The notes beneath the pieces were generated by a model. That model saw only the letters and a list, made by a program, of their open reading frames with translations. It was not told where the DNA came from and made no database searches. A stretch of 64,000 nt of DNA from assembly GCA_003226295.1 (NCBI GenBank), contig CP029803.1, positions 1,989,001 through 2,053,000 on the forward strand, in the 5' to 3' direction. The first letter of the stretch is position 1; each line of letters starts with the position of its first letter. Positions 1 through 64,000 of this stretch are shown here, piece after piece. This stretch comes from Candidatus Moanabacter tarae. Its GTDB lineage: Bacteria > Verrucomicrobiota > Verrucomicrobiia > Opitutales > UBA2987. The position numbers were made by a program, and so were the translations under genes.

Positions 1-268
1 CTGTACAAGGCGGCATTCGCCCTTGTGTGCTACACGGTTCCAAATTCACATACAGCGTCGCGTCACGAGAGAGCGAGCTGTTGACAGATTTCAGTGCTAC
101 AATTTCGGCATGATCCGATCCCGCCTGAGCATGGTAGCCCTCCCCTACAATCTTACTGTGGTCAACAATAACGGCACCAACCATGGGATTGGGATGGGTT
201 GTTCCCCATCCTCTACGCGCTAATTCAATTGCGCGTTGCATAAATTGGGTGTCCTGTTCTGAAGCCAT
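1..268 (-). CDS. ribD: RibD deaminase domain (5' part; runs off the left edge)
   Basis: The first 89 codons of riboflavin biosynthesis protein RibD, read leftward from an ATG at 268 and cut by the window edge. The N-terminal domain of this family is a zinc-dependent cytidine-deaminase-type enzyme that deaminates the pyrimidine intermediate; the reductase half would lie outside the window. The zinc and proton-transfer motifs are visible: H53-A-E55 and the PC...PPC block with Cys79 and Cys88, at the spacing found in the family. An N-terminal segment with HPNPMVGAVIV is also typical. The gene was recognised by direct translation because it has no stop inside the window. Nothing shows whether the full protein is bifunctional or a deaminase only. 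Confidence 0.93.
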   Translation of the reverse strand, partial: MASEQDTQFMQRAIELARRGWGTTHPNPMVGAVIVDHSKIVGEGYHAQAGSDHAEIVALKSVNSSLSRDATLYVNLEPCSTQGRMPPCT

Positions 269-436
269 TGAGCGCCGATCGCTGTTATTCAATCACCGTA
301 ATCTCATTAAACACTGACTATATGAAAATAAAGATCGAGGGTTACAGCTCACTTATTTTCTTCACCCCGTTTAACCAAAATAAGAAATCTATATATTTCC
401 CTCTCCATTTCTCTTCATACCACTGTTGTTTTCGAG

Positions 437-1075
437 CTACCCCCTCAGGAACGGATTGTTCCGTTTTTCCTCCCCCACTGTTGTCTCCGGCCCATGGCCC
501 GGATAAATGATCGTCTCATCCGGCAAGGTGTAAATTTTCTCCCTGATTGACTTTGCCAAAAGCTCAAAACTACAACCAGGGAAATCCGTCCTTCCTATGC
601 TCCCAGCAAAAATTGCGTCACCGGAGAAGGATACCCTTAAACCGGGAAGAAAAAAAAGAATACTTCCGGCACTATGCCCAGGCACATGACGCACCTCCGC
701 CAGATTCCCTAGAATTTCAATTTGATCTCCGTCCTCAAGAAAGTGATCTACTCTTCCAGGAGAAATCTCAATACCCGGGACAGCAAAGTCAGCCATACGT
801 GCCGGTGACCTAATCAGGCACTCATCTTCCCTATGTCCATAAATTTTAACTCCTTGCTTGGCAAACTTGGCCACATCCAATATATGGTCCCAATGACCAT
901 GGGTAAGATAAAGTGCCTCAAGTTCGCATTTCTTATCCTTCAGAACCCGAGAGAATGTGCTCCAAGCCTCCAAAGGCGCATCGAATAGAACCGCCTTACG
1001 TGATGCTTCGTTAAGAAGGAGATACGCATTAGTGCCAATCGGAGGAAGTTCGAACTTTAGAATTTCCACGTTCAA
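437..1075 (-). CDS. MBL-fold hydrolase, glyoxalase II-like
   Basis: A 212-residue single-domain metallo-beta-lactamase-fold hydrolase, probably cytoplasmic. The metal ligands are complete: T-H59-G-H61-W-D63-H64, then PGH134, SGD153 and PGH194. The C-terminal block GHGPETTVGEEKRNNPF is characteristic of the short glyoxalase II-like and persulfide-dioxygenase-like group (thioester hydrolysis or sulfur chemistry). The chosen start is a TTG; a GTG two codons later would work equally well and barely changes the protein. The TTG overlaps the stop of a possible 41-codon ORF just upstream. The substrate cannot be decided from sequence. Confidence 0.85.
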   Translation of the reverse strand: MNVEILKFELPPIGTNAYLLLNEASRKAVLFDAPLEAWSTFSRVLKDKKCELEALYLTHGHWDHILDVAKFAKQGVKIYGHREDECLIRSPARMADFAVPGIEISPGRVDHFLEDGDQIEILGNLAEVRHVPGHSAGSILFFLPGLRVSFSGDAIFAGSIGRTDFPGCSFELLAKSIREKIYTLPDETIIYPGHGPETTVGEEKRNNPFLRG

Positions 1076-1197
1076 GACCCTGGACCTCGGTATCCCAATC
1101 TGGCAATGAGATTCCGTTCTCTATTGCTGCGATTCTCCTCACTCTCCTGGATCAGCCTAACCACGTTCAAAACCATCTCCAAAGTCCAAATGTGCAT
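1072..1197 (-). CDS. Possible 41-aa small protein upstream of the MBL hydrolase
   Basis: An ATG-initiated frame of 41 codons (begins MHIWTLEMVLNVV, ends RLGYRGPGS) whose TGA overlaps the TTG start of the downstream MBL hydrolase, an arrangement compatible with translational coupling. The peptide is charged and looks helical, with many Glu and Arg residues in the middle and no cysteine or membrane segment. A Met at residue 8 is an alternative start. I do not recognise it. Support is only the position and the open frame, so it may be chance. Confidence 0.28.
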   Translation of the reverse strand: MHIWTLEMVLNVVRLIQESEENRSNRERNLIARLGYRGPGS

Positions 1198-1209
1198 TTG
1201 AGTCCCAGG

Positions 1210-2193
1210 TCAGGAACCGTAGACCTCTTGTATTAGACGCCGGATATACCCATTGGCGAAAGCTTTACCCACTCTCTCCGACTGACCGTTGGGAAACCGT
1301 GGAGTATGGTCCATCATAAACGGGCCATTAAATCCATGATCTCGATAGGCCTCCATAGCCTTCCTCATATCGATATCCCCTTCGTCGATAAAGACTTCCT
1401 CGAAATAGGGTAGTTGTCCCCTGACATTACGAAAATGAACATATGCCATTTTTTTTTTCGAAGCTATTTCACCAATGAATTCATACACACCCCCACCAAG
1501 CAGTTCCGTCATACAGCCCTGACAAAAAAGCATCCGGTGGGAATCACTCGAGATAACGCCGAGAATCCGCCGCCACTGATCAGTTGTCGAACAGATTTGC
1601 CAAACACCCCCGAGTGGTTCTGGGACCGGCGGATCATCCGGATGCAGCGCCATTGTTACTCCAGCCCTTTCCGCAACAGGAATCACAATCCGGAGAAATC
1701 TCTCCAAGCGCTCCCACATCTTTTTTTCCGATACCTCCGGGGTATGTAGTCCGGAGGAGTCGAGTTCCCTCTTGTAACGAGAATAATCGAAGGTACTGTA
1801 ATGTGCTCCGCCCCGGCCAACAGCCGACTTGGTCCGGAAATTTCCCATTGGTTTAAAGTTCCATCCCAGCATCGGAATACCCGCCGCCCCGAGACTCTCT
1901 AGCATCCTGCACCAAGATTCTGTACTCTTATCAGCACCCTCTAGACCCAGAGTTACCGTTCGCGGACAAGCATAGAAAAGGTTATTCAACTGCATACCAT
2001 GGTCTTCAACCTTTTTTCGGATCCTAAGCAACGGCTCCACTGAGAAGTCGCTTTCCAGGAAATTCATTTCATGCCCTTTCACATCCACAGCACCACGAGT
2101 CTCCAAGTGGATTGTGTCTACCCCAATAGCGGAATAAAATTCCAGAATCCCGCTATCGAGTTCGTCACAGTGAACCTGATCCTGAATCAACAT
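1210..2193 (-). CDS. UxuA-like (mannonate dehydratase superfamily) TIM-barrel protein, paralog 1
   Basis: A 327-residue protein with the signature blocks of D-mannonate dehydratase, the enzyme that converts mannonate to 2-keto-3-deoxygluconate in hexuronate breakdown. Visible motifs are MALHPDDPP around His184, FCQGC around Cys224 (CTGS in E. coli UxuA), YVHFRN with His253, DEGDIDM near 271-276 and MMDHTP near 293-298. Together these map onto the metal-binding His/Cys/His/Asp set. It is about 70 residues shorter than E. coli UxuA, the middle insertion being missing, and the CQGC and DHTP versions are unlike canonical UxuA. A sugar-acid dehydratase of different specificity is therefore possible. 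A second copy lies at 8182-9132. The A/T-rich leader carries a CTAGAAATCTAG palindrome just before the start. Confidence 0.75.
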   Translation of the reverse strand: MLIQDQVHCDELDSGILEFYSAIGVDTIHLETRGAVDVKGHEMNFLESDFSVEPLLRIRKKVEDHGMQLNNLFYACPRTVTLGLEGADKSTESWCRMLESLGAAGIPMLGWNFKPMGNFRTKSAVGRGGAHYSTFDYSRYKRELDSSGLHTPEVSEKKMWERLERFLRIVIPVAERAGVTMALHPDDPPVPEPLGGVWQICSTTDQWRRILGVISSDSHRMLFCQGCMTELLGGGVYEFIGEIASKKKMAYVHFRNVRGQLPYFEEVFIDEGDIDMRKAMEAYRDHGFNGPFMMDHTPRFPNGQSERVGKAFANGYIRRLIQEVYGS

Positions 2194-2414
2194 TTTTCTA
2201 GAAATCTAGAGTAATCCTCCAGTCAAGACAAGACTACTAAACGGATGAAAGTAGATTGTAATTCTGCCTTCTAAAGCCGAAAGACGAATTGAGCTTATTA
2301 TATCCTTCCAATTACATCAGGACAGCACCAGGCTGCAAAATTCAACGTCTTGGTTCGACCAGTTTATCGACAGATTCCTTGCCTCCTAAAGATTTTTGAG
2401 TACCTTTCTCCAAT

Positions 2415-3407
2415 ATGATCCGCCGTGAATTTCTGCGTGCAGTGTTAGGTGCCTCTGGCTCGACTGTTCTAATTCCTAGTTTTTCGTTCGGGGGGAGGAC
2501 AATGACGGGACAATCAGACGAGCTCGGTCCCCTTTTGCCACTCCGCCCATTCGCCAACACCGGAGAAAAGTTGACCATAATGGGCATCGGGGGCTGGCAT
2601 ATTGGTGATTGTGAGGAAAGTGAATCCCAACGAATTATCGAGACGGCTATAGAGAATGGCGTTCGATTCTTCGACAATGCATGGAAATACCACAACGGAC
2701 TCAGCGAAGAGCGACATGGGAAGTTCCTTACCCCAAAGTACCGGAGTCACGTCTTCCTCATGTCCAAGGCTGATTCACGTGAAGGGCCCTCCCCGCGTAA
2801 ACAACTCGAGGACTCGTTACGCCGTATGAGGACTGACTATCTCGACCTATGGTTGATTCACACCGTAAGCAGTCCGGAAGATGCAATGAATCGTGTCCCC
2901 GAGATGCTACCGATTATCGAGAAAGCTATCGATGAAGGGAAAGTGCGGTACGCTGGATTCTCCGGACACACCGTAACCTCAGCGCACCTAAAAGTTCTGG
3001 AGATAGCAAAGGGGGGACCTCTCAAAACGTGCCTAATGCCCATCAGCCCAGTAGACGCAGTCTCTCGTGATAGTTTTACTATCAAAGTGCTGCCCAAACT
3101 CCTTGATCAGGGTTACGCTCCCTTGGCCATGAAGACGATGAATTCGGGAAGAGCCTTGAATACATACGGGGGTAAATCTGTAGTCCCCGGTCGACTCTCT
3201 TTTGAGGAGAACTTCTGGTTCACCCTTTCTCTACCCATCTGTTCATGGGTAAGCGGAATTCCTAACCTCGCCAATCTGAGGCAGAATATCGACATCGCCA
3301 AGCGATTCACCTCTCTAACCGACAGTGACCGTAGCGCAATCGCAGATAAAGTCACAGAGGTAGCCGATGCCAGTGGCCTAGAACCCTATCGGGGATGGCT
3401 GTATTGA
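2415..3407 (+). CDS. Aldo/keto reductase with Tat signal
   Basis: A 330-residue NAD(P)H-dependent aldo/keto reductase, a TIM-barrel oxidoreductase acting on carbonyl groups of sugars or similar. The N-terminus MIRREFLRAV followed by a short hydrophobic stretch is a twin-arginine export signal, so the protein may be folded in the cytoplasm and exported. The catalytic tetrad is complete: Asp87 and Tyr92 in FFDNAWKYHN, Lys118 in LMSKAD and His149 in LWLIHT. The ATG at 2415 is the only start that keeps the RR motif at the extreme N-terminus. Its 3' end overlaps the next ORF by 13 bases. The physiological substrate is unknown; the context suggests sugar-acid metabolism. Confidence 0.88.
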   Translation: MIRREFLRAVLGASGSTVLIPSFSFGGRTMTGQSDELGPLLPLRPFANTGEKLTIMGIGGWHIGDCEESESQRIIETAIENGVRFFDNAWKYHNGLSEERHGKFLTPKYRSHVFLMSKADSREGPSPRKQLEDSLRRMRTDYLDLWLIHTVSSPEDAMNRVPEMLPIIEKAIDEGKVRYAGFSGHTVTSAHLKVLEIAKGGPLKTCLMPISPVDAVSRDSFTIKVLPKLLDQGYAPLAMKTMNSGRALNTYGGKSVVPGRLSFEENFWFTLSLPICSWVSGIPNLANLRQNIDIAKRFTSLTDSDRSAIADKVTEVADASGLEPYRGWLY

Positions 3408-3802
3408 ATATAATTCGGCTACTAAAATCTCCATGGATTGCCTATAATCGTCAGAGGACACCCTGGTGGATCCACTGTCGTGTTGAATCGAACTCAGAGG
3501 GTTTTCAGATCATTTCCCGTGTGGATCCAGACGAACCAAGGAGAGAATACAAATGGTCCGCTATACTACGCGTGGAGGCTTATAAGCGCGATACACTCTT
3601 GATTGAACTGACCTGTTTAACCTTTTTCACTGCCTGTGACCAATGCGAACTCAATCACAAGATGGGCGGATGGAAGGAACTTATCCGTGTCTTCAGAAAA
3701 GTCCTTCCGGATCATTTCCCAGAGACTACTTGGTTTCCTGATGAGTCCCGGTCCATGACCGACAGCTATCCAGTTTCCTCGCGAGGGATCTTTGGTGAAT
3801 AA
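3395..3802 (+). CDS. Hypothetical protein, 135 aa
   Basis: I do not recognise a named domain. The frame begins inside the last codons of the aldo/keto reductase gene (13-base overlap), which suggests co-translation. The protein is soluble, mixed alpha/beta in appearance and rich in Trp, with a central block WSAILRVEAYKRD followed by a hydrophobic strand and CDQC at about residues 82-85. Small proteins with a W...V.AYKRD...D block occur as uncharacterised proteins in many bacteria, but I recall no function for them. Overlap with a recognised gene and a sensible composition are the reasons for calling it a gene. Confidence 0.6.
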   Translation: MAVLNIIRLLKSPWIAYNRQRTPWWIHCRVESNSEGFQIISRVDPDEPRREYKWSAILRVEAYKRDTLLIELTCLTFFTACDQCELNHKMGGWKELIRVFRKVLPDHFPETTWFPDESRSMTDSYPVSSRGIFGE

Positions 3803-4133
3803 ATCCCTGGCTGTTGAAAGTTACCCTCGTCTTTGAAACGGTTCGGGGAAATAGGACCAAGGTTTGGGGACAAATTTATTATAGGCACAGAGTGTTTTAA
3901 AAGGGAAGATCAAGAACGGCATATACCCTAAGATCTCGGATGACCTACCTTTCCTCAACTGTTTCAGCCCTTCACACGGAATCAGAGCTTCTTCAAAACA
4001 TTTCTAGGAGTGCTGAAAATCTTTCAAAATTAACCTACCCAAAATTTATTGTAAGTTATTTCCATTGCCATCCCAAATCGGGAGAATATATTCTCTAGCT
4101 CACAAATAAAATCTATTAGTTTAATCTGAAGCT
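3803..4133. other. Gene-free stretch, 331 bp
   Basis: No ORF, RNA gene or strong hairpin is seen. The last 120 bases are A/T-rich and probably carry the promoter of the aldolase gene that follows, but no convincing -35/-10 pair could be assigned. Confidence 0.5.
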
Positions 4134-4895
4134 ATGTACCCTAATCGACTAAAAGAAAAACTGAGATCCGGAGAGACCGTTTTAGGCACAGGACTTCCTG
4201 CGGCGAATCCTTCGGTCGTTGCTCAGGTCAACAATACAAGTCCCGATTTCATCTGGATTGACACAGAACACCAACCCTGGGGAACCGAATCAATTGAAAC
4301 CATCCCGACTATGATGCGCCAGGCGGGAGTGGCACCAATGATTCGAGTTGCATGGAACGATCCCGGACTAATTAAAAAGGCCTATGACGTTGGAGCAGTA
4401 GCAGTCATGGTTCCGCAGGTTGATACCCCAGAGGCCGCTGAAAAAGTGGTCAGATACTCGAAATATCCACCTGAAGGCCAGCGAGGAATCTCCCCGAACT
4501 GGCCACTTCTTGCTGGAGAGGATTTTAACCACATTATTAAGACGGCCAATGAAGAAACCGTCGTGATCATTCAGCTTGAAAGTCAACAGGCATACGATAA
4601 TTTGGATGCCATAAAGAAAGTCGAAGGGATCGATGTAATTCTGGTAGGCCCAATGGACCTCTCTGCGTCGGTTGGGACTATAACCGAGATGGGATCCAAA
4701 GAAGTACAGAACATCATGAAGGACGTTCCCAAATGTTTGGAGGGAAGCGGCATTGCCGCCGGTACTACCCTGAGCGACTTGGCAGAAATCAAGGAGAAAC
4801 TCGATTGGGGTTACCGCTTCATGAATGTTGGTTCCCCTCTCATCTACGGCGCAGAAGTGCTCAGCGGGCACTTCCAGACACTCAGGTCGATCTAA
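4134..4895 (+). CDS. HpcH/HpaI-family 2-keto-3-deoxy acid aldolase
   Basis: A 253-residue class II, metal-dependent aldolase of the HpcH/HpaI family, which cleaves 2-keto-3-deoxy sugar acids (KDR, KDGlucarate, HKHD) to pyruvate and an aldehyde. Key residues are at the family positions: His46 in WIDTEHQPW, Arg71 in MIRVAWND, Glu149 in IIQLES and Asp175 in VGPMDLS. The PPEGQRGISP loop is also typical. Length matches RhmA/GarL (about 255). It lies between the two UxuA-like genes, which suggests cleavage of a 2-keto-3-deoxy acid made by one of them. A stable hairpin follows the stop. The exact substrate cannot be decided. Confidence 0.9.
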   Translation: MYPNRLKEKLRSGETVLGTGLPAANPSVVAQVNNTSPDFIWIDTEHQPWGTESIETIPTMMRQAGVAPMIRVAWNDPGLIKKAYDVGAVAVMVPQVDTPEAAEKVVRYSKYPPEGQRGISPNWPLLAGEDFNHIIKTANEETVVIIQLESQQAYDNLDAIKKVEGIDVILVGPMDLSASVGTITEMGSKEVQNIMKDVPKCLEGSGIAAGTTLSDLAEIKEKLDWGYRFMNVGSPLIYGAEVLSGHFQTLRSI

Positions 4896-4896
4896 G

Positions 4897-4920
4897 TTGG
4901 AAATCTCATAAGATTTCCAA
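4897..4920 (+). terminator. Hairpin directly after the aldolase gene
   Basis: A perfect 10-bp stem (TTGGAAATCT / AGATTTCCAA) with the loop CATA begins one base after the TAA of the aldolase gene. There is no T-run after it, so it may stabilise the 3' end or act with Rho rather than as a classical intrinsic terminator. Confidence 0.55.
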
Positions 4921-5126
4921 AGGCTACAGAGACTTCCACCTCAAAACGTAGGTCCGTCTGTATCACTATGGTCTTAGAATGAGACACCCTACCCAATCCA
5001 TGTAGGAGAATACAGGTAAACTTTTATATTCCCTTCAAAGGAAACCCTATCGCTTCGATAACAAATTTAATCGCCCCAAAGGATCTAAATGGGTCATCTT
5101 TAACCTCCAAAGATTTTCTATCGTAA

Positions 5127-6389
5127 TTGACCCAGTCACGCGATCCTTACAGCGCACTGCGCTTTACTGTTTTTCGTCGATTTCTCATTGCTAGTTCGCT
5201 TGTTCGCGTTGGCACCGCGGCCCAAAGCTTAGCCATTGGTTGGGAGGTTTATGATCGTACCAATCACGCTCTTTCCCTTGGAATGGTTGGTCTTGTTCAA
5301 GCGATACCGATGCTCCTTTTGACTCTCCCAGCTGGATACCTGGCCGATGTATTCAATCGTCGGAAACTCATGATCCTCAGCCTATCTGGCGGGACGCTGA
5401 CTTCTATCGGCCTTGCCCTAATTAGTGGACATCAAGCTTCTATAATCTGGATGTATCTTCTACTTTTTATCGACTCGGCCGTCCTTCGTTTGGGCTGGCC
5501 TGCAACGGTTTCTATCACGCCCCTATTGGTTCCGCCTTCGATCTTTGAAAACGCGACAAAATGGCGTGTCGGTGCGATGCAGTTCACTGGAATTGCCGGG
5601 CCAGCATTAGGCGGATTCCTGATAAGCCTAAATCTTCAATCTGCCTACCTCATAAGCGCCTTCTCATCGGCTTCCTTCGTCATATTTCTAACTACAGTTC
5701 GCCTTCCTCCTGCCCCTCAAATCGAAAGAGGCAACATGGTTGGCAAAATGCTAGAGGGGATAGGCTTTGTCTGGCGGCGGAAACTCATCCTCGGCGCCAT
5801 TTCTCTTGATCTCTTCGCCGTACTTCTCGGCGGCGCTATCTACCTCTTACCAATTTTTGGTAAAGATATCATAGAGTTGGGTCAGCTTGGACTGGAACCG
5901 GAAGAAGCTCTTGGGTGGTTACGAGCGGCCCCTGCCGCGGGTGCGCTCGTAACAGCAATTGTGATCGCCCATTTGCCACCATTTCGCCAATCTGGGAAAG
6001 TTTTGCTTTGCTGTGTTGCTGGATTCGGGCTCGCAACAATCGGGTTTGGCCTTTCGAAGAACTTTTGGATCTCTCTCGGCATGCTGGGATTGGTTGGCGC
6101 CTTTGATAACGTGAGCATGGTCATCCGACACGTGGTCACACAAATGGCAACACCCAACCAAATGCGTGGTCGTGTATCAGCAGTCAATTCGATATTCGTT
6201 GGCTCCTCTAATGAACTCGGAGGCTTTGAATCCGGTGTCGTCGCACAGATTTTCAGTCCTGTAATATCGGTGATTAGTGGAGGAATCGGAACCCTCATCG
6301 TCGTCGCCACCTGGGCAAAAATATTCCCTGATCTTAGAAAACTCGGTCCCCTTGCCTCGCTCGTCCCTCACCGGAATAGCCCTCCGTAA
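5127..6389 (+). CDS. MFS transporter, EntS/DitE-like
   Basis: A 420-residue inner-membrane carrier of the major facilitator superfamily with the usual pattern of about 12 hydrophobic segments. The N-terminal block ALRFTVFRRFLIASSLVRVG and the loop PAGYLADVFNRRKLMI (between helices 2 and 3, the MFS signature region) place it in the MFS_3 exporter-like group with EntS. A second conserved loop reads RHVVTQMATPNQMRGRVSAVN near residue 345, also typical. The start is a TTG at 5127, the first possible start after an in-frame TAA; no good ribosome binding site is visible, so translation may be weak or the start wrong by a few codons. Transported compound unknown. Confidence 0.87.
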   Translation: MTQSRDPYSALRFTVFRRFLIASSLVRVGTAAQSLAIGWEVYDRTNHALSLGMVGLVQAIPMLLLTLPAGYLADVFNRRKLMILSLSGGTLTSIGLALISGHQASIIWMYLLLFIDSAVLRLGWPATVSITPLLVPPSIFENATKWRVGAMQFTGIAGPALGGFLISLNLQSAYLISAFSSASFVIFLTTVRLPPAPQIERGNMVGKMLEGIGFVWRRKLILGAISLDLFAVLLGGAIYLLPIFGKDIIELGQLGLEPEEALGWLRAAPAAGALVTAIVIAHLPPFRQSGKVLLCCVAGFGLATIGFGLSKNFWISLGMLGLVGAFDNVSMVIRHVVTQMATPNQMRGRVSAVNSIFVGSSNELGGFESGVVAQIFSPVISVISGGIGTLIVVATWAKIFPDLRKLGPLASLVPHRNSPP

Positions 6390-6544
6390 ACGAAACGTTG
6401 GGACCATCCCAGGAAAACCACACCCCTACTCCATTTCCGTATACGAGAATGCGTTATCTCACCTAACACCTAGATGTTTAGACATTGACTCACAAAAAAC
6501 TCAATTCAGATTAATTCTGTAGATCCCTGTCACCGAGGAATTAG

Positions 6545-7669
6545 ATGTCCACAAACTCGATCACCCCGAAAGTTAAGGGGGAAGGTAGTAGAGCGACTAC
6601 AAATACACATAACGGAATTCGGATAGTCGACTGTGATCTGCATCATAGTACAGAAAAAATCGACGAGCTCTTCCCCTATCTGCCGAAACACTACGTGGAA
6701 CACATTAAAGACTTCGGTTCCATGATGCCAGTCGTTGGCTACACCAATATGCCTCGTCATGGATGCCGAGAAGAACTTTGGCAATTTACCGATAAGCACC
6801 CCGCCAGCAATATTGAAGTTGCGATAGAGCATCATCTCAACAAATGGAATATCGACATTGCAGTTCTAACAGGTTCTACCGTTTATGGTGCCGCCGTCCA
6901 TCCCGACGTCGACTACGCGGCTGCTATGTGTCGAGCCTTCAACGATTGGACCCTTGAAAAGTGGATCAAGGCGGACACCCGTTTCCGAGCATCAGTAGCG
7001 ATTGCGCCTTCCGATCCGAAACTCGCAGCTAGAGAAATACGGCGTAACGGTGATAATCCAGCCGTTATACAAGTTGTTATCCCTGCAGGTTCGCGCCTAC
7101 CTTATGGAAACCGTTTCTACGACCCAATCTACAAGGCCGCGCAAAAATATGGACTTCCTATTTGTGTGCATTTTGGCGCCGAAGGAGCTGGCTTTGCCAA
7201 TGCACCGACTGCGGCTGGATATCCCTCTTACTATCTCGAAATGCGTATGGCCCGGCCACAAATTGCCATGGCTCATGTGGCTAGCCTTATATGCGAAGGG
7301 ACTTTTGAAAAGTTTCCAGACCTTAAATTCCTCTTTATTGAACATGACACATTTTGGGTGCCTGGAATGATGTGGCACATGGACGCAGATTGGAAATCTG
7401 TTAGAGATTACACTCCATGGGTCAAATCTCCACCGAGCGAATATATCCGCGGCCATATCCGATTTGGATGCCAACCTATGGAGCAACCGCCAACCCGAAA
7501 AGACCTTAGGACTTTTCTTGATTGGCTGCACGCCGATGAGATCCTCGTCTATGCAAGCGACTACCCTCATTGGGATTGGGAAGCCCCCAATACCGTTCTC
7601 GCTGGTGCTCCGAAAGCATTAAAAGCCCGGATTTTTTCTGAAACCGCTTGCGAACTCTACGGCCTTTAA
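6545..7669 (+). CDS. Amidohydrolase 2 family (COG2159-type) metal hydrolase or decarboxylase
   Basis: A 374-residue TIM-barrel amidohydrolase related to the ACMSD/decarboxylase group. Metal and catalytic positions visible are VDCDLHH (residues 28-34), a His in PICVHFGAEG near 213, FLFIEHDTFW near 265 and the closing Asp in YASDYPHWDW near 340. The family hydrolyses or decarboxylates carboxylated rings and related metabolites. A Rieske ferredoxin begins 18 bases downstream on the same strand, so the two are probably one transcription unit, hinting that the substrate is prepared or consumed by an oxygenase. No signal peptide, so cytoplasmic. Confidence 0.85.
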   Translation: MSTNSITPKVKGEGSRATTNTHNGIRIVDCDLHHSTEKIDELFPYLPKHYVEHIKDFGSMMPVVGYTNMPRHGCREELWQFTDKHPASNIEVAIEHHLNKWNIDIAVLTGSTVYGAAVHPDVDYAAAMCRAFNDWTLEKWIKADTRFRASVAIAPSDPKLAAREIRRNGDNPAVIQVVIPAGSRLPYGNRFYDPIYKAAQKYGLPICVHFGAEGAGFANAPTAAGYPSYYLEMRMARPQIAMAHVASLICEGTFEKFPDLKFLFIEHDTFWVPGMMWHMDADWKSVRDYTPWVKSPPSEYIRGHIRFGCQPMEQPPTRKDLRTFLDWLHADEILVYASDYPHWDWEAPNTVLAGAPKALKARIFSETACELYGL

Positions 7670-7687
7670 GACAGATTTGACTAAGTA

Positions 7688-8047
7688 ATGAGCCGCCACG
7701 TCGTCTCCAAAGTAAGGGATCTTCCACCGGGTAAACGGATGATCGTCTCCCTAGGAGGGAAGGGAGGCATCGGGATATTTAACATCAGCGGTCGTTTTCA
7801 CGCTCTAAGGAACCGTTGCCCCCATCAAGGCGGTCCCCTCTGTGAAGGCCGACTTCGGCCACATGTGATCTCACGAGGGGTCTACAAAACAAATCACGCA
7901 CAAGACCGGATTATCCTGAAGTGTCCGTGGCATCAGTGGGAATTCAACATTGAATCGGGTAGAGCTCTCTATGATGAAAAGCTAAGGGTCAAAACCTACT
8001 GCGTGCAAATCGAAAATGGAGACGTTGTTCTCTACCTAAACACGTAG
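7688..8047 (+). CDS. Rieske [2Fe-2S] ferredoxin-like protein
   Basis: A 119-residue Rieske-type iron-sulfur protein. The two cluster-binding boxes are intact: C44-P-H46-QGG and C79-P-W-H82-QWEF. It has no membrane anchor and no catalytic oxygenase domain, so it resembles a soluble electron carrier for a Rieske non-haem iron oxygenase or a small subunit. The spacer between the boxes is longer than in BphF-like ferredoxins and resembles the regulatory or small-protein forms (VISRGVYKTNH). It follows the amidohydrolase gene by 18 bases. No Rieske oxygenase alpha subunit is in the window. Confidence 0.88.
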   Translation: MSRHVVSKVRDLPPGKRMIVSLGGKGGIGIFNISGRFHALRNRCPHQGGPLCEGRLRPHVISRGVYKTNHAQDRIILKCPWHQWEFNIESGRALYDEKLRVKTYCVQIENGDVVLYLNT

Positions 8048-8064
8048 CCCTGCTTCCCGCATAT

Positions 8065-8093
8065 ATTCCTCTTCTAGCTAGTGGAGAAGGAAT
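8065..8093 (+). terminator. Imperfect hairpin after the Rieske gene
   Basis: ATTCC/GGAAT and TTCT/AGAA pair around a 9-nt loop with a two-base bulge, starting 17 bases after the stop and followed by an A-rich stretch. It is plausible as the end of the amidohydrolase-Rieske unit, but weak. Confidence 0.3.
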
Positions 8094-8181
8094 CTTAAAA
8101 ACTACAGGCTCTAACTATCCCAGTAAGTTAATTTACTCGTTTTATTATCGTAGTTTGTTAGCCTACCTCTGATTTCTTGAA

Positions 8182-9132
8182 ATGACTATTCAAGAGCAAC
8201 TATCTTGGGAACAAATTAACGATGACACCCTAAGCTTTTTCCGAGCCATAGGGGTTGATTACTTGGCTGTAAATCCGGCCCCAGATATGCGGGATGGAGT
8301 GGACCGAGTCGATTACTGGAGACATATTAAAGCGCTAACTGAGAAACATGGTTTAAAGCTCACCAACGTAGCAGCGACGGGATGGGATGAAATCTCTTTG
8401 GGACTGCCAGACCGGGATGAAAAGATATCGGCTTGGTGTACGATGCTCCGGAACTTGGGCGAGGTCGGAATCCCGACTCTAGGATGGAACTTTAAACCAA
8501 TGGGAAATTTTAGGACAACATCGAGCCCGCCAGGCCGTGGCGGTGCATCCTATAGCACTTTCGATTATGAAGAATTCATGCGTAGCCCCCCTTACAACCC
8601 GGACAAGGAGATTTCATGTGAAAAAATGTGGGAAAATCTGAAATACTTCCTCGAAAGGGTGATTCCCTGCGCCGAAAAGAATGGAGTTCGAATGGCGCTA
8701 CACCCGGACGATCCACCGATCCCGGAACCATTGGGAGGTGCGGCAAGGATTGTTTCAACACTCGATCATTACCATAAAATCTTCGACCTCGTACCGAGCC
8801 ACTGTAATGCAATGCTCTTCTGTCAGGGGTGTGTTAGGGAAATGGGACACCATGTACCTACGGCTATTCGTGATATCGGATCACTCAATAAAATTGCCTA
8901 CGTCCACTTTCGCAATATCCGCGGCACACCCAAAAAATTTCAAGAGGTCTTTCTTGATGAAGGCGATGTCGATATGTTTGAAGCGATGATGACCTACAAG
9001 GAAGTCGGTTTCAAAGGGCCGTTCATGATGGACCACACACCGGAATTTCCGAATCCGGATTCAACCTTTTGGGGCGGGCGGGCGTTCGCAGTAGGATATA
9101 TGAGATCCCTGATCCAAGCGGTTTACCGCTAG
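8182..9132 (+). CDS. UxuA-like (mannonate dehydratase superfamily) TIM-barrel protein, paralog 2
   Basis: A 316-residue paralog of the gene at 1210-2193. It shares long blocks including GWNFKPMGNFRT, MALHPDDPP with His174, MLFCQGC with Cys214, YVHFRNIRG with His242, DEGDVDM and FMMDHTP. Like its paralog it is shorter than E. coli UxuA (394 aa) and has CQGC in place of the CTGS box. The two copies face the same non-canonical changes, so they probably define one subfamily with its own substrate rather than two decayed UxuA genes. The expected reaction is dehydration of an aldonic acid to a 2-keto-3-deoxy acid, which is inference. Confidence 0.76.
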   Translation: MTIQEQLSWEQINDDTLSFFRAIGVDYLAVNPAPDMRDGVDRVDYWRHIKALTEKHGLKLTNVAATGWDEISLGLPDRDEKISAWCTMLRNLGEVGIPTLGWNFKPMGNFRTTSSPPGRGGASYSTFDYEEFMRSPPYNPDKEISCEKMWENLKYFLERVIPCAEKNGVRMALHPDDPPIPEPLGGAARIVSTLDHYHKIFDLVPSHCNAMLFCQGCVREMGHHVPTAIRDIGSLNKIAYVHFRNIRGTPKKFQEVFLDEGDVDMFEAMMTYKEVGFKGPFMMDHTPEFPNPDSTFWGGRAFAVGYMRSLIQAVYR

Positions 9133-9154
9133 ATTCTCGCAACACTAAAGAGCT

Positions 9155-10165
9155 TCAAAGCTCTGCCACTAAGACCCACATTGGTTCACTTCCTACCTCG
9201 TAGATTTTGATTTCTGACAGCTCACCGGTAACCTGATCAACCCGATAGATCGACATTTTACCACTATCTACACCGGCTGCGAAAATGAATTTACCTTGAG
9301 GATCGATGTCAAATCCGCGCACATGTGCCTGCCCTGGAACCCGCCCTATTAGAGAAAGCTCACCCGACGCTTCATCGATGCTGAAACAAGAAATACTATC
9401 ATGCCCCCGATTCGGCGCATAAAGAAATCTGCCGGATGGGTGAATCCGAAGCTGGGCTGTGGTGTTGTTACTACTGTCATAGCCTTCAGGCAATGTGGAA
9501 ATCGTTTGAAAAGAAGAAGATAATCTCCCGTCCTTCCTCACTGGATAAGCAGTGATACTGTTTCCCTGTTCATCCGTTGTGTACATCACATCAAGAGTGG
9601 GATGAAATCTAATATGGCGGGGACCGAGTCTCTCCTGCGGCACCAGAATGGCCAGCTCCTGAGGCGTCAACTCGCCTGTCTCCGGATCATACTTATACTG
9701 AAAAATTGCATTCTGTCTAATACAGTGAGGAACATAGACAAACCGATTAGATGGATGCACCTCAACTGAGTGAGCTCCCTGTAGAGTGTTAACTGTCGAT
9801 ACCGCCGGCGCAACAAGCGCTCCATTTTCTCCCACCCGATAACTACTGGCCCGCGCACCTCCGTTGCTTGAGGTTAAGGCAAATTTACCCGACCTATCAA
9901 CCGTAACGTAGACCGAATCCGACTCTTCCTCTATCGATCCGAGAAGCGAAATGGAACCATCTACTCGGTCGATCAAAAGGCTGGCAAGCTCACTCCTTTC
10001 ACGGAGGGCTACATACAAGAACTCACAATTCGGAGCCAATGCTATTCCTGACGGTCCCCCGGCAAGTGCAACTTCATGCTTCAGCTCGAGATAGCCAGCA
10101 TCGTCCATAGAATAGACATTAATTTTATCCTCACCCTTCACCGAAACATATACAAAACAAGTCAT
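9155..10165 (-). CDS. Lactonase-family seven-bladed beta-propeller (6-phosphogluconolactonase-like)
   Basis: A 336-residue protein of the Pgl/muconate-lactonising-like lactonase family. The blade pattern repeats: FVYVSVKGEDKINVYSMD at the N-terminus, then HPSNRFVYVPH, HPTLDVMYTTDEQGNSI, HPSGRFLYAPNRGHDSISCF and DPQGKFIFAAGVDSGKMSIY. This is the periodic H-P-(S/T)-x-(R/K)-F-x-Y signature. The family hydrolyses sugar lactones to acids, which would supply aldonic acids to the UxuA-like enzymes nearby. No signal peptide is visible. It is the last gene of the leftward series that runs from 25 kb, so its 3' end meets the UxuA-like paralog 2 gene convergently. Confidence 0.85.
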   Translation of the reverse strand: MTCFVYVSVKGEDKINVYSMDDAGYLELKHEVALAGGPSGIALAPNCEFLYVALRERSELASLLIDRVDGSISLLGSIEEESDSVYVTVDRSGKFALTSSNGGARASSYRVGENGALVAPAVSTVNTLQGAHSVEVHPSNRFVYVPHCIRQNAIFQYKYDPETGELTPQELAILVPQERLGPRHIRFHPTLDVMYTTDEQGNSITAYPVRKDGRLSSSFQTISTLPEGYDSSNNTTAQLRIHPSGRFLYAPNRGHDSISCFSIDEASGELSLIGRVPGQAHVRGFDIDPQGKFIFAAGVDSGKMSIYRVDQVTGELSEIKIYEVGSEPMWVLVAEL

Positions 10166-10239
10166 AATTTTTCTAAGATTGGGTATCTCAGCCTCCCTTT
10201 AACAAAACCCCAAAACCCCTTTTCTACAGTCCATGTTCT

Positions 10240-11001
10240 TCAGGATTTTCGAGAAATCTGATACGCAATTGCATAAAATGAGTGGGTTTTGCCACTTCTG
10301 TTCGGTTCGCTCCGATGCCAGGTATAATTATTAAAAAACAGGCCATCGCCTGGATTCATTGGGATCAGGCATTCCTTCGAATGGTCAATGTTTTCTAAAA
10401 GAATCCGATGTCTCTTGAACGGCTCAAACTGGTCTCGCATATATCCCATTGGTGGATCGTCGTAGTAGGACTCATGCTCAGCAAGGGACCACTCACGATG
10501 GCTCCCTGGTATCACTGCCAAAGCAATGCATTCCTTATCCACTCGCGACATGGGGATCCAGCAATTGCAACCCAAACGAGGGTCGATGTGCCAATAGAAA
10601 GAGTCCTGGTGAAAGTAGCTTCGCCCACCTTGTTCCTCACGAATCATACCGTGTTTAACTCCGATTTGGTCGGTGAAACGTTCAACCGGTCCTCCCAAGA
10701 GCCGGCTCATCGCCGTCTCCAAGTTAGGATGGTCAGCAACCTTTTGGAAAAGCTCTTCTCTCTCGGCTGGCCGCTGGATCCCTCCTGGCAACACCTCGCC
10801 TCTCACATTACGATAGGAACTTGGGTCTAGGATCTGAAAATGGTTTTCCGCCCAATTCGGCACTCGATCGATTATTTCGTCCACCAACCTACGCATTGAA
10901 TCAATCAGTTCAATAGGTATCAAACCTTCGAGAAGACAATATCCTTCATCGCTGTATTGTCTAAGTGCATCTTCACTCACCTCGATTTGGTTGTTACTCA
11001 T
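10240..11001 (-). CDS. Phytanoyl-CoA dioxygenase (PhyH) family protein 1
   Basis: A 253-residue member of the PhyH branch of Fe(II)/2-oxoglutarate oxygenases. The iron facial triad is visible: H131-Q-D133 in YFHQDSFYWHID and His229 in YTWHRSEPNRS; AVIPGSHREW is the usual middle block. The Arg that normally binds 2-oxoglutarate about 10-13 residues after the distal His is not in its place: the other copies read RRA, PRD or GRRY there, this one GKTHSFY. It may use a nearby basic residue or a different co-substrate. It is the first of five PhyH paralogs between 10 and 24 kb. Confidence 0.85.
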   Translation of the reverse strand: MSNNQIEVSEDALRQYSDEGYCLLEGLIPIELIDSMRRLVDEIIDRVPNWAENHFQILDPSSYRNVRGEVLPGGIQRPAEREELFQKVADHPNLETAMSRLLGGPVERFTDQIGVKHGMIREEQGGRSYFHQDSFYWHIDPRLGCNCWIPMSRVDKECIALAVIPGSHREWSLAEHESYYDDPPMGYMRDQFEPFKRHRILLENIDHSKECLIPMNPGDGLFFNNYTWHRSEPNRSGKTHSFYAIAYQISRKS

Positions 11002-11335
11002 GTAATAAACCTTAAACTAAACATGGGCAAAAGGACGATAGCACTAACTTAAAAACTAAGAGTATTGGGTCAAGCGTTCGCGGGAAATCGAGTGCGAAGA
11101 GTAGGCCAGTAAGTGTTTACCCGGCACATCACGATGATAGAGAGTTCCTCTTTAGGAGTGTCAACCAAATCCGTCGAGGATTCTAAAGCCGGATTTGCAA
11201 CCAGCAACCGAACCCCAAACCTCTGCGTAACTTACAATCCTTTCGAAAGTCCTGACCTCAATCGAAAGAATCCAAGGATAATCACTTCCTTCATTTCCAT
11301 CTTTTATCGGAAATTTACTTCAAACAGCCTTGGGA
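11002..11335. other. Gene-free stretch, 334 bp
   Basis: Upstream region of the PhyH 1 gene and downstream of the aspartoacylase-like gene, both leftward. No convincing small ORF, hairpin or operator is seen. A TTACTCATG segment holds the PhyH 1 start. Confidence 0.45.
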
Positions 11336-12418
11336 CTATACTACTACTCCACATTGCATTCCTTTGCGAATATATTGCATCTTCGGTAGCCCAATGACAA
11401 CGCCTCGCCGTTGACTCCGAATTTCCTGCAAGGTCCGGCCAAAAAGATCTCGGACAATTCCAAGAACGTCGCCCTCCTTAACTTCATCCCAGATCCCGAC
11501 AATCGGCACCCATAGCCCATTAACCGGAGTCCGGTTGTGCGATGCTAGATTCCCGCTACCATGACCCATTGTCACAATATGCCGCCGGGAAGGAAGAAGA
11601 TCGTTCTCACCTTCCAACATACCTAGATGCTTCATGATACGGAGCAAGCCATGACGGTACTCATCTTCCCCACCCATCCCCCAAGTCGTCTCCCAGTATA
11701 TTGCAGGAACACCGGCGAGAAAAGCAGCGTAAAGTGCGGTGCGGCCACTGTCATCAACACCTATTTCCGATTTTGCAGCGTGTGTAGGATCAAATTCATG
11801 CCCCCAGATCAACTCAAAGCCGGTCGCAAGGCTCGCTTCGCGCTCTGCATGATTGAGCACTGGGGATTCCCTATAGATGTTGTAGCCACACATAGTTGGT
11901 CCAATCATCGTCGGGCCGAATGTGTGCAAGGCGACCATGAGATCAGGCTTGTCCCGACCCCTATGTCCAAGAAAATCGTGTTGCAAAGTCCAAGCAACCC
12001 TCTCAGTAAGACAGCCATTGCGCCTCCCCGGGTAACAACGCGCCAGATTTTGCCCATCTTCGTGACCGACTCGTATATTATTTTGGTAGCTGTCGACGGA
12101 GCAGCAAGTTATGGCAACTACTCGGCCCTTCATAACTCCTGGTGCGAGATCGATCAGATGGTTTTGTAAGGCCACGATATTCTCGTACTCGTTACCATGC
12201 TCACCGGCTAAAAGCAGAAGAAGTGGACCTTCCCTAGCGCCATTAATCACAGTAACGGGAAGGGATCTATCAACGGTCGAAGCGCCATCCTCCACAATAG
12301 GATGCAAATATCGCAAGACCTCACCCTCCGGTGTTTCCAGCCAAGAACAGGACTTGGAATCGGGTTTAGGTAGATAATACCACGGATCGAGTTTTCGGAC
12401 AGATTCGATGGATTGCAT
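11336..12418 (-). CDS. Succinylglutamate desuccinylase/aspartoacylase-family zinc deacylase
   Basis: A 360-residue zinc carboxypeptidase-fold hydrolase (M14-like, AstE/AspA family). The zinc ligands are in the expected order: His74 and Glu77 in AGEHGNEYEN, and His165 in MVALHTFGP. The DGQNLARCYPG block around 121-131 matches the DG.NLNR.FPG substrate-binding block of the family. Members remove acyl groups from N-acyl amino acids or, in ectoine breakdown, N-acetyl-diaminobutyrate. The substrate here is unknown. No signal peptide. An M20-family deacylase exists elsewhere in the region, so several amide hydrolases serve this locus. Confidence 0.83.
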   Translation of the reverse strand: MQSIESVRKLDPWYYLPKPDSKSCSWLETPEGEVLRYLHPIVEDGASTVDRSLPVTVINGAREGPLLLLLAGEHGNEYENIVALQNHLIDLAPGVMKGRVVAITCCSVDSYQNNIRVGHEDGQNLARCYPGRRNGCLTERVAWTLQHDFLGHRGRDKPDLMVALHTFGPTMIGPTMCGYNIYRESPVLNHAEREASLATGFELIWGHEFDPTHAAKSEIGVDDSGRTALYAAFLAGVPAIYWETTWGMGGEDEYRHGLLRIMKHLGMLEGENDLLPSRRHIVTMGHGSGNLASHNRTPVNGLWVPIVGIWDEVKEGDVLGIVRDLFGRTLQEIRSQRRGVVIGLPKMQYIRKGMQCGVVV

Positions 12419-12674
12419 GGATGATTGTGGTACCCAGAATTACCTTCGGACAAGACTTTATTCTAGCCAGAAAGGATGAAATGTACACGTATTTTCCGAT
12501 ACTCAGGATTTCGATTGGCATGAGGAAATATGAACATTTCCAAATCGGGAAAGTGAACTAATTTGTCTAGCAAGATTAGAGAAATATCTCGACACATGCC
12601 ACGATAAAATCTGCTAGATATCCTTCTCGATTTGCCCAGGAGTCAAATGTGACCGCCCCAAGCACTGGAATGGG

Positions 12675-14144
12675 CTACGGCCAAATAGCATTCATCTTCC
12701 AGGCATCGAACGAACATAGAGTCGCACCTCCGCCACGGGAATAGGCCGACACCCCGAGGCTGTCCGATCGATCTGGATAGATTCTCTTGCCAACATAGCA
12801 TTGACGGTTACCAATGACTTCCACTACGCTGCGATCTAGAAAGATTCGGAGCTCAACCGATTGTCCATACGGTACTTCAAGGACAGCGCGCTGCGACTCT
12901 CGGTTGCTTACATCGCTTCTTGTGCTGGACCGGGAGACATCAAGGATAAGTTCCCGAAGTGGGTTAATCTGACCAGGTAAAGCATGCCTTGTCCCGGGAT
13001 TAGTGTTGAAGCGCACCAGCGTTTCCTCTTCTCCATCTGGGGAACAACGGAGTTTAAGGCCTACTTCCTCGGCATCCTGCCACTCGAATTTCATTCGGAT
13101 TTCGAGGCTGTCAGCTGATATTCCCAGATCTAAGTCAGTATCAGGACGCAAATGAAGGTCACGAAACGAGGTATGCTCGGCACGCAGGACCTCAAGCTCT
13201 GGAATGGGATCGAAGCGTAACTCTTCAGACTCAGATAGTGATAGCACCATCGGAAGTGCACATATCCCTGACCATCCAGCAGCGACTTGTGCGTAACCGA
13301 AACGTGCTTCTGAAATACGTCCGAAAAGAATCCGACGGTTGAGGCTATCAAGCAGAGTAAGTCCTTCGCAATAAACTCCGGGCCGAGCTGTCTCCGCAAA
13401 AGCGAGCCGCAAATGGCGCTCGGGAGTAAATCGGTGATTACTAGTACTTCCAATGTAAAACTGCGCTCCCCGTGCGTGGCTTGTAAAAGACAGAACTGGC
13501 TTTCCGTCGAGCACGAAAAAATCGGGACAGCCACAATCCTCTCCTGGTTCAGTGAACCGCCCGCCAATATAGAAAGGATGTAGATATTCCCAATGCTTCA
13601 GATCGGTGGAGCGGAAAAGATAGGCAGCGTCGGGAGAATAGATGCTATTCCCCGTTAAAGCGTAATGCACCCCATCCTCTACCCAGCCACAGGGCGCACC
13701 AGTCACATGGTATTCTCCATTGGGACCTAGGTCAGGGATGATGGGGTTGGCGGGGTGCTTATCCCATTCGATGAGCATATCATCGCTGCTGGTGGCGAGA
13801 CATATGCCGTCGGGCACGCCGTGATAGATATGAGTCGGAATGCCTTCGGCATTGACGAAAGACGCGCCGCTGTAGCACTGCTGGCGATCGGGACCATCAG
13901 GTCCAGGCGCCAGGGCAATAGGATGATCTGTCCAGTGAACCAAGTCTTTACTGGAAGCGTGACCCCAATGGATATTCCCATGCCAGGGACCATCGGGATT
14001 ATGTTGGTAAAAGAGATGGTAACGACCCTTCCAATAGATCGTCCCATTGGGATCGTTCATCCATTTGCACGGTGGTAAATAGTGGTAAGCAGGTCGAAAG
14101 CAATCAGAGGAAAGACTAATGCGTTCAGGATGAAAAACGGACAT
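12675..14144 (-). CDS. Glycoside hydrolase family 32-like protein with altered catalytic motifs
   Basis: A 489-residue five-bladed beta-propeller plus C-terminal beta-sandwich of GH32 type (fructan, levan or sucrose hydrolysis). The nucleophile box is intact: WMNDPNG with Asp31, followed by YHLFYQHNP and HWGHASSKDLVHW. The stabiliser RDP box instead reads GAPCGW (149-154) and the acid/base ECPD box reads GCPDFF with Gly205 in the Glu place; Glu202 and Asp203 lie just before it. It may be a divergent subfamily or inactive. The ATG at 14144 is chosen because AGAAGG lies 6 bases upstream; an in-frame ATG at 14201 would add 19 residues with no family support. No signal peptide is seen. Confidence 0.85.
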   Translation of the reverse strand: MSVFHPERISLSSDCFRPAYHYLPPCKWMNDPNGTIYWKGRYHLFYQHNPDGPWHGNIHWGHASSKDLVHWTDHPIALAPGPDGPDRQQCYSGASFVNAEGIPTHIYHGVPDGICLATSSDDMLIEWDKHPANPIIPDLGPNGEYHVTGAPCGWVEDGVHYALTGNSIYSPDAAYLFRSTDLKHWEYLHPFYIGGRFTEPGEDCGCPDFFVLDGKPVLSFTSHARGAQFYIGSTSNHRFTPERHLRLAFAETARPGVYCEGLTLLDSLNRRILFGRISEARFGYAQVAAGWSGICALPMVLSLSESEELRFDPIPELEVLRAEHTSFRDLHLRPDTDLDLGISADSLEIRMKFEWQDAEEVGLKLRCSPDGEEETLVRFNTNPGTRHALPGQINPLRELILDVSRSSTRSDVSNRESQRAVLEVPYGQSVELRIFLDRSVVEVIGNRQCYVGKRIYPDRSDSLGVSAYSRGGGATLCSFDAWKMNAIWP

Positions 14145-14447
14145 CTTGAGCCTTCTTTCGTCAGGAATCAAACAAGCAGAGCCCAAATAACTTGGGGCCA
14201 AAAGGGTAATTGATTTTAAATCTCATCTTAATATTTGTCAATTGATCGTCTGGAAGTCATAAGCATCTAATCTCGTATTCATTTCTTAAGTCTTATCGGG
14301 CAACTTATCACCATCTAACACTAAACCCGCAGGCATCCATCCTCCCCTTCCATTTTCTCAATCCTACTACGCCCCCACTCTTCGCATCGTCGAGAAATCC
14401 ATTGTGCCTCAACACCATGAATTATTTCAATCGGTTGGCAATACTCT

Positions 14448-15230
14448 CTACACATCCTCCACACGCTGCCATCGCAATACCTCCTTGGAGTGAGGCGACA
14501 AGCTCTCCCACAATTCACGCGGAAAGTGCTTCTCAGTATACTCATGTTGCCACTGATTAAACAGCCAAGGGCGACAAAACGCCATACATAGTTCATCTCG
14601 AGGATGATCCGACCGGTTGGGAGTACCGCGATGATAGGCACGCCCATCCTGCACCCAAACGGAACCCCTCTTCAGGTTTAGGCGGATCGGATGAAAACCC
14701 GAGTGGCATTCGTCACCACCGAGAATAGAATCGAGATCATTTTGAAGGTCCTCATCAGCGACGTATTGGGTGCAAGGAATCACTTCAAAACTTCCGTTCT
14801 CCTCGTTCGTGTCAACGAGTGGAAATTTGACCCCAACATCGAATGCGGGAAGCTTGATCCCCGGAAAGAGAAGTTGAGAATCACGATGCCAGCTTTGATA
14901 ATCAGATCCCGGGAGAGGAATATTTGAGTCAAAATGAGACCAGGCATAATCTTTCCCCAAAACCCTTCCCAAAAATTCTACCAAATCGGGATGTTCAAAG
15001 ATTTCTTCATCAACAAAAGGGAACAAAAAAGGAACCCGCACGTTGTAACGATGATAACCACGTACTGGATGTTTCCCCTGCCGCTTTACGCCCTCGTCGC
15101 GAATGGGTTTCCATGCCTCAAGGATTCGATCAATCTTGTCAATCGGGATGAAGTCTTCGAATACAACGAATCCGTTAATCCTCCACTCCTGCAAAAGTCT
15201 GTCGACATTGTAAGATGTAGCCACACCCAT
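14448..15230 (-). CDS. PhyH-family oxygenase 2
   Basis: An Fe(II)/2-oxoglutarate oxygenase of about 260 residues. The HxD pair is H115-R-D117 (SWHRDSQLLF) and the distal His200 is in GRAYHRGTPNRS, with Arg211 (HPRDEL) in the 2-oxoglutarate place, so the active site looks complete. The ATG at 15230 is preferred over one 18 codons upstream because family proteins begin close to YNVDRLLQEWRINGFVVFED and a GAAAG sits 5 bases before it. It differs from the neighbouring PhyH 3 along most of its length, so this is not a recent tandem copy. Substrate unknown. Confidence 0.82.
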   Translation of the reverse strand: MGVATSYNVDRLLQEWRINGFVVFEDFIPIDKIDRILEAWKPIRDEGVKRQGKHPVRGYHRYNVRVPFLFPFVDEEIFEHPDLVEFLGRVLGKDYAWSHFDSNIPLPGSDYQSWHRDSQLLFPGIKLPAFDVGVKFPLVDTNEENGSFEVIPCTQYVADEDLQNDLDSILGGDECHSGFHPIRLNLKRGSVWVQDGRAYHRGTPNRSDHPRDELCMAFCRPWLFNQWQHEYTEKHFPRELWESLSPHSKEVLRWQRVEDV

Positions 15231-15365
15231 ACAGACTTTCAACCCGATGTTCCTCTCTACATCAACCAGAATCTTGGAAATCACCCATTCTGAGGCTTCT
15301 TGTCCCAGAGGAATCCCCCAGTGGATTTTTAAAACAGAAGACCGGAAACTGTTGAATCCTATTCC

Positions 15366-16121
15366 CTATCTCACCTCCGACGAAGCCAAATGTACTCGAA
15401 CCTCCGCTTCGTATTCAGCTTTGGCCTTCTCATCTACTTTGGCCCCGACCGCTTTGATAATTTGGGCATAAGCCCTACGATGCCGAGTGGAAGACTTATT
15501 CGGTTCGGCCCGATGAATAAGCTCTGAATGATGCACCACTGCGTCGCCTGCCTGAAGTTCTACACGAATTTCTGCTGCTTCGTCTGCTGGACCCCAATCC
15601 GTGACAGTCTGCGAGAAACCAAGGACCTTGGAACGATTGTGAGGCCTAATACCTCGTTTATGCGAACCGGGAACGTAGCGAAGACATCCGTTCTCGCTAT
15701 CGATCGCCTCCATAGCCACCCAAATAGTAACAACCAATGGAGGGTTGAACTTGAAGTAGTAGTTGTCTTGATGGGGTGGTGTCGGATGTTCCGTATTCGG
15801 CGGTTTGTTAAACCATTCGGGACCACCAAGACATTCGTCGCACTTCTCGCCCAATAAAGCCTCGGCCAGCTCATACCACTTGGCCTTTTTACTAATCTTT
15901 TCAAAAAACGGATCACGGTCCAACCGTTGGAGTTGCTTAAGTGTCTCCGGTCGATTGGGATCCTGATAGTAGGCCTCGGTTTTTGGCAGACCCGGGACCA
16001 CTTCAGCTATATAGCGAGCCAGATTACTCTCCAACTCCTGAAACTCGTTACCGGTTATGAACCCTGGCACGACAACAAATCCGTTTCGGTAGAAAAATTC
16101 TTTGAACCTATGATAAGACAT
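15366..16121 (-). CDS. PhyH-family oxygenase 3
   Basis: A 251-residue Fe(II)/2-oxoglutarate oxygenase. Iron ligands are H117-Q-D119 in TPPHQDNYYF and His203 in ELIHRAEPNKS; Arg216 in RHRRAYAQI fits the 2-oxoglutarate site. The middle block DSENGCLRYVPGSHKRG is close to the canonical PhyH/ectoine-hydroxylase pattern. The C-terminus ends in a Lys/Glu-rich helix (DEKAKAEYEAEVRVHLASS). It lies 136 bases upstream of PhyH 2 on the same strand, so they may be co-transcribed. Substrate unknown. Confidence 0.86.
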   Translation of the reverse strand: MSYHRFKEFFYRNGFVVVPGFITGNEFQELESNLARYIAEVVPGLPKTEAYYQDPNRPETLKQLQRLDRDPFFEKISKKAKWYELAEALLGEKCDECLGGPEWFNKPPNTEHPTPPHQDNYYFKFNPPLVVTIWVAMEAIDSENGCLRYVPGSHKRGIRPHNRSKVLGFSQTVTDWGPADEAAEIRVELQAGDAVVHHSELIHRAEPNKSSTRHRRAYAQIIKAVGAKVDEKAKAEYEAEVRVHLASSEVR

Positions 16122-16204
16122 TGAATTGGGTTAACTACATCTACACAAAAGAACTAAAAATGCAACCTCGACTGGCGTGATCCACGAATCAAAGATTTCT
16201 CAGT

Positions 16205-17671
16205 TTAAATCTCATCGAAGGGATACAATTGCCGACCTAGATTCTTGAACGCCAACTTTCCATCTGCAGGGTTATGGACGCTTGGTTCGGCAACGTTATG
16301 TATTGCACCAGACCAGGATTCAAACCCGGCTCGGAAGTGAGCGGCTGACTTCACGCCGATGTATTGCATCTCCTTCGGATCGAGAGCAAGAGTTCGAGAA
16401 AAGGCAGTGTCGAACGGTTGCTCACGTGTGTTAACGAGAAGAACATGTATTCCTCCTTGCTGGATGTGCGCGGAAGCTCCCATGTCGCCCTCCAATCCGA
16501 AAAACATTGGGCCATCGTAATGGAAACGACCGTCTGAGAGAGCCACAACTTCCGCATGCATCCGAATCGAGGCACCCTGTAGCGGTGTCGATTTTGCGCC
16601 CACATCAAGGTCCAGAGTAGCCCCAACACCAACACCGTGACAGGCATCAACAGCTTCGGAATCGACAATGTAAAGCACACACGCATCCTGTAAATCGGCT
16701 TCGATGAAAGCACGCAGCATCCCAGTGCTATCGCCCGGCGAACCGCCACCCGTATTGTCCTCTCGATCTGCGAAAATAACTGGGAACTTGCCCTCATCCT
16801 GAGCAATTTGAATTGCCTCTATCGTAGTCAATTGTTTCATCTGCCAGATCTCACGGCGCTCGAAGATCCAGTCACCAATCTCGTCAGCACTCGACTGGGC
16901 TAGCTCCATATTGTTGTCTGCTACTATATAGACAGACGCTCCCATGTCGGGGACATCGGCAAGGGGGAAACAGGTAGCAATCGAAGCGGAAACGATGCCG
17001 GGGCGCGATTCGATTGCATGCAGATACTGTATGAGCTCAAGCATAGGAGAGTGAGCCGTTACCTGGTTTAGGCCCCAGACCAATGGAATCTGATGCAGTG
17101 CCATGGTTGGTCTTAGGCCTTCCCTTACAATCCGGACCAGAACATCGGCACATTCTCGACCTCGTTCCGCCATATCCACTTCGGGATATGATTCACGGCC
17201 GATCAGTACATCCGCCATATCGATCATCTGGGTAGACACGTTCGAGTGGATATCTAATTGCGCAACGATTGGGACTTTCGCACCCACCAAGTTACGGACA
17301 GCAGCTAGAATATAACCCTCTCCATCCAACACTCCCTCAGCTACCATGGCTCCATGTAGCTCGAGGAGCACCCCGTCGATCCTGCCAGATGCTTTGATGC
17401 CATTCACCAGATTATCGACTATAGTTTCGAAATCATGACGAGGTAGCGGCCCACTGGGATGGGCATTCCAAAAAGTGGAAGGAATTAAATCAAACCCATG
17501 GGCCTCAGCACCTTCGATAAACCCCCCGGTCGGGGTATTCACCCCCCGGAATTTCTCTACTATCTCCGACCCGCGCAAATAACCCCCACGCCCTTCCCCG
17601 CTCCTGATTGTTGTCGAAACAGTCGTAAAAGTGCTGGTTTCATGACTGATTCCTCCGATTGAAATTCTCAT
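16205..17671 (-). CDS. M81-family metallopeptidase (MlrC-like)
   Basis: A 488-residue zinc peptidase of the M81 family, named for microcystinase MlrC, which opens linearised microcystin peptides. Family landmarks are GGISHETSTF at the N-terminus (His9, Glu10), the LLELHGAMVAEG block near 103-114, QLDIHSNVS near 138-146 and REDNTGGGSPGDSTGMLRA near 299-317. Length matches the family. Most M81 proteins outside microcystin degraders have unknown substrates, so a role in small-peptide or cyclic-amide cleavage is inference. It lies in a leftward run of hydrolase genes. Confidence 0.9.
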   Translation of the reverse strand: MRISIGGISHETSTFTTVSTTIRSGEGRGGYLRGSEIVEKFRGVNTPTGGFIEGAEAHGFDLIPSTFWNAHPSGPLPRHDFETIVDNLVNGIKASGRIDGVLLELHGAMVAEGVLDGEGYILAAVRNLVGAKVPIVAQLDIHSNVSTQMIDMADVLIGRESYPEVDMAERGRECADVLVRIVREGLRPTMALHQIPLVWGLNQVTAHSPMLELIQYLHAIESRPGIVSASIATCFPLADVPDMGASVYIVADNNMELAQSSADEIGDWIFERREIWQMKQLTTIEAIQIAQDEGKFPVIFADREDNTGGGSPGDSTGMLRAFIEADLQDACVLYIVDSEAVDACHGVGVGATLDLDVGAKSTPLQGASIRMHAEVVALSDGRFHYDGPMFFGLEGDMGASAHIQQGGIHVLLVNTREQPFDTAFSRTLALDPKEMQYIGVKSAAHFRAGFESWSGAIHNVAEPSVHNPADGKLAFKNLGRQLYPFDEI

Positions 17672-17806
17672 AAATGTTAACCTTAAGAAACAACAGCCCG
17701 ATTGACTATCTAAATTACAGATGCAATCGAAAATCGTTATCTGATTGCTCTCAATTTTGAATGTCGGTCAGAGAAAGCTCCCGCCTTTATGGAATTAACT
17801 GCACCC

Positions 17807-19588
17807 CTACCAATATGCCACCGCTTCAGCCACTTCACCCAAGTGATGGCCGTTCCAGTTAACATCAGCCAAAATTGGGAGGGAATGGGTATGGAAAACT
17901 TTCGGGAAAACAGCTTCTACAGGCTGCGAAACCTGCTCCCCAGCCAGAATGTCTACCTCGGCGGTGGTTGGATTCAAAATTACTCCATCGACTGACCGAA
18001 ACTTTATCCGGCTCGTAACATTTCGGTCCTCGTGATTCAATAACCGCAGCTGAAACAAAACCTTTTGCCCAGGCTCAATTCGCAATTTGTATGGGTAGAA
18101 TTCAATAAACCGCGGATCCATACCCAAATTGGGATGCGGCCTGTCGATGATTTCCGTGAAAAGTTCTGTCCACCGGTTCATCCATTTATCCCAGTGTGCG
18201 ACTTGATCTCCATCGCATTCTATCGCTCCACCGTGACCGGTCAGAAGAAAGTCAGGCTTGCGCTCCTTGATCTGCTGGACCATATCGCGATAGCTAGAAA
18301 CAGGAGTACGGTTCTTTGGGATGAAGGAATGAATCCAGTCGCGTTTCTCGGCGAAGCAGAGACCAGATAAATTGTCGCCGATGCTGAGAAACCGAACATC
18401 GTCTACACTGAAGGAGATGAGGTGATGATAGAGGGTCTGGCCAGGAAATTGTTCGATACGGAAATCGATACCACGCCAGGTAAAATTTTCACTTCGGGTT
18501 ATCGTCCGTGTAACCGGAATACCTTCAGGTAACTGGCAGGGCATATCGAAACATTCTGGGTGCTCTAGAATGTCCCGCAATTCTGGGGAAGAAATAACTT
18601 GGGTATTGTAACGGTTTCTCAAAGCGGGCAAACCGGCTAGATGATCGTCGTGATAGTGGGAGGGGAAAAACCACTCAACATTAGTAATTCCTAGATTGGG
18701 CTCTAGGTAAGCTGTCAGGTTATCGATATACCTGTGCGGGCTCCCAGCAATTGGAAAGTTGGAAACATATCCAGAATCGATAAAAATGGCATTTCCAGCA
18801 TCATCTTTTATGATGTAAGTCTTTGCACTGGAATTTTCTACTTCGATGCAGTGAGGCGTTACTAGTCGGAACTTTGGTTGGAAGTAGGAATACGGTTTAC
18901 CGTAGAAAAGCTCGTAAATCTCCTCCAAATGGGACCGGAGAAGACCCTTCATCTCACCGCTAGAAAAAGGGCGCCCGTGTCCCGGCAGGATCAGGTCAAC
19001 GTCGAGATCCTCTACCATTTTGATACTCTCCATCAGGTGAGCATGTCCCTGAAAATCCATGTAGCGCCACTGGACCCAGAAATAATCTTGGATCTTGCTA
19101 CTCGTTGAGAGTAAATCTCCACAAGCAAGAACCCGATAGCCATCGATACTAAAGAGATACCCGACAGATCCAAAGGTATGACCAGGAAGCGGTAAGACCT
19201 CGATATGGAGATCTAGGTAGTTGAGTGTGTGATAATCCTTAGCATAGGTCGCATGAAGATCCTGCAGAGAACCGGAGCACTGATAAAAAGACTCATAATT
19301 GTCCCAGATATCATACGCAGCGCGCTGCAGGTCTGGCTCTTCGAAAAAGCGACGCTCCACGAATGGGATAGAGATTTCGGCATCCGGAAAATTCGCTGAG
19401 GCAGCGCACTGATCACGATGGAAATGGGTCAAGAGTATGTTTTTCGCCGCTGGAAACCCCTTCTTTTTAAGGTACTCGGGAGAAATATTTGTGCCACAGT
19501 CTATAAGGATAGTGCCGCTTGTCGTTGTCACAGCATAGACGCTACAAGTATCCTCAATACAATAGAGATTCTCACTTAATTTTTCCAT
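17807..19588 (-). CDS. Fused two-domain metallo-beta-lactamase-fold protein with C-terminal beta domain
   Basis: A 593-residue protein with two consecutive MBL-fold domains (about 1-225 and 235-470) and a C-terminal beta-sandwich-like segment (about 495-593). Domain 1 reads TH55FH57RDQ60, so the last metal ligand is Gln instead of His, while PGH137, GD158 and PGH204 are present. Domain 2 keeps SH311YH313DDH316, GD405 and GH452 but has PGQ384 where His is expected (two His follow at 388-389). Each half has thus lost a different ligand. The last segment (NHEDRNVTSRIKF) resembles Ig-like domains found at the ends of sugar hydrolases. No signal peptide. Function unknown. Confidence 0.82.
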   Translation of the reverse strand: MEKLSENLYCIEDTCSVYAVTTTSGTILIDCGTNISPEYLKKKGFPAAKNILLTHFHRDQCAASANFPDAEISIPFVERRFFEEPDLQRAAYDIWDNYESFYQCSGSLQDLHATYAKDYHTLNYLDLHIEVLPLPGHTFGSVGYLFSIDGYRVLACGDLLSTSSKIQDYFWVQWRYMDFQGHAHLMESIKMVEDLDVDLILPGHGRPFSSGEMKGLLRSHLEEIYELFYGKPYSYFQPKFRLVTPHCIEVENSSAKTYIIKDDAGNAIFIDSGYVSNFPIAGSPHRYIDNLTAYLEPNLGITNVEWFFPSHYHDDHLAGLPALRNRYNTQVISSPELRDILEHPECFDMPCQLPEGIPVTRTITRSENFTWRGIDFRIEQFPGQTLYHHLISFSVDDVRFLSIGDNLSGLCFAEKRDWIHSFIPKNRTPVSSYRDMVQQIKERKPDFLLTGHGGAIECDGDQVAHWDKWMNRWTELFTEIIDRPHPNLGMDPRFIEFYPYKLRIEPGQKVLFQLRLLNHEDRNVTSRIKFRSVDGVILNPTTAEVDILAGEQVSQPVEAVFPKVFHTHSLPILADVNWNGHHLGEVAEAVAYW

Positions 19589-19729
19589 CGTACTAGTGTT
19601 CTAGCGTGAACAATCGCAGTATAAACCGTTCCTATAATCTAACGAATTTAGATTCGGAACTTTAGCATCCTCCAGGGAAAGCTACAGGAAGGGTGCTACC
19701 CCGCGATTGATCACGGCCAAATGGAAACA

Positions 19730-20719
19730 TCAAGCCACTCCAATCTCTAAGGCTTCGACTGCATTCCTCCAGAAGATACCTTCTATATCTTCATTGGAAA
19801 AACCGACGATTTCAGCGGCTTGTTTCATAGCCAACATTTGTTCGTAGATGCACAAAATGGGGCGTGCCTCGGTGTGGGCGAAACTCAGGTTCATGTCATC
19901 CGTATAAACCTGATACCAGTATCGCCCAAAGTTGACATACTTTCCGTGGAAAAAGGTTGAATCGACTCCATCCGAACCATAGAATATCCGCTTCAAGTTT
20001 TCTTTTTGGAAAAGTGTGATAAAGGCGGGCAAGGAAGTCACTGCAGATAAATCGTACCAGATGTTTGGCATATGGCGTAGGCGTTCCACACCGCGAAGGA
20101 TCGGGTAGTAAGTAAAGCTCCTTGCGCAGTGAGCAAGAATCCACTTAATATTTGGATAACGACGTGTGGTATACTCTTCCAGATCATTGAGGTTGTATTG
20201 ATCCGCGCTGCCCTGGGAACGAGACAGGTGCATCGTGACCCAAAGTCCAAGATCGTTCGCCAGCTCCATTTGTTCATGAGTTAGGAATTCGTGGATGCGG
20301 CAGTTGTCCCTATCCCCAGTCACAGAGAAGACGCGGTAGGGCTTCAGTCCGATAAATCCTTTGTTTTTAACATCGGAGTTAATATCCTCAATTTTGCACT
20401 CCGGTGTAACCAACCGATTAGCCCTTGAGCCCGGATCCCGAGAAAGCTGTTCGGCGACCATTGTATTGTGTTTATCGACATCTGTGCCGACCACTGGCAT
20501 TCCTAGAACAAGATAGTTAACGTGACGACCTGGATACAGTTTTTCGCTCCAAGCCTCAAGGGTCGCGAGGTCAGAGTCATGTCTAAACGGATGCTCCGCG
20601 CCAGGCTGCATGCAGTTGCTTTGAAACAAATGACAATGGGCATCGAATACGCGCTGTGGTACAAAGTCCTCAAGCTCCTCCTCCCAGAATCGTTGGTCTT
20701 CTTCACGATAATCGATCAT
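19730..20719 (-). CDS. Amidohydrolase 2 family (COG2159-type) protein
   Basis: A 329-residue metal-dependent hydrolase or decarboxylase of the amidohydrolase superfamily, distinct from the copy at 6545-7669. Visible ligands are D26-A-H28-C-H30, a His in WVTMHLSRSQGS near 180, a His in WILAHCARS near 205 and the closing Asp in IFYGSDGVDS near 255. A long Asp/Glu-rich N-terminus (EEDQRFWEEELEDF) precedes the barrel. In this group glucuronate isomerase-like and ACMSD-like activities exist, so it may act on sugar acids, but nothing in the sequence decides. Confidence 0.82.
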   Translation of the reverse strand: MIDYREEDQRFWEEELEDFVPQRVFDAHCHLFQSNCMQPGAEHPFRHDSDLATLEAWSEKLYPGRHVNYLVLGMPVVGTDVDKHNTMVAEQLSRDPGSRANRLVTPECKIEDINSDVKNKGFIGLKPYRVFSVTGDRDNCRIHEFLTHEQMELANDLGLWVTMHLSRSQGSADQYNLNDLEEYTTRRYPNIKWILAHCARSFTYYPILRGVERLRHMPNIWYDLSAVTSLPAFITLFQKENLKRIFYGSDGVDSTFFHGKYVNFGRYWYQVYTDDMNLSFAHTEARPILCIYEQMLAMKQAAEIVGFSNEDIEGIFWRNAVEALEIGVA

Positions 20720-21049
20720 ATTTCGCGAATTCTAAGAATTTTCTAACTAGTTTAGTAACCCAGAAGATGAAGGCGATGCTAACATTAAATGCGAGTGCAA
20801 ATTTGTCTCCAGTCAACAAAAAGAGACTGTGGCCCCAAGTGGTAAGTTTCAATCCCTGAGCAGTCCAGCCATTAAACTAATCCCCACAAAACAGATTGGA
20901 AATTCCCAGTCCCAAGCCTTTGGATCCTGAGTTTCCCAGTAGTCTAGCGAGTTTAGACAGCCTGATCCTCTAATTCGCAAAGTATTTCGTGAAACAGATT
21001 TTAACTCACTCAATACGGGCGATAATTTCGCCAACTCAAATCTACTGTT
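20720..21049. other. Gene-free stretch, 330 bp
   Basis: Leader of the amidohydrolase gene (leftward) and the 3' side of PhyH 4. A 6-1-6 inverted repeat AATTCT-A-AGAATT lies about 10 bases before the amidohydrolase ATG and could be an operator or RNA stem. A 61-codon leftward frame at 20849-21034 shows no protein-like pattern and is not called. Confidence 0.4.
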
Positions 21050-21826
21050 TTACCCTAACTGTCCTGTTGAAAACAGAGCTCGCTCTTCTACCAGAGACCG
21101 GAGGCTAGGATCCTCGCTGTTAAGAAATTCTTCATGCGGCTGAAAGATACCTTCCGTGTATTGCTCAAGTGATTTCAGTTCATCCTCTTCGCGCGGCCGA
21201 ACTGCAAATTTCAGCGCGATATATCGCCGGCCTTCTCCGCCTCCATAGGCGGCGTGCCAGAGGCAATGATTGAAAAAAATGATGTCCCCAGGATTTGTCT
21301 CAAGGGCCACACAAGGAATATCTGCACCGTGAATCCCAAAAGGGCGATTTCCTGGATCGACTTCCAGCTTTTTAAGATTCCTGTGCATTGGCATACGATG
21401 TGAGCCCGGAATCACTCGCAAACATCCACTATCCCTTCTCACCTCATCGAGATAAATCATTATCTTTATCTGACCAAAATTGATCCGTTGTTCCTCTCCG
21501 TTGCGATAGTATTTCCTGTCCGGATGCCAATTGACTTCCCGACGATTACTGATGTTCCCCTCGGATCCGACCCATATTAAATCTGCCCCTAAGAGAATTT
21601 TCACTGATCTGTAGATTCGCTCATCGGAAACCAAACTATGTAGTCCCTTTCGACGCTCAATGAAACCGGGGTGGCGCCTTTCCTCGTTTTTTTCCTGCTC
21701 CTCATTCTCGGCCCAGATCTGCTCCGCCAATTGTGTGACCTCATGCATCTCTTGCTGAGAAAGAAGGCCCGGGGTAAGGAGAAAACCAAAAGTGTGGTAG
21801 TGAGTTTGTTGTTGTTCTGTAATCAC
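21050..21826 (-). CDS. PhyH-family oxygenase 4
   Basis: A 258-residue Fe(II)/2-oxoglutarate oxygenase. Iron ligands are H101-P-D103 in NWHPDRKYY and His191 in CLWHAAYGGG; Arg200/Arg201 in GEGRRYIALKF fit the 2-oxoglutarate site. The block DSGCLRVIPGSHRM is typical. An acidic helix (EQEKNEERRHP) after the first strand is unusual. The gene lies alone between the amidohydrolase and the PfkB kinase, on the same strand. Substrate unknown. Confidence 0.85.
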   Translation of the reverse strand: MITEQQQTHYHTFGFLLTPGLLSQQEMHEVTQLAEQIWAENEEQEKNEERRHPGFIERRKGLHSLVSDERIYRSVKILLGADLIWVGSEGNISNRREVNWHPDRKYYRNGEEQRINFGQIKIMIYLDEVRRDSGCLRVIPGSHRMPMHRNLKKLEVDPGNRPFGIHGADIPCVALETNPGDIIFFNHCLWHAAYGGGEGRRYIALKFAVRPREEDELKSLEQYTEGIFQPHEEFLNSEDPSLRSLVEERALFSTGQLG

Positions 21827-21944
21827 GATAAGTAGCCAACCGAAGGAGACCGTAAAAGTAAAGATCGGTCAGTGTTAACAGAATCTTCATTGAAGACACT
21901 TTGTGGCCCTCCACCGCCCCCAAAGAAAATGACAACCTATCAAT

Positions 21945-22883
21945 CTAGCTGACGGATTCTACAAATCGATCCAATTCATCCCTCTGAGGCAGGCCCCCGA
22001 TCACTCCTAAATGCTGCACTGCAAATGCACCAGCGGCATTCGCCCGTCGAACGGCTTCAGGCAATTTCTCTCCTTCGCCGAGACTCACCGCGAGTGCAGC
22101 ATTGAAGGCATCGCCCGCACCAGTGACGTCAAGAGAACGAACCCCGGACACTGCCTGTATCTCCTCGGTGCCCTCCGGTGTCACTAGAAGTGAGCCTTTT
22201 TCACCCATTGTCACCACAAGTTTCGACACACCTCGATCCAGTAGCTGTCGGGCAAGCTCGGGCGTCGGAGTTGGATCATCTGGAGAGAGGCCGAGGAGTA
22301 TGCGCACCTCGCTTTCGTTTGGGGTAAGGACATCGACGCCACGAAATACCGACGGATCGACGGGCAGCGCCGGAGCAGGATTCCAAATTGTCTGGATCCC
22401 GTGTTTACGACCCAACACCATAGCCCGTTCAACAACCCCGATCGGCACTTCATACTGAGTAAGTATAATATCACTTTGGGCAATCAGATCCTCCACTTCA
22501 TCAACCTGTTCCGGTCTCATCTTTAAATTCGCACCGAGATGCCCCACAATCCAGTTGTCGCCCGAAGGTATTAGGTGCACAACACCTACCGCTGTATTCT
22601 CTCCAGGAATCTGGTGGATGTGATCCAGCAACACACCCTCTTTTTTTAGTGTGTCGAAGGCTATCTGCGCCAGCAGATCCTCTCCAACACAAGCCAAGAG
22701 ATTTACTTCAGCTCCAAGCCGGACCGCCGCGATCGCCTGGTTAGTTCCCTTACCACCCGGTCCCAGATCGAATTGGTCGCCAATCAGACCCTCACCGAGA
22801 ACCGGCATACGCGGCACTCGAATTGTGATACCAACTACAAAACTCCCAACAACAAAAATTCTAGGTTTCTTTCGAATTTCCAT
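21945..22883 (-). CDS. rbsK: PfkB-family sugar kinase, ribokinase-like
   Basis: A 312-residue cytoplasmic kinase of the PfkB family, closest in pattern to ribokinase (ribose to ribose 5-phosphate). Motifs are PVLGEGLIGDQFDLGPGGKGTNQAI (given here by its ends: PVLGEG and GGKGTNQA), the anion-hole block DVTGAGDAFNAALAV with the catalytic Asp, and WNPAPA in the middle. The ATG at 22883 is chosen because GGGGTG lies upstream; another in-frame ATG five codons earlier is possible. KDG kinase and other PfkB specificities cannot be excluded, and KDG would fit the UxuA-like genes. No ribose transporter is nearby. Confidence 0.83.
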   Translation of the reverse strand: MEIRKKPRIFVVGSFVVGITIRVPRMPVLGEGLIGDQFDLGPGGKGTNQAIAAVRLGAEVNLLACVGEDLLAQIAFDTLKKEGVLLDHIHQIPGENTAVGVVHLIPSGDNWIVGHLGANLKMRPEQVDEVEDLIAQSDIILTQYEVPIGVVERAMVLGRKHGIQTIWNPAPALPVDPSVFRGVDVLTPNESEVRILLGLSPDDPTPTPELARQLLDRGVSKLVVTMGEKGSLLVTPEGTEEIQAVSGVRSLDVTGAGDAFNAALAVSLGEGEKLPEAVRRANAAGAFAVQHLGVIGGLPQRDELDRFVESVS

Positions 22884-23197
22884 ATTCACCCCACGCATGC
22901 GATCCGGACAAAAAGTTTAGAAGGTGAACCTTTGCATATTAGGCAGATCTTTCCGAAGCGGTTGCCGAAATATTGACAAGGGAAAGTAGTCTAAATCCTC
23001 TCATCTTAGCCATGCTATCCCACAACTTTGCCGAGAAATATCAGATGCAAAACAACGTCGATATGTTCTCGATTACGACTAACACGACCGGAGGTCATAA
23101 TCCACGCCCTATTCGGTTAAATAATTCCGTTCGGTATGCAATAGAATCCTCCGAATACTTTCAGCCCAGAGAACTTCGGAGACATGAATATTCCTGG

Positions 23198-24208
23198 TTA
23201 ACTCCATCTCTCAAGAGAAAACGAATTAATCGCAACCTTTCGTTGCTGATTGGACCTCATAGAGGAAGCGGCCTTTCTTTCGAAATTCTCCCGGTATTCG
23301 GCGCGTTTACGGTTAAAAATCTTTGCATCACTTAATACATCGGAGGGTCGATTCTGGCTGCGAGCAAGGAAATCGGCCGACGGAGGATAGCACGCTGGAG
23401 GGACCGACTCACGTCCCGACTCAGCAAACCCTGGTTCCCTGGGACTAAATGCAGCATTATTCGGAAGATTTGCACTCTGATAACGCAAATCCATACTCCA
23501 GCGAACTGTGTTGCCCTTGTTCTCAAAACTGGCATGCGGAGTCCGATTTGTCATTAGGAGAACACTCCCCTTTCTCACTGGGACAGCAACGGCCTTATGC
23601 TTTCTAGGAAAATCCTTCGTTTTTATCTCCAAATAGGTTCCTTCCTTGTTCGGCCGGTGAGAAAATACTTCGGATTTGTGTAACCGCGGCAATACGTAGA
23701 GACATCCATTATCGGCACTCGCATCCACCAAAGGAAGCCAAACCGTCAGTATAAGCCCTTTGTCGCAGGCTGGATCGAAATAGCCAGAATCCTGATGCCA
23801 TGGCACCTCCCCCCTCGGATCATGGGGTAACTTGGGGCGCAGCCGATAAACGCTGCTCGCGATCAACTCCGGACCGCAAAGCGACTCAGCTATATCGAGA
23901 AGCTTAGGATGAATGATAAGCCGGAAAATCTCCGGCCCCGAAAGAGCTCCACTAGAAATCTTTGGCAGCAGCGTATCAGCTTCCTTATCGATCGCAGCCA
24001 GTTGGCGTTCGAAACCAAGTTGCTCGTAGGTACTTCTCAGCTTGCCCTCCTCAACCAATCGTCTCGCTCTTACCAATATCTCATCTGAGATCTCATCAAT
24101 TACTGGGAGGAGGTCTGATTCGGAGAACAGATCCTCTACAACAAGGCAACCCTCCTTATGAAATATCTCGATCTCTTCTCTTGTGAGTCCTCGGGTCATT
24201 CTAAGCAC
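23198..24208 (-). CDS. PhyH-family oxygenase 5
   Basis: The largest PhyH copy, 336 residues. Iron ligands are H138-Q-D140 in PWHQDSGYFD and His225 in RTPHASFENKG; Arg236 (TVRWSMDLRY) fits the 2-oxoglutarate site. The middle block reads DNGCLYVLPRLHKS, with RLH where PGSH is usual. A C-terminal tail of about 80 residues after the oxygenase core is Arg/Ser-rich (AFSPREPGFAESGR) and is not found in the other four copies. It looks more distant from them and may act on a different class of substrate. Confidence 0.85.
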   Translation of the reverse strand: MLRMTRGLTREEIEIFHKEGCLVVEDLFSESDLLPVIDEISDEILVRARRLVEEGKLRSTYEQLGFERQLAAIDKEADTLLPKISSGALSGPEIFRLIIHPKLLDIAESLCGPELIASSVYRLRPKLPHDPRGEVPWHQDSGYFDPACDKGLILTVWLPLVDASADNGCLYVLPRLHKSEVFSHRPNKEGTYLEIKTKDFPRKHKAVAVPVRKGSVLLMTNRTPHASFENKGNTVRWSMDLRYQSANLPNNAAFSPREPGFAESGRESVPPACYPPSADFLARSQNRPSDVLSDAKIFNRKRAEYRENFERKAASSMRSNQQRKVAINSFSLERWS

Positions 24209-24334
24209 CTTTTGCTATCCTAAGGAATTGCACAAAGCACATAGAGCGTCGAGCCCGAATATTCCTTCAACAGGAACCCCTCAAAGGCTACCGTTAAGTC
24301 TGATCAACAAAGCGGTGAAACCGTATGTTTATCC

Positions 24335-25000
24335 CTAAGTATTTCCCGTAACTAAGGTGGCCGGCAAATGGATAACTGAATTATAAAAAGACAACCGCAC
24401 TCTGCCGTCAATAAATGTCAACCTTGCTACCGCTGTGTTAGCAATATCCCCAAGCCATTCATGACCACTGCCCCCGTGTTTGAGAAAAGCACCAATCAAC
24501 ATCAGCAGAAATGCACCGTGTGAAATATAAGCAATCCTCTCCTTAGAACGGCCAAACCGGTCAATTGTCGTCTTGGCAACTTCATCGGCCCTTTTCTCCA
24601 TTTGTTCCAAAGTCTCATAAGGTTTGCACTTCCACCACCCTCTTCCATCGATTTCTTCGGGACAGGAATATCCTGCAAACTCGGCTTCAATTTGTATCCG
24701 AGTCATTCCGGGCCGACCCTCAAAAATATCCGGGCTTGCCCCAGCCATACAACCCCCGTGCTCGTGAAGAGCGATCCATATATCTGGGGCCAAGCCAGTG
24801 AATTGCCGTACCTTTTCCGTAGTCTCCAAAGTGCGTCGGAACGGACTTGTAAACAACCGATCTAGCTGAAGCCCTCGACACCACAGTCCTACACGCCGAG
24901 CTTGCTCAAAGCCCATCGCTGTCAGAGGAGGATCGTCCACCCGTTCAGCAGGCTGGGCGTTGTTGGTCGACTGTCCGTGACGTATGAGAAATAGTTCCAT
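24335..25000 (-). CDS. Histidine phosphatase family protein
   Basis: A 221-residue phosphoglycerate-mutase-like phosphatase. The catalytic RHG is at residues 7-9 (LIRHGQSTNN) and the second His is in AYISHGAFLL near 165. The substrate-side residues FTSPFRRTLET near 55-65 are also typical. The acid Glu region and the flexible insert (CMAGASPDIFEGRPG) place it among cofactor-independent broad phosphatases rather than glycolytic mutases. Role is open: sugar phosphate or phosphoester removal. It is the first gene of the leftward series. Confidence 0.85.
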   Translation of the reverse strand: MELFLIRHGQSTNNAQPAERVDDPPLTAMGFEQARRVGLWCRGLQLDRLFTSPFRRTLETTEKVRQFTGLAPDIWIALHEHGGCMAGASPDIFEGRPGMTRIQIEAEFAGYSCPEEIDGRGWWKCKPYETLEQMEKRADEVAKTTIDRFGRSKERIAYISHGAFLLMLIGAFLKHGGSGHEWLGDIANTAVARLTFIDGRVRLSFYNSVIHLPATLVTGNT

Positions 25001-25214
25001 CGGGCCTTTAGCTACTCCCTCAAGGTGTACGTCGGCTCAACTCTGTCAATTGCCGATTTGTCTGACCATTGAAAAATGATCGACCCAGTTAGAGGAAAAT
25101 TTTGAGACTTTTTTTTAGGATTCGTTGATCCACCCAACTCGCCGAATTGGTGATTTGACCTTCGACTGTACATAATAAAACTTTAACGACACACAACCAC
25201 CGAAAGGAATCAAC

Positions 25215-26102
25215 ATGAGCAGCCACGCGCAAACGGAATATCGATACGGAAAACTGACCTGGCCAGAGATTAATGACGCTGTCGATCTTGGCAAGGTCTG
25301 CATCGTCCCATGTGGTGCCATCGAACAACATGGGCACCATCTCCCACTTGACGTAGATGTGCTCTGTTCAACCGAGGTCGCATTGGGCGCAGGCCGTACC
25401 GCGCCGGATAACACCCTGATTCTACCCTCTGTGAACTACGGTTATACGGGCCATGTGATGGATTTCCCGGGAACCATAAACAACGATTTTGAGCACTTTA
25501 TGCACCACGTTCTCGACATTACAAAGTCACTGGCCTACCACGGCTTCAAAAAGATCATTCTACTCAACGGCCATGGTTCCAACATGCCAAATCTGGAGCT
25601 GGTTGCGCGTCGGACAAATCTTGAAACCGACGCAGAATGTATCCTCACTGCATGGTGGAATCTGTTGACTGTAGATAAGGCATTCATGCCTAGTTGGCGT
25701 GAAAGTGAATTCCCAGGAGGATGCGCGCATGCCTGCGAACTTGAGACTTCCGTGTATCTCTATCTCGACAACGATAACGTTCGAAAGGATCTAATTAAGA
25801 GTGGCGACAGTTCCTTCAACCTCGAGGACAATCCCTTCAATTACGTGGACCTATTCGGATCGGGTCCAGCAAACATCATTTCATGGACTAGTAGTTATTC
25901 CGATACCGGCGTAATAGGTGCAGCAGAACTAGCCACGGCAGAAAAGGGAAAGACGGCCTACGAAGAGGCCGTCAAACAATTGGCGCGATTAGTGGCCTGG
26001 TTCAAGGACCGACCGAAGGATCAGCGAAAGGACCGGCATAGAAAGCCACCGAGCATACCCATCTCATGGGGCCAGAGGCCAGTGAAAGATGAAACCCTTT
26101 GA
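25215..26102 (+). CDS. Creatininase-family amidohydrolase 1
   Basis: A 295-residue metal-dependent amidohydrolase related to creatininase and to FAPy deformylase (ArfB/MftE group). Signature blocks are CGAIEQHGHHLPLDVDV near 33-48 (Glu, His, Asp ligands), LNGHGSN near 115-121 and HACELETSVY near 173-182. The start is well supported: AAAGGA lies 7 bases before the ATG. The C-terminal tail is basic (RPKDQRKDRHRKPPS). The family opens cyclic amides or removes formyl groups; the substrate is unknown. A second, shorter copy lies at 30449-31210. Confidence 0.88.
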   Translation: MSSHAQTEYRYGKLTWPEINDAVDLGKVCIVPCGAIEQHGHHLPLDVDVLCSTEVALGAGRTAPDNTLILPSVNYGYTGHVMDFPGTINNDFEHFMHHVLDITKSLAYHGFKKIILLNGHGSNMPNLELVARRTNLETDAECILTAWWNLLTVDKAFMPSWRESEFPGGCAHACELETSVYLYLDNDNVRKDLIKSGDSSFNLEDNPFNYVDLFGSGPANIISWTSSYSDTGVIGAAELATAEKGKTAYEEAVKQLARLVAWFKDRPKDQRKDRHRKPPSIPISWGQRPVKDETL

Positions 26103-26562
26103 GGTTGTACAAGTCGTTCCTATACCTCTCAGATAAGGAATTCAGGTCTACTTTATTATAGGGTTCTTCCTTTAGTTTCCGCACGAGCCCTTTCCTTTTA
26201 AATCTTATCATAAATTTCGCCGAACATCACACCCCTATGTAATACGCTTTTCTGTCGGGTTTTGGCGTGATGCCCTCATTGGTCAATCAATCAGATTTCC
26301 GATATATTTCACTCCTAAGATCCCCAAGGAAGAAAGAGATCTTTTCCTTCTTTTTTGTAATTTTGATCGTCAGGTCAATTACACATCCTTTGAATATCTT
26401 CGAACCTGATTGCTCGATTAGTGATCCGTCCCCGTCTCGGGGAAAGTGTTAAAACTCGCGACAAGTATTACCGGAATACAATCAATATTCTGAATTTCTG
26501 TCAGAAATTCACTTAAAGAACCAGAAGGATTATCGGCAGTCTCAGCACTCAAGGATAGAATT
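26103..26562. other. Gene-free stretch, 460 bp
   Basis: Lies between the creatininase and the aminotransferase gene, both rightward. It is A/T-rich with poly-T segments near 26341-26360. A 61-codon frame at 26267-26452 is made of hydrophobic and Pro/Ser residues without any family pattern and is not called. An AAGGATAG ribosome binding site precedes the next gene. No operator or stable hairpin stands out. Confidence 0.45.
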
Positions 26563-27903
26563 ATGAAAGATACAGCGACTCAAGACCTCACGGCTTCAAT
26601 CGAGGACAGCTACCGAACACAAAACCCACGATCGGAGGAACTTTTTGAGCGTGCATGCAAATCGATGCCGGGAGGGGCCAAGGGTGCCTACTACCACGCG
26701 CCCTTTCCTCTGACCATGGACCGAGGTGAAGGATGCTATCTATGGGATGTTGACGGACACAAGTACCTAGACTTTGCAACTCATCACACTACTCAAGTTC
26801 TCGGACACAAGCATCCCGCGGTGATGAAAGCCGTTCAAGACCAGTTGGACAAGGGCAGCGCTCTTGGTGCAGCGGTTGGAATTGAGGCAGATATGTGCGA
26901 GGAACTATGTCGCAGGGTTCCTTCGTTGGACAAGGTTCGATTTTGTAATTCGGGTACTGAAGCCACTCTACACCTTATCCGTCTTGCTCGTGGGTTCAGT
27001 AGGCGTTCCAAGATCGCAAAGTTCGAAGGTGGATATCACGGAAGCCACGACGTAGTGGAGGTAAGCTCTGCTTCGCCTTTAGACAAAGCGGGATCGGAAA
27101 CTGCTCCCAACTCTGTCCCATCGACCGGAGGGATGTCACCTAACGTAGCTAGTGAAGTTCTGACTCTTCCCTACAACGATGAAGCATCCGTGGAGCATCT
27201 CATCGCCCAGCATCATGGAGAGTTAGCATGTGTAATCTTCGACCCTAAGGCAGGAATAGTGCCCCAAAGAAAAGAATTCGCCAAGTTTCTCCGAGAGATT
27301 ACTAGGAAGTACGATCTCCTACTCATACTCGATGAAATCGTAGGTTTCCGGATGGGTTTCGGTGGATTACAAGAGCACTATGATATTGAGCCCGATTTAA
27401 CGTCATATGGCAAGGTTGTTGGCGGGGGATTTCCAGTTGGAGCCTTTGGGGGAAGGGCAGACATCATGGATCTACTTGATAGCAGAAAAGGCGGCACGGG
27501 CATGTTTCAAAGCGGTTCATTCAGCGCTAATCCAATCACCATGGCCGCCGGATATGCTACCCTCAAAGAGCTAACTCCTGAAGCCTTTGAACACCTTAAC
27601 CGCTTAGGCAAACAAGTAGTTGAGGGACTAAACCGCCTTTTCGAACGTAGGGGCGTAGCTGCCCAAGCGGTAAATACGGGCTCGGTCTTTAGCATCCATT
27701 TCAGCAAAGAGAAAGTCGTTAACTATCGAACCATGGCTCGTTCAGACAAAGCAATGGCCCATCGGGTCTACCTCGCTCTTCTTGCGGAAGGGTATTTCCT
27801 TACTGATGGATTAATCATGAATGCCTTCTCTCTCCCCACCCAAGAGAGCCATATCAATGGTTTGATTGAGGCTGTGGGACGCTCCGTTAAACGGGCAAGT
27901 TAA
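26563..27903 (+). CDS. Class III PLP aminotransferase, GSA-aminomutase-like (not hemL)
   Basis: A 446-residue PLP enzyme of the glutamate-1-semialdehyde aminomutase/aminotransferase group. Asp257 (LILDEIVGFR) and the Schiff-base Lys284 (SYGKVVGGG) are in place, as is the [17 protein letters not shown] block near 128-144. The genuine hemL is at 50784-52061, so this copy probably has another job. It differs by an extended N-terminus and an acidic/Ser-rich insert near 169-195. Related enzymes handle amino sugars, beta-amino acids or act in secondary metabolism. An AAGGATAG ribosome binding site supports the ATG at 26563. Confidence 0.85.
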   Translation: MKDTATQDLTASIEDSYRTQNPRSEELFERACKSMPGGAKGAYYHAPFPLTMDRGEGCYLWDVDGHKYLDFATHHTTQVLGHKHPAVMKAVQDQLDKGSALGAAVGIEADMCEELCRRVPSLDKVRFCNSGTEATLHLIRLARGFSRRSKIAKFEGGYHGSHDVVEVSSASPLDKAGSETAPNSVPSTGGMSPNVASEVLTLPYNDEASVEHLIAQHHGELACVIFDPKAGIVPQRKEFAKFLREITRKYDLLLILDEIVGFRMGFGGLQEHYDIEPDLTSYGKVVGGGFPVGAFGGRADIMDLLDSRKGGTGMFQSGSFSANPITMAAGYATLKELTPEAFEHLNRLGKQVVEGLNRLFERRGVAAQAVNTGSVFSIHFSKEKVVNYRTMARSDKAMAHRVYLALLAEGYFLTDGLIMNAFSLPTQESHINGLIEAVGRSVKRAS

Positions 27904-27960
27904 TCATGAATCCGGAGGCGACAGAAAAATTTTCCTCTGCGCTTCACACCCATCCTAATA

Positions 27961-28725
27961 ATGCCTTCCCTCTACATCATCCTCGGAGCTGCCGGATCCG
28001 GCCGACGTGAAATCCTGCTCAATCTCGTCGAGACAATCAATCAAGACGAACCGTCAACCGTAGCCCTTTTTATCAATCGCAATGAACCTTCTTCACCGCT
28101 AGACAAAAGACTTCATCTACCTCCAAAACACCATTGTCTCGACTGGGAGTTTCAGGACAATTCAAAGATTGTCTCGGACTCGATTCCTTCCTCTACATCT
28201 GCAGTTTTTTTCCTCACAGAGGGGCAAACCAATCCCGTCGATCAGATCGAAGACCTAAAATCTTGGATCATGCAAAACAACCTGGACCTAGCTCGGATCA
28301 TCGCAGTGGTCAACTGTCAGCTCTGCTACCATCAACCGGCTGCGAGGGCCTGGTTTCAATGCTGCATACACTTCGCCGATATTGTCCTCCTAAACAAACG
28401 CTCCGATGTACCTAACCAATGGGTCAAAGCATTTCTGGATTCCTACGAAAAAGACCGCTATCCCTGCCTGTTTCATTACGTGAAGAAAGGAAAAGTTAAC
28501 CTGCCAGAAATAGTCCTATTTCCCGAGGCCCGACGTCTCTCTCTCATCTTCGACGACCTCGAAGCACCCTTCCCATCGGATATTGAAATCGAAGGCAATC
28601 TCCACCCCGACAAAGAAAACAATGAATTAAATCTGGACTCTGATCTTTATCTTGCTCGGTATCCTAACGGCCGAAGAGTGAAGAGGATTCCAGACATTAA
28701 AAGTTTGCTTCAGCCCAAATCCTGA
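27961..28725 (+). CDS. CobW-like (G3E GTPase-related) protein with degenerate P-loop
   Basis: A 254-residue protein resembling the GTPase domain of the CobW/G3E metallochaperone family. Residues 8-16 read GAAGSGRRE, where the family has GxxGxGKT, so the nucleotide-binding Lys is replaced by Arg. A region near 115-150 (IAVVNCQLCYHQ, then FADIVLLNKRSDV) matches the VD...ADxxLLNK.D pattern, including the NKxD base-recognition box in altered form. The metal-binding CxCC motif of active members is not found. It may be a non-hydrolysing or regulatory paralog. Its neighbours give no functional clue. Confidence 0.55.
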   Translation: MPSLYIILGAAGSGRREILLNLVETINQDEPSTVALFINRNEPSSPLDKRLHLPPKHHCLDWEFQDNSKIVSDSIPSSTSAVFFLTEGQTNPVDQIEDLKSWIMQNNLDLARIIAVVNCQLCYHQPAARAWFQCCIHFADIVLLNKRSDVPNQWVKAFLDSYEKDRYPCLFHYVKKGKVNLPEIVLFPEARRLSLIFDDLEAPFPSDIEIEGNLHPDKENNELNLDSDLYLARYPNGRRVKRIPDIKSLLQPKS

Positions 28726-29090
28726 ATGGGTTGCCAACGCTATTACCAGTTTTCTCCTCAAGTCTATTATCGCAATCAAGCCACTCCATCAACAATCGGC
28801 AGTTTGGAAACTTGGAATACCCAAGGTGACGATGAAGGTCCGACCCAGACAACCAACTGATCGGCACCAAAATTGTTGATGAACTTCACGACAGAAGTGC
28901 CTAGAATTCCCAGAAGAAAATATGAGAACTAAGTGTGACTCACATCAAAGGAATTGATGAAAGCCCAGATGTTCTACCGGTCTCCAAGTTTCATTTGCTT
29001 TTCCTGTTGTCACTCATTTATATTTCCAGCATAATTCGGGCCTTGCGCCATTTTTTCTCTGACTTAGTCTTCCCTTTCTCTTCCTTCACT
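28726..29090. other. Gene-free stretch upstream of the tRNA gene, 365 bp
   Basis: No ORF with protein character and no hairpin of note. The last 60 bases before the tRNA are pyrimidine-rich (CTCTGACTTAGTCTTCCCTT); no clear -35/-10 pair was found. Confidence 0.45.
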
Positions 29091-29175
29091 GCCCAGGTGG
29101 TGGAATTGGTAGACACGCATGATTCAGGTTCATGTGCCGCGAGGTGTGGGGGTTCGAGTCCCCCCCTGGGCACCA
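29091..29175 (+). tRNA. tRNA-Leu (anticodon CAG)
   Basis: A type II tRNA of 85 nt including an encoded CCA. Acceptor arms GCCCAGG and CCTGGGC pair completely, with discriminator A. The D-arm has GGTAGAC, the anticodon stem CATGA/TCATG closes the loop TTCAGGT with anticodon CAG (reads CUG), a long variable arm (GCCGCGAGGTGT region) follows, and the T-arm is GGGGG-TTCGAGT-CCCCC. The long variable arm is the mark of tRNA-Leu. No integrase or attachment-site duplication is seen near its 3' end. Confidence 0.96.
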
Positions 29176-29323
29176 AAAGATATTATTTGGATAAGAGAAT
29201 GAAAGATTGCTTTAATCTGGCTCGGATCAACTAGTTCCTTAGTGTCCTCCTGGCACCCTCCCTCGTGGCTACTGCTGTGCTAGATGTTCGATTATTTAAA
29301 TTCTATTTTAGAAGAGATTAACC

Positions 29324-30235
29324 ATGACACAAAAAGATGTCGCGTTAAAACGCCATCCTCTGAATCGACCTCCCATCGAAGGCGTCATCGCTCTTCTCTT
29401 CACCCCTTTTAGCAAAGAAACCAAAAGAATTGATTTGAAGAGCCTAAGGCGGGAGGTGGATTTTGTCTTAGATGCTGGAGTCTCGGCCGTTGTGGCTTGC
29501 GGTAAGGCTGGCGAGTTCGAGAGCATGACTCCGGGTGAAAGCGAACAAGTACTGGACTGTGTTCTGAAACATGTGGGCGGACGGGTCCCAGTTGGTATGG
29601 GGATTATCAGTGTCGACCTGGATCGTGGGAAAGAAACAGCTGAGACTGCAGCTCAAACCGGAGCTGACTTCGCGATGGTGAAAAAATTCTCTAAGAAAAA
29701 TCTTCCAGAATTTTTTGGAGAAATTACAGAACGCATTCCGGTGATGTTATACGATCAAACGAACGAGGGAAACCTCGATGTCGAAACCGAATTTCTACCC
29801 CTAGTCAGGGAGTTCAATCAAATCATAGCCGCTAAGATCAGTGGAAACGTCTATTCTTTTGGGCACATCAAGGAAGAGGTTCCAGACATCCCGTTGATTT
29901 GCGGCTGGGACGTATTTTCACTGATGGCGTACCTCTCTGGCTCAGACGGTGTGGTTGCAGGGAGCGCGTCCTTCATGCCCGATCGGGAAGTGGAACTACA
30001 TCGCTTAGCGCAGGCTAAACTCTGGGACGAAGCTCGCAAACTCTTTTACGATGAGATGCTGCCTTTTATCTCATTCGCAACTCCTGACCCCTATGCATTT
30101 TCAGTCAGCAAGTTGGTTCTTCACTGGCTGGGAATCTTCGATTCCCCACTCACCCGTCCCCCTTATGCTAACGCCCCGGACTGGATGCAAGAGGAGCTGC
30201 GGATCCTGGCTCTTCGGATGGGACTAACGAATTAG
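29324..30235 (+). CDS. DapA/NanA-family lyase (class I pyruvate aldolase)
   Basis: A 303-residue TIM-barrel enzyme of the dihydrodipicolinate synthase/N-acetylneuraminate lyase family, which forms a Schiff base with pyruvate. Key places are CGKAGEFESM (59-68, the GTTGE box in altered form), Tyr143 in MLYDQTNEG and the Schiff-base Lys171 in IIAAKISGNV. The YDQT reading in place of YNxP indicates a 2-keto-acid aldolase or dehydratase other than DapA itself. It heads a rightward set with a creatininase, a sialidase-like protein and an M20 hydrolase. Substrate unknown; a NanA-like or KDG-like role would fit. Confidence 0.83.
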   Translation: MTQKDVALKRHPLNRPPIEGVIALLFTPFSKETKRIDLKSLRREVDFVLDAGVSAVVACGKAGEFESMTPGESEQVLDCVLKHVGGRVPVGMGIISVDLDRGKETAETAAQTGADFAMVKKFSKKNLPEFFGEITERIPVMLYDQTNEGNLDVETEFLPLVREFNQIIAAKISGNVYSFGHIKEEVPDIPLICGWDVFSLMAYLSGSDGVVAGSASFMPDREVELHRLAQAKLWDEARKLFYDEMLPFISFATPDPYAFSVSKLVLHWLGIFDSPLTRPPYANAPDWMQEELRILALRMGLTN

Positions 30236-30448
30236 AAAGAGAGATACTGATCCACAAAAAAGAACAATTATATCATATCTATGGAAGGTCTAGAATAGAC
30301 CTTGTGTAAGAACCAAATTAACCACTAATTATTTCTGAACTTAGTGACCTGTTTGTATTACTCCTATTTAGATTATGCGCAATCTGTGGGACGTATTGTC
30401 TAAAAACATATTCGAAATGCCCACTCCGGGTAGATCTTGTTAGATTGT

Positions 30449-31210
30449 ATGTTGGACTCGAACAATACTTCAGCTGAAATCGAAGCATCTTCAGTTGATA
30501 CCGCTGTCCTACCAGTGGGTGCTATCGAACAACATGGACCTCACCTTCCAATTTCGGCAGACTGGAGGCAAGCCGAAGCCATAGGCTATGGCGTTGCGGA
30601 ACGGCTCGATGCGTTTCTCCTGCCCGCACTCCCATTTGGAAACTCGGAGTCGCATTCTGGTTTCCGTGGTTCTATTACGATCCGACCAAAAACGCTGCAA
30701 GCTTTGGTTACCGATACTTTACTATCACTTTTTGACCAGGAATTCCGGAATGTCGTGGTCATCAATACCCACGGCGGCAATCTTGTACTAAAACTCGCAG
30801 TCCGAGCCGTGAATATGAACCGATCTTCCAGCCGCGCCTTGCTCGTTTTTCCTCCCCTGCTGGCGGCTCAGCGGTTATCCAATATTTTCCCACGGTTCGG
30901 TGATGAAATGCATGCGGGAGATCTGGAAACATCACTGATGCTGCATCTAACTCCCGATGAAGTGCGGGCAGGCGCAATCAACCACGTACCTGATGTGTCA
31001 CCAGAATTCTTCGACTACGCCCCAATGAAAAAATACTGTCCTGACGGTGTATGGGGTCGAGCGGCACAGGCGACCGCGGAGAAAGGCCGGCAGGCTCTAC
31101 AAATCATGATCGATGAGACGGTCAGCCATATTGAAGCCACCTGTAAGAGACTAGAAGACTTGAATAAAGAGAATCAAACCGCAGATTCCCCAAATGCAGA
31201 ATCTCATTAA
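30449..31210 (+). CDS. Creatininase-family amidohydrolase 2
   Basis: A metal-dependent amidohydrolase of about 253 residues, shorter than the copy at 25215. Blocks are LPVGAIEQHGPHLPISADW near residues 22-40, VVINTHGGN near 110 and GDEMHAGDLETSLML near 150. The metal-binding Glu, His and Asp are present. The ATG at 30449 is preferred over a TTG four codons upstream. A C-terminal Glu/Asn-rich tail follows the fold. It is the second of a probable four-gene set (29324-33494). Substrate unknown. Confidence 0.84.
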   Translation: MLDSNNTSAEIEASSVDTAVLPVGAIEQHGPHLPISADWRQAEAIGYGVAERLDAFLLPALPFGNSESHSGFRGSITIRPKTLQALVTDTLLSLFDQEFRNVVVINTHGGNLVLKLAVRAVNMNRSSSRALLVFPPLLAAQRLSNIFPRFGDEMHAGDLETSLMLHLTPDEVRAGAINHVPDVSPEFFDYAPMKKYCPDGVWGRAAQATAEKGRQALQIMIDETVSHIEATCKRLEDLNKENQTADSPNAESH

Positions 31211-31244
31211 TCTACGTTTTTCCGCGATTAATTGAGAGACTATT

Positions 31245-31304
31245 ATGGATTTTACTTTTGACAGTATCAAGGATCACTTCGGTCAGCCAGTTTCGTTCTA
31301 TTAA
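31245..31304 (+). CDS. Possible 19-aa leader peptide before the sialidase-like gene
   Basis: An ATG frame of 19 codons (MDFTFDSIKDHFGQPVSFY) whose TAA ends one base before the ATG of the sialidase-like gene, with GAGAG in front. It may be a leader for coupled translation, a remnant of a gene end, or chance. No other support. Confidence 0.2.
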   Translation: MDFTFDSIKDHFGQPVSFY

Positions 31305-31305
31305 A

Positions 31306-32325
31306 ATGGCAAACCTACCTCTTACTATTCTCGATCGGTTCGTCATCGCAGCCGGTCCTGATTCCCGATCTCGAGTATTTGCTGGAGTCCATCTCTTGCC
31401 TAATGGAGAGCTTATCGTTGGCTACAGGGATGGGACAGATCATCTTAAAACCGATGATGGAGCAATTATGATAAAGCGCTCGCCCGACAGTGGTCGGACT
31501 TGGAGCAACCAAGTCGCAGTTTGTGCGATTCCCGGTTGGGATTGCTCTGGCGCCAACCGGATTTTGCAGCTAGAAAATGGCCAGTTGTTAATGTTTGTCT
31601 TTCAAGCTAAATGGCAAACAACGAACAGCGGCCCTCCCCTTCGCGAATCCCACGTTTATACCTCTCGCTCGTCAGATGGAGGGCGAACCTGGTCCGAGTT
31701 TGGAACGGAAGTAAAGCTTTTTGATGGCTGGACCGAACCATACGCCCATGGTGACCTGCTCCTTGCAGATGATGGAAACTGGTTACTGCCGGCGCACGGT
31801 TCTGACAGTATAGGTGGTAGGACTTATTCAACGTTAGCCATATCTGCAGATAGAGGCCAGACATGGGTTCGCCGTGGAATTATCGCCTCAGCGGAAGGTG
31901 TCAACTTTTATGAAACGGATTTGATCAGATTGGAAAATGGTCGACTCTTAGGAGTTATCCGGACGGACGATCCACCCTTCAACACCTACCAAGCCTATTC
32001 CAACGACGACGGCCACAGTTGGAGTGACCCAACCCCGACAGGCTTCCGTGGTCCCACACCAAGGCTTTTTCAACTGAACAACGGTGCCCTAATATGCGCA
32101 TACCGTGATCGGGATCCAGAACGTCCGGGCGTTAGCTACAGCATAAGCGTAGACGTTGGCCAAGAATGGCGATTTATTGGGCAGCTTTACGAGTCGATCG
32201 ACTGGAATTGCGGCTACCCAGACATGGTTCGACTGCCGAACAACGAAATCTTCTGTGTGTTCTATACGGCTTATTGCAATGGAAATTCAGAAATCCACGG
32301 CTTACTTTTGCGAGATAATACATGA
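31306..32325 (+). CDS. Sialidase/BNR-repeat family glycosidase-like protein
   Basis: A six-bladed beta-propeller of about 339 residues with Asp-box repeats: SPDSGRTW, SSDGGRTW, SADRGQTW, SNDDGHSW and a weaker SVDVGQEW. Such proteins include exo-alpha-sialidases and related glycosidases. The Arg of the sialidase F/YRIP box is not recognised clearly (GVHLLPNGELIVGYRDG lies where it would be). The ATG at 31306 is chosen because it directly precedes the first strand; a TTG 16 codons earlier is possible. There is no signal peptide, so its role may be cytoplasmic. Its last four bases overlap the M20 gene (ATGA), indicating coupled translation. Confidence 0.78.
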   Translation: MANLPLTILDRFVIAAGPDSRSRVFAGVHLLPNGELIVGYRDGTDHLKTDDGAIMIKRSPDSGRTWSNQVAVCAIPGWDCSGANRILQLENGQLLMFVFQAKWQTTNSGPPLRESHVYTSRSSDGGRTWSEFGTEVKLFDGWTEPYAHGDLLLADDGNWLLPAHGSDSIGGRTYSTLAISADRGQTWVRRGIIASAEGVNFYETDLIRLENGRLLGVIRTDDPPFNTYQAYSNDDGHSWSDPTPTGFRGPTPRLFQLNNGALICAYRDRDPERPGVSYSISVDVGQEWRFIGQLYESIDWNCGYPDMVRLPNNEIFCVFYTAYCNGNSEIHGLLLRDNT

Positions 32326-33494
32326 CCCCTACCCTTCCTCCAAATACCCTATCTAACGATTCGATTGCGGTCTCTCTGACTCAAGAGATGGTTCGGACAT
32401 CAACCGTCAATCCCCCGGGGAATGAGCGTCCTCTGGCTGAGCGTCTACAACAGGTGATGCACAGGTCGGGACTAACCACAAAACTGTATCCTCTCTCACC
32501 GGAAAGGGCCAGCGTGGTAGGGAAACTGTCGGGCAACGGAAGTCGGCCAGCATTTGCCATGGTCGGTCATATTGATACCGTCCCAACCGGTAATCTTTCC
32601 TGGAGTTTTGACCCCTTTTCTGGTGATATCTCTAATGGGGAGGTGCGAGGCCGCGGTGCATCTGATATGAAAGGTGGGACGGCTGCGATGATAGGGGCGG
32701 CCATCGCAGTAGCCCGTTCCAAAGTGGAGTTACAGGGCGACCTTATCGTCGCATGTACAGCCGGAGAGGAGGTTGACTGTGTTGGAGCCATTGATCTGCT
32801 AAGCCAGGAAGTCTTTCAGGATGTGTCTGCCATGCTATTGCCGGAACCGACCAAGATGGCGGTGTGGCATGCCGAGAAAGGATCACTCTGGCTTAATATT
32901 GTTACCTACGGCAAAACTGCTCATGGTTCGATGCCTCATAAAGGTCACAATGCTATCGATCAAATGATGATGATTCTCCCGAAGATTCAAAAATTCCCTT
33001 TCAAGAAATCTATCCACCCCTTACTCGGATCGCCAACAGTAAATATCGGAACCATCGCCGGGGGCACGAAAGTCAATGTTGTTCCTGATCGTTGCGAAGC
33101 AGTAGTTGACCTACGAACACTACCCGGAGAAGACCATAACGAAATAGTCCACCAATTACAGCACCTCGCTAATTACAATGGTCCATCAAATGTACCGTCA
33201 CTAGAGTTCACGGTATTAGCGGATCGGCCGGCGGTAGAAACCGACCCGGATGATCCTTTTATCGGCTCCGTCATTGAAGCTGTCAGCTCAGTTACGGAAC
33301 AAGAGGTAGAAGTCGGGACTGCACCCTATTTTTCCGACGCAGCCGTGCTAATACCGAAGCTTAATATTCCAATGGTACTATGTGGACCCGGGCGCCCGGA
33401 ACTCGCACACCAACCCGAGGAATACGTAGAAGTGAAACGGGTCATTCAGGCAGAAAAAGCATATGAGATCCTGATTAGAAACTTATTGGGATGA
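32322..33494 (+). CDS. M20-family metallohydrolase (ArgE/DapE/ACY1 type)
   Basis: A 390-residue zinc amidohydrolase/peptidase. Active-site blocks are MVGHIDTVP (His83, Asp85), GRGASDMKGG (Asp115) and TAGEEVDCVG (Glu149, Glu150), with the lid-domain DLRTLPGEDHNE and a C-terminal His in PELAHQPEEYVE (metal ligand). The family removes acyl groups from N-acyl amino acids or cleaves dipeptides. It starts inside the stop of the sialidase-like gene (ATGA overlap), so the two are certainly co-transcribed if expressed. The pairing suggests release and deacylation of a glycan or peptide-linked sugar, which is inference. Confidence 0.9.
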   Translation: MTPTLPPNTLSNDSIAVSLTQEMVRTSTVNPPGNERPLAERLQQVMHRSGLTTKLYPLSPERASVVGKLSGNGSRPAFAMVGHIDTVPTGNLSWSFDPFSGDISNGEVRGRGASDMKGGTAAMIGAAIAVARSKVELQGDLIVACTAGEEVDCVGAIDLLSQEVFQDVSAMLLPEPTKMAVWHAEKGSLWLNIVTYGKTAHGSMPHKGHNAIDQMMMILPKIQKFPFKKSIHPLLGSPTVNIGTIAGGTKVNVVPDRCEAVVDLRTLPGEDHNEIVHQLQHLANYNGPSNVPSLEFTVLADRPAVETDPDDPFIGSVIEAVSSVTEQEVEVGTAPYFSDAAVLIPKLNIPMVLCGPGRPELAHQPEEYVEVKRVIQAEKAYEILIRNLLG

Positions 33495-33651
33495 GTTCCG
33501 TTAGGGAAATCGGTTCCCTGAGTACTCCACAGGTGAAACTTTATTCATAAAGGGGATTTTTAGTCCCGTTAATAGACACCCTAATTTTACAGAAATACCT
33601 TTCGATAAATCGATGTAGTATATCATGCTTGACTTTAGGCGATCCAATTCC

Positions 33652-34443
33652 TCAGAAAGCAGTTGGCCTTCCTTGGGCACCATCTACCGGGATTGATGCT
33701 CCGTTGATCCAATTCGCCCGTTCGGAGGAGAGAAAAACAATCACATCCGCCACCTCGAAGTCCGTACCGAGTCGACAACTTGGGAATTCCCGACTTGTGA
33801 AAGCAGCATAGGCTTCCGGATTCTCATTCCTAAATCGCTCCCATCCACCTCCCGGGAAAAGTAACGATCCTGGACAGACCGTGTTGACACGAATGTTGTG
33901 AGGAGCCAATTCGAGAGCTAGTCCTCCAGCAAGATACATTTCGGCGGCTTTGCTGGAACCATATTGAGCACCTTCGGGAGCCGGCTTCCAGCCAGATATA
34001 GAGGCAATAGTGATAACGGAGCCTCCTCCCCGATCCTGCATGTAAGGGAAAACAGCCCGAACCGCTCGAACGGCATGAAAAAGGTTAAGGTCAAATGTGC
34101 GCCGCCAATCTTCGTCGGTGGAATCAATGAGATGCCTGGAACCGGTGCTACCACCAACGTTGTTGATCAAGATATCGACCCCTCCAAGAGCTCTCGCTGC
34201 ATTCTCAATAAAGCATTCAGTCTCTCCCTCTCGAGATACATCTGCGGTCATGCCGTAGACCTCCCCTCCATGAACACGCAGCTCTACGACAGTTCGGTCG
34301 ACCCCATCCTGTCCCCGGGCGCAGAAACCAACCTTACAACCCTCTTCGGCTAAACGAAGAGCTGTCGCCCTACCTATGCCACGACTCCCTCCTGTTACCA
34401 GCGCAACCTTGTCTCTAATCTTAAGGTCCATCGATTTATCCAC
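33652..34443 (-). CDS. Short-chain dehydrogenase/reductase
   Basis: A 263-residue NAD(P)-dependent oxidoreductase with a Rossmann fold. The cofactor box TGGSRGIG is at 17-24, NNVGG at 94-98, and the catalytic set Ser148 or Ser150, Tyr161 and Lys165 reads IASISGW...AQYGSSK. The C-terminal VDGAQGRP matches the common 3-oxoacyl-ACP-reductase-like ending. A Met at residue 5 is an alternative start. It is convergent with the M20 gene and may reduce a keto-sugar or alcohol, but the SDR family is too broad to assign a substrate. Confidence 0.88.
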   Translation of the reverse strand: MDKSMDLKIRDKVALVTGGSRGIGRATALRLAEEGCKVGFCARGQDGVDRTVVELRVHGGEVYGMTADVSREGETECFIENAARALGGVDILINNVGGSTGSRHLIDSTDEDWRRTFDLNLFHAVRAVRAVFPYMQDRGGGSVITIASISGWKPAPEGAQYGSSKAAEMYLAGGLALELAPHNIRVNTVCPGSLLFPGGGWERFRNENPEAYAAFTSREFPSCRLGTDFEVADVIVFLSSERANWINGASIPVDGAQGRPTAF

Positions 34444-34768
34444 CCTCCGAATCTAATCTTGAAGGTAATCTGATTCTACGGCCAGAGCTGTATGCCCAAG
34501 CGTGACAAGGAAATCGCGCTCGAACACACTCTCCTACAGTTAGATTTCTATCGTCAACAGTGAATATAGCTAATCTAACCTCTACTGACCACTCGCGACA
34601 AAATACATCTGATTTTGTACAGATGCAGAAATGTCGGATCTTTTCACATCACAGACTGCCAGACTTGTAGAAGAAGATAGGTTGCCCAGGCCAAGTCTCA
34701 ATGACCCCCTTAGGAAGCATAAGCGCTCCTAAGGGGGGACACGGAGGAAAGTATTTCTCGTCCTGCAA
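34444..34768. other. Gene-free stretch holding a terminator-like hairpin, 325 bp
   Basis: The region in front of the SDR start, and behind the TonB-dependent receptor gene (both leftward). It holds the strong hairpin at 34705-34737. The rest shows no ORF or operator. Confidence 0.5.
34705..34737 (-). terminator. Hairpin after the TonB-dependent receptor gene
   Basis: A perfect 11-bp stem (CCCCCTTAGGA / TCCTAAGGGGG) with an 11-nt loop, 32 bases past the receptor stop codon. No T-run follows on the minus strand, so termination would need help or the hairpin protects the mRNA end. Confidence 0.6.
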
Positions 34769-37102
34769 CTAGAACTTGTACTGTACCCCAACGCTGGCTA
34801 GCCTCGGTGCGCCTGGCCGGGGACCTTTGGGATGTCGGGAGGAAATATATTCTCGATCGAATAGATTAGTGATGGTCCCAAAAATCTCAAAATCATCTTC
34901 TTTGCCAATCCTGTAATATGCACTCACATCTACCATGAAACGGCTATCAGTCTTCCCAAACCGTGCGTCCCCATTGCCGGTATTCGGATTAATTTCAACG
35001 TCAGTGTTGGTTGCCGAAGTAAAGGTGGAAGAAGTGAAATAGGCATTCACGTAGGTACGCCATTTTGCTGTTTCGATACCAGCAGAGAGGTTCAGCTGCC
35101 ATTTAGGGATATATGGAACATAACTGCCATCTGTCCCTCCCGCGAAGATAGATTCCTCGTCTTCCGAATTAGCATCTCCCTCCAGGGTTGCATTGGTGTA
35201 GGTCAATGAGATCGAATAAGGATTCTTAAAGTTCCATTCGTTCACGACACCCTGATCATAGACGAAAGCCACTTCGAGGCCGGTTGAGTCAACCGTTCCA
35301 ACATTTTCAGAACTACCGGTCCCTGCCCCTCCGATATTATCGACTACAATAAGATCGTTAAAAACTGTATGGAAAAAAACCACTTCTCCATAAAACCCTT
35401 TCTGGTCATTGAAACGGGTACCTAATTCAAAGGCATTACTGGTTTCTTCTTTGATTCCACTTTTGGTGTGATTGCGGGGAGAAGGAGTTGAAATCCCTCT
35501 GTGGTATCCACCAAACACCATCAATCCATCCTTCGGTTGAAATGTGCCACCAAAACCCGGCGCTATGACGGTGAGGTCACTACTGCCACTACGAAATGGG
35601 ACATTAGTACCATCGGTAGTGAAATCATCATACTCGAAGGAAAGATTCTCAAGGCGAATTCCGGGTTTAACTGACCAAGAATTACCTCGGATCTCATCAC
35701 TGAAATAGGCTGAAAAGGCTTCGGTCAATTGCCGGCGATTTCCGTCTGAGCCGTTCACACTCCGAATCCCTTTTTCCCAACTCCCACTACTGTCCTGGAC
35801 GAAAAGATTGTGCCACTGAAACCGACGGATTCGGTCTCTATGAAATCGTAGCCCAGCATCGATATTATGAGTAGTATCTCCTGAGATTAGCGTGTAGTCG
35901 AAATTAGTTTGCACCCCAGCCATGTAATAGCGGCGATTGTTGGCGCGCACTCTGAGTTTCCCAGCCCGGCTGCCCCGGAGTACTTCAAGGGCCATTCCAC
36001 TTTTGCCTCCAGCAAGAGCTCTAGACATTTTCTCACCAACCCGGCTTCCATCCGGTTCATCTCCTTCTGGTGTGCCGTTTCCATCCGTATCAATATCCCG
36101 AATATCATGGAGTTTGTTCCAATTTCTATGAAAATTCTGATAATAAGCAGTTGTTATTAATTTGCCCCGCTCCCCGAGGTGGAGGAGATGGCGAAGATGC
36201 AATCGGGTGTGGTGGGTGTCAATGCGATCATTCCGAGTAGCAGCGTAACGTCTGAAGGGATTGTCTTTGAAATCCTTGGATGCTAGTCCAAGGTAGGTTT
36301 CGTCAGAATGAAGCTCTGAGTACCCAATTTTGAATTCAATATACTGGTGGTCTTGCGAGTTCGGATTCCAATTTGCTTTGAACATGTAATCCGTGCGCTC
36401 GAAACCGGTTTCACTGGAGCCGGGGAAATTACCGGCCCCATCGATTGTTTTGAAGCCGTCGTTCTGCCGGTGAAATACCTCCACCAGATACCCGAAGTTT
36501 CCTGAATTCCCCTCGAGGACTTCACCGAATTGTGCTTCGGCCCGAATTTCATTATTGCTACCGTAGGACTGACGAAGCAGTCCTCTACGTCCTTCGACAG
36601 GTATTGGCGTTGAGAGATAGTTGATTACACCTCCTGTAGTATGCGGTCCCCAATTAATTTGGCTCGATCCCTTCAGGACTTCAATTCCCGACATTCTCCC
36701 TGCTGTTGGTGAGTAATAGGCAGACGGAGCCGAGTAGGTGGCAGGGGCAGTAGGAACACCATCTTCCATAACAGTGATTTTGGCATTTCGAGTTGTGTCA
36801 ACGCCTCTCAAGCTGATATTGGGGAAAAGCCCGTAACCATCCTCTTCTCGAAGGTAGACCCCTGGAACGGTTCGCAGAATGAGATTGATGTCGTCAAGTT
36901 GGAGAGCTTCAATTTTTTCAAGCCTAAGATAGGTTCCCGACCCGGGTAATTGATATGCGGACTCCGCTGAACCGATAACATCGAATTCTTTCAAGATCCC
37001 GATGGAACTTTCCTTTCCCTCTTCTCCCAAAGCGGTTAGTTGAAGGATTGCTATAGCTGCTATTAGGAAACTGCGTTTTAATTCTGAAAGAAAGCTATAC
37101 AT
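34769..37102 (-). CDS. TonB-dependent outer-membrane receptor, FecA-like
   Basis: A receptor of about 777 residues with signal peptide, plug and beta-barrel. The signal (MYSFLSELKRSFLIAAIAILQ) begins at the ATG at 37102; an upstream TTG at 37147 would lie inside the palindrome described next and is less likely. The plug shows LEALQLDDINLILRTVPG-like blocks and the sequence PNISLRGVDTTRNAKITVMEDG and IEVLKGSSQINWGPHTTGGVINY, typical of ferric-citrate-type receptors (given here as short pieces). The chain ends in VGVQYKF with the terminal Phe needed for barrel insertion. It imports a ferric chelate or another large ligand; a candidate TonB-like partner is encoded at 45992-47083. Confidence 0.9.
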   Translation of the reverse strand: MYSFLSELKRSFLIAAIAILQLTALGEEGKESSIGILKEFDVIGSAESAYQLPGSGTYLRLEKIEALQLDDINLILRTVPGVYLREEDGYGLFPNISLRGVDTTRNAKITVMEDGVPTAPATYSAPSAYYSPTAGRMSGIEVLKGSSQINWGPHTTGGVINYLSTPIPVEGRRGLLRQSYGSNNEIRAEAQFGEVLEGNSGNFGYLVEVFHRQNDGFKTIDGAGNFPGSSETGFERTDYMFKANWNPNSQDHQYIEFKIGYSELHSDETYLGLASKDFKDNPFRRYAATRNDRIDTHHTRLHLRHLLHLGERGKLITTAYYQNFHRNWNKLHDIRDIDTDGNGTPEGDEPDGSRVGEKMSRALAGGKSGMALEVLRGSRAGKLRVRANNRRYYMAGVQTNFDYTLISGDTTHNIDAGLRFHRDRIRRFQWHNLFVQDSSGSWEKGIRSVNGSDGNRRQLTEAFSAYFSDEIRGNSWSVKPGIRLENLSFEYDDFTTDGTNVPFRSGSSDLTVIAPGFGGTFQPKDGLMVFGGYHRGISTPSPRNHTKSGIKEETSNAFELGTRFNDQKGFYGEVVFFHTVFNDLIVVDNIGGAGTGSSENVGTVDSTGLEVAFVYDQGVVNEWNFKNPYSISLTYTNATLEGDANSEDEESIFAGGTDGSYVPYIPKWQLNLSAGIETAKWRTYVNAYFTSSTFTSATNTDVEINPNTGNGDARFGKTDSRFMVDVSAYYRIGKEDDFEIFGTITNLFDREYISSRHPKGPRPGAPRLASVGVQYKF

Positions 37103-37129
37103 TTTGGATATTTTATTGAGTTTGTTGCA

Positions 37130-37148
37130 ATTGAAACTCAGTCTCAAT
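37130..37148 (-). promoter_or_regulatory. Fur-like operator palindrome upstream of the TonB-dependent receptor
   Basis: A 9-1-9 imperfect palindrome with one mismatched pair, ATTGAGACT-G-AGTTTCAAT on the minus strand. It fits the Fur-box geometry and the 7-1-7 pattern TGAnAnT-n-AnTnTCA. A TTGACT at about 37168-37173 on the minus strand could be the -35 box, with the palindrome covering the -10 area, the usual place for repression. It ends 27 bases before the ATG at 37102. No regulator was seen in the window. Confidence 0.4.
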
Positions 37149-37496
37149 AAGGAATTCTATTCCAAGTCAATAATAAATAATAAATATTAAATTTTTCGAC
37201 GCTAACCCGGAAAAAGGCGGTCGTAATTGCGACCATTCGGTAGAGTGCGACAAAGTCCTTCGATTTAGCGGAGCCAATTGACAGACTTTTAAAGGTGAAA
37301 TTTCCTTCTTAACAGATGACCGTAAATCAAACTCGGCTGTTCTTCTCAACGCTAAGAAAATATTTGTCAGGCCCTGTTCTTAACGAAAAATACGGAATAT
37401 CGCCCTAAATACGAGTGGCCTCCTTAGTCTTGCTTCCACTGTGAATATCAATTCCACTTTCCATCCTCTAGGAAATTAGATACGGAACACGCGCAA

Positions 37497-38384
37497 ATGC
37501 CCATTAACTTCGCGGTAATACCGGTGGCTGGCCAGGGAACTCGATTGCTCCCTCTTACAAAGAGCCAACCTAAAGAAATGCTGCCGGTCGGTCGAAAACC
37601 GATCGTGCAGCACGTGGTTGAAGAATTAACCTACTCGGGGATTAGCAAGATATGCCTGGTGACCGGTCCTGGTAAACAATCGATTGAAAATCACTTTGAT
37701 ATCGATGAGGAATTAATTCAGATGCTGCGTAAGAAAGGCCGAGAAGAACTGCTCGGGACGCTGGATTTTGAAAGGAAGGCAATCGAGTATTTCTACACTC
37801 GGCAACGGCTGCAGTTGGGTTTGGGACACGCAATTCTAAGTGCACGCTCCTTGGTTAATGATCAATCTTTTGTCGTTGCTTTGGGGGATTCAATTATAGG
37901 GCTGCACGCGAAATCACGAATCGTCTCACAACTTATGGAGCAATTTGAGAAAAAGGAGGCCGATGCCGCAATCGCATTCGAGGAGGTCTCCCCACAAGAT
38001 GTGGTTAAATACGGTATCGCCGAGCCAAGGGATGACAAAATGGCCGTTTTCGAGCTTGAGGGAATTGTCGAAAAACCCTCCAAGGAGGAAGCGACAAGCA
38101 ATCTCGCAATCGCTGCCCGCTATGTATTCAGCCCTAAAATTTTTGATTTTCTAGTCGAAACAAAGCCTGGGATAAACGGAGAAATTCAGCTCACCGATGC
38201 GATTCAGGCGCTGATTCAAAATGGAGGAAAAGTTATCGGCCTCAAGTTGGATGAAGGTGAAGAACGCTTCGACATTGGGAATCCCCTCAGCTACTTCCGC
38301 GCCTTTATTGACTTTGCACTGGCCGATCCCGAGTATGGCGAGGCTCTATCTAAATGGACCAAAAGCCGATTTAATAATGCGTGA
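37497..38384 (+). CDS. galU: UTP-glucose-1-phosphate uridylyltransferase
   Basis: A 295-residue nucleotidyltransferase that makes UDP-glucose from glucose 1-phosphate and UTP. The N-terminal signature AVIPVAGQGTRLLPLTKSQP with PKEMLPVGRKPIVQ is exactly of GalU type, followed by VVALGDSIIG (metal-binding Asp) and GIVEKPS. Length and motif order match the bacterial family. The ATG at 37497 begins the first strand. It is followed after 112 bases by a glucuronokinase-like kinase on the same strand. The pair could allow formation of UDP-glucuronate from free glucuronate if the enzyme accepts glucuronate 1-phosphate. Confidence 0.93.
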   Translation: MPINFAVIPVAGQGTRLLPLTKSQPKEMLPVGRKPIVQHVVEELTYSGISKICLVTGPGKQSIENHFDIDEELIQMLRKKGREELLGTLDFERKAIEYFYTRQRLQLGLGHAILSARSLVNDQSFVVALGDSIIGLHAKSRIVSQLMEQFEKKEADAAIAFEEVSPQDVVKYGIAEPRDDKMAVFELEGIVEKPSKEEATSNLAIAARYVFSPKIFDFLVETKPGINGEIQLTDAIQALIQNGGKVIGLKLDEGEERFDIGNPLSYFRAFIDFALADPEYGEALSKWTKSRFNNA

Positions 38385-38496
38385 AAATTACTAGCTAGTT
38401 GGGCAGTTGGTTTCGTCGTTGCTTTAATATTGTAAGAGATCTTCTGCAAATACAGACGAGCCTCTCATCAACCTTGTCTCCAATAGATTCATACTC

Positions 38497-39510
38497 GTGG
38501 ATATCATCCGAAAGAAAGCATATGCCAGGGCTGGACTCGTAGGAAATCCCTCAGACAACTTCAACGGAAAGACAATTTCTCTTATCGTTCGCAACTTCAG
38601 CGCAACTGTTCTACTTTATGAGTGGGAGGATCTTGAAATCGTCCCGAACGCAGAAGATCAATGTCGCTTTGGGTCGATTGCGGAACTTGCACATGATGTT
38701 GACCGGCACGGATATCACGGTGGAATTAGATTGGTTAAAGCAACTATCAAACGATTCTTTGAATACTGTCAGGGAAAGGAAATCATTCTCCACGAGAGGA
38801 ATTTTTCAATACGATATGAAACCGACATTCCACGACAGGTCGGACTAGCTGGCTCGAGCGCCATCATAGTTGGCGCCCTCCGTTGTTTGATGGAGTTTTA
38901 TGAGGTCGCCATACCCCTCCATCTTCAGCCCTCTCTCGTACTAGCCATCGAAAGGGAAGAACTGAAAATTGCCGGCGGATTACAGGATCGAGTAATTCAG
39001 ATCTATGAGGGCGTGATGTACATGGATTTCTCGAAAGAGAAAATGAGGATAGAGGATGGACTTGAGTTTGGCCAATATAGCCGGATCAAAGAGGAGCTGC
39101 CACCTCTTTACATTGCCTACAACACGGATCTAAGCGAGCCTACTGAGATAATTCACAGTAATCTTCTTGATCGTTATAATCAGCAAGAACCGGAAGTGGT
39201 TGAGGCTATGGGAAAATTCGCCACCCTAGCTTTTAATTTTCACCAGGCACTTATGGTCGGAGAAACCGCAACACTTGCCCCGATTCTAGATAAGAACTTC
39301 GACCTTCGACGCTCTATTAAGGAATTGCCAAGCAATCAAATCAAAATGGTGGAGACCGCACGACAAACCGGAGCTAGCGCAAAATTTGCAGGATCCGGTG
39401 GAGCAATCATTGGAACATACGAGAACGATGAGATGCTTGAGCAACTCTCCACCTTAATGGCGGACATTGACTGCCAACTGATCATACCGAAAATCCATTC
39501 GGAATCCTGA
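38497..39510 (+). CDS. GHMP-family kinase resembling plant glucuronokinase
   Basis: A 337-residue GHMP-fold small-molecule kinase. The N-terminal block ARAGLVGNPSDNFNGKTISL, the ATP loop IPRQVGLAGSSAIIVGAL (112-128), GGLQDRVIQIYEGVMYMDFS and the C-terminal TGASAKFAGSGGAIIG all match plant glucuronokinase by recollection of that sequence. That enzyme phosphorylates D-glucuronate at C1 in salvage to UDP-glucuronate. The start is GTG at 38497. Next to galU this gives an unusual bacterial pairing. Other GHMP kinases (galacto-, heptose-) share the ATP loop, so substrate identity is inference. Confidence 0.75.
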   Translation: MDIIRKKAYARAGLVGNPSDNFNGKTISLIVRNFSATVLLYEWEDLEIVPNAEDQCRFGSIAELAHDVDRHGYHGGIRLVKATIKRFFEYCQGKEIILHERNFSIRYETDIPRQVGLAGSSAIIVGALRCLMEFYEVAIPLHLQPSLVLAIEREELKIAGGLQDRVIQIYEGVMYMDFSKEKMRIEDGLEFGQYSRIKEELPPLYIAYNTDLSEPTEIIHSNLLDRYNQQEPEVVEAMGKFATLAFNFHQALMVGETATLAPILDKNFDLRRSIKELPSNQIKMVETARQTGASAKFAGSGGAIIGTYENDEMLEQLSTLMADIDCQLIIPKIHSES

Positions 39511-39559
39511 CACAGGTTGCTTGAACAGCCGGGAGATTGCACTCCCAGGAACCCATGAT

Positions 39560-39589
39560 CCATATTGCTTGTTCCAATTTGCAATATGG
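39560..39589. terminator. Terminator-like hairpin between convergent genes
   Basis: A perfect 9-bp stem (CCATATTGC / GCAATATGG) with a 12-nt loop lies between the GHMP kinase (rightward) and the oxidoreductase at 39622 (leftward). A shorter GGGAG/CTCCC stem lies just before it (39531-39546). Placement suggests a shared transcription stop; no T-run is present. Confidence 0.5.
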
Positions 39590-39621
39590 TAAGTTGTGAA
39601 GCACATCCATAAAGAAATGGG

Positions 39622-40599
39622 CTAAATTGTAACCGCCATTCCCTTTCTCGCCGACTCGTAAATCTTCTCAAGCAGTGCTACGGTCCGTCTCCCCTCGTGC
39701 CCGTCAACCCGCAGCTTTGTCCCCTTTTCAATTGCAGAAACTACATCCTCCACCACATTTTGAATAGGATTCTCAATCGCTTGGAGCCTTTCTTTCAATC
39801 CTTCGCCGAAAACACGTATGCTTCCTTTATCAGCCTCATCAACCAAAACGCCCCCCTCGGAACCATGTACCTCGGCGCTGAAATAGACACTCTCTGGAAA
39901 GGTCGTCGTGCCAAGTATGGTCCCCTTGGCCCCACTCTCAAAATTGAGGATAGCAAGCCCGATATCTTCCGTCTCGATTTCGTGATTCATGATTGCCGTC
40001 TCACCGTATACTCGAACTGGATCTCCCATAAACCAGGACAGGAGATCAATCAGATGGGCCCCTTGATTAGCTAGAGACCCACCGCCATCCATCTCCCAGG
40101 TTCCACGCCAGCCGTTCCCGTGTTCGAAATATTCTTGGGAGCGAAACCACTTGAAACGAACTTCGCCTAGAATTGGTCTGCCGAGCCAGCCTTTTCTGAG
40201 AGCCGTTGCCACACGGACATTGTTGTCTACATAGCGGCTCTGGTAATCAACTCCAAGCAAAACCCCGGCTTCTTCGGCGGCCCTGATCAACTCATCGCAA
40301 GCCACGGTTGAGACATCCATTGGTTTTGTTGTAATCACATGTTTACCAGCTTGGACTGCCTCAATACCGACCTTCGCGTGAAGACCGCTGGGCGTCATTA
40401 CCAAAACAACATCAACATCCTCCCTCCTCAATATTTCGGTTAGATCTACACTCCAGTCACACCCCATTTCAGCGGCAACCTCCTTGGCCAACCTAGAATT
40501 TAAATCCACCACAACCACAAGCTGTGCACCCTCGGTTTCGATCACTTGGCGCGCCCGGTGCTTTCCCATCCCTAAACCAACTATCGCAAATCCTACCAT
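39622..40599 (-). CDS. Gfo/Idh/MocA-family oxidoreductase 1
   Basis: A 325-residue NAD(P)-dependent oxidoreductase. The Rossmann box is IVGLGMGKHR at 7-16, followed by an Asp at the end of strand 2 (VVVVDLNSR), and the family blocks KHVITTKPMDVS (107-118) and NQGAHLIDLLSWF near 178-190 with a His-Asp pair. The family oxidises or reduces inositols, sugars and sugar acids. It lies just downstream of a convergent GHMP kinase. A second family member begins 230 bases upstream on the same strand, so they may be one unit. Substrate unknown. Confidence 0.87.
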   Translation of the reverse strand: MVGFAIVGLGMGKHRARQVIETEGAQLVVVVDLNSRLAKEVAAEMGCDWSVDLTEILRREDVDVVLVMTPSGLHAKVGIEAVQAGKHVITTKPMDVSTVACDELIRAAEEAGVLLGVDYQSRYVDNNVRVATALRKGWLGRPILGEVRFKWFRSQEYFEHGNGWRGTWEMDGGGSLANQGAHLIDLLSWFMGDPVRVYGETAIMNHEIETEDIGLAILNFESGAKGTILGTTTFPESVYFSAEVHGSEGGVLVDEADKGSIRVFGEGLKERLQAIENPIQNVVEDVVSAIEKGTKLRVDGHEGRRTVALLEKIYESARKGMAVTI

Positions 40600-40829
40600 T
40601 CCGATTCCCTCATTACTCTCTGATACAGTTTTTTAAACTTTGATCAAATTCCATCACGAACCCTTTTAACCTATAGTCACCTTAGAGTTCTGAGGAATAA
40701 ACCTCGTCTCAATCTCTATTATTTTTTGGATCCTCCAAATGCTTGCCCCTCCTACAACTAGTGATCTGGGCCTGCTCAACGAGCTACTTCCCCAATCTGC
40801 TCCCAAGTCTTTGTTTCAATTGTCCCTCT

Positions 40830-42026
40830 CTATATCCACCGAGTAAGATCCACTCGGGTTCCCTGCTCAGCCGCCAGGTAGGCTCCATAGCAGACTACAA
40901 GTACATCTCGGGCCAACTCCATCGTACTTTTCGGTTCCCGATCATAGGCAATTGCCTCGCAGAAATCCTGAAGTTCGTGGGGGAACCCGTTCATCCAATC
41001 CTCATCTGGATTTGTTAGCTGCCATCCAGCCCGGGTTTCTAATTTCTCTCGGATATACTCGTCCCCCAGAAATTTGTCGCGTGGGGCGTATGTCAACATA
41101 CTAGAGTTGGGATTCATGTTGCACTGAACAACCGCTTTACTCGAGTAAACCGTAAGGACATTATGAATACCTCCCAGTACCATATCCGATGCCGTTATCT
41201 GAGCAACAGTGTCATCTTCGAATGTAATCATCATCGAGGCCCAATCTTCACAATCCTGCCAACCTGTTTTGATGTATTTTTCTTCTTCTTTTACAAAGCT
41301 CTTTACTTCAGTGAGATGAGCGACCTCTGCAGTAACACTTTTCGGCCTGATCGGTTTACCAATTTTCCGTCTCCCTTCGTTGTACTTGAGGTAAAGAACT
41401 GCTCCAAGCGGATGACAACCTTTATTGATAAGACTGCCACCACCACTGGTACGCCATAATTTAGCATATTCTGAATGCGTCCCGCTGTGAGATTCCTCTC
41501 CGACAAATCGCAGGATCGTATTATCACTTTGGGAAAGAATATGATTCGCCTTCTGTACGCTAGGCGCGTAAACCCAATTCTCCGCGTAGCAGAAACGAAT
41601 GCCGCTTTCCCTTACCGCTTCACCCATTTCGTCAGCTGAAGCTATGGCTCCTTCGAGCATCTTTTTTCGCGACGTTTCTTTTCCTATCAATTCTTTTTCT
41701 CCTTCTCCAAAATATCCTGAGAGTGGCTTTTCCAGTATTATATTCTTCCCCGCCTCAGCAACTTGAATGGTCAGAGGATGATGAAGGTAATTCGGGACAC
41801 AAAGATCGACAAGGTTGATCTCCGGATCGCCAAGCATCTCCTCTACCGAATCATAGACTTTTTCCAGGCCGTGCATTTTGGCGAAAGTCGTTGCGCTTTC
41901 TCCACTCTTCGATGTAACGCCTTTGACCCGGACATCCAATCCGTGAACCAGACGGTAGTTCTCTAAATGAAAAGAAGCCGCGAAGCGACACCCCACCATA
42001 CCTATTACAATTGGCTTTGAACTCAT
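40830..42026 (-). CDS. Gfo/Idh/MocA-family oxidoreductase 2
   Basis: A 398-residue NAD(P)-dependent oxidoreductase, longer than the first copy. It has IGMVGCRFAASFH at the Rossmann start, a block NIILEKPLSGY near 95-105 with the catalytic Lys, and INKGCHPLGAVLYL near 200 with the His of the active site. The extra length is spread over an insert near 106-130 (charged, KELIGKETSRKK) and the C-terminus. It lies upstream of the copy at 39622 with the same direction. It probably oxidises a sugar or polyol. Confidence 0.86.
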   Translation of the reverse strand: MSSKPIVIGMVGCRFAASFHLENYRLVHGLDVRVKGVTSKSGESATTFAKMHGLEKVYDSVEEMLGDPEINLVDLCVPNYLHHPLTIQVAEAGKNIILEKPLSGYFGEGEKELIGKETSRKKMLEGAIASADEMGEAVRESGIRFCYAENWVYAPSVQKANHILSQSDNTILRFVGEESHSGTHSEYAKLWRTSGGGSLINKGCHPLGAVLYLKYNEGRRKIGKPIRPKSVTAEVAHLTEVKSFVKEEEKYIKTGWQDCEDWASMMITFEDDTVAQITASDMVLGGIHNVLTVYSSKAVVQCNMNPNSSMLTYAPRDKFLGDEYIREKLETRAGWQLTNPDEDWMNGFPHELQDFCEAIAYDREPKSTMELARDVLVVCYGAYLAAEQGTRVDLTRWI

Positions 42027-42218
42027 TTATTATAGGCTCGCCTCGTAAAAATGCAGTATTCTCTTAGCAACACAGAGTGTCATTTCTTTCGAATCCTATA
42101 GATAAAGTCGAGCACTCACTACTCGATATCGGTGAAACAAGTTAAGGAATCAGAATCACTCGATATTCGTCCTCAGACACGAAACGCACCCTGCTCCCTT
42201 TCCCTAAGAGTTTTGCAA

Positions 42219-45008
42219 CTAATGAGCCTCTAGCCAATTATCTCCAATCCCAAAATCGACCACAATTGGAACATCAATCTCAAGTGCATTCTTCATCTCT
42301 TCCTCCACTAGGGGGATAACAGTTTCCTTCTCCACCTCAAAGAGTTCAAATACCAGCTCATCGTGGACTTGGAGCAGTAGTTTCGTCTTCAGATTTCTCA
42401 TCCGGAGAGCCTCGTGAATCCTGACCATCGCTATTTTTATCATATCTGCTGAGCTACCCTGGATAGGCATGTTAATGGCGTTTCGCTCCGCACTCCCACG
42501 AGTAGCCGCATTCGCCGAATTGATATCCTTTAAGTAGCGCCGCCGCCCGGTAAGGGTCTCCACATAACCGTTCTTTCGGCAGAATTCGAGAGTTCGTTCA
42601 ATGTAATCACGAACTTTGGGAAATTGTGCAAAATACTGATCCATTAAGTCACGTCCCTCCGCACGAGAGATTCCCAGTCTTTGAGACAAACCAAAAGCTG
42701 AAATACCATATGGGATACCGAAGTTTACCATTTTTGCCTTACTCCGCATCTCAATAGTCACCGCATCGGGGTTCACCCCGTAAATACGCGAAGCCATAGC
42801 CCTATGAATGTCCATTTTTTGATCGAACGCTTCCCTCAATCCTGAATCGTCACTCAATGCCGCGATGATTCGGAGCTCGATCTGAGAGTAATCCGATGAT
42901 AGCATCCGGTAGCCTCCTATGCGGGGAATAAACGCCTTCCTTATCTCCCGACCCAGTTCAGTGCGTATGGGTATGTTCTGGAGATTAGGACTACCTGACT
43001 GAATGCGACCGGTAGCAGTGTGGAGTTGGCCGTAGTTAGTATGGATCCGCTGAGTGGATGAAAAGACCGCATGGGGAAGCATATCGACATAAGTGCCTTT
43101 CAATTTTACTGCCGACCTTAAATCTAGTATCCGCCTCACGATCTCATGATGTGCGGCAAGTCCGTTTAGAACCTGCTCATTTGTCGCATATTGGCCAGTC
43201 CGCGTTTTCTTCGGATTCTCGACCAATTTGAGTTCTTCAAAAAGGACTACCCCGAGCTGCTTAGGCGAATTCAGATTAAATGGATGACCCACCTCATCCA
43301 CAATCTCGCGTTTCTTTTTAAAGATGATTTGGCTTAGTTCTACTGAAAATTTCTCCAATGCTTCTAGGTCCAGTGAGACCCCTTCATGTTCCATATCTAC
43401 AAGAACACGAATCAACGGCATTTCGATCTCAAAGAAAACTTTTTCCTGCTCATTTTCCTTCAAGAGCGGGAGCATTTTTTCGCGTAACTGCCAAGTAATG
43501 TCAGCATCTTCAACTGCGTACTCCTTCAGCATTTCCGGATCGACTGCATCCATATCAGTCTGATCTTCATTTTCAGTTCCAATCAGCTGGGTTATCGGAA
43601 TTGGTGAATATTGTAGATATATTTCAGCCATGGAATCCATCTTGTGCCGCATCTCCGGCTCTACCAAGGCATGCGCAAGCATGGTATCGAATATTGGCCC
43701 CTCCACCGCAATCCCGTAACGCTTAAGAACTGCGATGTCATACTTAATGTTGTGACCTACTTTCTCGATTTGTTCATCCTCTAGGATAGGTATAAGCTCT
43801 GCTAATTCCTCCAATGCCACCTGGCGATCGCGTGACACGGGAACAAAGTACCCGCTCCGTTCTTTCCAGCATATTGCGATCCCAATAATCTTCGCCTTCT
43901 TTGCATCAAGGCTGGTTGTTTCGAGATCAAAACAAAAGGATGCAAGCTCCTTAAGAGAGGCAAATAGTCGAGAACGTTCCTCCATCGTTTGCACCGTGAG
44001 ATATTCGTGCGTCACATTGGAAATCGTTTTATACTGCTCGGAGACTGCAGTTCCCTCCACGGTAGCAGTTTCCCGGTCGTCCACCTTCTCTCTTCCCTCC
44101 TTCGGTCCTTCGATTTGTAAACTCTCTCCCGCATCACCCAAGAGCCGCCTCTTCAAAGTGCGGAATTCCAACTCAGAAAAGAGTTTCTCCAAACGCTCCC
44201 GATCTGGCGGGGAAACTCGCAGCTTATCAAAGTCCACTTCAATTGGGACATTACAATTAATCGTCGCAAGTCTCTTAGAAAGACTTGCTTGATCTGCGAA
44301 CTCGATCAGCAATTCTCCTTGCCTTCCCTTTACTTCATCCGCGTGTTGCACGAGGTTTTCAATTGATTCGTATTCAGCAATCCATTTTTGGGCTGTTTTT
44401 GGTCCCACCTTTGGAACTCCCGGGATGTTGTCAGAGCTGTCACCACACAAGCCCAACATATCGATCACTTGCTCAGGTCGCTGGATCCCCCATCGATTTT
44501 TGATCTCATCCACTCCTTGGATTTCCACCCCATCTCCACGGTAGGATGGGCGATAGATCAACACTCTATCGTCCACAAGCTGGCCGTAGTCCTTGTCGGG
44601 AGTAACCATGTAAGTGGTTAACCCAGTTCTCGAAGCTCTCTGAGCAAGAGTGCCTATTATGTCATCCGCCTCATACCCGTCCAGCATATGCATTTTTATT
44701 CGAAACCCCTCCACTATCCGGCGGACATAGGGGAGCGCAGCACTTAAATCTTCGGGCATTTCATCCCGATTCGATTTGTACTCTTTATAAAGTTCGTGCC
44801 GTTCTGTTGGTGCCGCAGTATCAAAGGCAACTGCAATATGGCTCGGCTCCTGGTTTTGAATCAAGTCAACAAGGGTATTTGTGAATCCGAGCAAGGCAGA
44901 GGTATTCATGCCTTTGGAATTATATATTGGTCGGCGAACAAAGGCGAAGTGTGCCCGATACAGCAGTGCCATCCCATCCAATAGAAAGAGTTTGCCTTCA
45001 ATACTCAT
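42219..45008 (-). CDS. polA: DNA polymerase I
   Basis: A 929-residue family A polymerase with three domains. The 5'-3' exonuclease (about 1-300) has DGMALLYRAHFAF and YEADDIIGTLA; the 3'-5' proofreading domain (about 330-520) is active in appearance because FDLETTSLDA keeps the Asp-x-Glu metal pair; the polymerase (about 550-929) has SSDYSQIELRI (motif A), KMVNFGIPYGISAF (motif B) and LLQVHDELVFE (motif C). It fills gaps and removes RNA primers. Length is near that of E. coli (928). Start ATG at 45008. No unusual feature. Confidence 0.97.
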   Translation of the reverse strand: MSIEGKLFLLDGMALLYRAHFAFVRRPIYNSKGMNTSALLGFTNTLVDLIQNQEPSHIAVAFDTAAPTERHELYKEYKSNRDEMPEDLSAALPYVRRIVEGFRIKMHMLDGYEADDIIGTLAQRASRTGLTTYMVTPDKDYGQLVDDRVLIYRPSYRGDGVEIQGVDEIKNRWGIQRPEQVIDMLGLCGDSSDNIPGVPKVGPKTAQKWIAEYESIENLVQHADEVKGRQGELLIEFADQASLSKRLATINCNVPIEVDFDKLRVSPPDRERLEKLFSELEFRTLKRRLLGDAGESLQIEGPKEGREKVDDRETATVEGTAVSEQYKTISNVTHEYLTVQTMEERSRLFASLKELASFCFDLETTSLDAKKAKIIGIAICWKERSGYFVPVSRDRQVALEELAELIPILEDEQIEKVGHNIKYDIAVLKRYGIAVEGPIFDTMLAHALVEPEMRHKMDSMAEIYLQYSPIPITQLIGTENEDQTDMDAVDPEMLKEYAVEDADITWQLREKMLPLLKENEQEKVFFEIEMPLIRVLVDMEHEGVSLDLEALEKFSVELSQIIFKKKREIVDEVGHPFNLNSPKQLGVVLFEELKLVENPKKTRTGQYATNEQVLNGLAAHHEIVRRILDLRSAVKLKGTYVDMLPHAVFSSTQRIHTNYGQLHTATGRIQSGSPNLQNIPIRTELGREIRKAFIPRIGGYRMLSSDYSQIELRIIAALSDDSGLREAFDQKMDIHRAMASRIYGVNPDAVTIEMRSKAKMVNFGIPYGISAFGLSQRLGISRAEGRDLMDQYFAQFPKVRDYIERTLEFCRKNGYVETLTGRRRYLKDINSANAATRGSAERNAINMPIQGSSADMIKIAMVRIHEALRMRNLKTKLLLQVHDELVFELFEVEKETVIPLVEEEMKNALEIDVPIVVDFGIGDNWLEAH

Positions 45009-45215
45009 TGAAATTCGACCTCCGTAACCCAGTTTTCCATTAATTTTATTCCATGTATCATAGCTAACTGGAAAACTATTTTCATCCCGTTTTCAAACTA
45101 CCGTAGTTCACTTGAATCTTACAATCGAAGTTGCCCTCAATTGACTTACTCTCTCCGAGCTGCTCGTAACTTATCTTATATGTCTCCGTTCTGCTCATAT
45201 TTGAGCGGGTTGATA

Positions 45216-45995
45216 CTACCTCTTTGGTTCGTACCGCACCAATTGATCAAATTCGGCAGGAGTGTCAGAAACCACATCGATATGTACCACCCTTCCATTC
45301 CAATTAAATTCACACGAAATTCTCTGTGCATGAAGAAAAAGTCGTTTCGTGCCAATCTGCCGGAAAATCTCACGATTTCGTCTAAAATCCCCGTAGGTTT
45401 TGTCTCCAACGATGGGAATTTTCCTCTCTGCACACTGTACCCTAAGCTGATGGCTTCGTCCTGTTTCTGGTGAGAGCTCAATCCGAGTAAGCGGAAATTG
45501 CGTGCGTGCCATTGCCAACTCACGCACCTTGCATACCGCCGTCTGGTTTCCACCTTTTCTCACCCGTAAACTTCCATTCCGGCGGTCCTTTCTCAGAACA
45601 TCACGCCATACTTGCTGCCTTCCTATCCCTTCTCCAAATACAATCGCCTCATAAATCTTCTCAACAAGATGGGCAGCAAATTGTGCTCTCACAATTTTGG
45701 CTGTCTCCTCTTCAAAAGCTCCCAGAATGATACCCGATGTTGGGGCATCAAGCCGATTGATGAGGAAAAAATTCGCGCGGGGACCTCGTCCTCCCGGTAG
45801 AAAATAAGATTCGCTTCCAGAATCGTAATAGCACGTCAAAAGCGCGCGGGGATCCTCCTCAGCAGTGTTAGGATGAGATCGTACACCCACCGGTTTGTCC
45901 ATCACCACAAGACCCGATTCATGTCGAAGCAGAATTCTGACGTCTCCCCTGAACGGAAATCCATCCACAATCTGAACGCCTTTCTCCGGACTCAT
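45216..45995 (-). CDS. RluA-family pseudouridine synthase
   Basis: A 259-residue enzyme that isomerises uridine to pseudouridine in rRNA or tRNA. The catalytic block reads INRLDAPTSGI with Asp83; most members have HRLD, so the first position is Asn here. The downstream ETGRSHQLRVQ and IVGDKTYGD blocks are standard. There is no N-terminal S4 domain. Its ATG overlaps the stop of the upstream TonB-like gene by four bases (ATGA), so the two are translationally coupled. Target RNA cannot be named. Confidence 0.87.
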   Translation of the reverse strand: MSPEKGVQIVDGFPFRGDVRILLRHESGLVVMDKPVGVRSHPNTAEEDPRALLTCYYDSGSESYFLPGGRGPRANFFLINRLDAPTSGIILGAFEEETAKIVRAQFAAHLVEKIYEAIVFGEGIGRQQVWRDVLRKDRRNGSLRVRKGGNQTAVCKVRELAMARTQFPLTRIELSPETGRSHQLRVQCAERKIPIVGDKTYGDFRRNREIFRQIGTKRLFLHAQRISCEFNWNGRVVHIDVVSDTPAEFDQLVRYEPKR

Positions 45996-47083
45996 CGATA
46001 CAGAAATGTTATTCGAACCGTCTGCTCCTTACCCAAGGTTTCAACCATTTCCTGAGTCCAGGGCCCATATGGCGACGGTGACTGAATAGCATCTTCGCAA
46101 ATCAGAGTTGCTGGAGAATCAGCAGTTGTAAAAACAACCATCACATCTTTTACCTCCCCCCCTGATGTTATCTGGAACTCGACAATAACGCGAGAAGAGA
46201 TTTCTGCCATAGCGGCTTCCATATATTCCGCGAGAAGTATAAACTGATAGCCGATAGCGTTGAACATTCGATTTAAGTAGTCGCCAAATTCGGTAAATCT
46301 TGCGTCAACCGAAAGATTCCCCAACGCCGCAGCCCGACCATCCGAGCGCATCAATGGGCCCGGTAAAGTTTGGGAAGAGAGTCTCGGCCTCGGTCGTGGG
46401 ACCTGGGGAACCTTATTCGGCTCGAATTTGTTAGATTCCTTCTCCTCTATTTCTCTCAACATCGCTTGCGTGTTCAACAAAGCATCCAAACTATTCGGAA
46501 TCTTTTCGATCTCGTCTACTTCCTCTTCACTGACATCCGGAATATCGAGCATGCTCGCAATCCCATCCTCTTCGATACGCTTATCCTCTTGTAAGAAATC
46601 AGGCGAACGGGGAATAAGGCGGGGCTGACTTTCAATATAAGTCTTCGACGGCTGATAACGTTCCGTTTGCTGCTGGGAAGATGGCTCCGAAAGAATTCGC
46701 TCATCCATTTGCCTCCCCTGCACAATTTTTACTGAATCTTCATCTTGCCCGTTAAGAAATGGGATATTATCGAGATTTCCTGTTGTTTCTTTAATCTGTC
46801 CTGCCTGCTGACTCCTTGAAGCAATGTTTGTCGTCTCATCTGGCTTGTTGCTGGGTACATCCAAATTCGTCTCAACATAGCGGATATTCTGCGGATCAGG
46901 AGGCTTGCTGCTATGGACATACTCGATCTCCGGATTTACCTCCGATATCGGCGACACCTTGGCGACCAGATTCCATGGCACGGCCCAGATAAGAAAAATG
47001 TGGAAAATAAAAGAGGCGAGAATTCCCCATAAGACCGAGTGTCGCCCCCAATGCGGGGAACCAGTTGCAGACCCTACAGACAT
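45992..47083 (-). CDS. TonB-like energy transducer
   Basis: A protein of about 363 residues with one N-terminal membrane helix (HSVLWGILASFIFHIFLIWAV), a long periplasmic spacer rich in Pro, Glu and Gln, and a C-terminal domain (about the last 100 residues: RVIVEFQITSGGEVKDVMVVF) like the TonB C-terminal fold. It probably transmits proton-motive energy to outer-membrane receptors such as the one at 34769. The ATG at 47083 is chosen because it places the helix close to the N-terminus; a TTG at 47170 would add 29 residues. It overlaps the RluA-type gene by four bases. Confidence 0.66.
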   Translation of the reverse strand: MSVGSATGSPHWGRHSVLWGILASFIFHIFLIWAVPWNLVAKVSPISEVNPEIEYVHSSKPPDPQNIRYVETNLDVPSNKPDETTNIASRSQQAGQIKETTGNLDNIPFLNGQDEDSVKIVQGRQMDERILSEPSSQQQTERYQPSKTYIESQPRLIPRSPDFLQEDKRIEEDGIASMLDIPDVSEEEVDEIEKIPNSLDALLNTQAMLREIEEKESNKFEPNKVPQVPRPRPRLSSQTLPGPLMRSDGRAAALGNLSVDARFTEFGDYLNRMFNAIGYQFILLAEYMEAAMAEISSRVIVEFQITSGGEVKDVMVVFTTADSPATLICEDAIQSPSPYGPWTQEMVETLGKEQTVRITFLYR

Positions 47084-47336
47084 TCGCAGGGTAAAAATTG
47101 ACGTTATCTTCCTCACGAGTTGAGATGGTCTTGGTTTCAGAATCCTGGGAAAATATAGCAGAATTCCCACAGTTTCCCAGCTCTGATTCGCCCCGGATTA
47201 CCGCCGAACGTGCAACTAGATTCTGAAGCTCTAAAACCTATCGATCGCTACTTCCTCCACGACTCATAGCTCACAATTGCTATTTTCGACCTTTTCCACT
47301 TAGATCGTTAATCAGAGGATAATAACTTGCGGCTTC

Positions 47337-48689
47337 TTAATCTTGAAGAAGCAATCGAACATCACCGAGAATCTGGGCTAAACTGAGTCGTCCAATATTA
47401 TAGAGAAAAATGGACTCAAGCAACTCGTCATTAGAACCCGTCAGGTTCGCTTGAGCATCGATTGCATCCCTATTGTCTGCCACCCCTTCCATAAATCGGG
47501 TCTGAGCCAGCTCCAATTCCTGTTGGCTTAAGGAAACTTTCTTTTTTGATATAGCAATCTGTTTAAACCGGGACTCCACTTCTTGAATTGCGAGTCTATA
47601 GGCCGATTCAAGGTGATTTTCTAAATCGCGTAAGACATATTCTTTAGCCCGCATTCTGGCACCTACCCTGAGGCTGTTTGCCCGAATCCTGAATCCTTCG
47701 AAGATAGGAATCCGAAACGATAGTCCGGCTAACCAGGCATTCTCCTCCTGGCCATCGAAAATTGCAGCAGTGGCCCATCCCCATTCCCCGAAGAGCTCCA
47801 CACTCGGCAGTTTTTCCCTTTTGGCCATCTTGAGGGCGGCTCTCTCCCTCTCTAGTTCCATTGAAGCCCGTCGAAAATCTGGCCTAGCATCAAAAATTTG
47901 GTCAATCCCAATACTATATGCATGCCAAACCTGTTCCTTTGTCCCATCAAGCGTTTCGAGAGCAATCTTGGAATCGAGATCAATATTCAGCAAACGCTTG
48001 ATTCTCAACTCACTTTCAAGCACAACCGTACTTTGTTGCATTCGTTCCCTCTGGTCAGACGCCAGTTGGACCTCCACCCGAGCCACATCTATTTGGGTCG
48101 CAATTCCAGCCTGAAATTGACTTTTTGCCAAATCAAGCAAGAGATTGTCACGCTCTATGTTGGCGTCAAGTAGCCTAACTCGGTGCAGGTTTCGTAAATG
48201 TGTGAAATAAACAATCGCCGTCTCGGAAAGAACAAGTTGTACCGCACCTTCATAGTTTATCTCTGAAATCTGATGGTCGAGTTTCGCCAGCCGCCAAACT
48301 CCTAAACGATTGGGATTAAAAAGCGGCATCCTCCCAAAGATTTTGGCGTAGAACCGATTCCTAGGAGGCGGATTTGGAGAATCGAATCCACGTCCAACAT
48401 TAACAAACTGGGTCCTATGTTGCGCACCCTGCAAATCAAAAGCCGGAAGTAAGGCCGAACGAGAGGCAAGGGCCGTTTGAAGCGCCTCTTCCACAACTTC
48501 TTGTTCCAACAAGATCCGGAAATTTTCGGTTTCGACCAATCGGAATGCCTCTTCAAGAGTGATCTTCACCTTCGCCCCATGGACCTTACCAAATGAAAAG
48601 CCTAATAACAGAAGCATTAGGTAGACGGCACTTCTAAACCAAAAAGTAAGGTTTCGAGAGAGTGAGGGTCCCCACGTATTAATTATCAT
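47337..48689 (-). CDS. TolC-family outer-membrane efflux protein
   Basis: A 450-residue channel-forming outer-membrane protein of the TolC/OEP family. A signal peptide (FRSAVYLMLLLLGFSFGKVHG) is followed by ITLEEAFRLVETENFRILLEQ, the standard first helix, and two OEP repeats; the second starts near residue 240 and has SLRVGARMRAKEYVLRDLENH and ELELAQTRFMEGVADNRDAIDAQ. No inner-membrane pump or adaptor gene lies near it. The ATG at 48689 is three codons inside a TTG start. It would export small compounds with a partner encoded elsewhere. Confidence 0.84.
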   Translation of the reverse strand: MIINTWGPSLSRNLTFWFRSAVYLMLLLLGFSFGKVHGAKVKITLEEAFRLVETENFRILLEQEVVEEALQTALASRSALLPAFDLQGAQHRTQFVNVGRGFDSPNPPPRNRFYAKIFGRMPLFNPNRLGVWRLAKLDHQISEINYEGAVQLVLSETAIVYFTHLRNLHRVRLLDANIERDNLLLDLAKSQFQAGIATQIDVARVEVQLASDQRERMQQSTVVLESELRIKRLLNIDLDSKIALETLDGTKEQVWHAYSIGIDQIFDARPDFRRASMELERERAALKMAKREKLPSVELFGEWGWATAAIFDGQEENAWLAGLSFRIPIFEGFRIRANSLRVGARMRAKEYVLRDLENHLESAYRLAIQEVESRFKQIAISKKKVSLSQQELELAQTRFMEGVADNRDAIDAQANLTGSNDELLESIFLYNIGRLSLAQILGDVRLLLQD

Positions 48690-48908
48690 ATTTCTCAATA
48701 TATCTGGATTTGTCCCCAGCTACAAGACCAAGCGAGATCAACCTTCTTTTTTTGTGTTTAATTCATCGCTACACAATAGTAGGCCCACAATATCGCAAAG
48801 AATGTCCTCGACAATTTTAAAGAAAAGAAGGCTGATTCATTGACTGGGAAACGCCGATGTACATATAGGCGAAGATGTGAAAGAAATAGGCAACGCACAG
48901 AAACGAGA

Positions 48909-50549
48909 ATGAAAATCGGTATTGCTCAGATTAACACAACGGTCGGCGATTTAGAGGGAAATCGAAACAGGATCATCGAAAGCTACCGTGATCTTTGTGC
49001 GAGGGGCGCCGAGCTGGTGGTTTCTCCAGAACTCGTCATCAGTGGCTACCCGCCCAGAGACTTGATTTTCAAGTCGAGGTTCGTTGTGGATAATGAAGCA
49101 TCGGTCGAACAATTAGCACAAGAAGTTGATGAAGTTCCGCTCTTGGCGGGCTATGTAGCCAAAAACGAATCTGCTAACGGGCGGAATTTTTTCAATGCCT
49201 CGGCCTGGTGTGAACACGGCAAGGTCCGAAAAGTGTCGAAAAAATGTCTCCTCCCGACTTACGATGTATTCGATGAAGACCGCTATTTTCAACCCAGTAA
49301 CAAACCTCAAGTCGTGGAATACAAGGGCCACCGGATTGGAGTCACGATCTGCGAGGATATTTGGACAGCCCCTTCGGTAAAAACGCGGCGCCGCTACGAG
49401 AGTGATCCTCTCAAATTTCTCGAAACGCAGCGCCTCGATCTTCTCCTAAATCTTTCGGCCAGCCCCTGGCACTACGGGAAAGACTCGTATCGAGAAGAAA
49501 TTGTCTTGAATGCCGCAGCTCGATGCCGGTGTAAAGTCGTCTATTGCAATGCGGTTGGAGGAAATGACGAACTAGTTTTTGACGGACACAGCTTAATAGC
49601 GGATGAGAGGGGGGAAATTCTTTGTGGCCTTGATGGATTCTCTGAGGAACTGGCCGTATTTGATACCGAGTCGAAAGAGACCACCATCTCCTCGAATTTC
49701 CGGCAGTCTGAGATGGCGGATATCCACGACGCTCTCGTTCTCGGTCTCCGGGACTATGCCCACAAGAGCGGATTCAAGAAAGCTTTGATTGGGCTGAGCG
49801 GAGGAATTGACTCATCGGTGACAGCGGTAATTGCTGTGAACGCATTAGGTCGAGAAAACGTAATCGGGATAAGCCTTCCTTCCTCAATTTCCAGCGGGCA
49901 CAGTCGAGATGATGCGGCTGCCCTAGCGCGGGAACTCGGCATTGAGTATCAATCGGTGCCCATCGCGAACATTGTGGCCTCAGCCGAGGAAACACTTCGG
50001 CCAATATTTAAGGGTCTTCCGCCGGATGTCACTGAGGAGAATCTTCAAGCGCGCAGTAGAGGTCTCTTACTCATGGCAATATCAAATAAAATGGGAGCCC
50101 TACTACTTACAACCGGGAACAAGAGTGAACTCGCGGTCGGATACTGCACTCTTTACGGAGACATGTGCGGAGGCTTAGCGGTGATCTCAGATCTTCCAAA
50201 GGTAAAGGTGTATGAACTAGCCAGGTGGCTCAACCGCGATGAAGAGATCATTCCCGAAAATTCAATTAGCAAACCCCCTTCGGCTGAACTTCGTCCCGAT
50301 CAAAAGGATGAAGACTCACTCCCGCCTTATGAGGAGCTCGATGTAATTCTGCAGCGCTACGTAGAAGAGGGAGAATCAGCTGAAGAGATCGTTGCTGCAG
50401 GCTTCGGGGAGGTGGTAGTTCGCGATATAATTCGAAAAGTGGATCTAAATGAGTACAAAAGAAAACAAGCCGCCCCTGGTCTAAAAATCACTCCGTTAGC
50501 GTTTGGGGTTGGCCGTCGCATCCCAATCGTCCAGAGGTATGTAAGTTAG
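48909..50549 (+). CDS. nadE: Glutamine-dependent NAD+ synthetase
   Basis: A 546-residue two-domain enzyme making NAD+ from nicotinate adenine dinucleotide with glutamine as nitrogen donor. The nitrilase-type glutaminase domain (1-270) begins [18 protein letters not shown] and has Glu41 ([10 protein letters not shown]), Lys in [10 protein letters not shown] and the nucleophile Cys in GVTICEDIW. The synthetase domain has the PP-loop [12 protein letters not shown] and [17 protein letters not shown]. The ATG at 48909 is chosen because the family starts there; an upstream start would add 23 basic residues. A weak 8-bp hairpin lies at 50582-50604 after the stop. Confidence 0.95.
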
Positions 50550-50783
50550 AAATCTGCCGGAATTTGGAATTCGCAATATTCCTGAACTTCAGATTAAAGT
50601 TCAGACACTCAACTCCGAAGACCAACAAATATAGATGATAGTCCGGAACGAAAACATTTGAGAGGCCCACAGGAAATGTTAGACCCTGAAAATCGCAATC
50701 TGCTTTTATTGTTGCCAGGCCCTGTTGGCCCAAAATTACCTTTCGAACAGAAGTTCATGTACAAAACTTGACCGGTTTCTAAC

Positions 50784-52061
50784 ATGGAAAAATCCAATCA
50801 CCTTTTCCAGAGAGCGCTCAATGTCATCCCGGGAGGAGTAAATTCTCCAGTACGCGCATTTCGCTCCGTCGGAGGTTCTCCTTTCTTTACCAAAAGTGCC
50901 GATGGAGCGACCCTAACCACTGTTGATGACAGGAAGCTGATCGATTTTGTATCAACCTGGGGCCCAGCAATACACGGCCACAACCACCCTCGTATCAAGG
51001 CGGCCATAATCGAGGCTCTCGAGAACGGCACTAGCTTTGGGACGCCCAACCCTTACGAAGTAGAAATGGCCGAGCTTATCGTTAAGATGGTTCCCTCCGT
51101 GGAAAAGGTCCGCATGTGCAACAGCGGCACTGAAGCCACTATGGCCTGTATTCGACTGGCCCGAGGGTTTACCGGGCGAGACAAAATTATAAAGTTCGCT
51201 GGATGTTACCATGGTCACGTAGACTCCCTTCTGGTGAAGGCGGGATCAGGGGCGCTTACCTTTGGGCATCCGGACAGTGCTGGCGTCCCTCGCTCGATAG
51301 CGGAAGAATCAATAATTTGTAGATTCAATGATATCCAGTCCCTGGAAGCTTCCTTCAAAGAGTTTGGGCAACAAATCGCGGCGATCATTATCGAGCCTTA
51401 TCCTGCCAACAACTGTCTCATCTTACCCGAAAACAGATTCCTTCAATCCCTCCGTGAAATCTGTACCGCATACGGGAGCCTTTTAATATTTGACGAAGTG
51501 ATGACAGGTTTTCGAATTGCACTGGGAGGTGTGCAGGAGAAAGAGGGCATAGTTCCCGACCTTACCGCTCTGGGCAAGATCATCGGCGGGGGGCTCCCCG
51601 TAGGTGCCTTTGGCGGAAAATCTGAGATTATTGACAGTCTGGCGCCTGAGGGCCCTGTCTATCAAGCGGGAACATTGAGTGGAAACCCGCTCGCCATGTC
51701 GGCTGGGATCACTGCCTTAAAACTTCTTCGAGAACAGAACCCGTATGACCACCTTGATCAAATGGGTCGAAACTTGAAGCAGGTGATTCTCGATCAGGCT
51801 CAGTTAAAAGGGGTTCCCCTTCAATTTCCACAAGCAGGCTCCATGTTCGCAATGATTTTCTCTGATAAACCGGTGCGCAATTTTTCCGACACTGCTAAAA
51901 TTGATCCCAACCGATTTGGGAAAATATTCCATTACGCGCTGAATAACGGTGTCTATCTACCACCTTCCGCATTCGAAACCTGTTTCATCAGCACAGCTCA
52001 TACCGAAGAAATACTAGCCAAATCTTCCGAGGTTATTTCCATGGGAATTCGATCTCTCTAG
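50784..52061 (+). CDS. hemL: Glutamate-1-semialdehyde 2,1-aminomutase
   Basis: A 425-residue PLP enzyme converting glutamate 1-semialdehyde to 5-aminolevulinate for haem and cobalamin synthesis. Canonical blocks are [18 protein letters not shown] at the N-terminus, [43 protein letters not shown] (Asp) and [18 protein letters not shown] with the Schiff-base Lys. It fits HemL at every block, unlike the related gene at 26563. It is preceded by a 234-base gap after nadE. Confidence 0.96.
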
Positions 52062-52712
52062 TCCGAAAAATTCCTAGCCCGAGACCAGTTTTTGAAGCTG
52101 ATTGAGTGACTTGGACACTACTTGCCTTTAAAGTCTTTCTTAGACCCTACCTGTTAACCGAAAATTACTCGTCGATTCTACTACTCCAACAAAGCTATCT
52201 AAATCCGTTTAATTGTTGCCTTATAAACCAACGACCCTCTTTCGATAATGGATGATATCATATCTGTATGATAATACTCTTCCCCCAGCAATCAGTCACA
52301 TTTTAAAAGATGCCTTGAACCTCTTTTAAAACGCATTCTCCCGAACCCGCTCTTCAGATTTTCCTAAATTGTTGATTCGAAGACACTAGCTGAACGTGGG
52401 ACTACCCTTTAGAATGGGACGGAACTGCACAAGAACTGACTTGCAGACACAAAAAAGCGCTAGTGTCTATTTCGAGGTTTAGGAAACCCCGGACAATCCT
52501 ACCTTCTTCTCAAGGCGTTGAAGACGCTGCCAGTACCGACTCTAGAATGTCTTCTTCATTACCTGTGAAGCGACTTGCACAGATATCGTTGTATTGCCGA
52601 GAATGGCATAATAAGATCTATCGAACGAGCCATACTCTCTGAAGCGCATTTATTATCTCAAAGGTTTGGGTACTGAAATCTTTATCTGAGAAGACTTAAT
52701 ATTCTTACGGAA
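52062..52712. other. Gene-free stretch, 651 bp
   Basis: The longest non-coding stretch of the window. No ORF with protein character is seen. It contains overlapping short palindromes near 52245-52275 (ATGATATCAT, ATCATA-TCTG-TATGAT) and a perfect 10-bp inverted repeat AGACACTAGC/GCTAGTGTCT at 52381-52390 and 52459-52468, plus a small GGTTT-AGG-AAACC hairpin after it. These could belong to a small RNA or a structured leader of the DCC-LMF gene, but nothing is proved. Confidence 0.35.
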
Positions 52713-54650
52713 ATGATTAAGGATCATATAAGAGTAGCAACCCCACCTCCGAAAAGACCTGAGATTATCTATGACGGCGACTGTCCCTTCTGTTGTCGAT
52801 GGATTGAGCGCTGGAAACTGATTACACGGGACGACATAGACTACAGAATGTCCCAGAAAGTCGGTGACTTGTACCCCGAGATCCCGACGGAGCAATTCAA
52901 GTCTGCGGTTCAACTAATTGACCCATCCGGCAGGATCTACTCGGGCGCCGAGGCCGTTTTCCGAGCACTTGCTTGCAGGCCACGAAGAAGGATTTGGATT
53001 CACCTCTACCTCAGGTCAAAGATTTTTGCTCTCACTAGTGAAAAAGTCTACAGCCTGGTAGCAGGCAACCGTAAAATTGCCTCACATATCTCCACAGCTC
53101 TCTGGGGCAAACAGATGAGTCCGTCGACCTATATTTTTTCTAGCTGGCTCTTCCTTAGGTTACTGGCAGTTGTGGCACTCATCGCATTTCTCTCCTATTG
53201 GAACCAAGCTGAAGGCCTGATTGGAGAAAAAGGAATTCTTCCTTTTTCGAATGATCTTCACAACATCGATCGCCACTGGGAGAAAAATGGCATTGATTCC
53301 TCAAAGTTCTGGTACAGACCAACTCTCCTCTGGCTCAGTCAAACCGATTTCGCACTCCACGCTTTCTTCCTGGTAGGCACTATCGCTGCCATCCTCCTTT
53401 GCATGGGCATCGCATCCTCTTTCGCTGCCCTTATGATTTGGGCTATATATCTCTCGTTAATATCGGTGGGGGGTGTTTTCTTCACGTTTCAATGGGATAT
53501 TCTGTTGATTGAAACGATGTTTCTGGCAGTTTTTCTCTCACCAATCGCATGGATTGATCGACTTCACTCCCGTCAGTTACCTTCGCATCTCGCGAGGTGG
53601 CTTGTCTGGCTCCTCCTCTTCAAACTCATATTTGAATCAGGGGTCGTCAAACTGACTTATTTCGCTTCAAACGGCGAAAACTCCTGGCGGAATCTAACAG
53701 CTTTGGATTATCACTATTGGACTCAACCTATACCGGCTTGGACGAGTTGGTACATCCACCACCTTCCAAACTGGATGGATCAGATTTCGCTCTGGTTTAT
53801 GTTCGTGGTCGAGCTCGTATTACCATTCGCAATATTCCTCCCTAGAAGGGTCAGAATGCTTGGGTTCGCCGGCCAAGTCATATTTCAGCTTCTTATCATT
53901 GTATCGGGCAACTACGGTTTTTTTAACCTTCTCACTATTGTACTATGTATAACTCTAATAGACGATCAGTCACTTCCTGCCTCTCTTCAAAGAATGATCG
54001 GCAAGACCCATCAGAGGAAAACAGCTTCAAAAGTCGTGTGGATCCCCAAACTTTTTGTCCTAATACCCTTTACCGTCATCGTTCTTTATCTTAGTATTGT
54101 TTACTTGTGCCAGGACTTCAGAGGAAACCGAATCAACCTTGAGAATTCTACCCCTGAATCACCAAGTGTAGTGGGAAATCTCATTCGTAAGATCCAACCA
54201 TTGCACACAGTCAATCGCTACGGACTCTTCCGGGTTATTACCACAAAGCGACCTGAAATCATTATTGAAGGAAGCTCTGATGGGATCAATTGGAAGCCTT
54301 ACATTTTCAAATTTAAACCGATCAATCTCTTGGAACGACCTAAATTCGCCACGCCACACATGCCTAGGCTAGATTGGCAAATGTGGTTTGCCGCACTCGA
54401 CGTCGAAAGAGGGAGATCCTTTCAAAACTCGCCACCCTGGCTTTCTCGTTTTCTACAGGAAATTGCAAAAAACAACCCGACTGTACTTTCTCTCCTCCAA
54501 GAAAACCCATTTGCTAATGAACTACCCCGTATGATTCGAATTCGCCTCTTCCACTACTCATTTACGAATCCAAAGACAAAAAAAAATACCGGAGCTTGGT
54601 GGAACCGCACACTCCTGAACCGGGTTACCATACACATGAGAGTCAACTAG
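52713..54650 (+). CDS. DCC (DUF393) thiol-oxidoreductase fused to lipase-maturation-factor-like membrane protein
   Basis: A 645-residue fusion. Residues 15-125 form a DCC/DUF393 domain with D21-G-D23-C24-P-F-C27 and an FRALAC region, a thioredoxin-like thiol-disulfide fold. Residues 140-470 contain several hydrophobic helices of the HTTM/lipase maturation factor type, with NLTALDYHYWTQPIPAW and LPNWMDQISLWFMFVVELVLP as recognisable blocks. The last part is soluble and ends NPFANELPRMIRIRLFHYSF, a common LMF ending. LMF1 proteins assist secreted lipase folding in animals; the bacterial role is unknown. Confidence 0.8.
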   Translation: MIKDHIRVATPPPKRPEIIYDGDCPFCCRWIERWKLITRDDIDYRMSQKVGDLYPEIPTEQFKSAVQLIDPSGRIYSGAEAVFRALACRPRRRIWIHLYLRSKIFALTSEKVYSLVAGNRKIASHISTALWGKQMSPSTYIFSSWLFLRLLAVVALIAFLSYWNQAEGLIGEKGILPFSNDLHNIDRHWEKNGIDSSKFWYRPTLLWLSQTDFALHAFFLVGTIAAILLCMGIASSFAALMIWAIYLSLISVGGVFFTFQWDILLIETMFLAVFLSPIAWIDRLHSRQLPSHLARWLVWLLLFKLIFESGVVKLTYFASNGENSWRNLTALDYHYWTQPIPAWTSWYIHHLPNWMDQISLWFMFVVELVLPFAIFLPRRVRMLGFAGQVIFQLLIIVSGNYGFFNLLTIVLCITLIDDQSLPASLQRMIGKTHQRKTASKVVWIPKLFVLIPFTVIVLYLSIVYLCQDFRGNRINLENSTPESPSVVGNLIRKIQPLHTVNRYGLFRVITTKRPEIIIEGSSDGINWKPYIFKFKPINLLERPKFATPHMPRLDWQMWFAALDVERGRSFQNSPPWLSRFLQEIAKNNPTVLSLLQENPFANELPRMIRIRLFHYSFTNPKTKKNTGAWWNRTLLNRVTIHMRVN

Positions 54651-55051
54651 ATCCCCATCTGATTGCAATAGATTGGATTCCTTTAGCTGGAATTTCTCGA
54701 AAGAGGTTGAGAAATATAAAAAATCCGTTAAAAATGAGACTGAGTTTTCGAGTATTGCTTATCAGGCTATCCCGAAGAAGCCATTGATGTACTGTCCTGA
54801 AGAAATCAGAAACGGAAGTCCTTTTAAACTTACTATCGGTGCGACAATTCGTCAAATTTAGGGCCCGGCAACCCATGCGCTTCCGACTCCTCAATTCTAA
54901 TTTAAGAAAAAAGGACTACGAGGATCCACCACAAGTTCGAGAGGCGCAAAAGTTCTCGAACGGTAGATATTCTAACGGGCGCACTCGAGGCATAACAATT
55001 TTGCAGTAGAATCATAACCTTGCCAATCGATTCCGCAATATTGATAACCCT
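54651..55051. other. Gene-free stretch between convergent genes, 401 bp
   Basis: Lies between the DCC-LMF gene (rightward) and valS (leftward). A 62-codon frame at 54673-54861 has no family pattern and is not called. No stable hairpin was found, which is unusual for a convergent gap. Confidence 0.45.
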
Positions 55052-57763
55052 TCATTTCATCCCTGCCAATAATTTCTCCAATTTAACTCTCTTTTCCAGG
55101 TTGATGGCCAATTGATCACGTGTTCCCTGGACTACTTCCTTAGGAGCCTTGGATATGAATGCTTCATTATTCAGGCGAGTCTCGATTCCAGTGGTCACTC
55201 GATCAAGATTCTCTAGTTCTTTGTTCAGACGTTCTTTCTCCACTTTAACATCAATTGTTTTTGCGAGATCAAGGTATAGCGTTGCAATCTCGCATGCCAC
55301 AGCCGGAGCTCCTTCCGGTCCAGATACAGTTCTTTCAAGAGCAGCAGCCCCAATAAGCATCTTGACCGTATCAAGATCTGGCTCAAACAGGTCTTCTCCA
55401 TCTGATGTGTAGTGAAAGGTAACATCACGCCGATTAGCCAATCTGTACTCGGCCTTCAAATTCCTGGCAGCAATGACAAACTCCTTGATCCCTTCGACCT
55501 GATCGGCTGCGGAAGAATCAATCTGCAAGACCTTGGCAAGGTCATCTGCTCTTTCAATATTAATATCTTCTATAAATCGGTTCTTCCCGTTGTATCCAAG
55601 GTTGTTCCAAAGCTCCTCCGTAATATGAGGAATCATTGGATGCATTAAAAGGAGTAACTGCCGAAAGACGAGGTCTTGAACTGCAAGTGCATTACTCCCT
55701 GTATCCTCATTTTTAAGCTTTTCTTTTGACGCTTCCAGATACCAGTCACAAACCTCTCTCCAAAAAAAATTGAGAAAGGTATGCGTCATCTGCTGCACCT
55801 CAAAGCGGGCAAATTGGACCTCCACCTCCTTCAAGGTTTTGACTGTTTGACGAAGAATCCAATGATCGAATCGACCGCAACGCTGCCAATCGATACGTCC
55901 CAGAATCGAATCAAGGGAACCGTTCTCCTCCATCGGGCCCGACATCTGGCGAAATCGACAGGCATTCCAGAGTTTATTGCAAACGTTTCGCCCTATTTTT
56001 AACCGCTCCTCGGAGAAGAGAATATCCTGCCCCGAGGGTGCTATATTGAGGATTCCAAAACGCGTTCCGTCAGCTCCGAATTTCTCGAATAGATCTAACG
56101 GGTCCGGAGAATTGCCCAAAGACTTTTGGAATTTCCTTCTCTGATTATCGCGTACCAGCCCATGGACATAAACATGCCGGAAGGGAAGGCGTTCCTGGAT
56201 CTCTTGGTTCGAAAGTTCTTCTCTAGCATCGCCATAGAGCTCGAGACCAGACATGATCATTCTCGCCACCCAGAAAAAAATGATGTCAAACCCCGTAACA
56301 AGAACGTCAGTCGGATAGAATGCAGACAGTTCCTCCCGTTGTCTTTCATTCGGATTGGGCCATCCCAGAGTTGCGAAAGGCCAAAGGTTGGATGAAGCCC
56401 AAGTATCCAACACGTCTTCCTCCTGTTCCCAATTCTCCGTATCTTCCGGCCCATCGACTGAAACATGCCAATTAGCAGGATCATTCCGATCGCATCCTTT
56501 CCGGTACCAAACCGGAATGCGCTGACCCCACCAGAGCTGTCGGCTGATACACCACCCGCGGAGATTGTCTAACCAATGCAGGTAGACTTTCTGCCAACGA
56601 TCAGGGTGAAACTGAATATATCCTTTCTCAACCGCTCTTCGTGCCTCTTCAACCTTTGGAAAATTAAGCCACCACTGGTCCGTTAAGCGTGGTTCAATTG
56701 GGACTCCACCTCGCTCCGATATTCCAACGCTATGTTCGTAGGATTCCTCTGCTACCAGCAAACCCATCTTCTTTAGTTTCGTCACAACGAGATCACGTGC
56801 CTCCAACCGATCCTTCCCTGCAAAGGATTCACCCGCCAACTCATTAAGGGTCCCATTAGGATTCATCACGTCGAGAACAGGTAAATTATGGCGTTGGCTG
56901 ATTTCGTAATCAGTAGGATCATGAGCTGGTGTCACTTTAAGCGCTCCGGTCCCGAATTCTCGATCCACTACCTCATCACCGACTACCGGAATCTTCGCAC
57001 GAGGAAACGGACGCCAAACGTGACTACCGAGAAGATGCCGGTAACGCGAGTCCTCGGGATGGACCGCCACAGCTGTATCTCCCATAAGGGTCTCCGGACG
57101 GGTTGTAGAGATTTCTACGAATGTCCCCGGCGATTCCACAATTTCATAGCGCATCTTGTACAGAGTATCTATCTGCGGCGTCATAATGACTTCCTCGTTG
57201 CTCAGCGCCGTCTGGCTAACCGGACACCAATTGGTCATATATTTCCCCCGATAGATATATCCGCGACGATAGAATTCTACAAAAGAGTGGAGCACGGCTC
57301 GTTCGTACCCCTTATCCATAGTAAAGAGAGTGCGGTTCCAATCACACGAACATCCCAGCTGCCGCAACTGATTAAGAATCATGCCCCCATGTTTATCGCT
57401 CCATTCCCAACAGCGTTTTACAAAGGCTTCGCGCCCCATTTCCCGTCTCGATTTCCCCTCCTCTCTTAGTGCTACCTCGACCTTAGCATGGGTCGCGATA
57501 CTGGCGTGGTCCATCCCTGGCATCCAGAGAACCCTCTTGCCTTCGAGACGTGCACGCCGAATAAAAAGGTCTTGGAGAGTGTTGACCAAAACGTGGCCTA
57601 TGTGAAGTACGCCTGTGACGTTGGGTGGAGGAATCATGATACAAAAATGATTCTCTGGATGCTTCGGATCGGCTGCCGCTTCGAAAGCGTTCCCCTCCAA
57701 CCAAGTCCTATACCACTTGGCTTCTACCTGCTTTGGTTCGTATGTCTTACCTATTGCTGTCAT
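55052..57763 (-). CDS. valS: Valyl-tRNA synthetase
   Basis: A 903-residue class Ia synthetase. The HIGH box is H54-I-G-H57 in NVTGVLHIGHVLVNTLQD and the second signature reads KFQKS (starting at residue 544, in RRKFQKSLGNSPDPL) where most ValRS have KMSKS; the two Lys residues are conserved. The editing domain (TTRPETLMGDTAVAVHPED) and the C-terminal coiled-coil (DRVTTGIETRLNNEAF) are present. The ATG at 57763 is preferred over one 17 codons upstream because family proteins begin MTAIGKTYEPKQVEAKWY. It attaches valine to tRNA-Val. It is divergent from glnD. Confidence 0.95.
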   Translation of the reverse strand: MTAIGKTYEPKQVEAKWYRTWLEGNAFEAAADPKHPENHFCIMIPPPNVTGVLHIGHVLVNTLQDLFIRRARLEGKRVLWMPGMDHASIATHAKVEVALREEGKSRREMGREAFVKRCWEWSDKHGGMILNQLRQLGCSCDWNRTLFTMDKGYERAVLHSFVEFYRRGYIYRGKYMTNWCPVSQTALSNEEVIMTPQIDTLYKMRYEIVESPGTFVEISTTRPETLMGDTAVAVHPEDSRYRHLLGSHVWRPFPRAKIPVVGDEVVDREFGTGALKVTPAHDPTDYEISQRHNLPVLDVMNPNGTLNELAGESFAGKDRLEARDLVVTKLKKMGLLVAEESYEHSVGISERGGVPIEPRLTDQWWLNFPKVEEARRAVEKGYIQFHPDRWQKVYLHWLDNLRGWCISRQLWWGQRIPVWYRKGCDRNDPANWHVSVDGPEDTENWEQEEDVLDTWASSNLWPFATLGWPNPNERQREELSAFYPTDVLVTGFDIIFFWVARMIMSGLELYGDAREELSNQEIQERLPFRHVYVHGLVRDNQRRKFQKSLGNSPDPLDLFEKFGADGTRFGILNIAPSGQDILFSEERLKIGRNVCNKLWNACRFRQMSGPMEENGSLDSILGRIDWQRCGRFDHWILRQTVKTLKEVEVQFARFEVQQMTHTFLNFFWREVCDWYLEASKEKLKNEDTGSNALAVQDLVFRQLLLLMHPMIPHITEELWNNLGYNGKNRFIEDINIERADDLAKVLQIDSSAADQVEGIKEFVIAARNLKAEYRLANRRDVTFHYTSDGEDLFEPDLDTVKMLIGAAALERTVSGPEGAPAVACEIATLYLDLAKTIDVKVEKERLNKELENLDRVTTGIETRLNNEAFISKAPKEVVQGTRDQLAINLEKRVKLEKLLAGMK

Positions 57764-57901
57764 GTGATTTACTTGCAAGACACAAGGCTCGTCCGACAGA
57801 CTCCAAGCTGTCAAAGTAAAATATTACTCCCTTCTCCGCAGTTAAAATTAAAACGAAGGAGCTAGAAAATCGAACTGGGTAAATAGCTCTCAGTCATTTT
57901 T

Positions 57902-60670
57902 ATGGAAGAACCACTATATCGCCAAATTCTTGGACATGCAGAACACTGGCTATCTTTTGATCTCGGGACCAATCGAGAAAAGGTTCTTAACGGATGCCGT
58001 GAATATCTTCGTCTGGGAAACGATATGATCTACCGCTATCACTGTATGGCGGACAACGGAACTCAAGTCACTTTGGCCCGATCCTATGTCATCGATATTC
58101 TCATTGAGAACCTGTTTCGCTACTCCACAAAGATCTACAAGAGAAAACACGGGCCTCCTCCCTGTCCCGTCAGCGTCGTCGCACTTGGCGGCTACGGAAG
58201 AGCAGAACTAAGCCCCCTTAGTGATATTGATATTATGTTCCTCCTACCCGACAATGTTGTGGCAGGGGGTATCCAAAGAATACAGGAGATACTCTCAGAA
58301 AATCTCCTTCTCATTTTATGGGATCTCAAGCTTAAGGTAGGACCATCGACTCGGACTCTTTCGCATACTTTTGAGGACGCTGAAAAAGATATTGAAACTA
58401 AGACCGCTTTGCTCGAGTCCCGACTCATTACAGGCCAAAAAAAACTCTTCAAACAATTTATTAGGCAGTACAAGAGATTCTACCGCAGAGCTAACCCAGA
58501 GGCATACATCCAAGCCCGTCTCGACGATCAGTACACTCGGCGAAAGAAGCATCAGAATACGGTCTTCCTCCAGGAACCCGACATCAAGAATGGGGTAGGC
58601 GGACTCCGAGACTATCAAAACATCCTCTGGATGGCCGAGATTAAGCTGGGAATCGACAGTATGGGAAAACTACACCATCGAAGGTATCTCAGTAAATCCG
58701 AGCACCGGGCTTACACCGCTGGGTACGAGTTCCTACTTCGGGTTCGCAACGAACTTCACTTCCAAAGCACCAGACCAACCGATCTATTGAATCTGGAAAA
58801 ACAACCCAACATAGCCAAAAAGCTGGGCTACAAGCAAAAAAGTGTTTTCAAGAGGGTCGAAGCATTCATGCGAGATTATTACAAGCATGCTAAAGAAATC
58901 TTCCGTATAACCCAAATCCTGGAAGGCCGACTTTTCCCCGAGAGACAAATCACCGCAAACCGGCTAATCAATAGTAGCCTTTCTGAACCCCGAAAGCGAA
59001 GAGTCTTTGACGGATTTGTTCTGAGACGAAATATTCTCACTCACCTCAATTTGTCAGTCTTTAAAGAGGATCCAGAACGCCTCATCCGCGTCTTTAGACA
59101 CTGTCAACAGCTTGATGCAACACTTGATTTCTCTCTTAGCTCTCTAATTACCGAGTCGCTCCCTCTGATCACCAGTTCGGTCATCCATTCGCCTACCGCT
59201 AACCGTAGTTTTAGGGGAATTCTCCAAACTGTGGGCGAAGTCTACCCCACATTGGCAAAAATGCATGAACTGGGAGTTCTAGAAAGATTTTTACCTGAGT
59301 TTTCAGATCTCACCTGTCTTGTTCAACACGAATATTACCACCGTTACACTGCTGACGAGCATACTCTAAATACAATTCATCAACTCGACAGGATCTTCAG
59401 CGGTGCATCGCAATATTCACCTGTCTACGTCCATGCAATTCACCAGACCAAGAACCCAAGCATCCTATATCTCATCCTCCTACTTCATGATATCGGGAAA
59501 GGGAAAATGATCTCGGGGCATGCTAAGATTGGAGCCGGTATGGCACGAGCCATTCTCGCCCGTCTGCAGATAGCACCAGATATAATGGAAAGAATTATTT
59601 TTCTAATTAGCAATCACCTGGAAATGTGGCGCTTCTGGCAACGCTATGACATTGAGGACCCAGAAACAGGAGCGGCTTTCGCCAATTTTGTGAAAGATGA
59701 AGAAAATCTGCGCCTTCTATTTGTTCATACATACTGTGACTCACAGGGCACCCATTCGGATCTATGGAATAGCTACAAAGACGGTCTTCATCGAGGGCTT
59801 TTCCATATTACCCTCGATCACTTTAGGGGAACGGCATCCAAGGGTGTCGAGGAAGAGAGCCAAGAATCGGTCTCTTACTCCTGCATTAGAGAAGCCGCTC
59901 CTCACATTTCGGAGGAAGAAATTATAGCTCACTTTAATCAACTAACAGCAAGTTATTTTGTCGACAGCGGGGTCGAAGAGATTTCTTTCCATCTCGATAT
60001 GGTCCATCGTTTCCTTCGTCGCGTAAGGCAAGAGGAGTCTCCAAACACTCTGGTCCCAATCGTGGATTGGCGGGACGATCTCAATCTAAGTATGACTGTC
60101 GTTAACATCGCAACTTGGGATAGGCCCGGCCTGTTTTACAGATTGGCCGGCGCCTTTAGTGTTGCAGGAGTAAATATACTCAGCAGCAGGGCAATATCAC
60201 GAATGGATTCGATTACCATTGATTCTTTCTACATTTGTGACCCCGGTGGAGGTTGTGTCCAGGACCAGCAAGCAAAAGATAAATTTCAGACCAACCTCAT
60301 CAGCGCGCTCAAATACGATAAAGATCTATTACCTGTTATTTTAGAACAGGCCAGGAAAGCTGAAAACCCACCTTTTCTGAAATTTGACGAACGTCTCAAC
60401 GCGCCCATTCCCCACAGAGTCGATAGCCACAAGGATAAACGTTTAAACCGGATCATTGTCGAAATCCAAGCTACCGACCAAATTGGTCTGCTCTATCGCG
60501 TAGCCAAAGCCATCTACGACCACGGATTTAATATCGAGTTCGCCCGAATTTCTACTGAACTCGATGTCGCTGTCGATACTTTCCACATTACCAATATCAA
60601 TACCCTAAAAAAAGACAATTCCGGAGATTTAAGGAACCTTGAAGCAAACCTTAACAACCTCGTTTCCTAA
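57902..60670 (+). CDS. glnD: [Protein-PII] uridylyltransferase/uridylyl-removing enzyme
   Basis: A 922-residue bifunctional nitrogen sensor that uridylylates and deuridylylates PII proteins. Domains in order: nucleotidyltransferase with ALGGYGRAELSPLSDIDIMF (GG at 96-97, metal Asp108 and Asp110), a helical region, an HD phosphohydrolase domain with LLLHDIGKGKMISGHAKIG near 530, and two C-terminal ACT domains (DRPGLFYRLAGAFSVAGVNI and DQIGLLYRVAKAIYDHGFNI) that bind glutamine. No glnB or amt is in the window. Its stop codon lies inside a perfect 60-bp palindrome. Confidence 0.95.
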   Translation: MEEPLYRQILGHAEHWLSFDLGTNREKVLNGCREYLRLGNDMIYRYHCMADNGTQVTLARSYVIDILIENLFRYSTKIYKRKHGPPPCPVSVVALGGYGRAELSPLSDIDIMFLLPDNVVAGGIQRIQEILSENLLLILWDLKLKVGPSTRTLSHTFEDAEKDIETKTALLESRLITGQKKLFKQFIRQYKRFYRRANPEAYIQARLDDQYTRRKKHQNTVFLQEPDIKNGVGGLRDYQNILWMAEIKLGIDSMGKLHHRRYLSKSEHRAYTAGYEFLLRVRNELHFQSTRPTDLLNLEKQPNIAKKLGYKQKSVFKRVEAFMRDYYKHAKEIFRITQILEGRLFPERQITANRLINSSLSEPRKRRVFDGFVLRRNILTHLNLSVFKEDPERLIRVFRHCQQLDATLDFSLSSLITESLPLITSSVIHSPTANRSFRGILQTVGEVYPTLAKMHELGVLERFLPEFSDLTCLVQHEYYHRYTADEHTLNTIHQLDRIFSGASQYSPVYVHAIHQTKNPSILYLILLLHDIGKGKMISGHAKIGAGMARAILARLQIAPDIMERIIFLISNHLEMWRFWQRYDIEDPETGAAFANFVKDEENLRLLFVHTYCDSQGTHSDLWNSYKDGLHRGLFHITLDHFRGTASKGVEEESQESVSYSCIREAAPHISEEEIIAHFNQLTASYFVDSGVEEISFHLDMVHRFLRRVRQEESPNTLVPIVDWRDDLNLSMTVVNIATWDRPGLFYRLAGAFSVAGVNILSSRAISRMDSITIDSFYICDPGGGCVQDQQAKDKFQTNLISALKYDKDLLPVILEQARKAENPPFLKFDERLNAPIPHRVDSHKDKRLNRIIVEIQATDQIGLLYRVAKAIYDHGFNIEFARISTELDVAVDTFHITNINTLKKDNSGDLRNLEANLNNLVS

Positions 60671-60713
60671 AAGCGGTACGCAATTGCGTACCGCTTTTAG
60701 GAAACGAGGTTGT
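60654..60713. terminator. Perfect 60-bp palindrome, probable bidirectional terminator
   Basis: Thirty bases on each side of the centre (60683/60684, inside CAATTG) pair without a mismatch and without a loop. The left arm begins in the last codons of glnD and contains its TAA; the right arm ends two bases before the HNH stop codon. The core is AAAAGCGGTACGC and its complement, giving an A-run and a T-run around a GC-rich stem on both strands, as in bidirectional intrinsic terminators. The perfect outer 15 base pairs exceed what termination needs, so an inverted duplication or an assembly fold-back must be considered. Confidence 0.8.
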
Positions 60714-60714
60714 C

Positions 60715-61053
60715 TCAACTGTAGGTTCGCGATCCGCTCGCAAAATGGGCCCAAGATTCGTCAATATCGGCGGCACCCAAAACAAAATTGATGAAGGGAC
60801 GGAATCGGGGACGAAAGGGTTTTCTGTGAAGTCGCATATCGGCTTCATCCGGCAACCGATTGCCCTTCTTCGAATTGCAGCCAATGCAAGAGGCTACCAC
60901 GTTCTCCCAGGTTGTCTTTCCACCCCGGTCTCGAGGAATGACATGGTCCAAATTACGCCTTCTATTAGTGAATACCTGACCACAATATTGACATGTATGG
61001 CGATCCCTTTCGAAGAGGTTATGACGAGTGAATTTTACCTCTTTCATAGGCAA
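60715..61053 (-). CDS. HNH endonuclease-family protein, N-terminally short
   Basis: A 112-residue HNH nuclease domain. Zinc Cys pairs CQYCG and CIGC and the core block NLDHVIPRDRGGKTTWENVV with the catalytic His are present. Such proteins are usually 170-190 residues with a leader containing an LVLNR block. Here the frame stays open from 61053 to a TGA at 61138-61140 (...ILFQNHGKVIYSEDGDFR) but has no ATG, GTG or TTG start there; the first possible start is a TTG at 61053. A LVLNR-like fragment appears in another frame near 61240-61270. The gene may be 5'-truncated or frameshifted. Confidence 0.7.
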   Translation of the reverse strand: MPMKEVKFTRHNLFERDRHTCQYCGQVFTNRRRNLDHVIPRDRGGKTTWENVVASCIGCNSKKGNRLPDEADMRLHRKPFRPRFRPFINFVLGAADIDESWAHFASGSRTYS

Positions 61054-61140
61054 CCGAAAGTCCCCGTCTTCGGAATAAATTACCTTGCCGTGATTCTGAA
61101 AAAGAATGGATCTCGAAAAGGGACAGTCAAGTTCGCTTCA

Positions 61141-61524
61141 AAAACCCTACGGGGCTGAATTCCCAGCCAGCACCTGAAGACGGAGAGATGAGAAAGCAAG
61201 AAACGAAATAGATCGTACCAACCTCTTGGACAAACTGAGGGGATCGGTTCAGAACAAGAAATCCAGAGCATTAGCAAATGGAAAATCCGAACCCAAAAAA
61301 CTACTTTATCTGTTCATAATGTGGAGGACGAACACAGGTTCGGGTTGCATCCTGTCACGAAAAATGATTCGAGGAAAACTAATGGATTAGTATAATCAAA
61401 CCGAATTGAAACAAAATTGGGGTATCAGCAAATATTTTGCACGATCCTTCTCGATATCCCACAGTTTCATCCTTTCATACTAAAACGAGACATTTCCCAG
61501 CGAAACTCCATGAATTAGCGCATC
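61141..61524. other. Gene-free stretch, possible decayed 5' end of the HNH gene
   Basis: Lies between the HNH gene (leftward) and cstA (rightward). On the minus strand a frame reads GFLVLNRSPQFVQEVG, similar to the LVLNR start of full-length HNH relatives, but in a different frame from the HNH domain. The cstA side carries A/T-rich promoter-like DNA. A three-codon ATG-AAT-TAG mini frame sits just before the cstA ATG. Confidence 0.3.
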
Positions 61525-63141
61525 ATGCTCACTACTCTTTTGATCATAAGCTGCATTCTCTTTTACCTCGCATACAAATTCTACGGTAACTTCTTGGACA
61601 AGCGTTGTGGGTTAGACGACCGTATTGAAACTCCGGCTTGCCGTTTGCAAGATGGTGTAGATTATGTTCCCACTCGGACCTCAGTTCTTTTCGGACACCA
61701 CTTCTCTTCCATAGCCGGCGCCGGACCTATCGTGGGTCCGATCTTGGCAGGCATCTATTTCGGCTGGGGGCCAACTTGGCTGTGGATTATTCTTGGAGCT
61801 ATTTTTGTCGGGGGCGTCCATGACTTTGGGAGCTCCTTCATGTCTGTGAGAAGCCGCGGCAAGTCGATCGCGGAGACAATGCGCAAAAACATTGGGGAGG
61901 GAACCGGTCGGCTCTTCATGATGTTTGTTATTCTAGCCCTTATTTACGTCATCGTTGTTTTCCTCGACCTCACTGCTGTAACATTTTCGAGCAAATCGGA
62001 AGTAGCAACCGCATCTGGCTGGTTTATCATCACAGCTCTCGCCTTCGGCATCGTACTCAACCACACTCGTCTTTCCCTAAGGTCTTCGGTCATAATCTTC
62101 GTACCGATTACCTTTTTGGGCCTTTTGATAGGCCATATCTTTCCCGCTCCCAGCATCGCAAAAGAAAGTTGGATCTGGCTTATTCTCATCTACTGCTACA
62201 TCGCCGCCGTTCTACCGGTTCAGATCCTCCTCCAGCCAAGAGACTTCCTCAGCTCCTCCTTTCTCTATGCTATGCTCGGTCTCGGCATTATTGGGTTAAT
62301 AGTAGCCAACGCACCGATCAACTTAGTATTCTATAAGCAATGGGATAGTGCCAAAGCGGGGATGTTGGTTCCCTTCCTTTTCATCACCGTAGCTTGCGGC
62401 GCTTGTAGCGGCTTCCACAGTATCGTGGCTAGCGGAACCACCTCAAAACAAATTCGAGTTGAGACTGATATCCGACGAGTTAGTTTCGGTGCAATGCTGG
62501 TAGAAGGAGTACTCGCGACATTTGCTCTTGGATGTGTCGCTGTTCTCTCCGCAACCCAGATTAACGATGCCAATACCCCTACCGCCCTCTTCGCCAAAGG
62601 AGCCGGGTTCCTCATCGGATCGTTGGGTATTCCAGCTAAGTTAGGTGAGGAATTCAGTCTCCTCGCTGTCAGCACCTTTCTTCTGACAACTCTTGATACC
62701 TGCACTCGGCTAACACGATTCCTCATTGAAGAACTCCTGAGCTGGCGAAATGTCGCTAGCCGTTATCTTGGAACGCTCATCGTTCTCCTTTTTCCCGGCA
62801 TTCTCGTCTTCAAGTCATTTGACGGCGTACCGGCATGGAAGGCAATCTGGCCCCTGTTTGGATCCACCAATCAACTTTTGGCCGCTCTAGCCCTTGTCTC
62901 CTTTATCGTTTTCCTTAAGGCACGAGGTGCAAGATTTGGCTTCGTCCTAATTCCTGCCGTCTTTATGGTATGCATGCCTCTAGTGGCTCTCTTCCTAATG
63001 TTAATCAATAATGAACTCGTTACCTTTCTCCGAGTAATCGCTCTGTTAATGCTCATCCTTGGTCTTTTTGTCGTAGCTATGTCAGCTAAGTTTGTAGTCA
63101 AACCCCTGGAAAAAGACATGACAGAAGCCACACGTTCCTAG
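61525..63141 (+). CDS. cstA: CstA-family carbon starvation/pyruvate transporter
   Basis: A 538-residue inner-membrane protein with about 14 hydrophobic segments. It has DGVDYVPTRTSVLFGHHFSSIAGAGPIVGP (in pieces: VPTRTSVLFGHHF and SIAGAGPIVG), FVGGVHDFGSSFMSVR and ACGACSGFHSIVASGTTSKQ, which are diagnostic CstA blocks. It is the short form of the family (E. coli CstA is 701 residues). The family imports pyruvate or peptides under starvation. The start ATG at 61525 follows a three-codon mini frame. No sensor kinase such as BtsS lies beside it. Confidence 0.92.
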   Translation: MLTTLLIISCILFYLAYKFYGNFLDKRCGLDDRIETPACRLQDGVDYVPTRTSVLFGHHFSSIAGAGPIVGPILAGIYFGWGPTWLWIILGAIFVGGVHDFGSSFMSVRSRGKSIAETMRKNIGEGTGRLFMMFVILALIYVIVVFLDLTAVTFSSKSEVATASGWFIITALAFGIVLNHTRLSLRSSVIIFVPITFLGLLIGHIFPAPSIAKESWIWLILIYCYIAAVLPVQILLQPRDFLSSSFLYAMLGLGIIGLIVANAPINLVFYKQWDSAKAGMLVPFLFITVACGACSGFHSIVASGTTSKQIRVETDIRRVSFGAMLVEGVLATFALGCVAVLSATQINDANTPTALFAKGAGFLIGSLGIPAKLGEEFSLLAVSTFLLTTLDTCTRLTRFLIEELLSWRNVASRYLGTLIVLLFPGILVFKSFDGVPAWKAIWPLFGSTNQLLAALALVSFIVFLKARGARFGFVLIPAVFMVCMPLVALFLMLINNELVTFLRVIALLMLILGLFVVAMSAKFVVKPLEKDMTEATRS

Positions 63142-63342
63142 GGTATATGGCAAACCCTGTAACCAGACCAGAGACCCAGTGATATGATATAATCCCCTGA
63201 AAACAGAATTTACGGCAAGCGCGTATACTTGTCTGGCACTCGCTAACCCTAAACCACTCGATCTTTAAATCCAATTATTCACTGTACGGCATTTACTTTC
63301 CTTAAGGCGAAACTCTAAGTTCTGAAAACTCAAAACCCAGCT

Positions 63343-64000
63343 ATGACCACCAAAGTGAACACAATTGTGGTCGGGCAGGGGCTGGCTGGCTCACTGCTTG
63401 CCTGGAACTTGATTCAGCGGGGAGAAAAAGTTCTAGTAGTTGATAATCGACATAGTGATTCCGCTTCGATTGTTGCCGCGGGGATCATTAATCCGGTTAC
63501 AGGTCCCCGTCTCGTGCCGTCCTGGAGGCTGGAACAATTGATCAACGCGGCGCGATTTACTTATCAGAAACTGGGAAACGAGTTGGGAAGACAATTCTAC
63601 TCTGAGATTGAGCTGGTTCGCCTCTTTAAGGATGAAGAAGAACGACGTCTTTGGATCTCAAAAAAAAGTCACCCCAGCACCAATCGGTACTTGGGAACAT
63701 TGCGTCTGCCCGGATGGAAACCAGAGCTTGTTTCCGATCCTTTTGGAAGTTTCTCTCCCTCAGGAAGTAGTCACTTGGCAGTGGCAAAACTTCTAACTAG
63801 CATGCAAAGATTCTTTCTCAAGCAGGGTAGTCTCTTGCATTCGCACCTCGACTATAATACTCTACAACTGAATGCGGATAGTATTAAATGGTCCGAATGG
63901 GAAACAGAAAAAGTGATTTTTTGCGAAGGGCATAACTCGATCCAAAACCCCTTTTTTCAAAATCTACCCTTTAAGTCATCTAAAGGGGAAATACTGGAGG
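63343..64000 (+). CDS. FAD-dependent oxidoreductase (DAO-like), truncated by the right edge
   Basis: The first 219 codons of a flavoprotein oxidase or dehydrogenase. The dinucleotide-binding box is VVGQGLAGSLLAWNL near residues 9-23, followed by the acidic end of strand 2 in VLVVDNRH and the block SIVAAGIINPVTGPRLV, typical of D-amino-acid-oxidase/glycine-oxidase-type enzymes. The ATG at 63343 starts the N-terminal strand directly. No in-frame stop is present before 64000, so the length and substrate cannot be determined. Confidence 0.82.
   Translation, partial: MTTKVNTIVVGQGLAGSLLAWNLIQRGEKVLVVDNRHSDSASIVAAGIINPVTGPRLVPSWRLEQLINAARFTYQKLGNELGRQFYSEIELVRLFKDEEERRLWISKKSHPSTNRYLGTLRLPGWKPELVSDPFGSFSPSGSSHLAVAKLLTSMQRFFLKQGSLLHSHLDYNTLQLNADSIKWSEWETEKVIFCEGHNSIQNPFFQNLPFKSSKGEILE

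Follow-up and report, generated by a model that had tools for sequence, protein, structure and literature searches.

A perfect 60-bp palindrome at the convergent glnD–HNH junction of Candidatus Moanabacter tarae and its probable origin by inverted duplication

The glnD–HNH junction

We analyzed a 64,000-nucleotide stretch of the Candidatus Moanabacter tarae genome (the window; contig CP029803.1, positions 1,989,001–2,053,000). Near its right end, glnD converges on an ORF for an HNH endonuclease, the two genes lying 44 bp apart (Table 1). A palindrome joins them. Its two arms match as reverse complements at all 30 positions and abut without a spacer, the center falling between CAA and TTG, confirming the perfect, loop-free 60-bp structure reported in a sequence-only reading of this DNA. 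The palindrome takes in the last 17 bases of glnD, whose stop codon TAA occupies 60668–60670, so the claim that it includes glnD coding bases also holds. The same reading had it filling the convergent gap, which is right but for one base: its right end stops one base short of the HNH stop codon.

Table 1. Features at the glnD–HNH junction, in window coordinates
Feature	Position	Strand	Basis
glnD, PII uridylyltransferase; GlnD_UR_UTase, HD and ACT domains	57902–60670	+	Translation, domain matches
Perfect palindrome, 60 bp; two 30-bp arms, spacer 0	60654–60713	.	Arm comparison; single copy in genome
Left arm; first 17 bases are the final glnD codons and stop (N-N-L-V-S-stop); probable source copy	60654–60683	+	C-terminal alignment, 96 relatives
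Terminator-like core, AAAA-GCGGTACGC-AATT-GCGTACCGC-TTTT, same on both strands	60669–60698	.	Sequence, fold
Right arm, non-coding; presumed derived inverted copy	60684–60713	+	Arm comparison; direction presumed
HNH endonuclease ORF; C-terminus preserved, most of the N-terminal region missing	60715–61053	-	Comparison with relatives

The 60-bp sequence is single-copy in the 2,633,965-bp single-contig genome, and a sample of 372 other genomes of the order lacked it. The longest other perfect hairpin arm in the window measures 11 bp. Over 1.663 Mb of the genome (63%), the longest perfect arms were 30, 29, 20, 16 and 15 bp, whereas in five order-3 Markov nulls built from these stretches the mean was 0.2 arms at 13 bp and 0 at 14 bp or more. 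Because the nulls yield no perfect arm of at least 14 bp, a chance origin of the palindrome is excluded.

Several other identities were considered and set aside. Rfam matches were mostly to microRNA families, all far under their gathering scores, as with any long hairpin. A dispersed repeat is not indicated, the palindrome being single copy and near-matches to its core elsewhere being at background level. Phage records and viral contigs gave no match that would suggest a phage or viral origin. A duplication longer than 30 bp was also rejected: the flanks share only GAACCT, a similarity reached by chance in 848 of 2000 shuffles.

Folded as RNA, the palindrome gives 28 bp closed by an AAUU loop (-52.3 kcal/mol, z = -13.4). 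This hairpin would stand at the 3' ends of both the glnD and the HNH transcripts, and any read-through RNA would present RNase III with a good double-stranded substrate.

The HNH gene itself is only partly preserved. Comparison with relatives showed its C-terminus in place (ESWxxF plus a variable tail), with most of the N-terminal half gone. A short N-terminal fragment is left, then an in-frame loss of ~42 residues relative to one relative, and stop codons lie farther upstream of the fragment. This loss and the degraded upstream sequence map to 61040–61150 on the minus strand; the related proteins are roughly 200 aa.

Gene order and the source arm

The public loci of glnD relatives belong to MAGs and isolates of Opitutales-like Verrucomicrobiota. 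Besides this genome the family has only three, and since their glnD genes are only ~50% identical to this one, the junction is not comparable at the nucleotide level. Gene order could be compared. Several relatives have a GAF/HisKA/HATPase kinase gene after glnD, with the HNH gene next, on the opposite strand. Here the kinase ortholog instead lies at genome positions 2,542,162–2,543,850, about 0.49 Mb from the junction, between a serA-like (D-2-hydroxyacid dehydrogenase) gene and a glutamine-synthetase-like (glnA-like) gene, both named from their translations. The direct glnD–HNH junction is therefore derived. Taken together, the kinase relocation and the HNH N-terminal loss indicate that this locus has undergone both gene movement and decay.

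No hairpin comparable to the palindrome was seen in the relatives, either 3' of glnD or beside the HNH stop. Both the hairpin and this glnD neighbor are thus missing from the relatives, which are too distant for nucleotide homology of the right arm to be traced. The sequence-only reading had proposed that an unrelated right arm in relatives would point to an artefact; that argument fails, because a lineage-specific duplication predicts the same.

The two arms differ in constraint. The left arm encodes the L-V-S end of GlnD. Among 96 relatives, most have I/V-I/V-S/T at the matching alignment positions, where the last ACT-domain helix ends. This conservation places the left arm under coding constraint and makes it the likely source. 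The right arm is then probably the derived copy. We also considered whether the core might descend from a longer ancestral glnD tail, such as that of the sister genus, and gave this up because protein alignment puts that tail elsewhere.

The terminator-like core

The inner 30 bases had been described as looking like a bidirectional intrinsic terminator. The symmetry behind that description is real: AAAA (60669–60672) and TTTT (60695–60698) flank a 9-bp GC-rich stem with an AATT loop. The core thus has the GC-rich stem, short loop and T-run of an intrinsic terminator, although the T-run is only four long. Its placement is uneven. The stem starts 2 nt past the glnD stop codon and 20 nt past that of HNH; in E. 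coli, a terminator that worked at about 90% efficiency fell below 10% once a stop codon was moved to 5 bp before it (PMC4824070). By this yardstick the stem would be too close to a ribosome at the glnD stop, and acceptably clear of one at the HNH stop. Judged from its sequence, the core could serve as an intrinsic terminator that is likely weak for glnD and plausible for HNH. The outer 15 bp of each arm add nothing to an intrinsic terminator.

We surveyed gene ends for similar structures, using a detector that required a perfect stem of at least 6 bp with at least 4 G-C pairs, a loop of 3–8 nt and 4 T in 5. Gene ends were those of ORFs of at least 110 aa, called by a simple program in 40 20-kb stretches plus the window, 33% of the genome. 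Only 1 of 656 gene ends was positive, that of the palindrome's core itself, and the control inside genes gave 0. Applied to a stretch of E. coli, the same detector scored 4 of 40, and in three relatives it scored 4 of 103, 2 of 112 and 3 of 106. Looser settings produced no clear enrichment in this genome (10 vs 8, 8 vs 9 and 12 vs 5 in the control). Canonical intrinsic terminators are almost absent from the sampled 33% of the genome; rho is present. In outline the core is a textbook bidirectional terminator, a likeness tempered by its isolation, its position at the glnD stop and the superfluous outer arms. Nor does the likeness need selection: when 5000 random 30-nt pieces of the genome were folded back on themselves, 955 (19%) passed the same detector.

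Origin of the palindrome and other inverted repeats

Three origins had been offered from the sequence: a recent inverted duplication, a selected RNA structure, and an assembly or amplification fold-back. Inverted duplication is the best supported, by the conserved coding left arm set against a non-coding right arm, by relatives that lack both hairpin and neighbor, and by a genomic excess of inverted repeats, one of them nearly as large and set in a divergent gap (below). We consider the palindrome to be, more likely than not, a real and lineage-specific chromosomal inverted duplication that arose through template switching or fold-back priming. While the 3' end of glnD was being replicated or repaired, a DNA 3' end would have folded back near the short self-complementary GCAATTGC, used its own strand as template for about 30 nt, and then rejoined beside the 3' end of the HNH gene. 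GCAATTGC does lie at the palindrome center, as such a sequence does in every palindrome, so it does not discriminate. What does bear on the fold-back or template-switch step, which we infer, is that the reverse-complement copy is perfect and adjoins its source. The event would be placed on the lineage where the kinase gene moved off from between glnD and HNH, possibly as the same event; the two are perhaps linked, their one tie being the shared site.

All of the processes invoked are already known. Template switching creates perfect reverse-complement repeats or hairpins in one step (PMC8794818), and at quasipalindromes it is experimentally established in E. coli (PMC7202029). The palindrome resembles those quasipalindromes in being a perfect reverse-complement copy beside its source, explicable in one step for which a short inverted repeat suffices (PMC7202029, PMC8794818); it differs in having a longer tract than the 18-bp E. 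coli reporter, and its ancestral state is unobserved. In yeast, loss of the Mre11 nuclease, homologous to SbcD, raises fold-back inverted duplications at DNA breaks (PMC10622511). Like the palindrome, they put an inverted copy at a rearranged junction, around a short inverted repeat for which GCAATTGC would be the counterpart here, and SbcD (Mre11-type) was undetected in this genome, but the yeast events are chromosome-scale rearrangements, compared with 30 bp here, and their mechanism would apply to this bacterium by analogy. With one family model, sbcD gave no match in this genome or its family, nor in most of the order; being a one-model result common to most of the order, the absence explains nothing specific to the palindrome site.

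A selected bidirectional intrinsic terminator serving glnD and HNH, its arms lengthened or kept perfect by template-switch correction, is possible, though we think it a good deal less probable. It would account for the symmetric AAAA/TTTT about a GC-rich stem with 4-nt loop, for convergent genes only 44 bp apart, and for a position at gene 3' ends, where bacterial inverted repeats concentrate (PMC13155455; PMC6060812). Known terminators of this class likewise lie between convergent genes with an A-run, GC stem and T-run on both strands. The palindrome departs from them in overlapping a stop codon and in pairing for about 15 bp past the core on each side, a length unneeded for termination, and it is isolated in a rho-bearing genome almost without such terminators, when E. 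coli had one in ten gene ends positive and the three relatives 2–4%. The position of the stem 2 nt past the glnD stop and the degraded look of the HNH gene also speak against selection. With inverted duplication, the terminator-like hairpin would be incidental, and its effect could be the stronger on the HNH strand.

Chimeras of a known kind carry perfect inverted joints, and an assembly or amplification fold-back would produce one. Such an artefact is unlikely here, as unique gene sequence flanks the palindrome on either side, the two stop codons are intact, the contig runs on normally as a single 2.63 Mb contig, and the inverted copy of a chimera would usually extend past 30 bp. Least probable of all, to the point of being hardly credible, is a site that acts at the DNA level, for example a protelomerase (hairpin telomere) target, a recombination site or a mobile-element end. 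The targets of protelomerases are likewise palindromes without a loop and of similar length, yet the genome has no match to a protelomerase family that could supply the cognate enzyme, and the palindrome is a single-copy sequence, unmatched in phage records and viral contigs, inside the chromosome between two host genes.

Under inverted duplication, the palindrome is a clean candidate for a terminator-like hairpin arising in one mutational step, as an inverted copy of a gene end, rather than through stepwise selection. Alone it is one site. If it were confirmed with congeners, it would tie short duplications of the fold-back type to a change of gene order, in a bacterium that apparently lacks SbcCD.

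Perfect inverted repeats with arms of at least 13 bp totaled 17 in the 63% of the genome examined, against 0.2 expected. Several are within ORFs; this, with the excess, points to a general mutational source. We raise, as a doubtful but broader idea, that fold-back copying in this lineage, with its few intrinsic terminators and undetected SbcD, repeatedly makes whole intergenic gaps into perfect palindromes, creating terminators or promoters in one step. If so, a neighbor would acquire, in mirror image, the 3' end of a gene, as here, or a leader and start codon, as at genome position 992,586–992,647.

The repeat at that second position has 29-bp perfect arms and a TGTG loop, and occupies an entire divergent gap, both start codons included, between enolase-superfamily-like and D-2-hydroxyacid-dehydrogenase-like genes. 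A perfect intergenic hairpin, its 20-bp arms separated by a 9-nt loop, was noted at genome position 1317019–1317067. In one relative (G022), two long hairpins (L188:19326–19370 and L188:9285–9329) have the arm end TCAGCGATTA in common, which suggests a dispersed palindromic repeat family in that genome.
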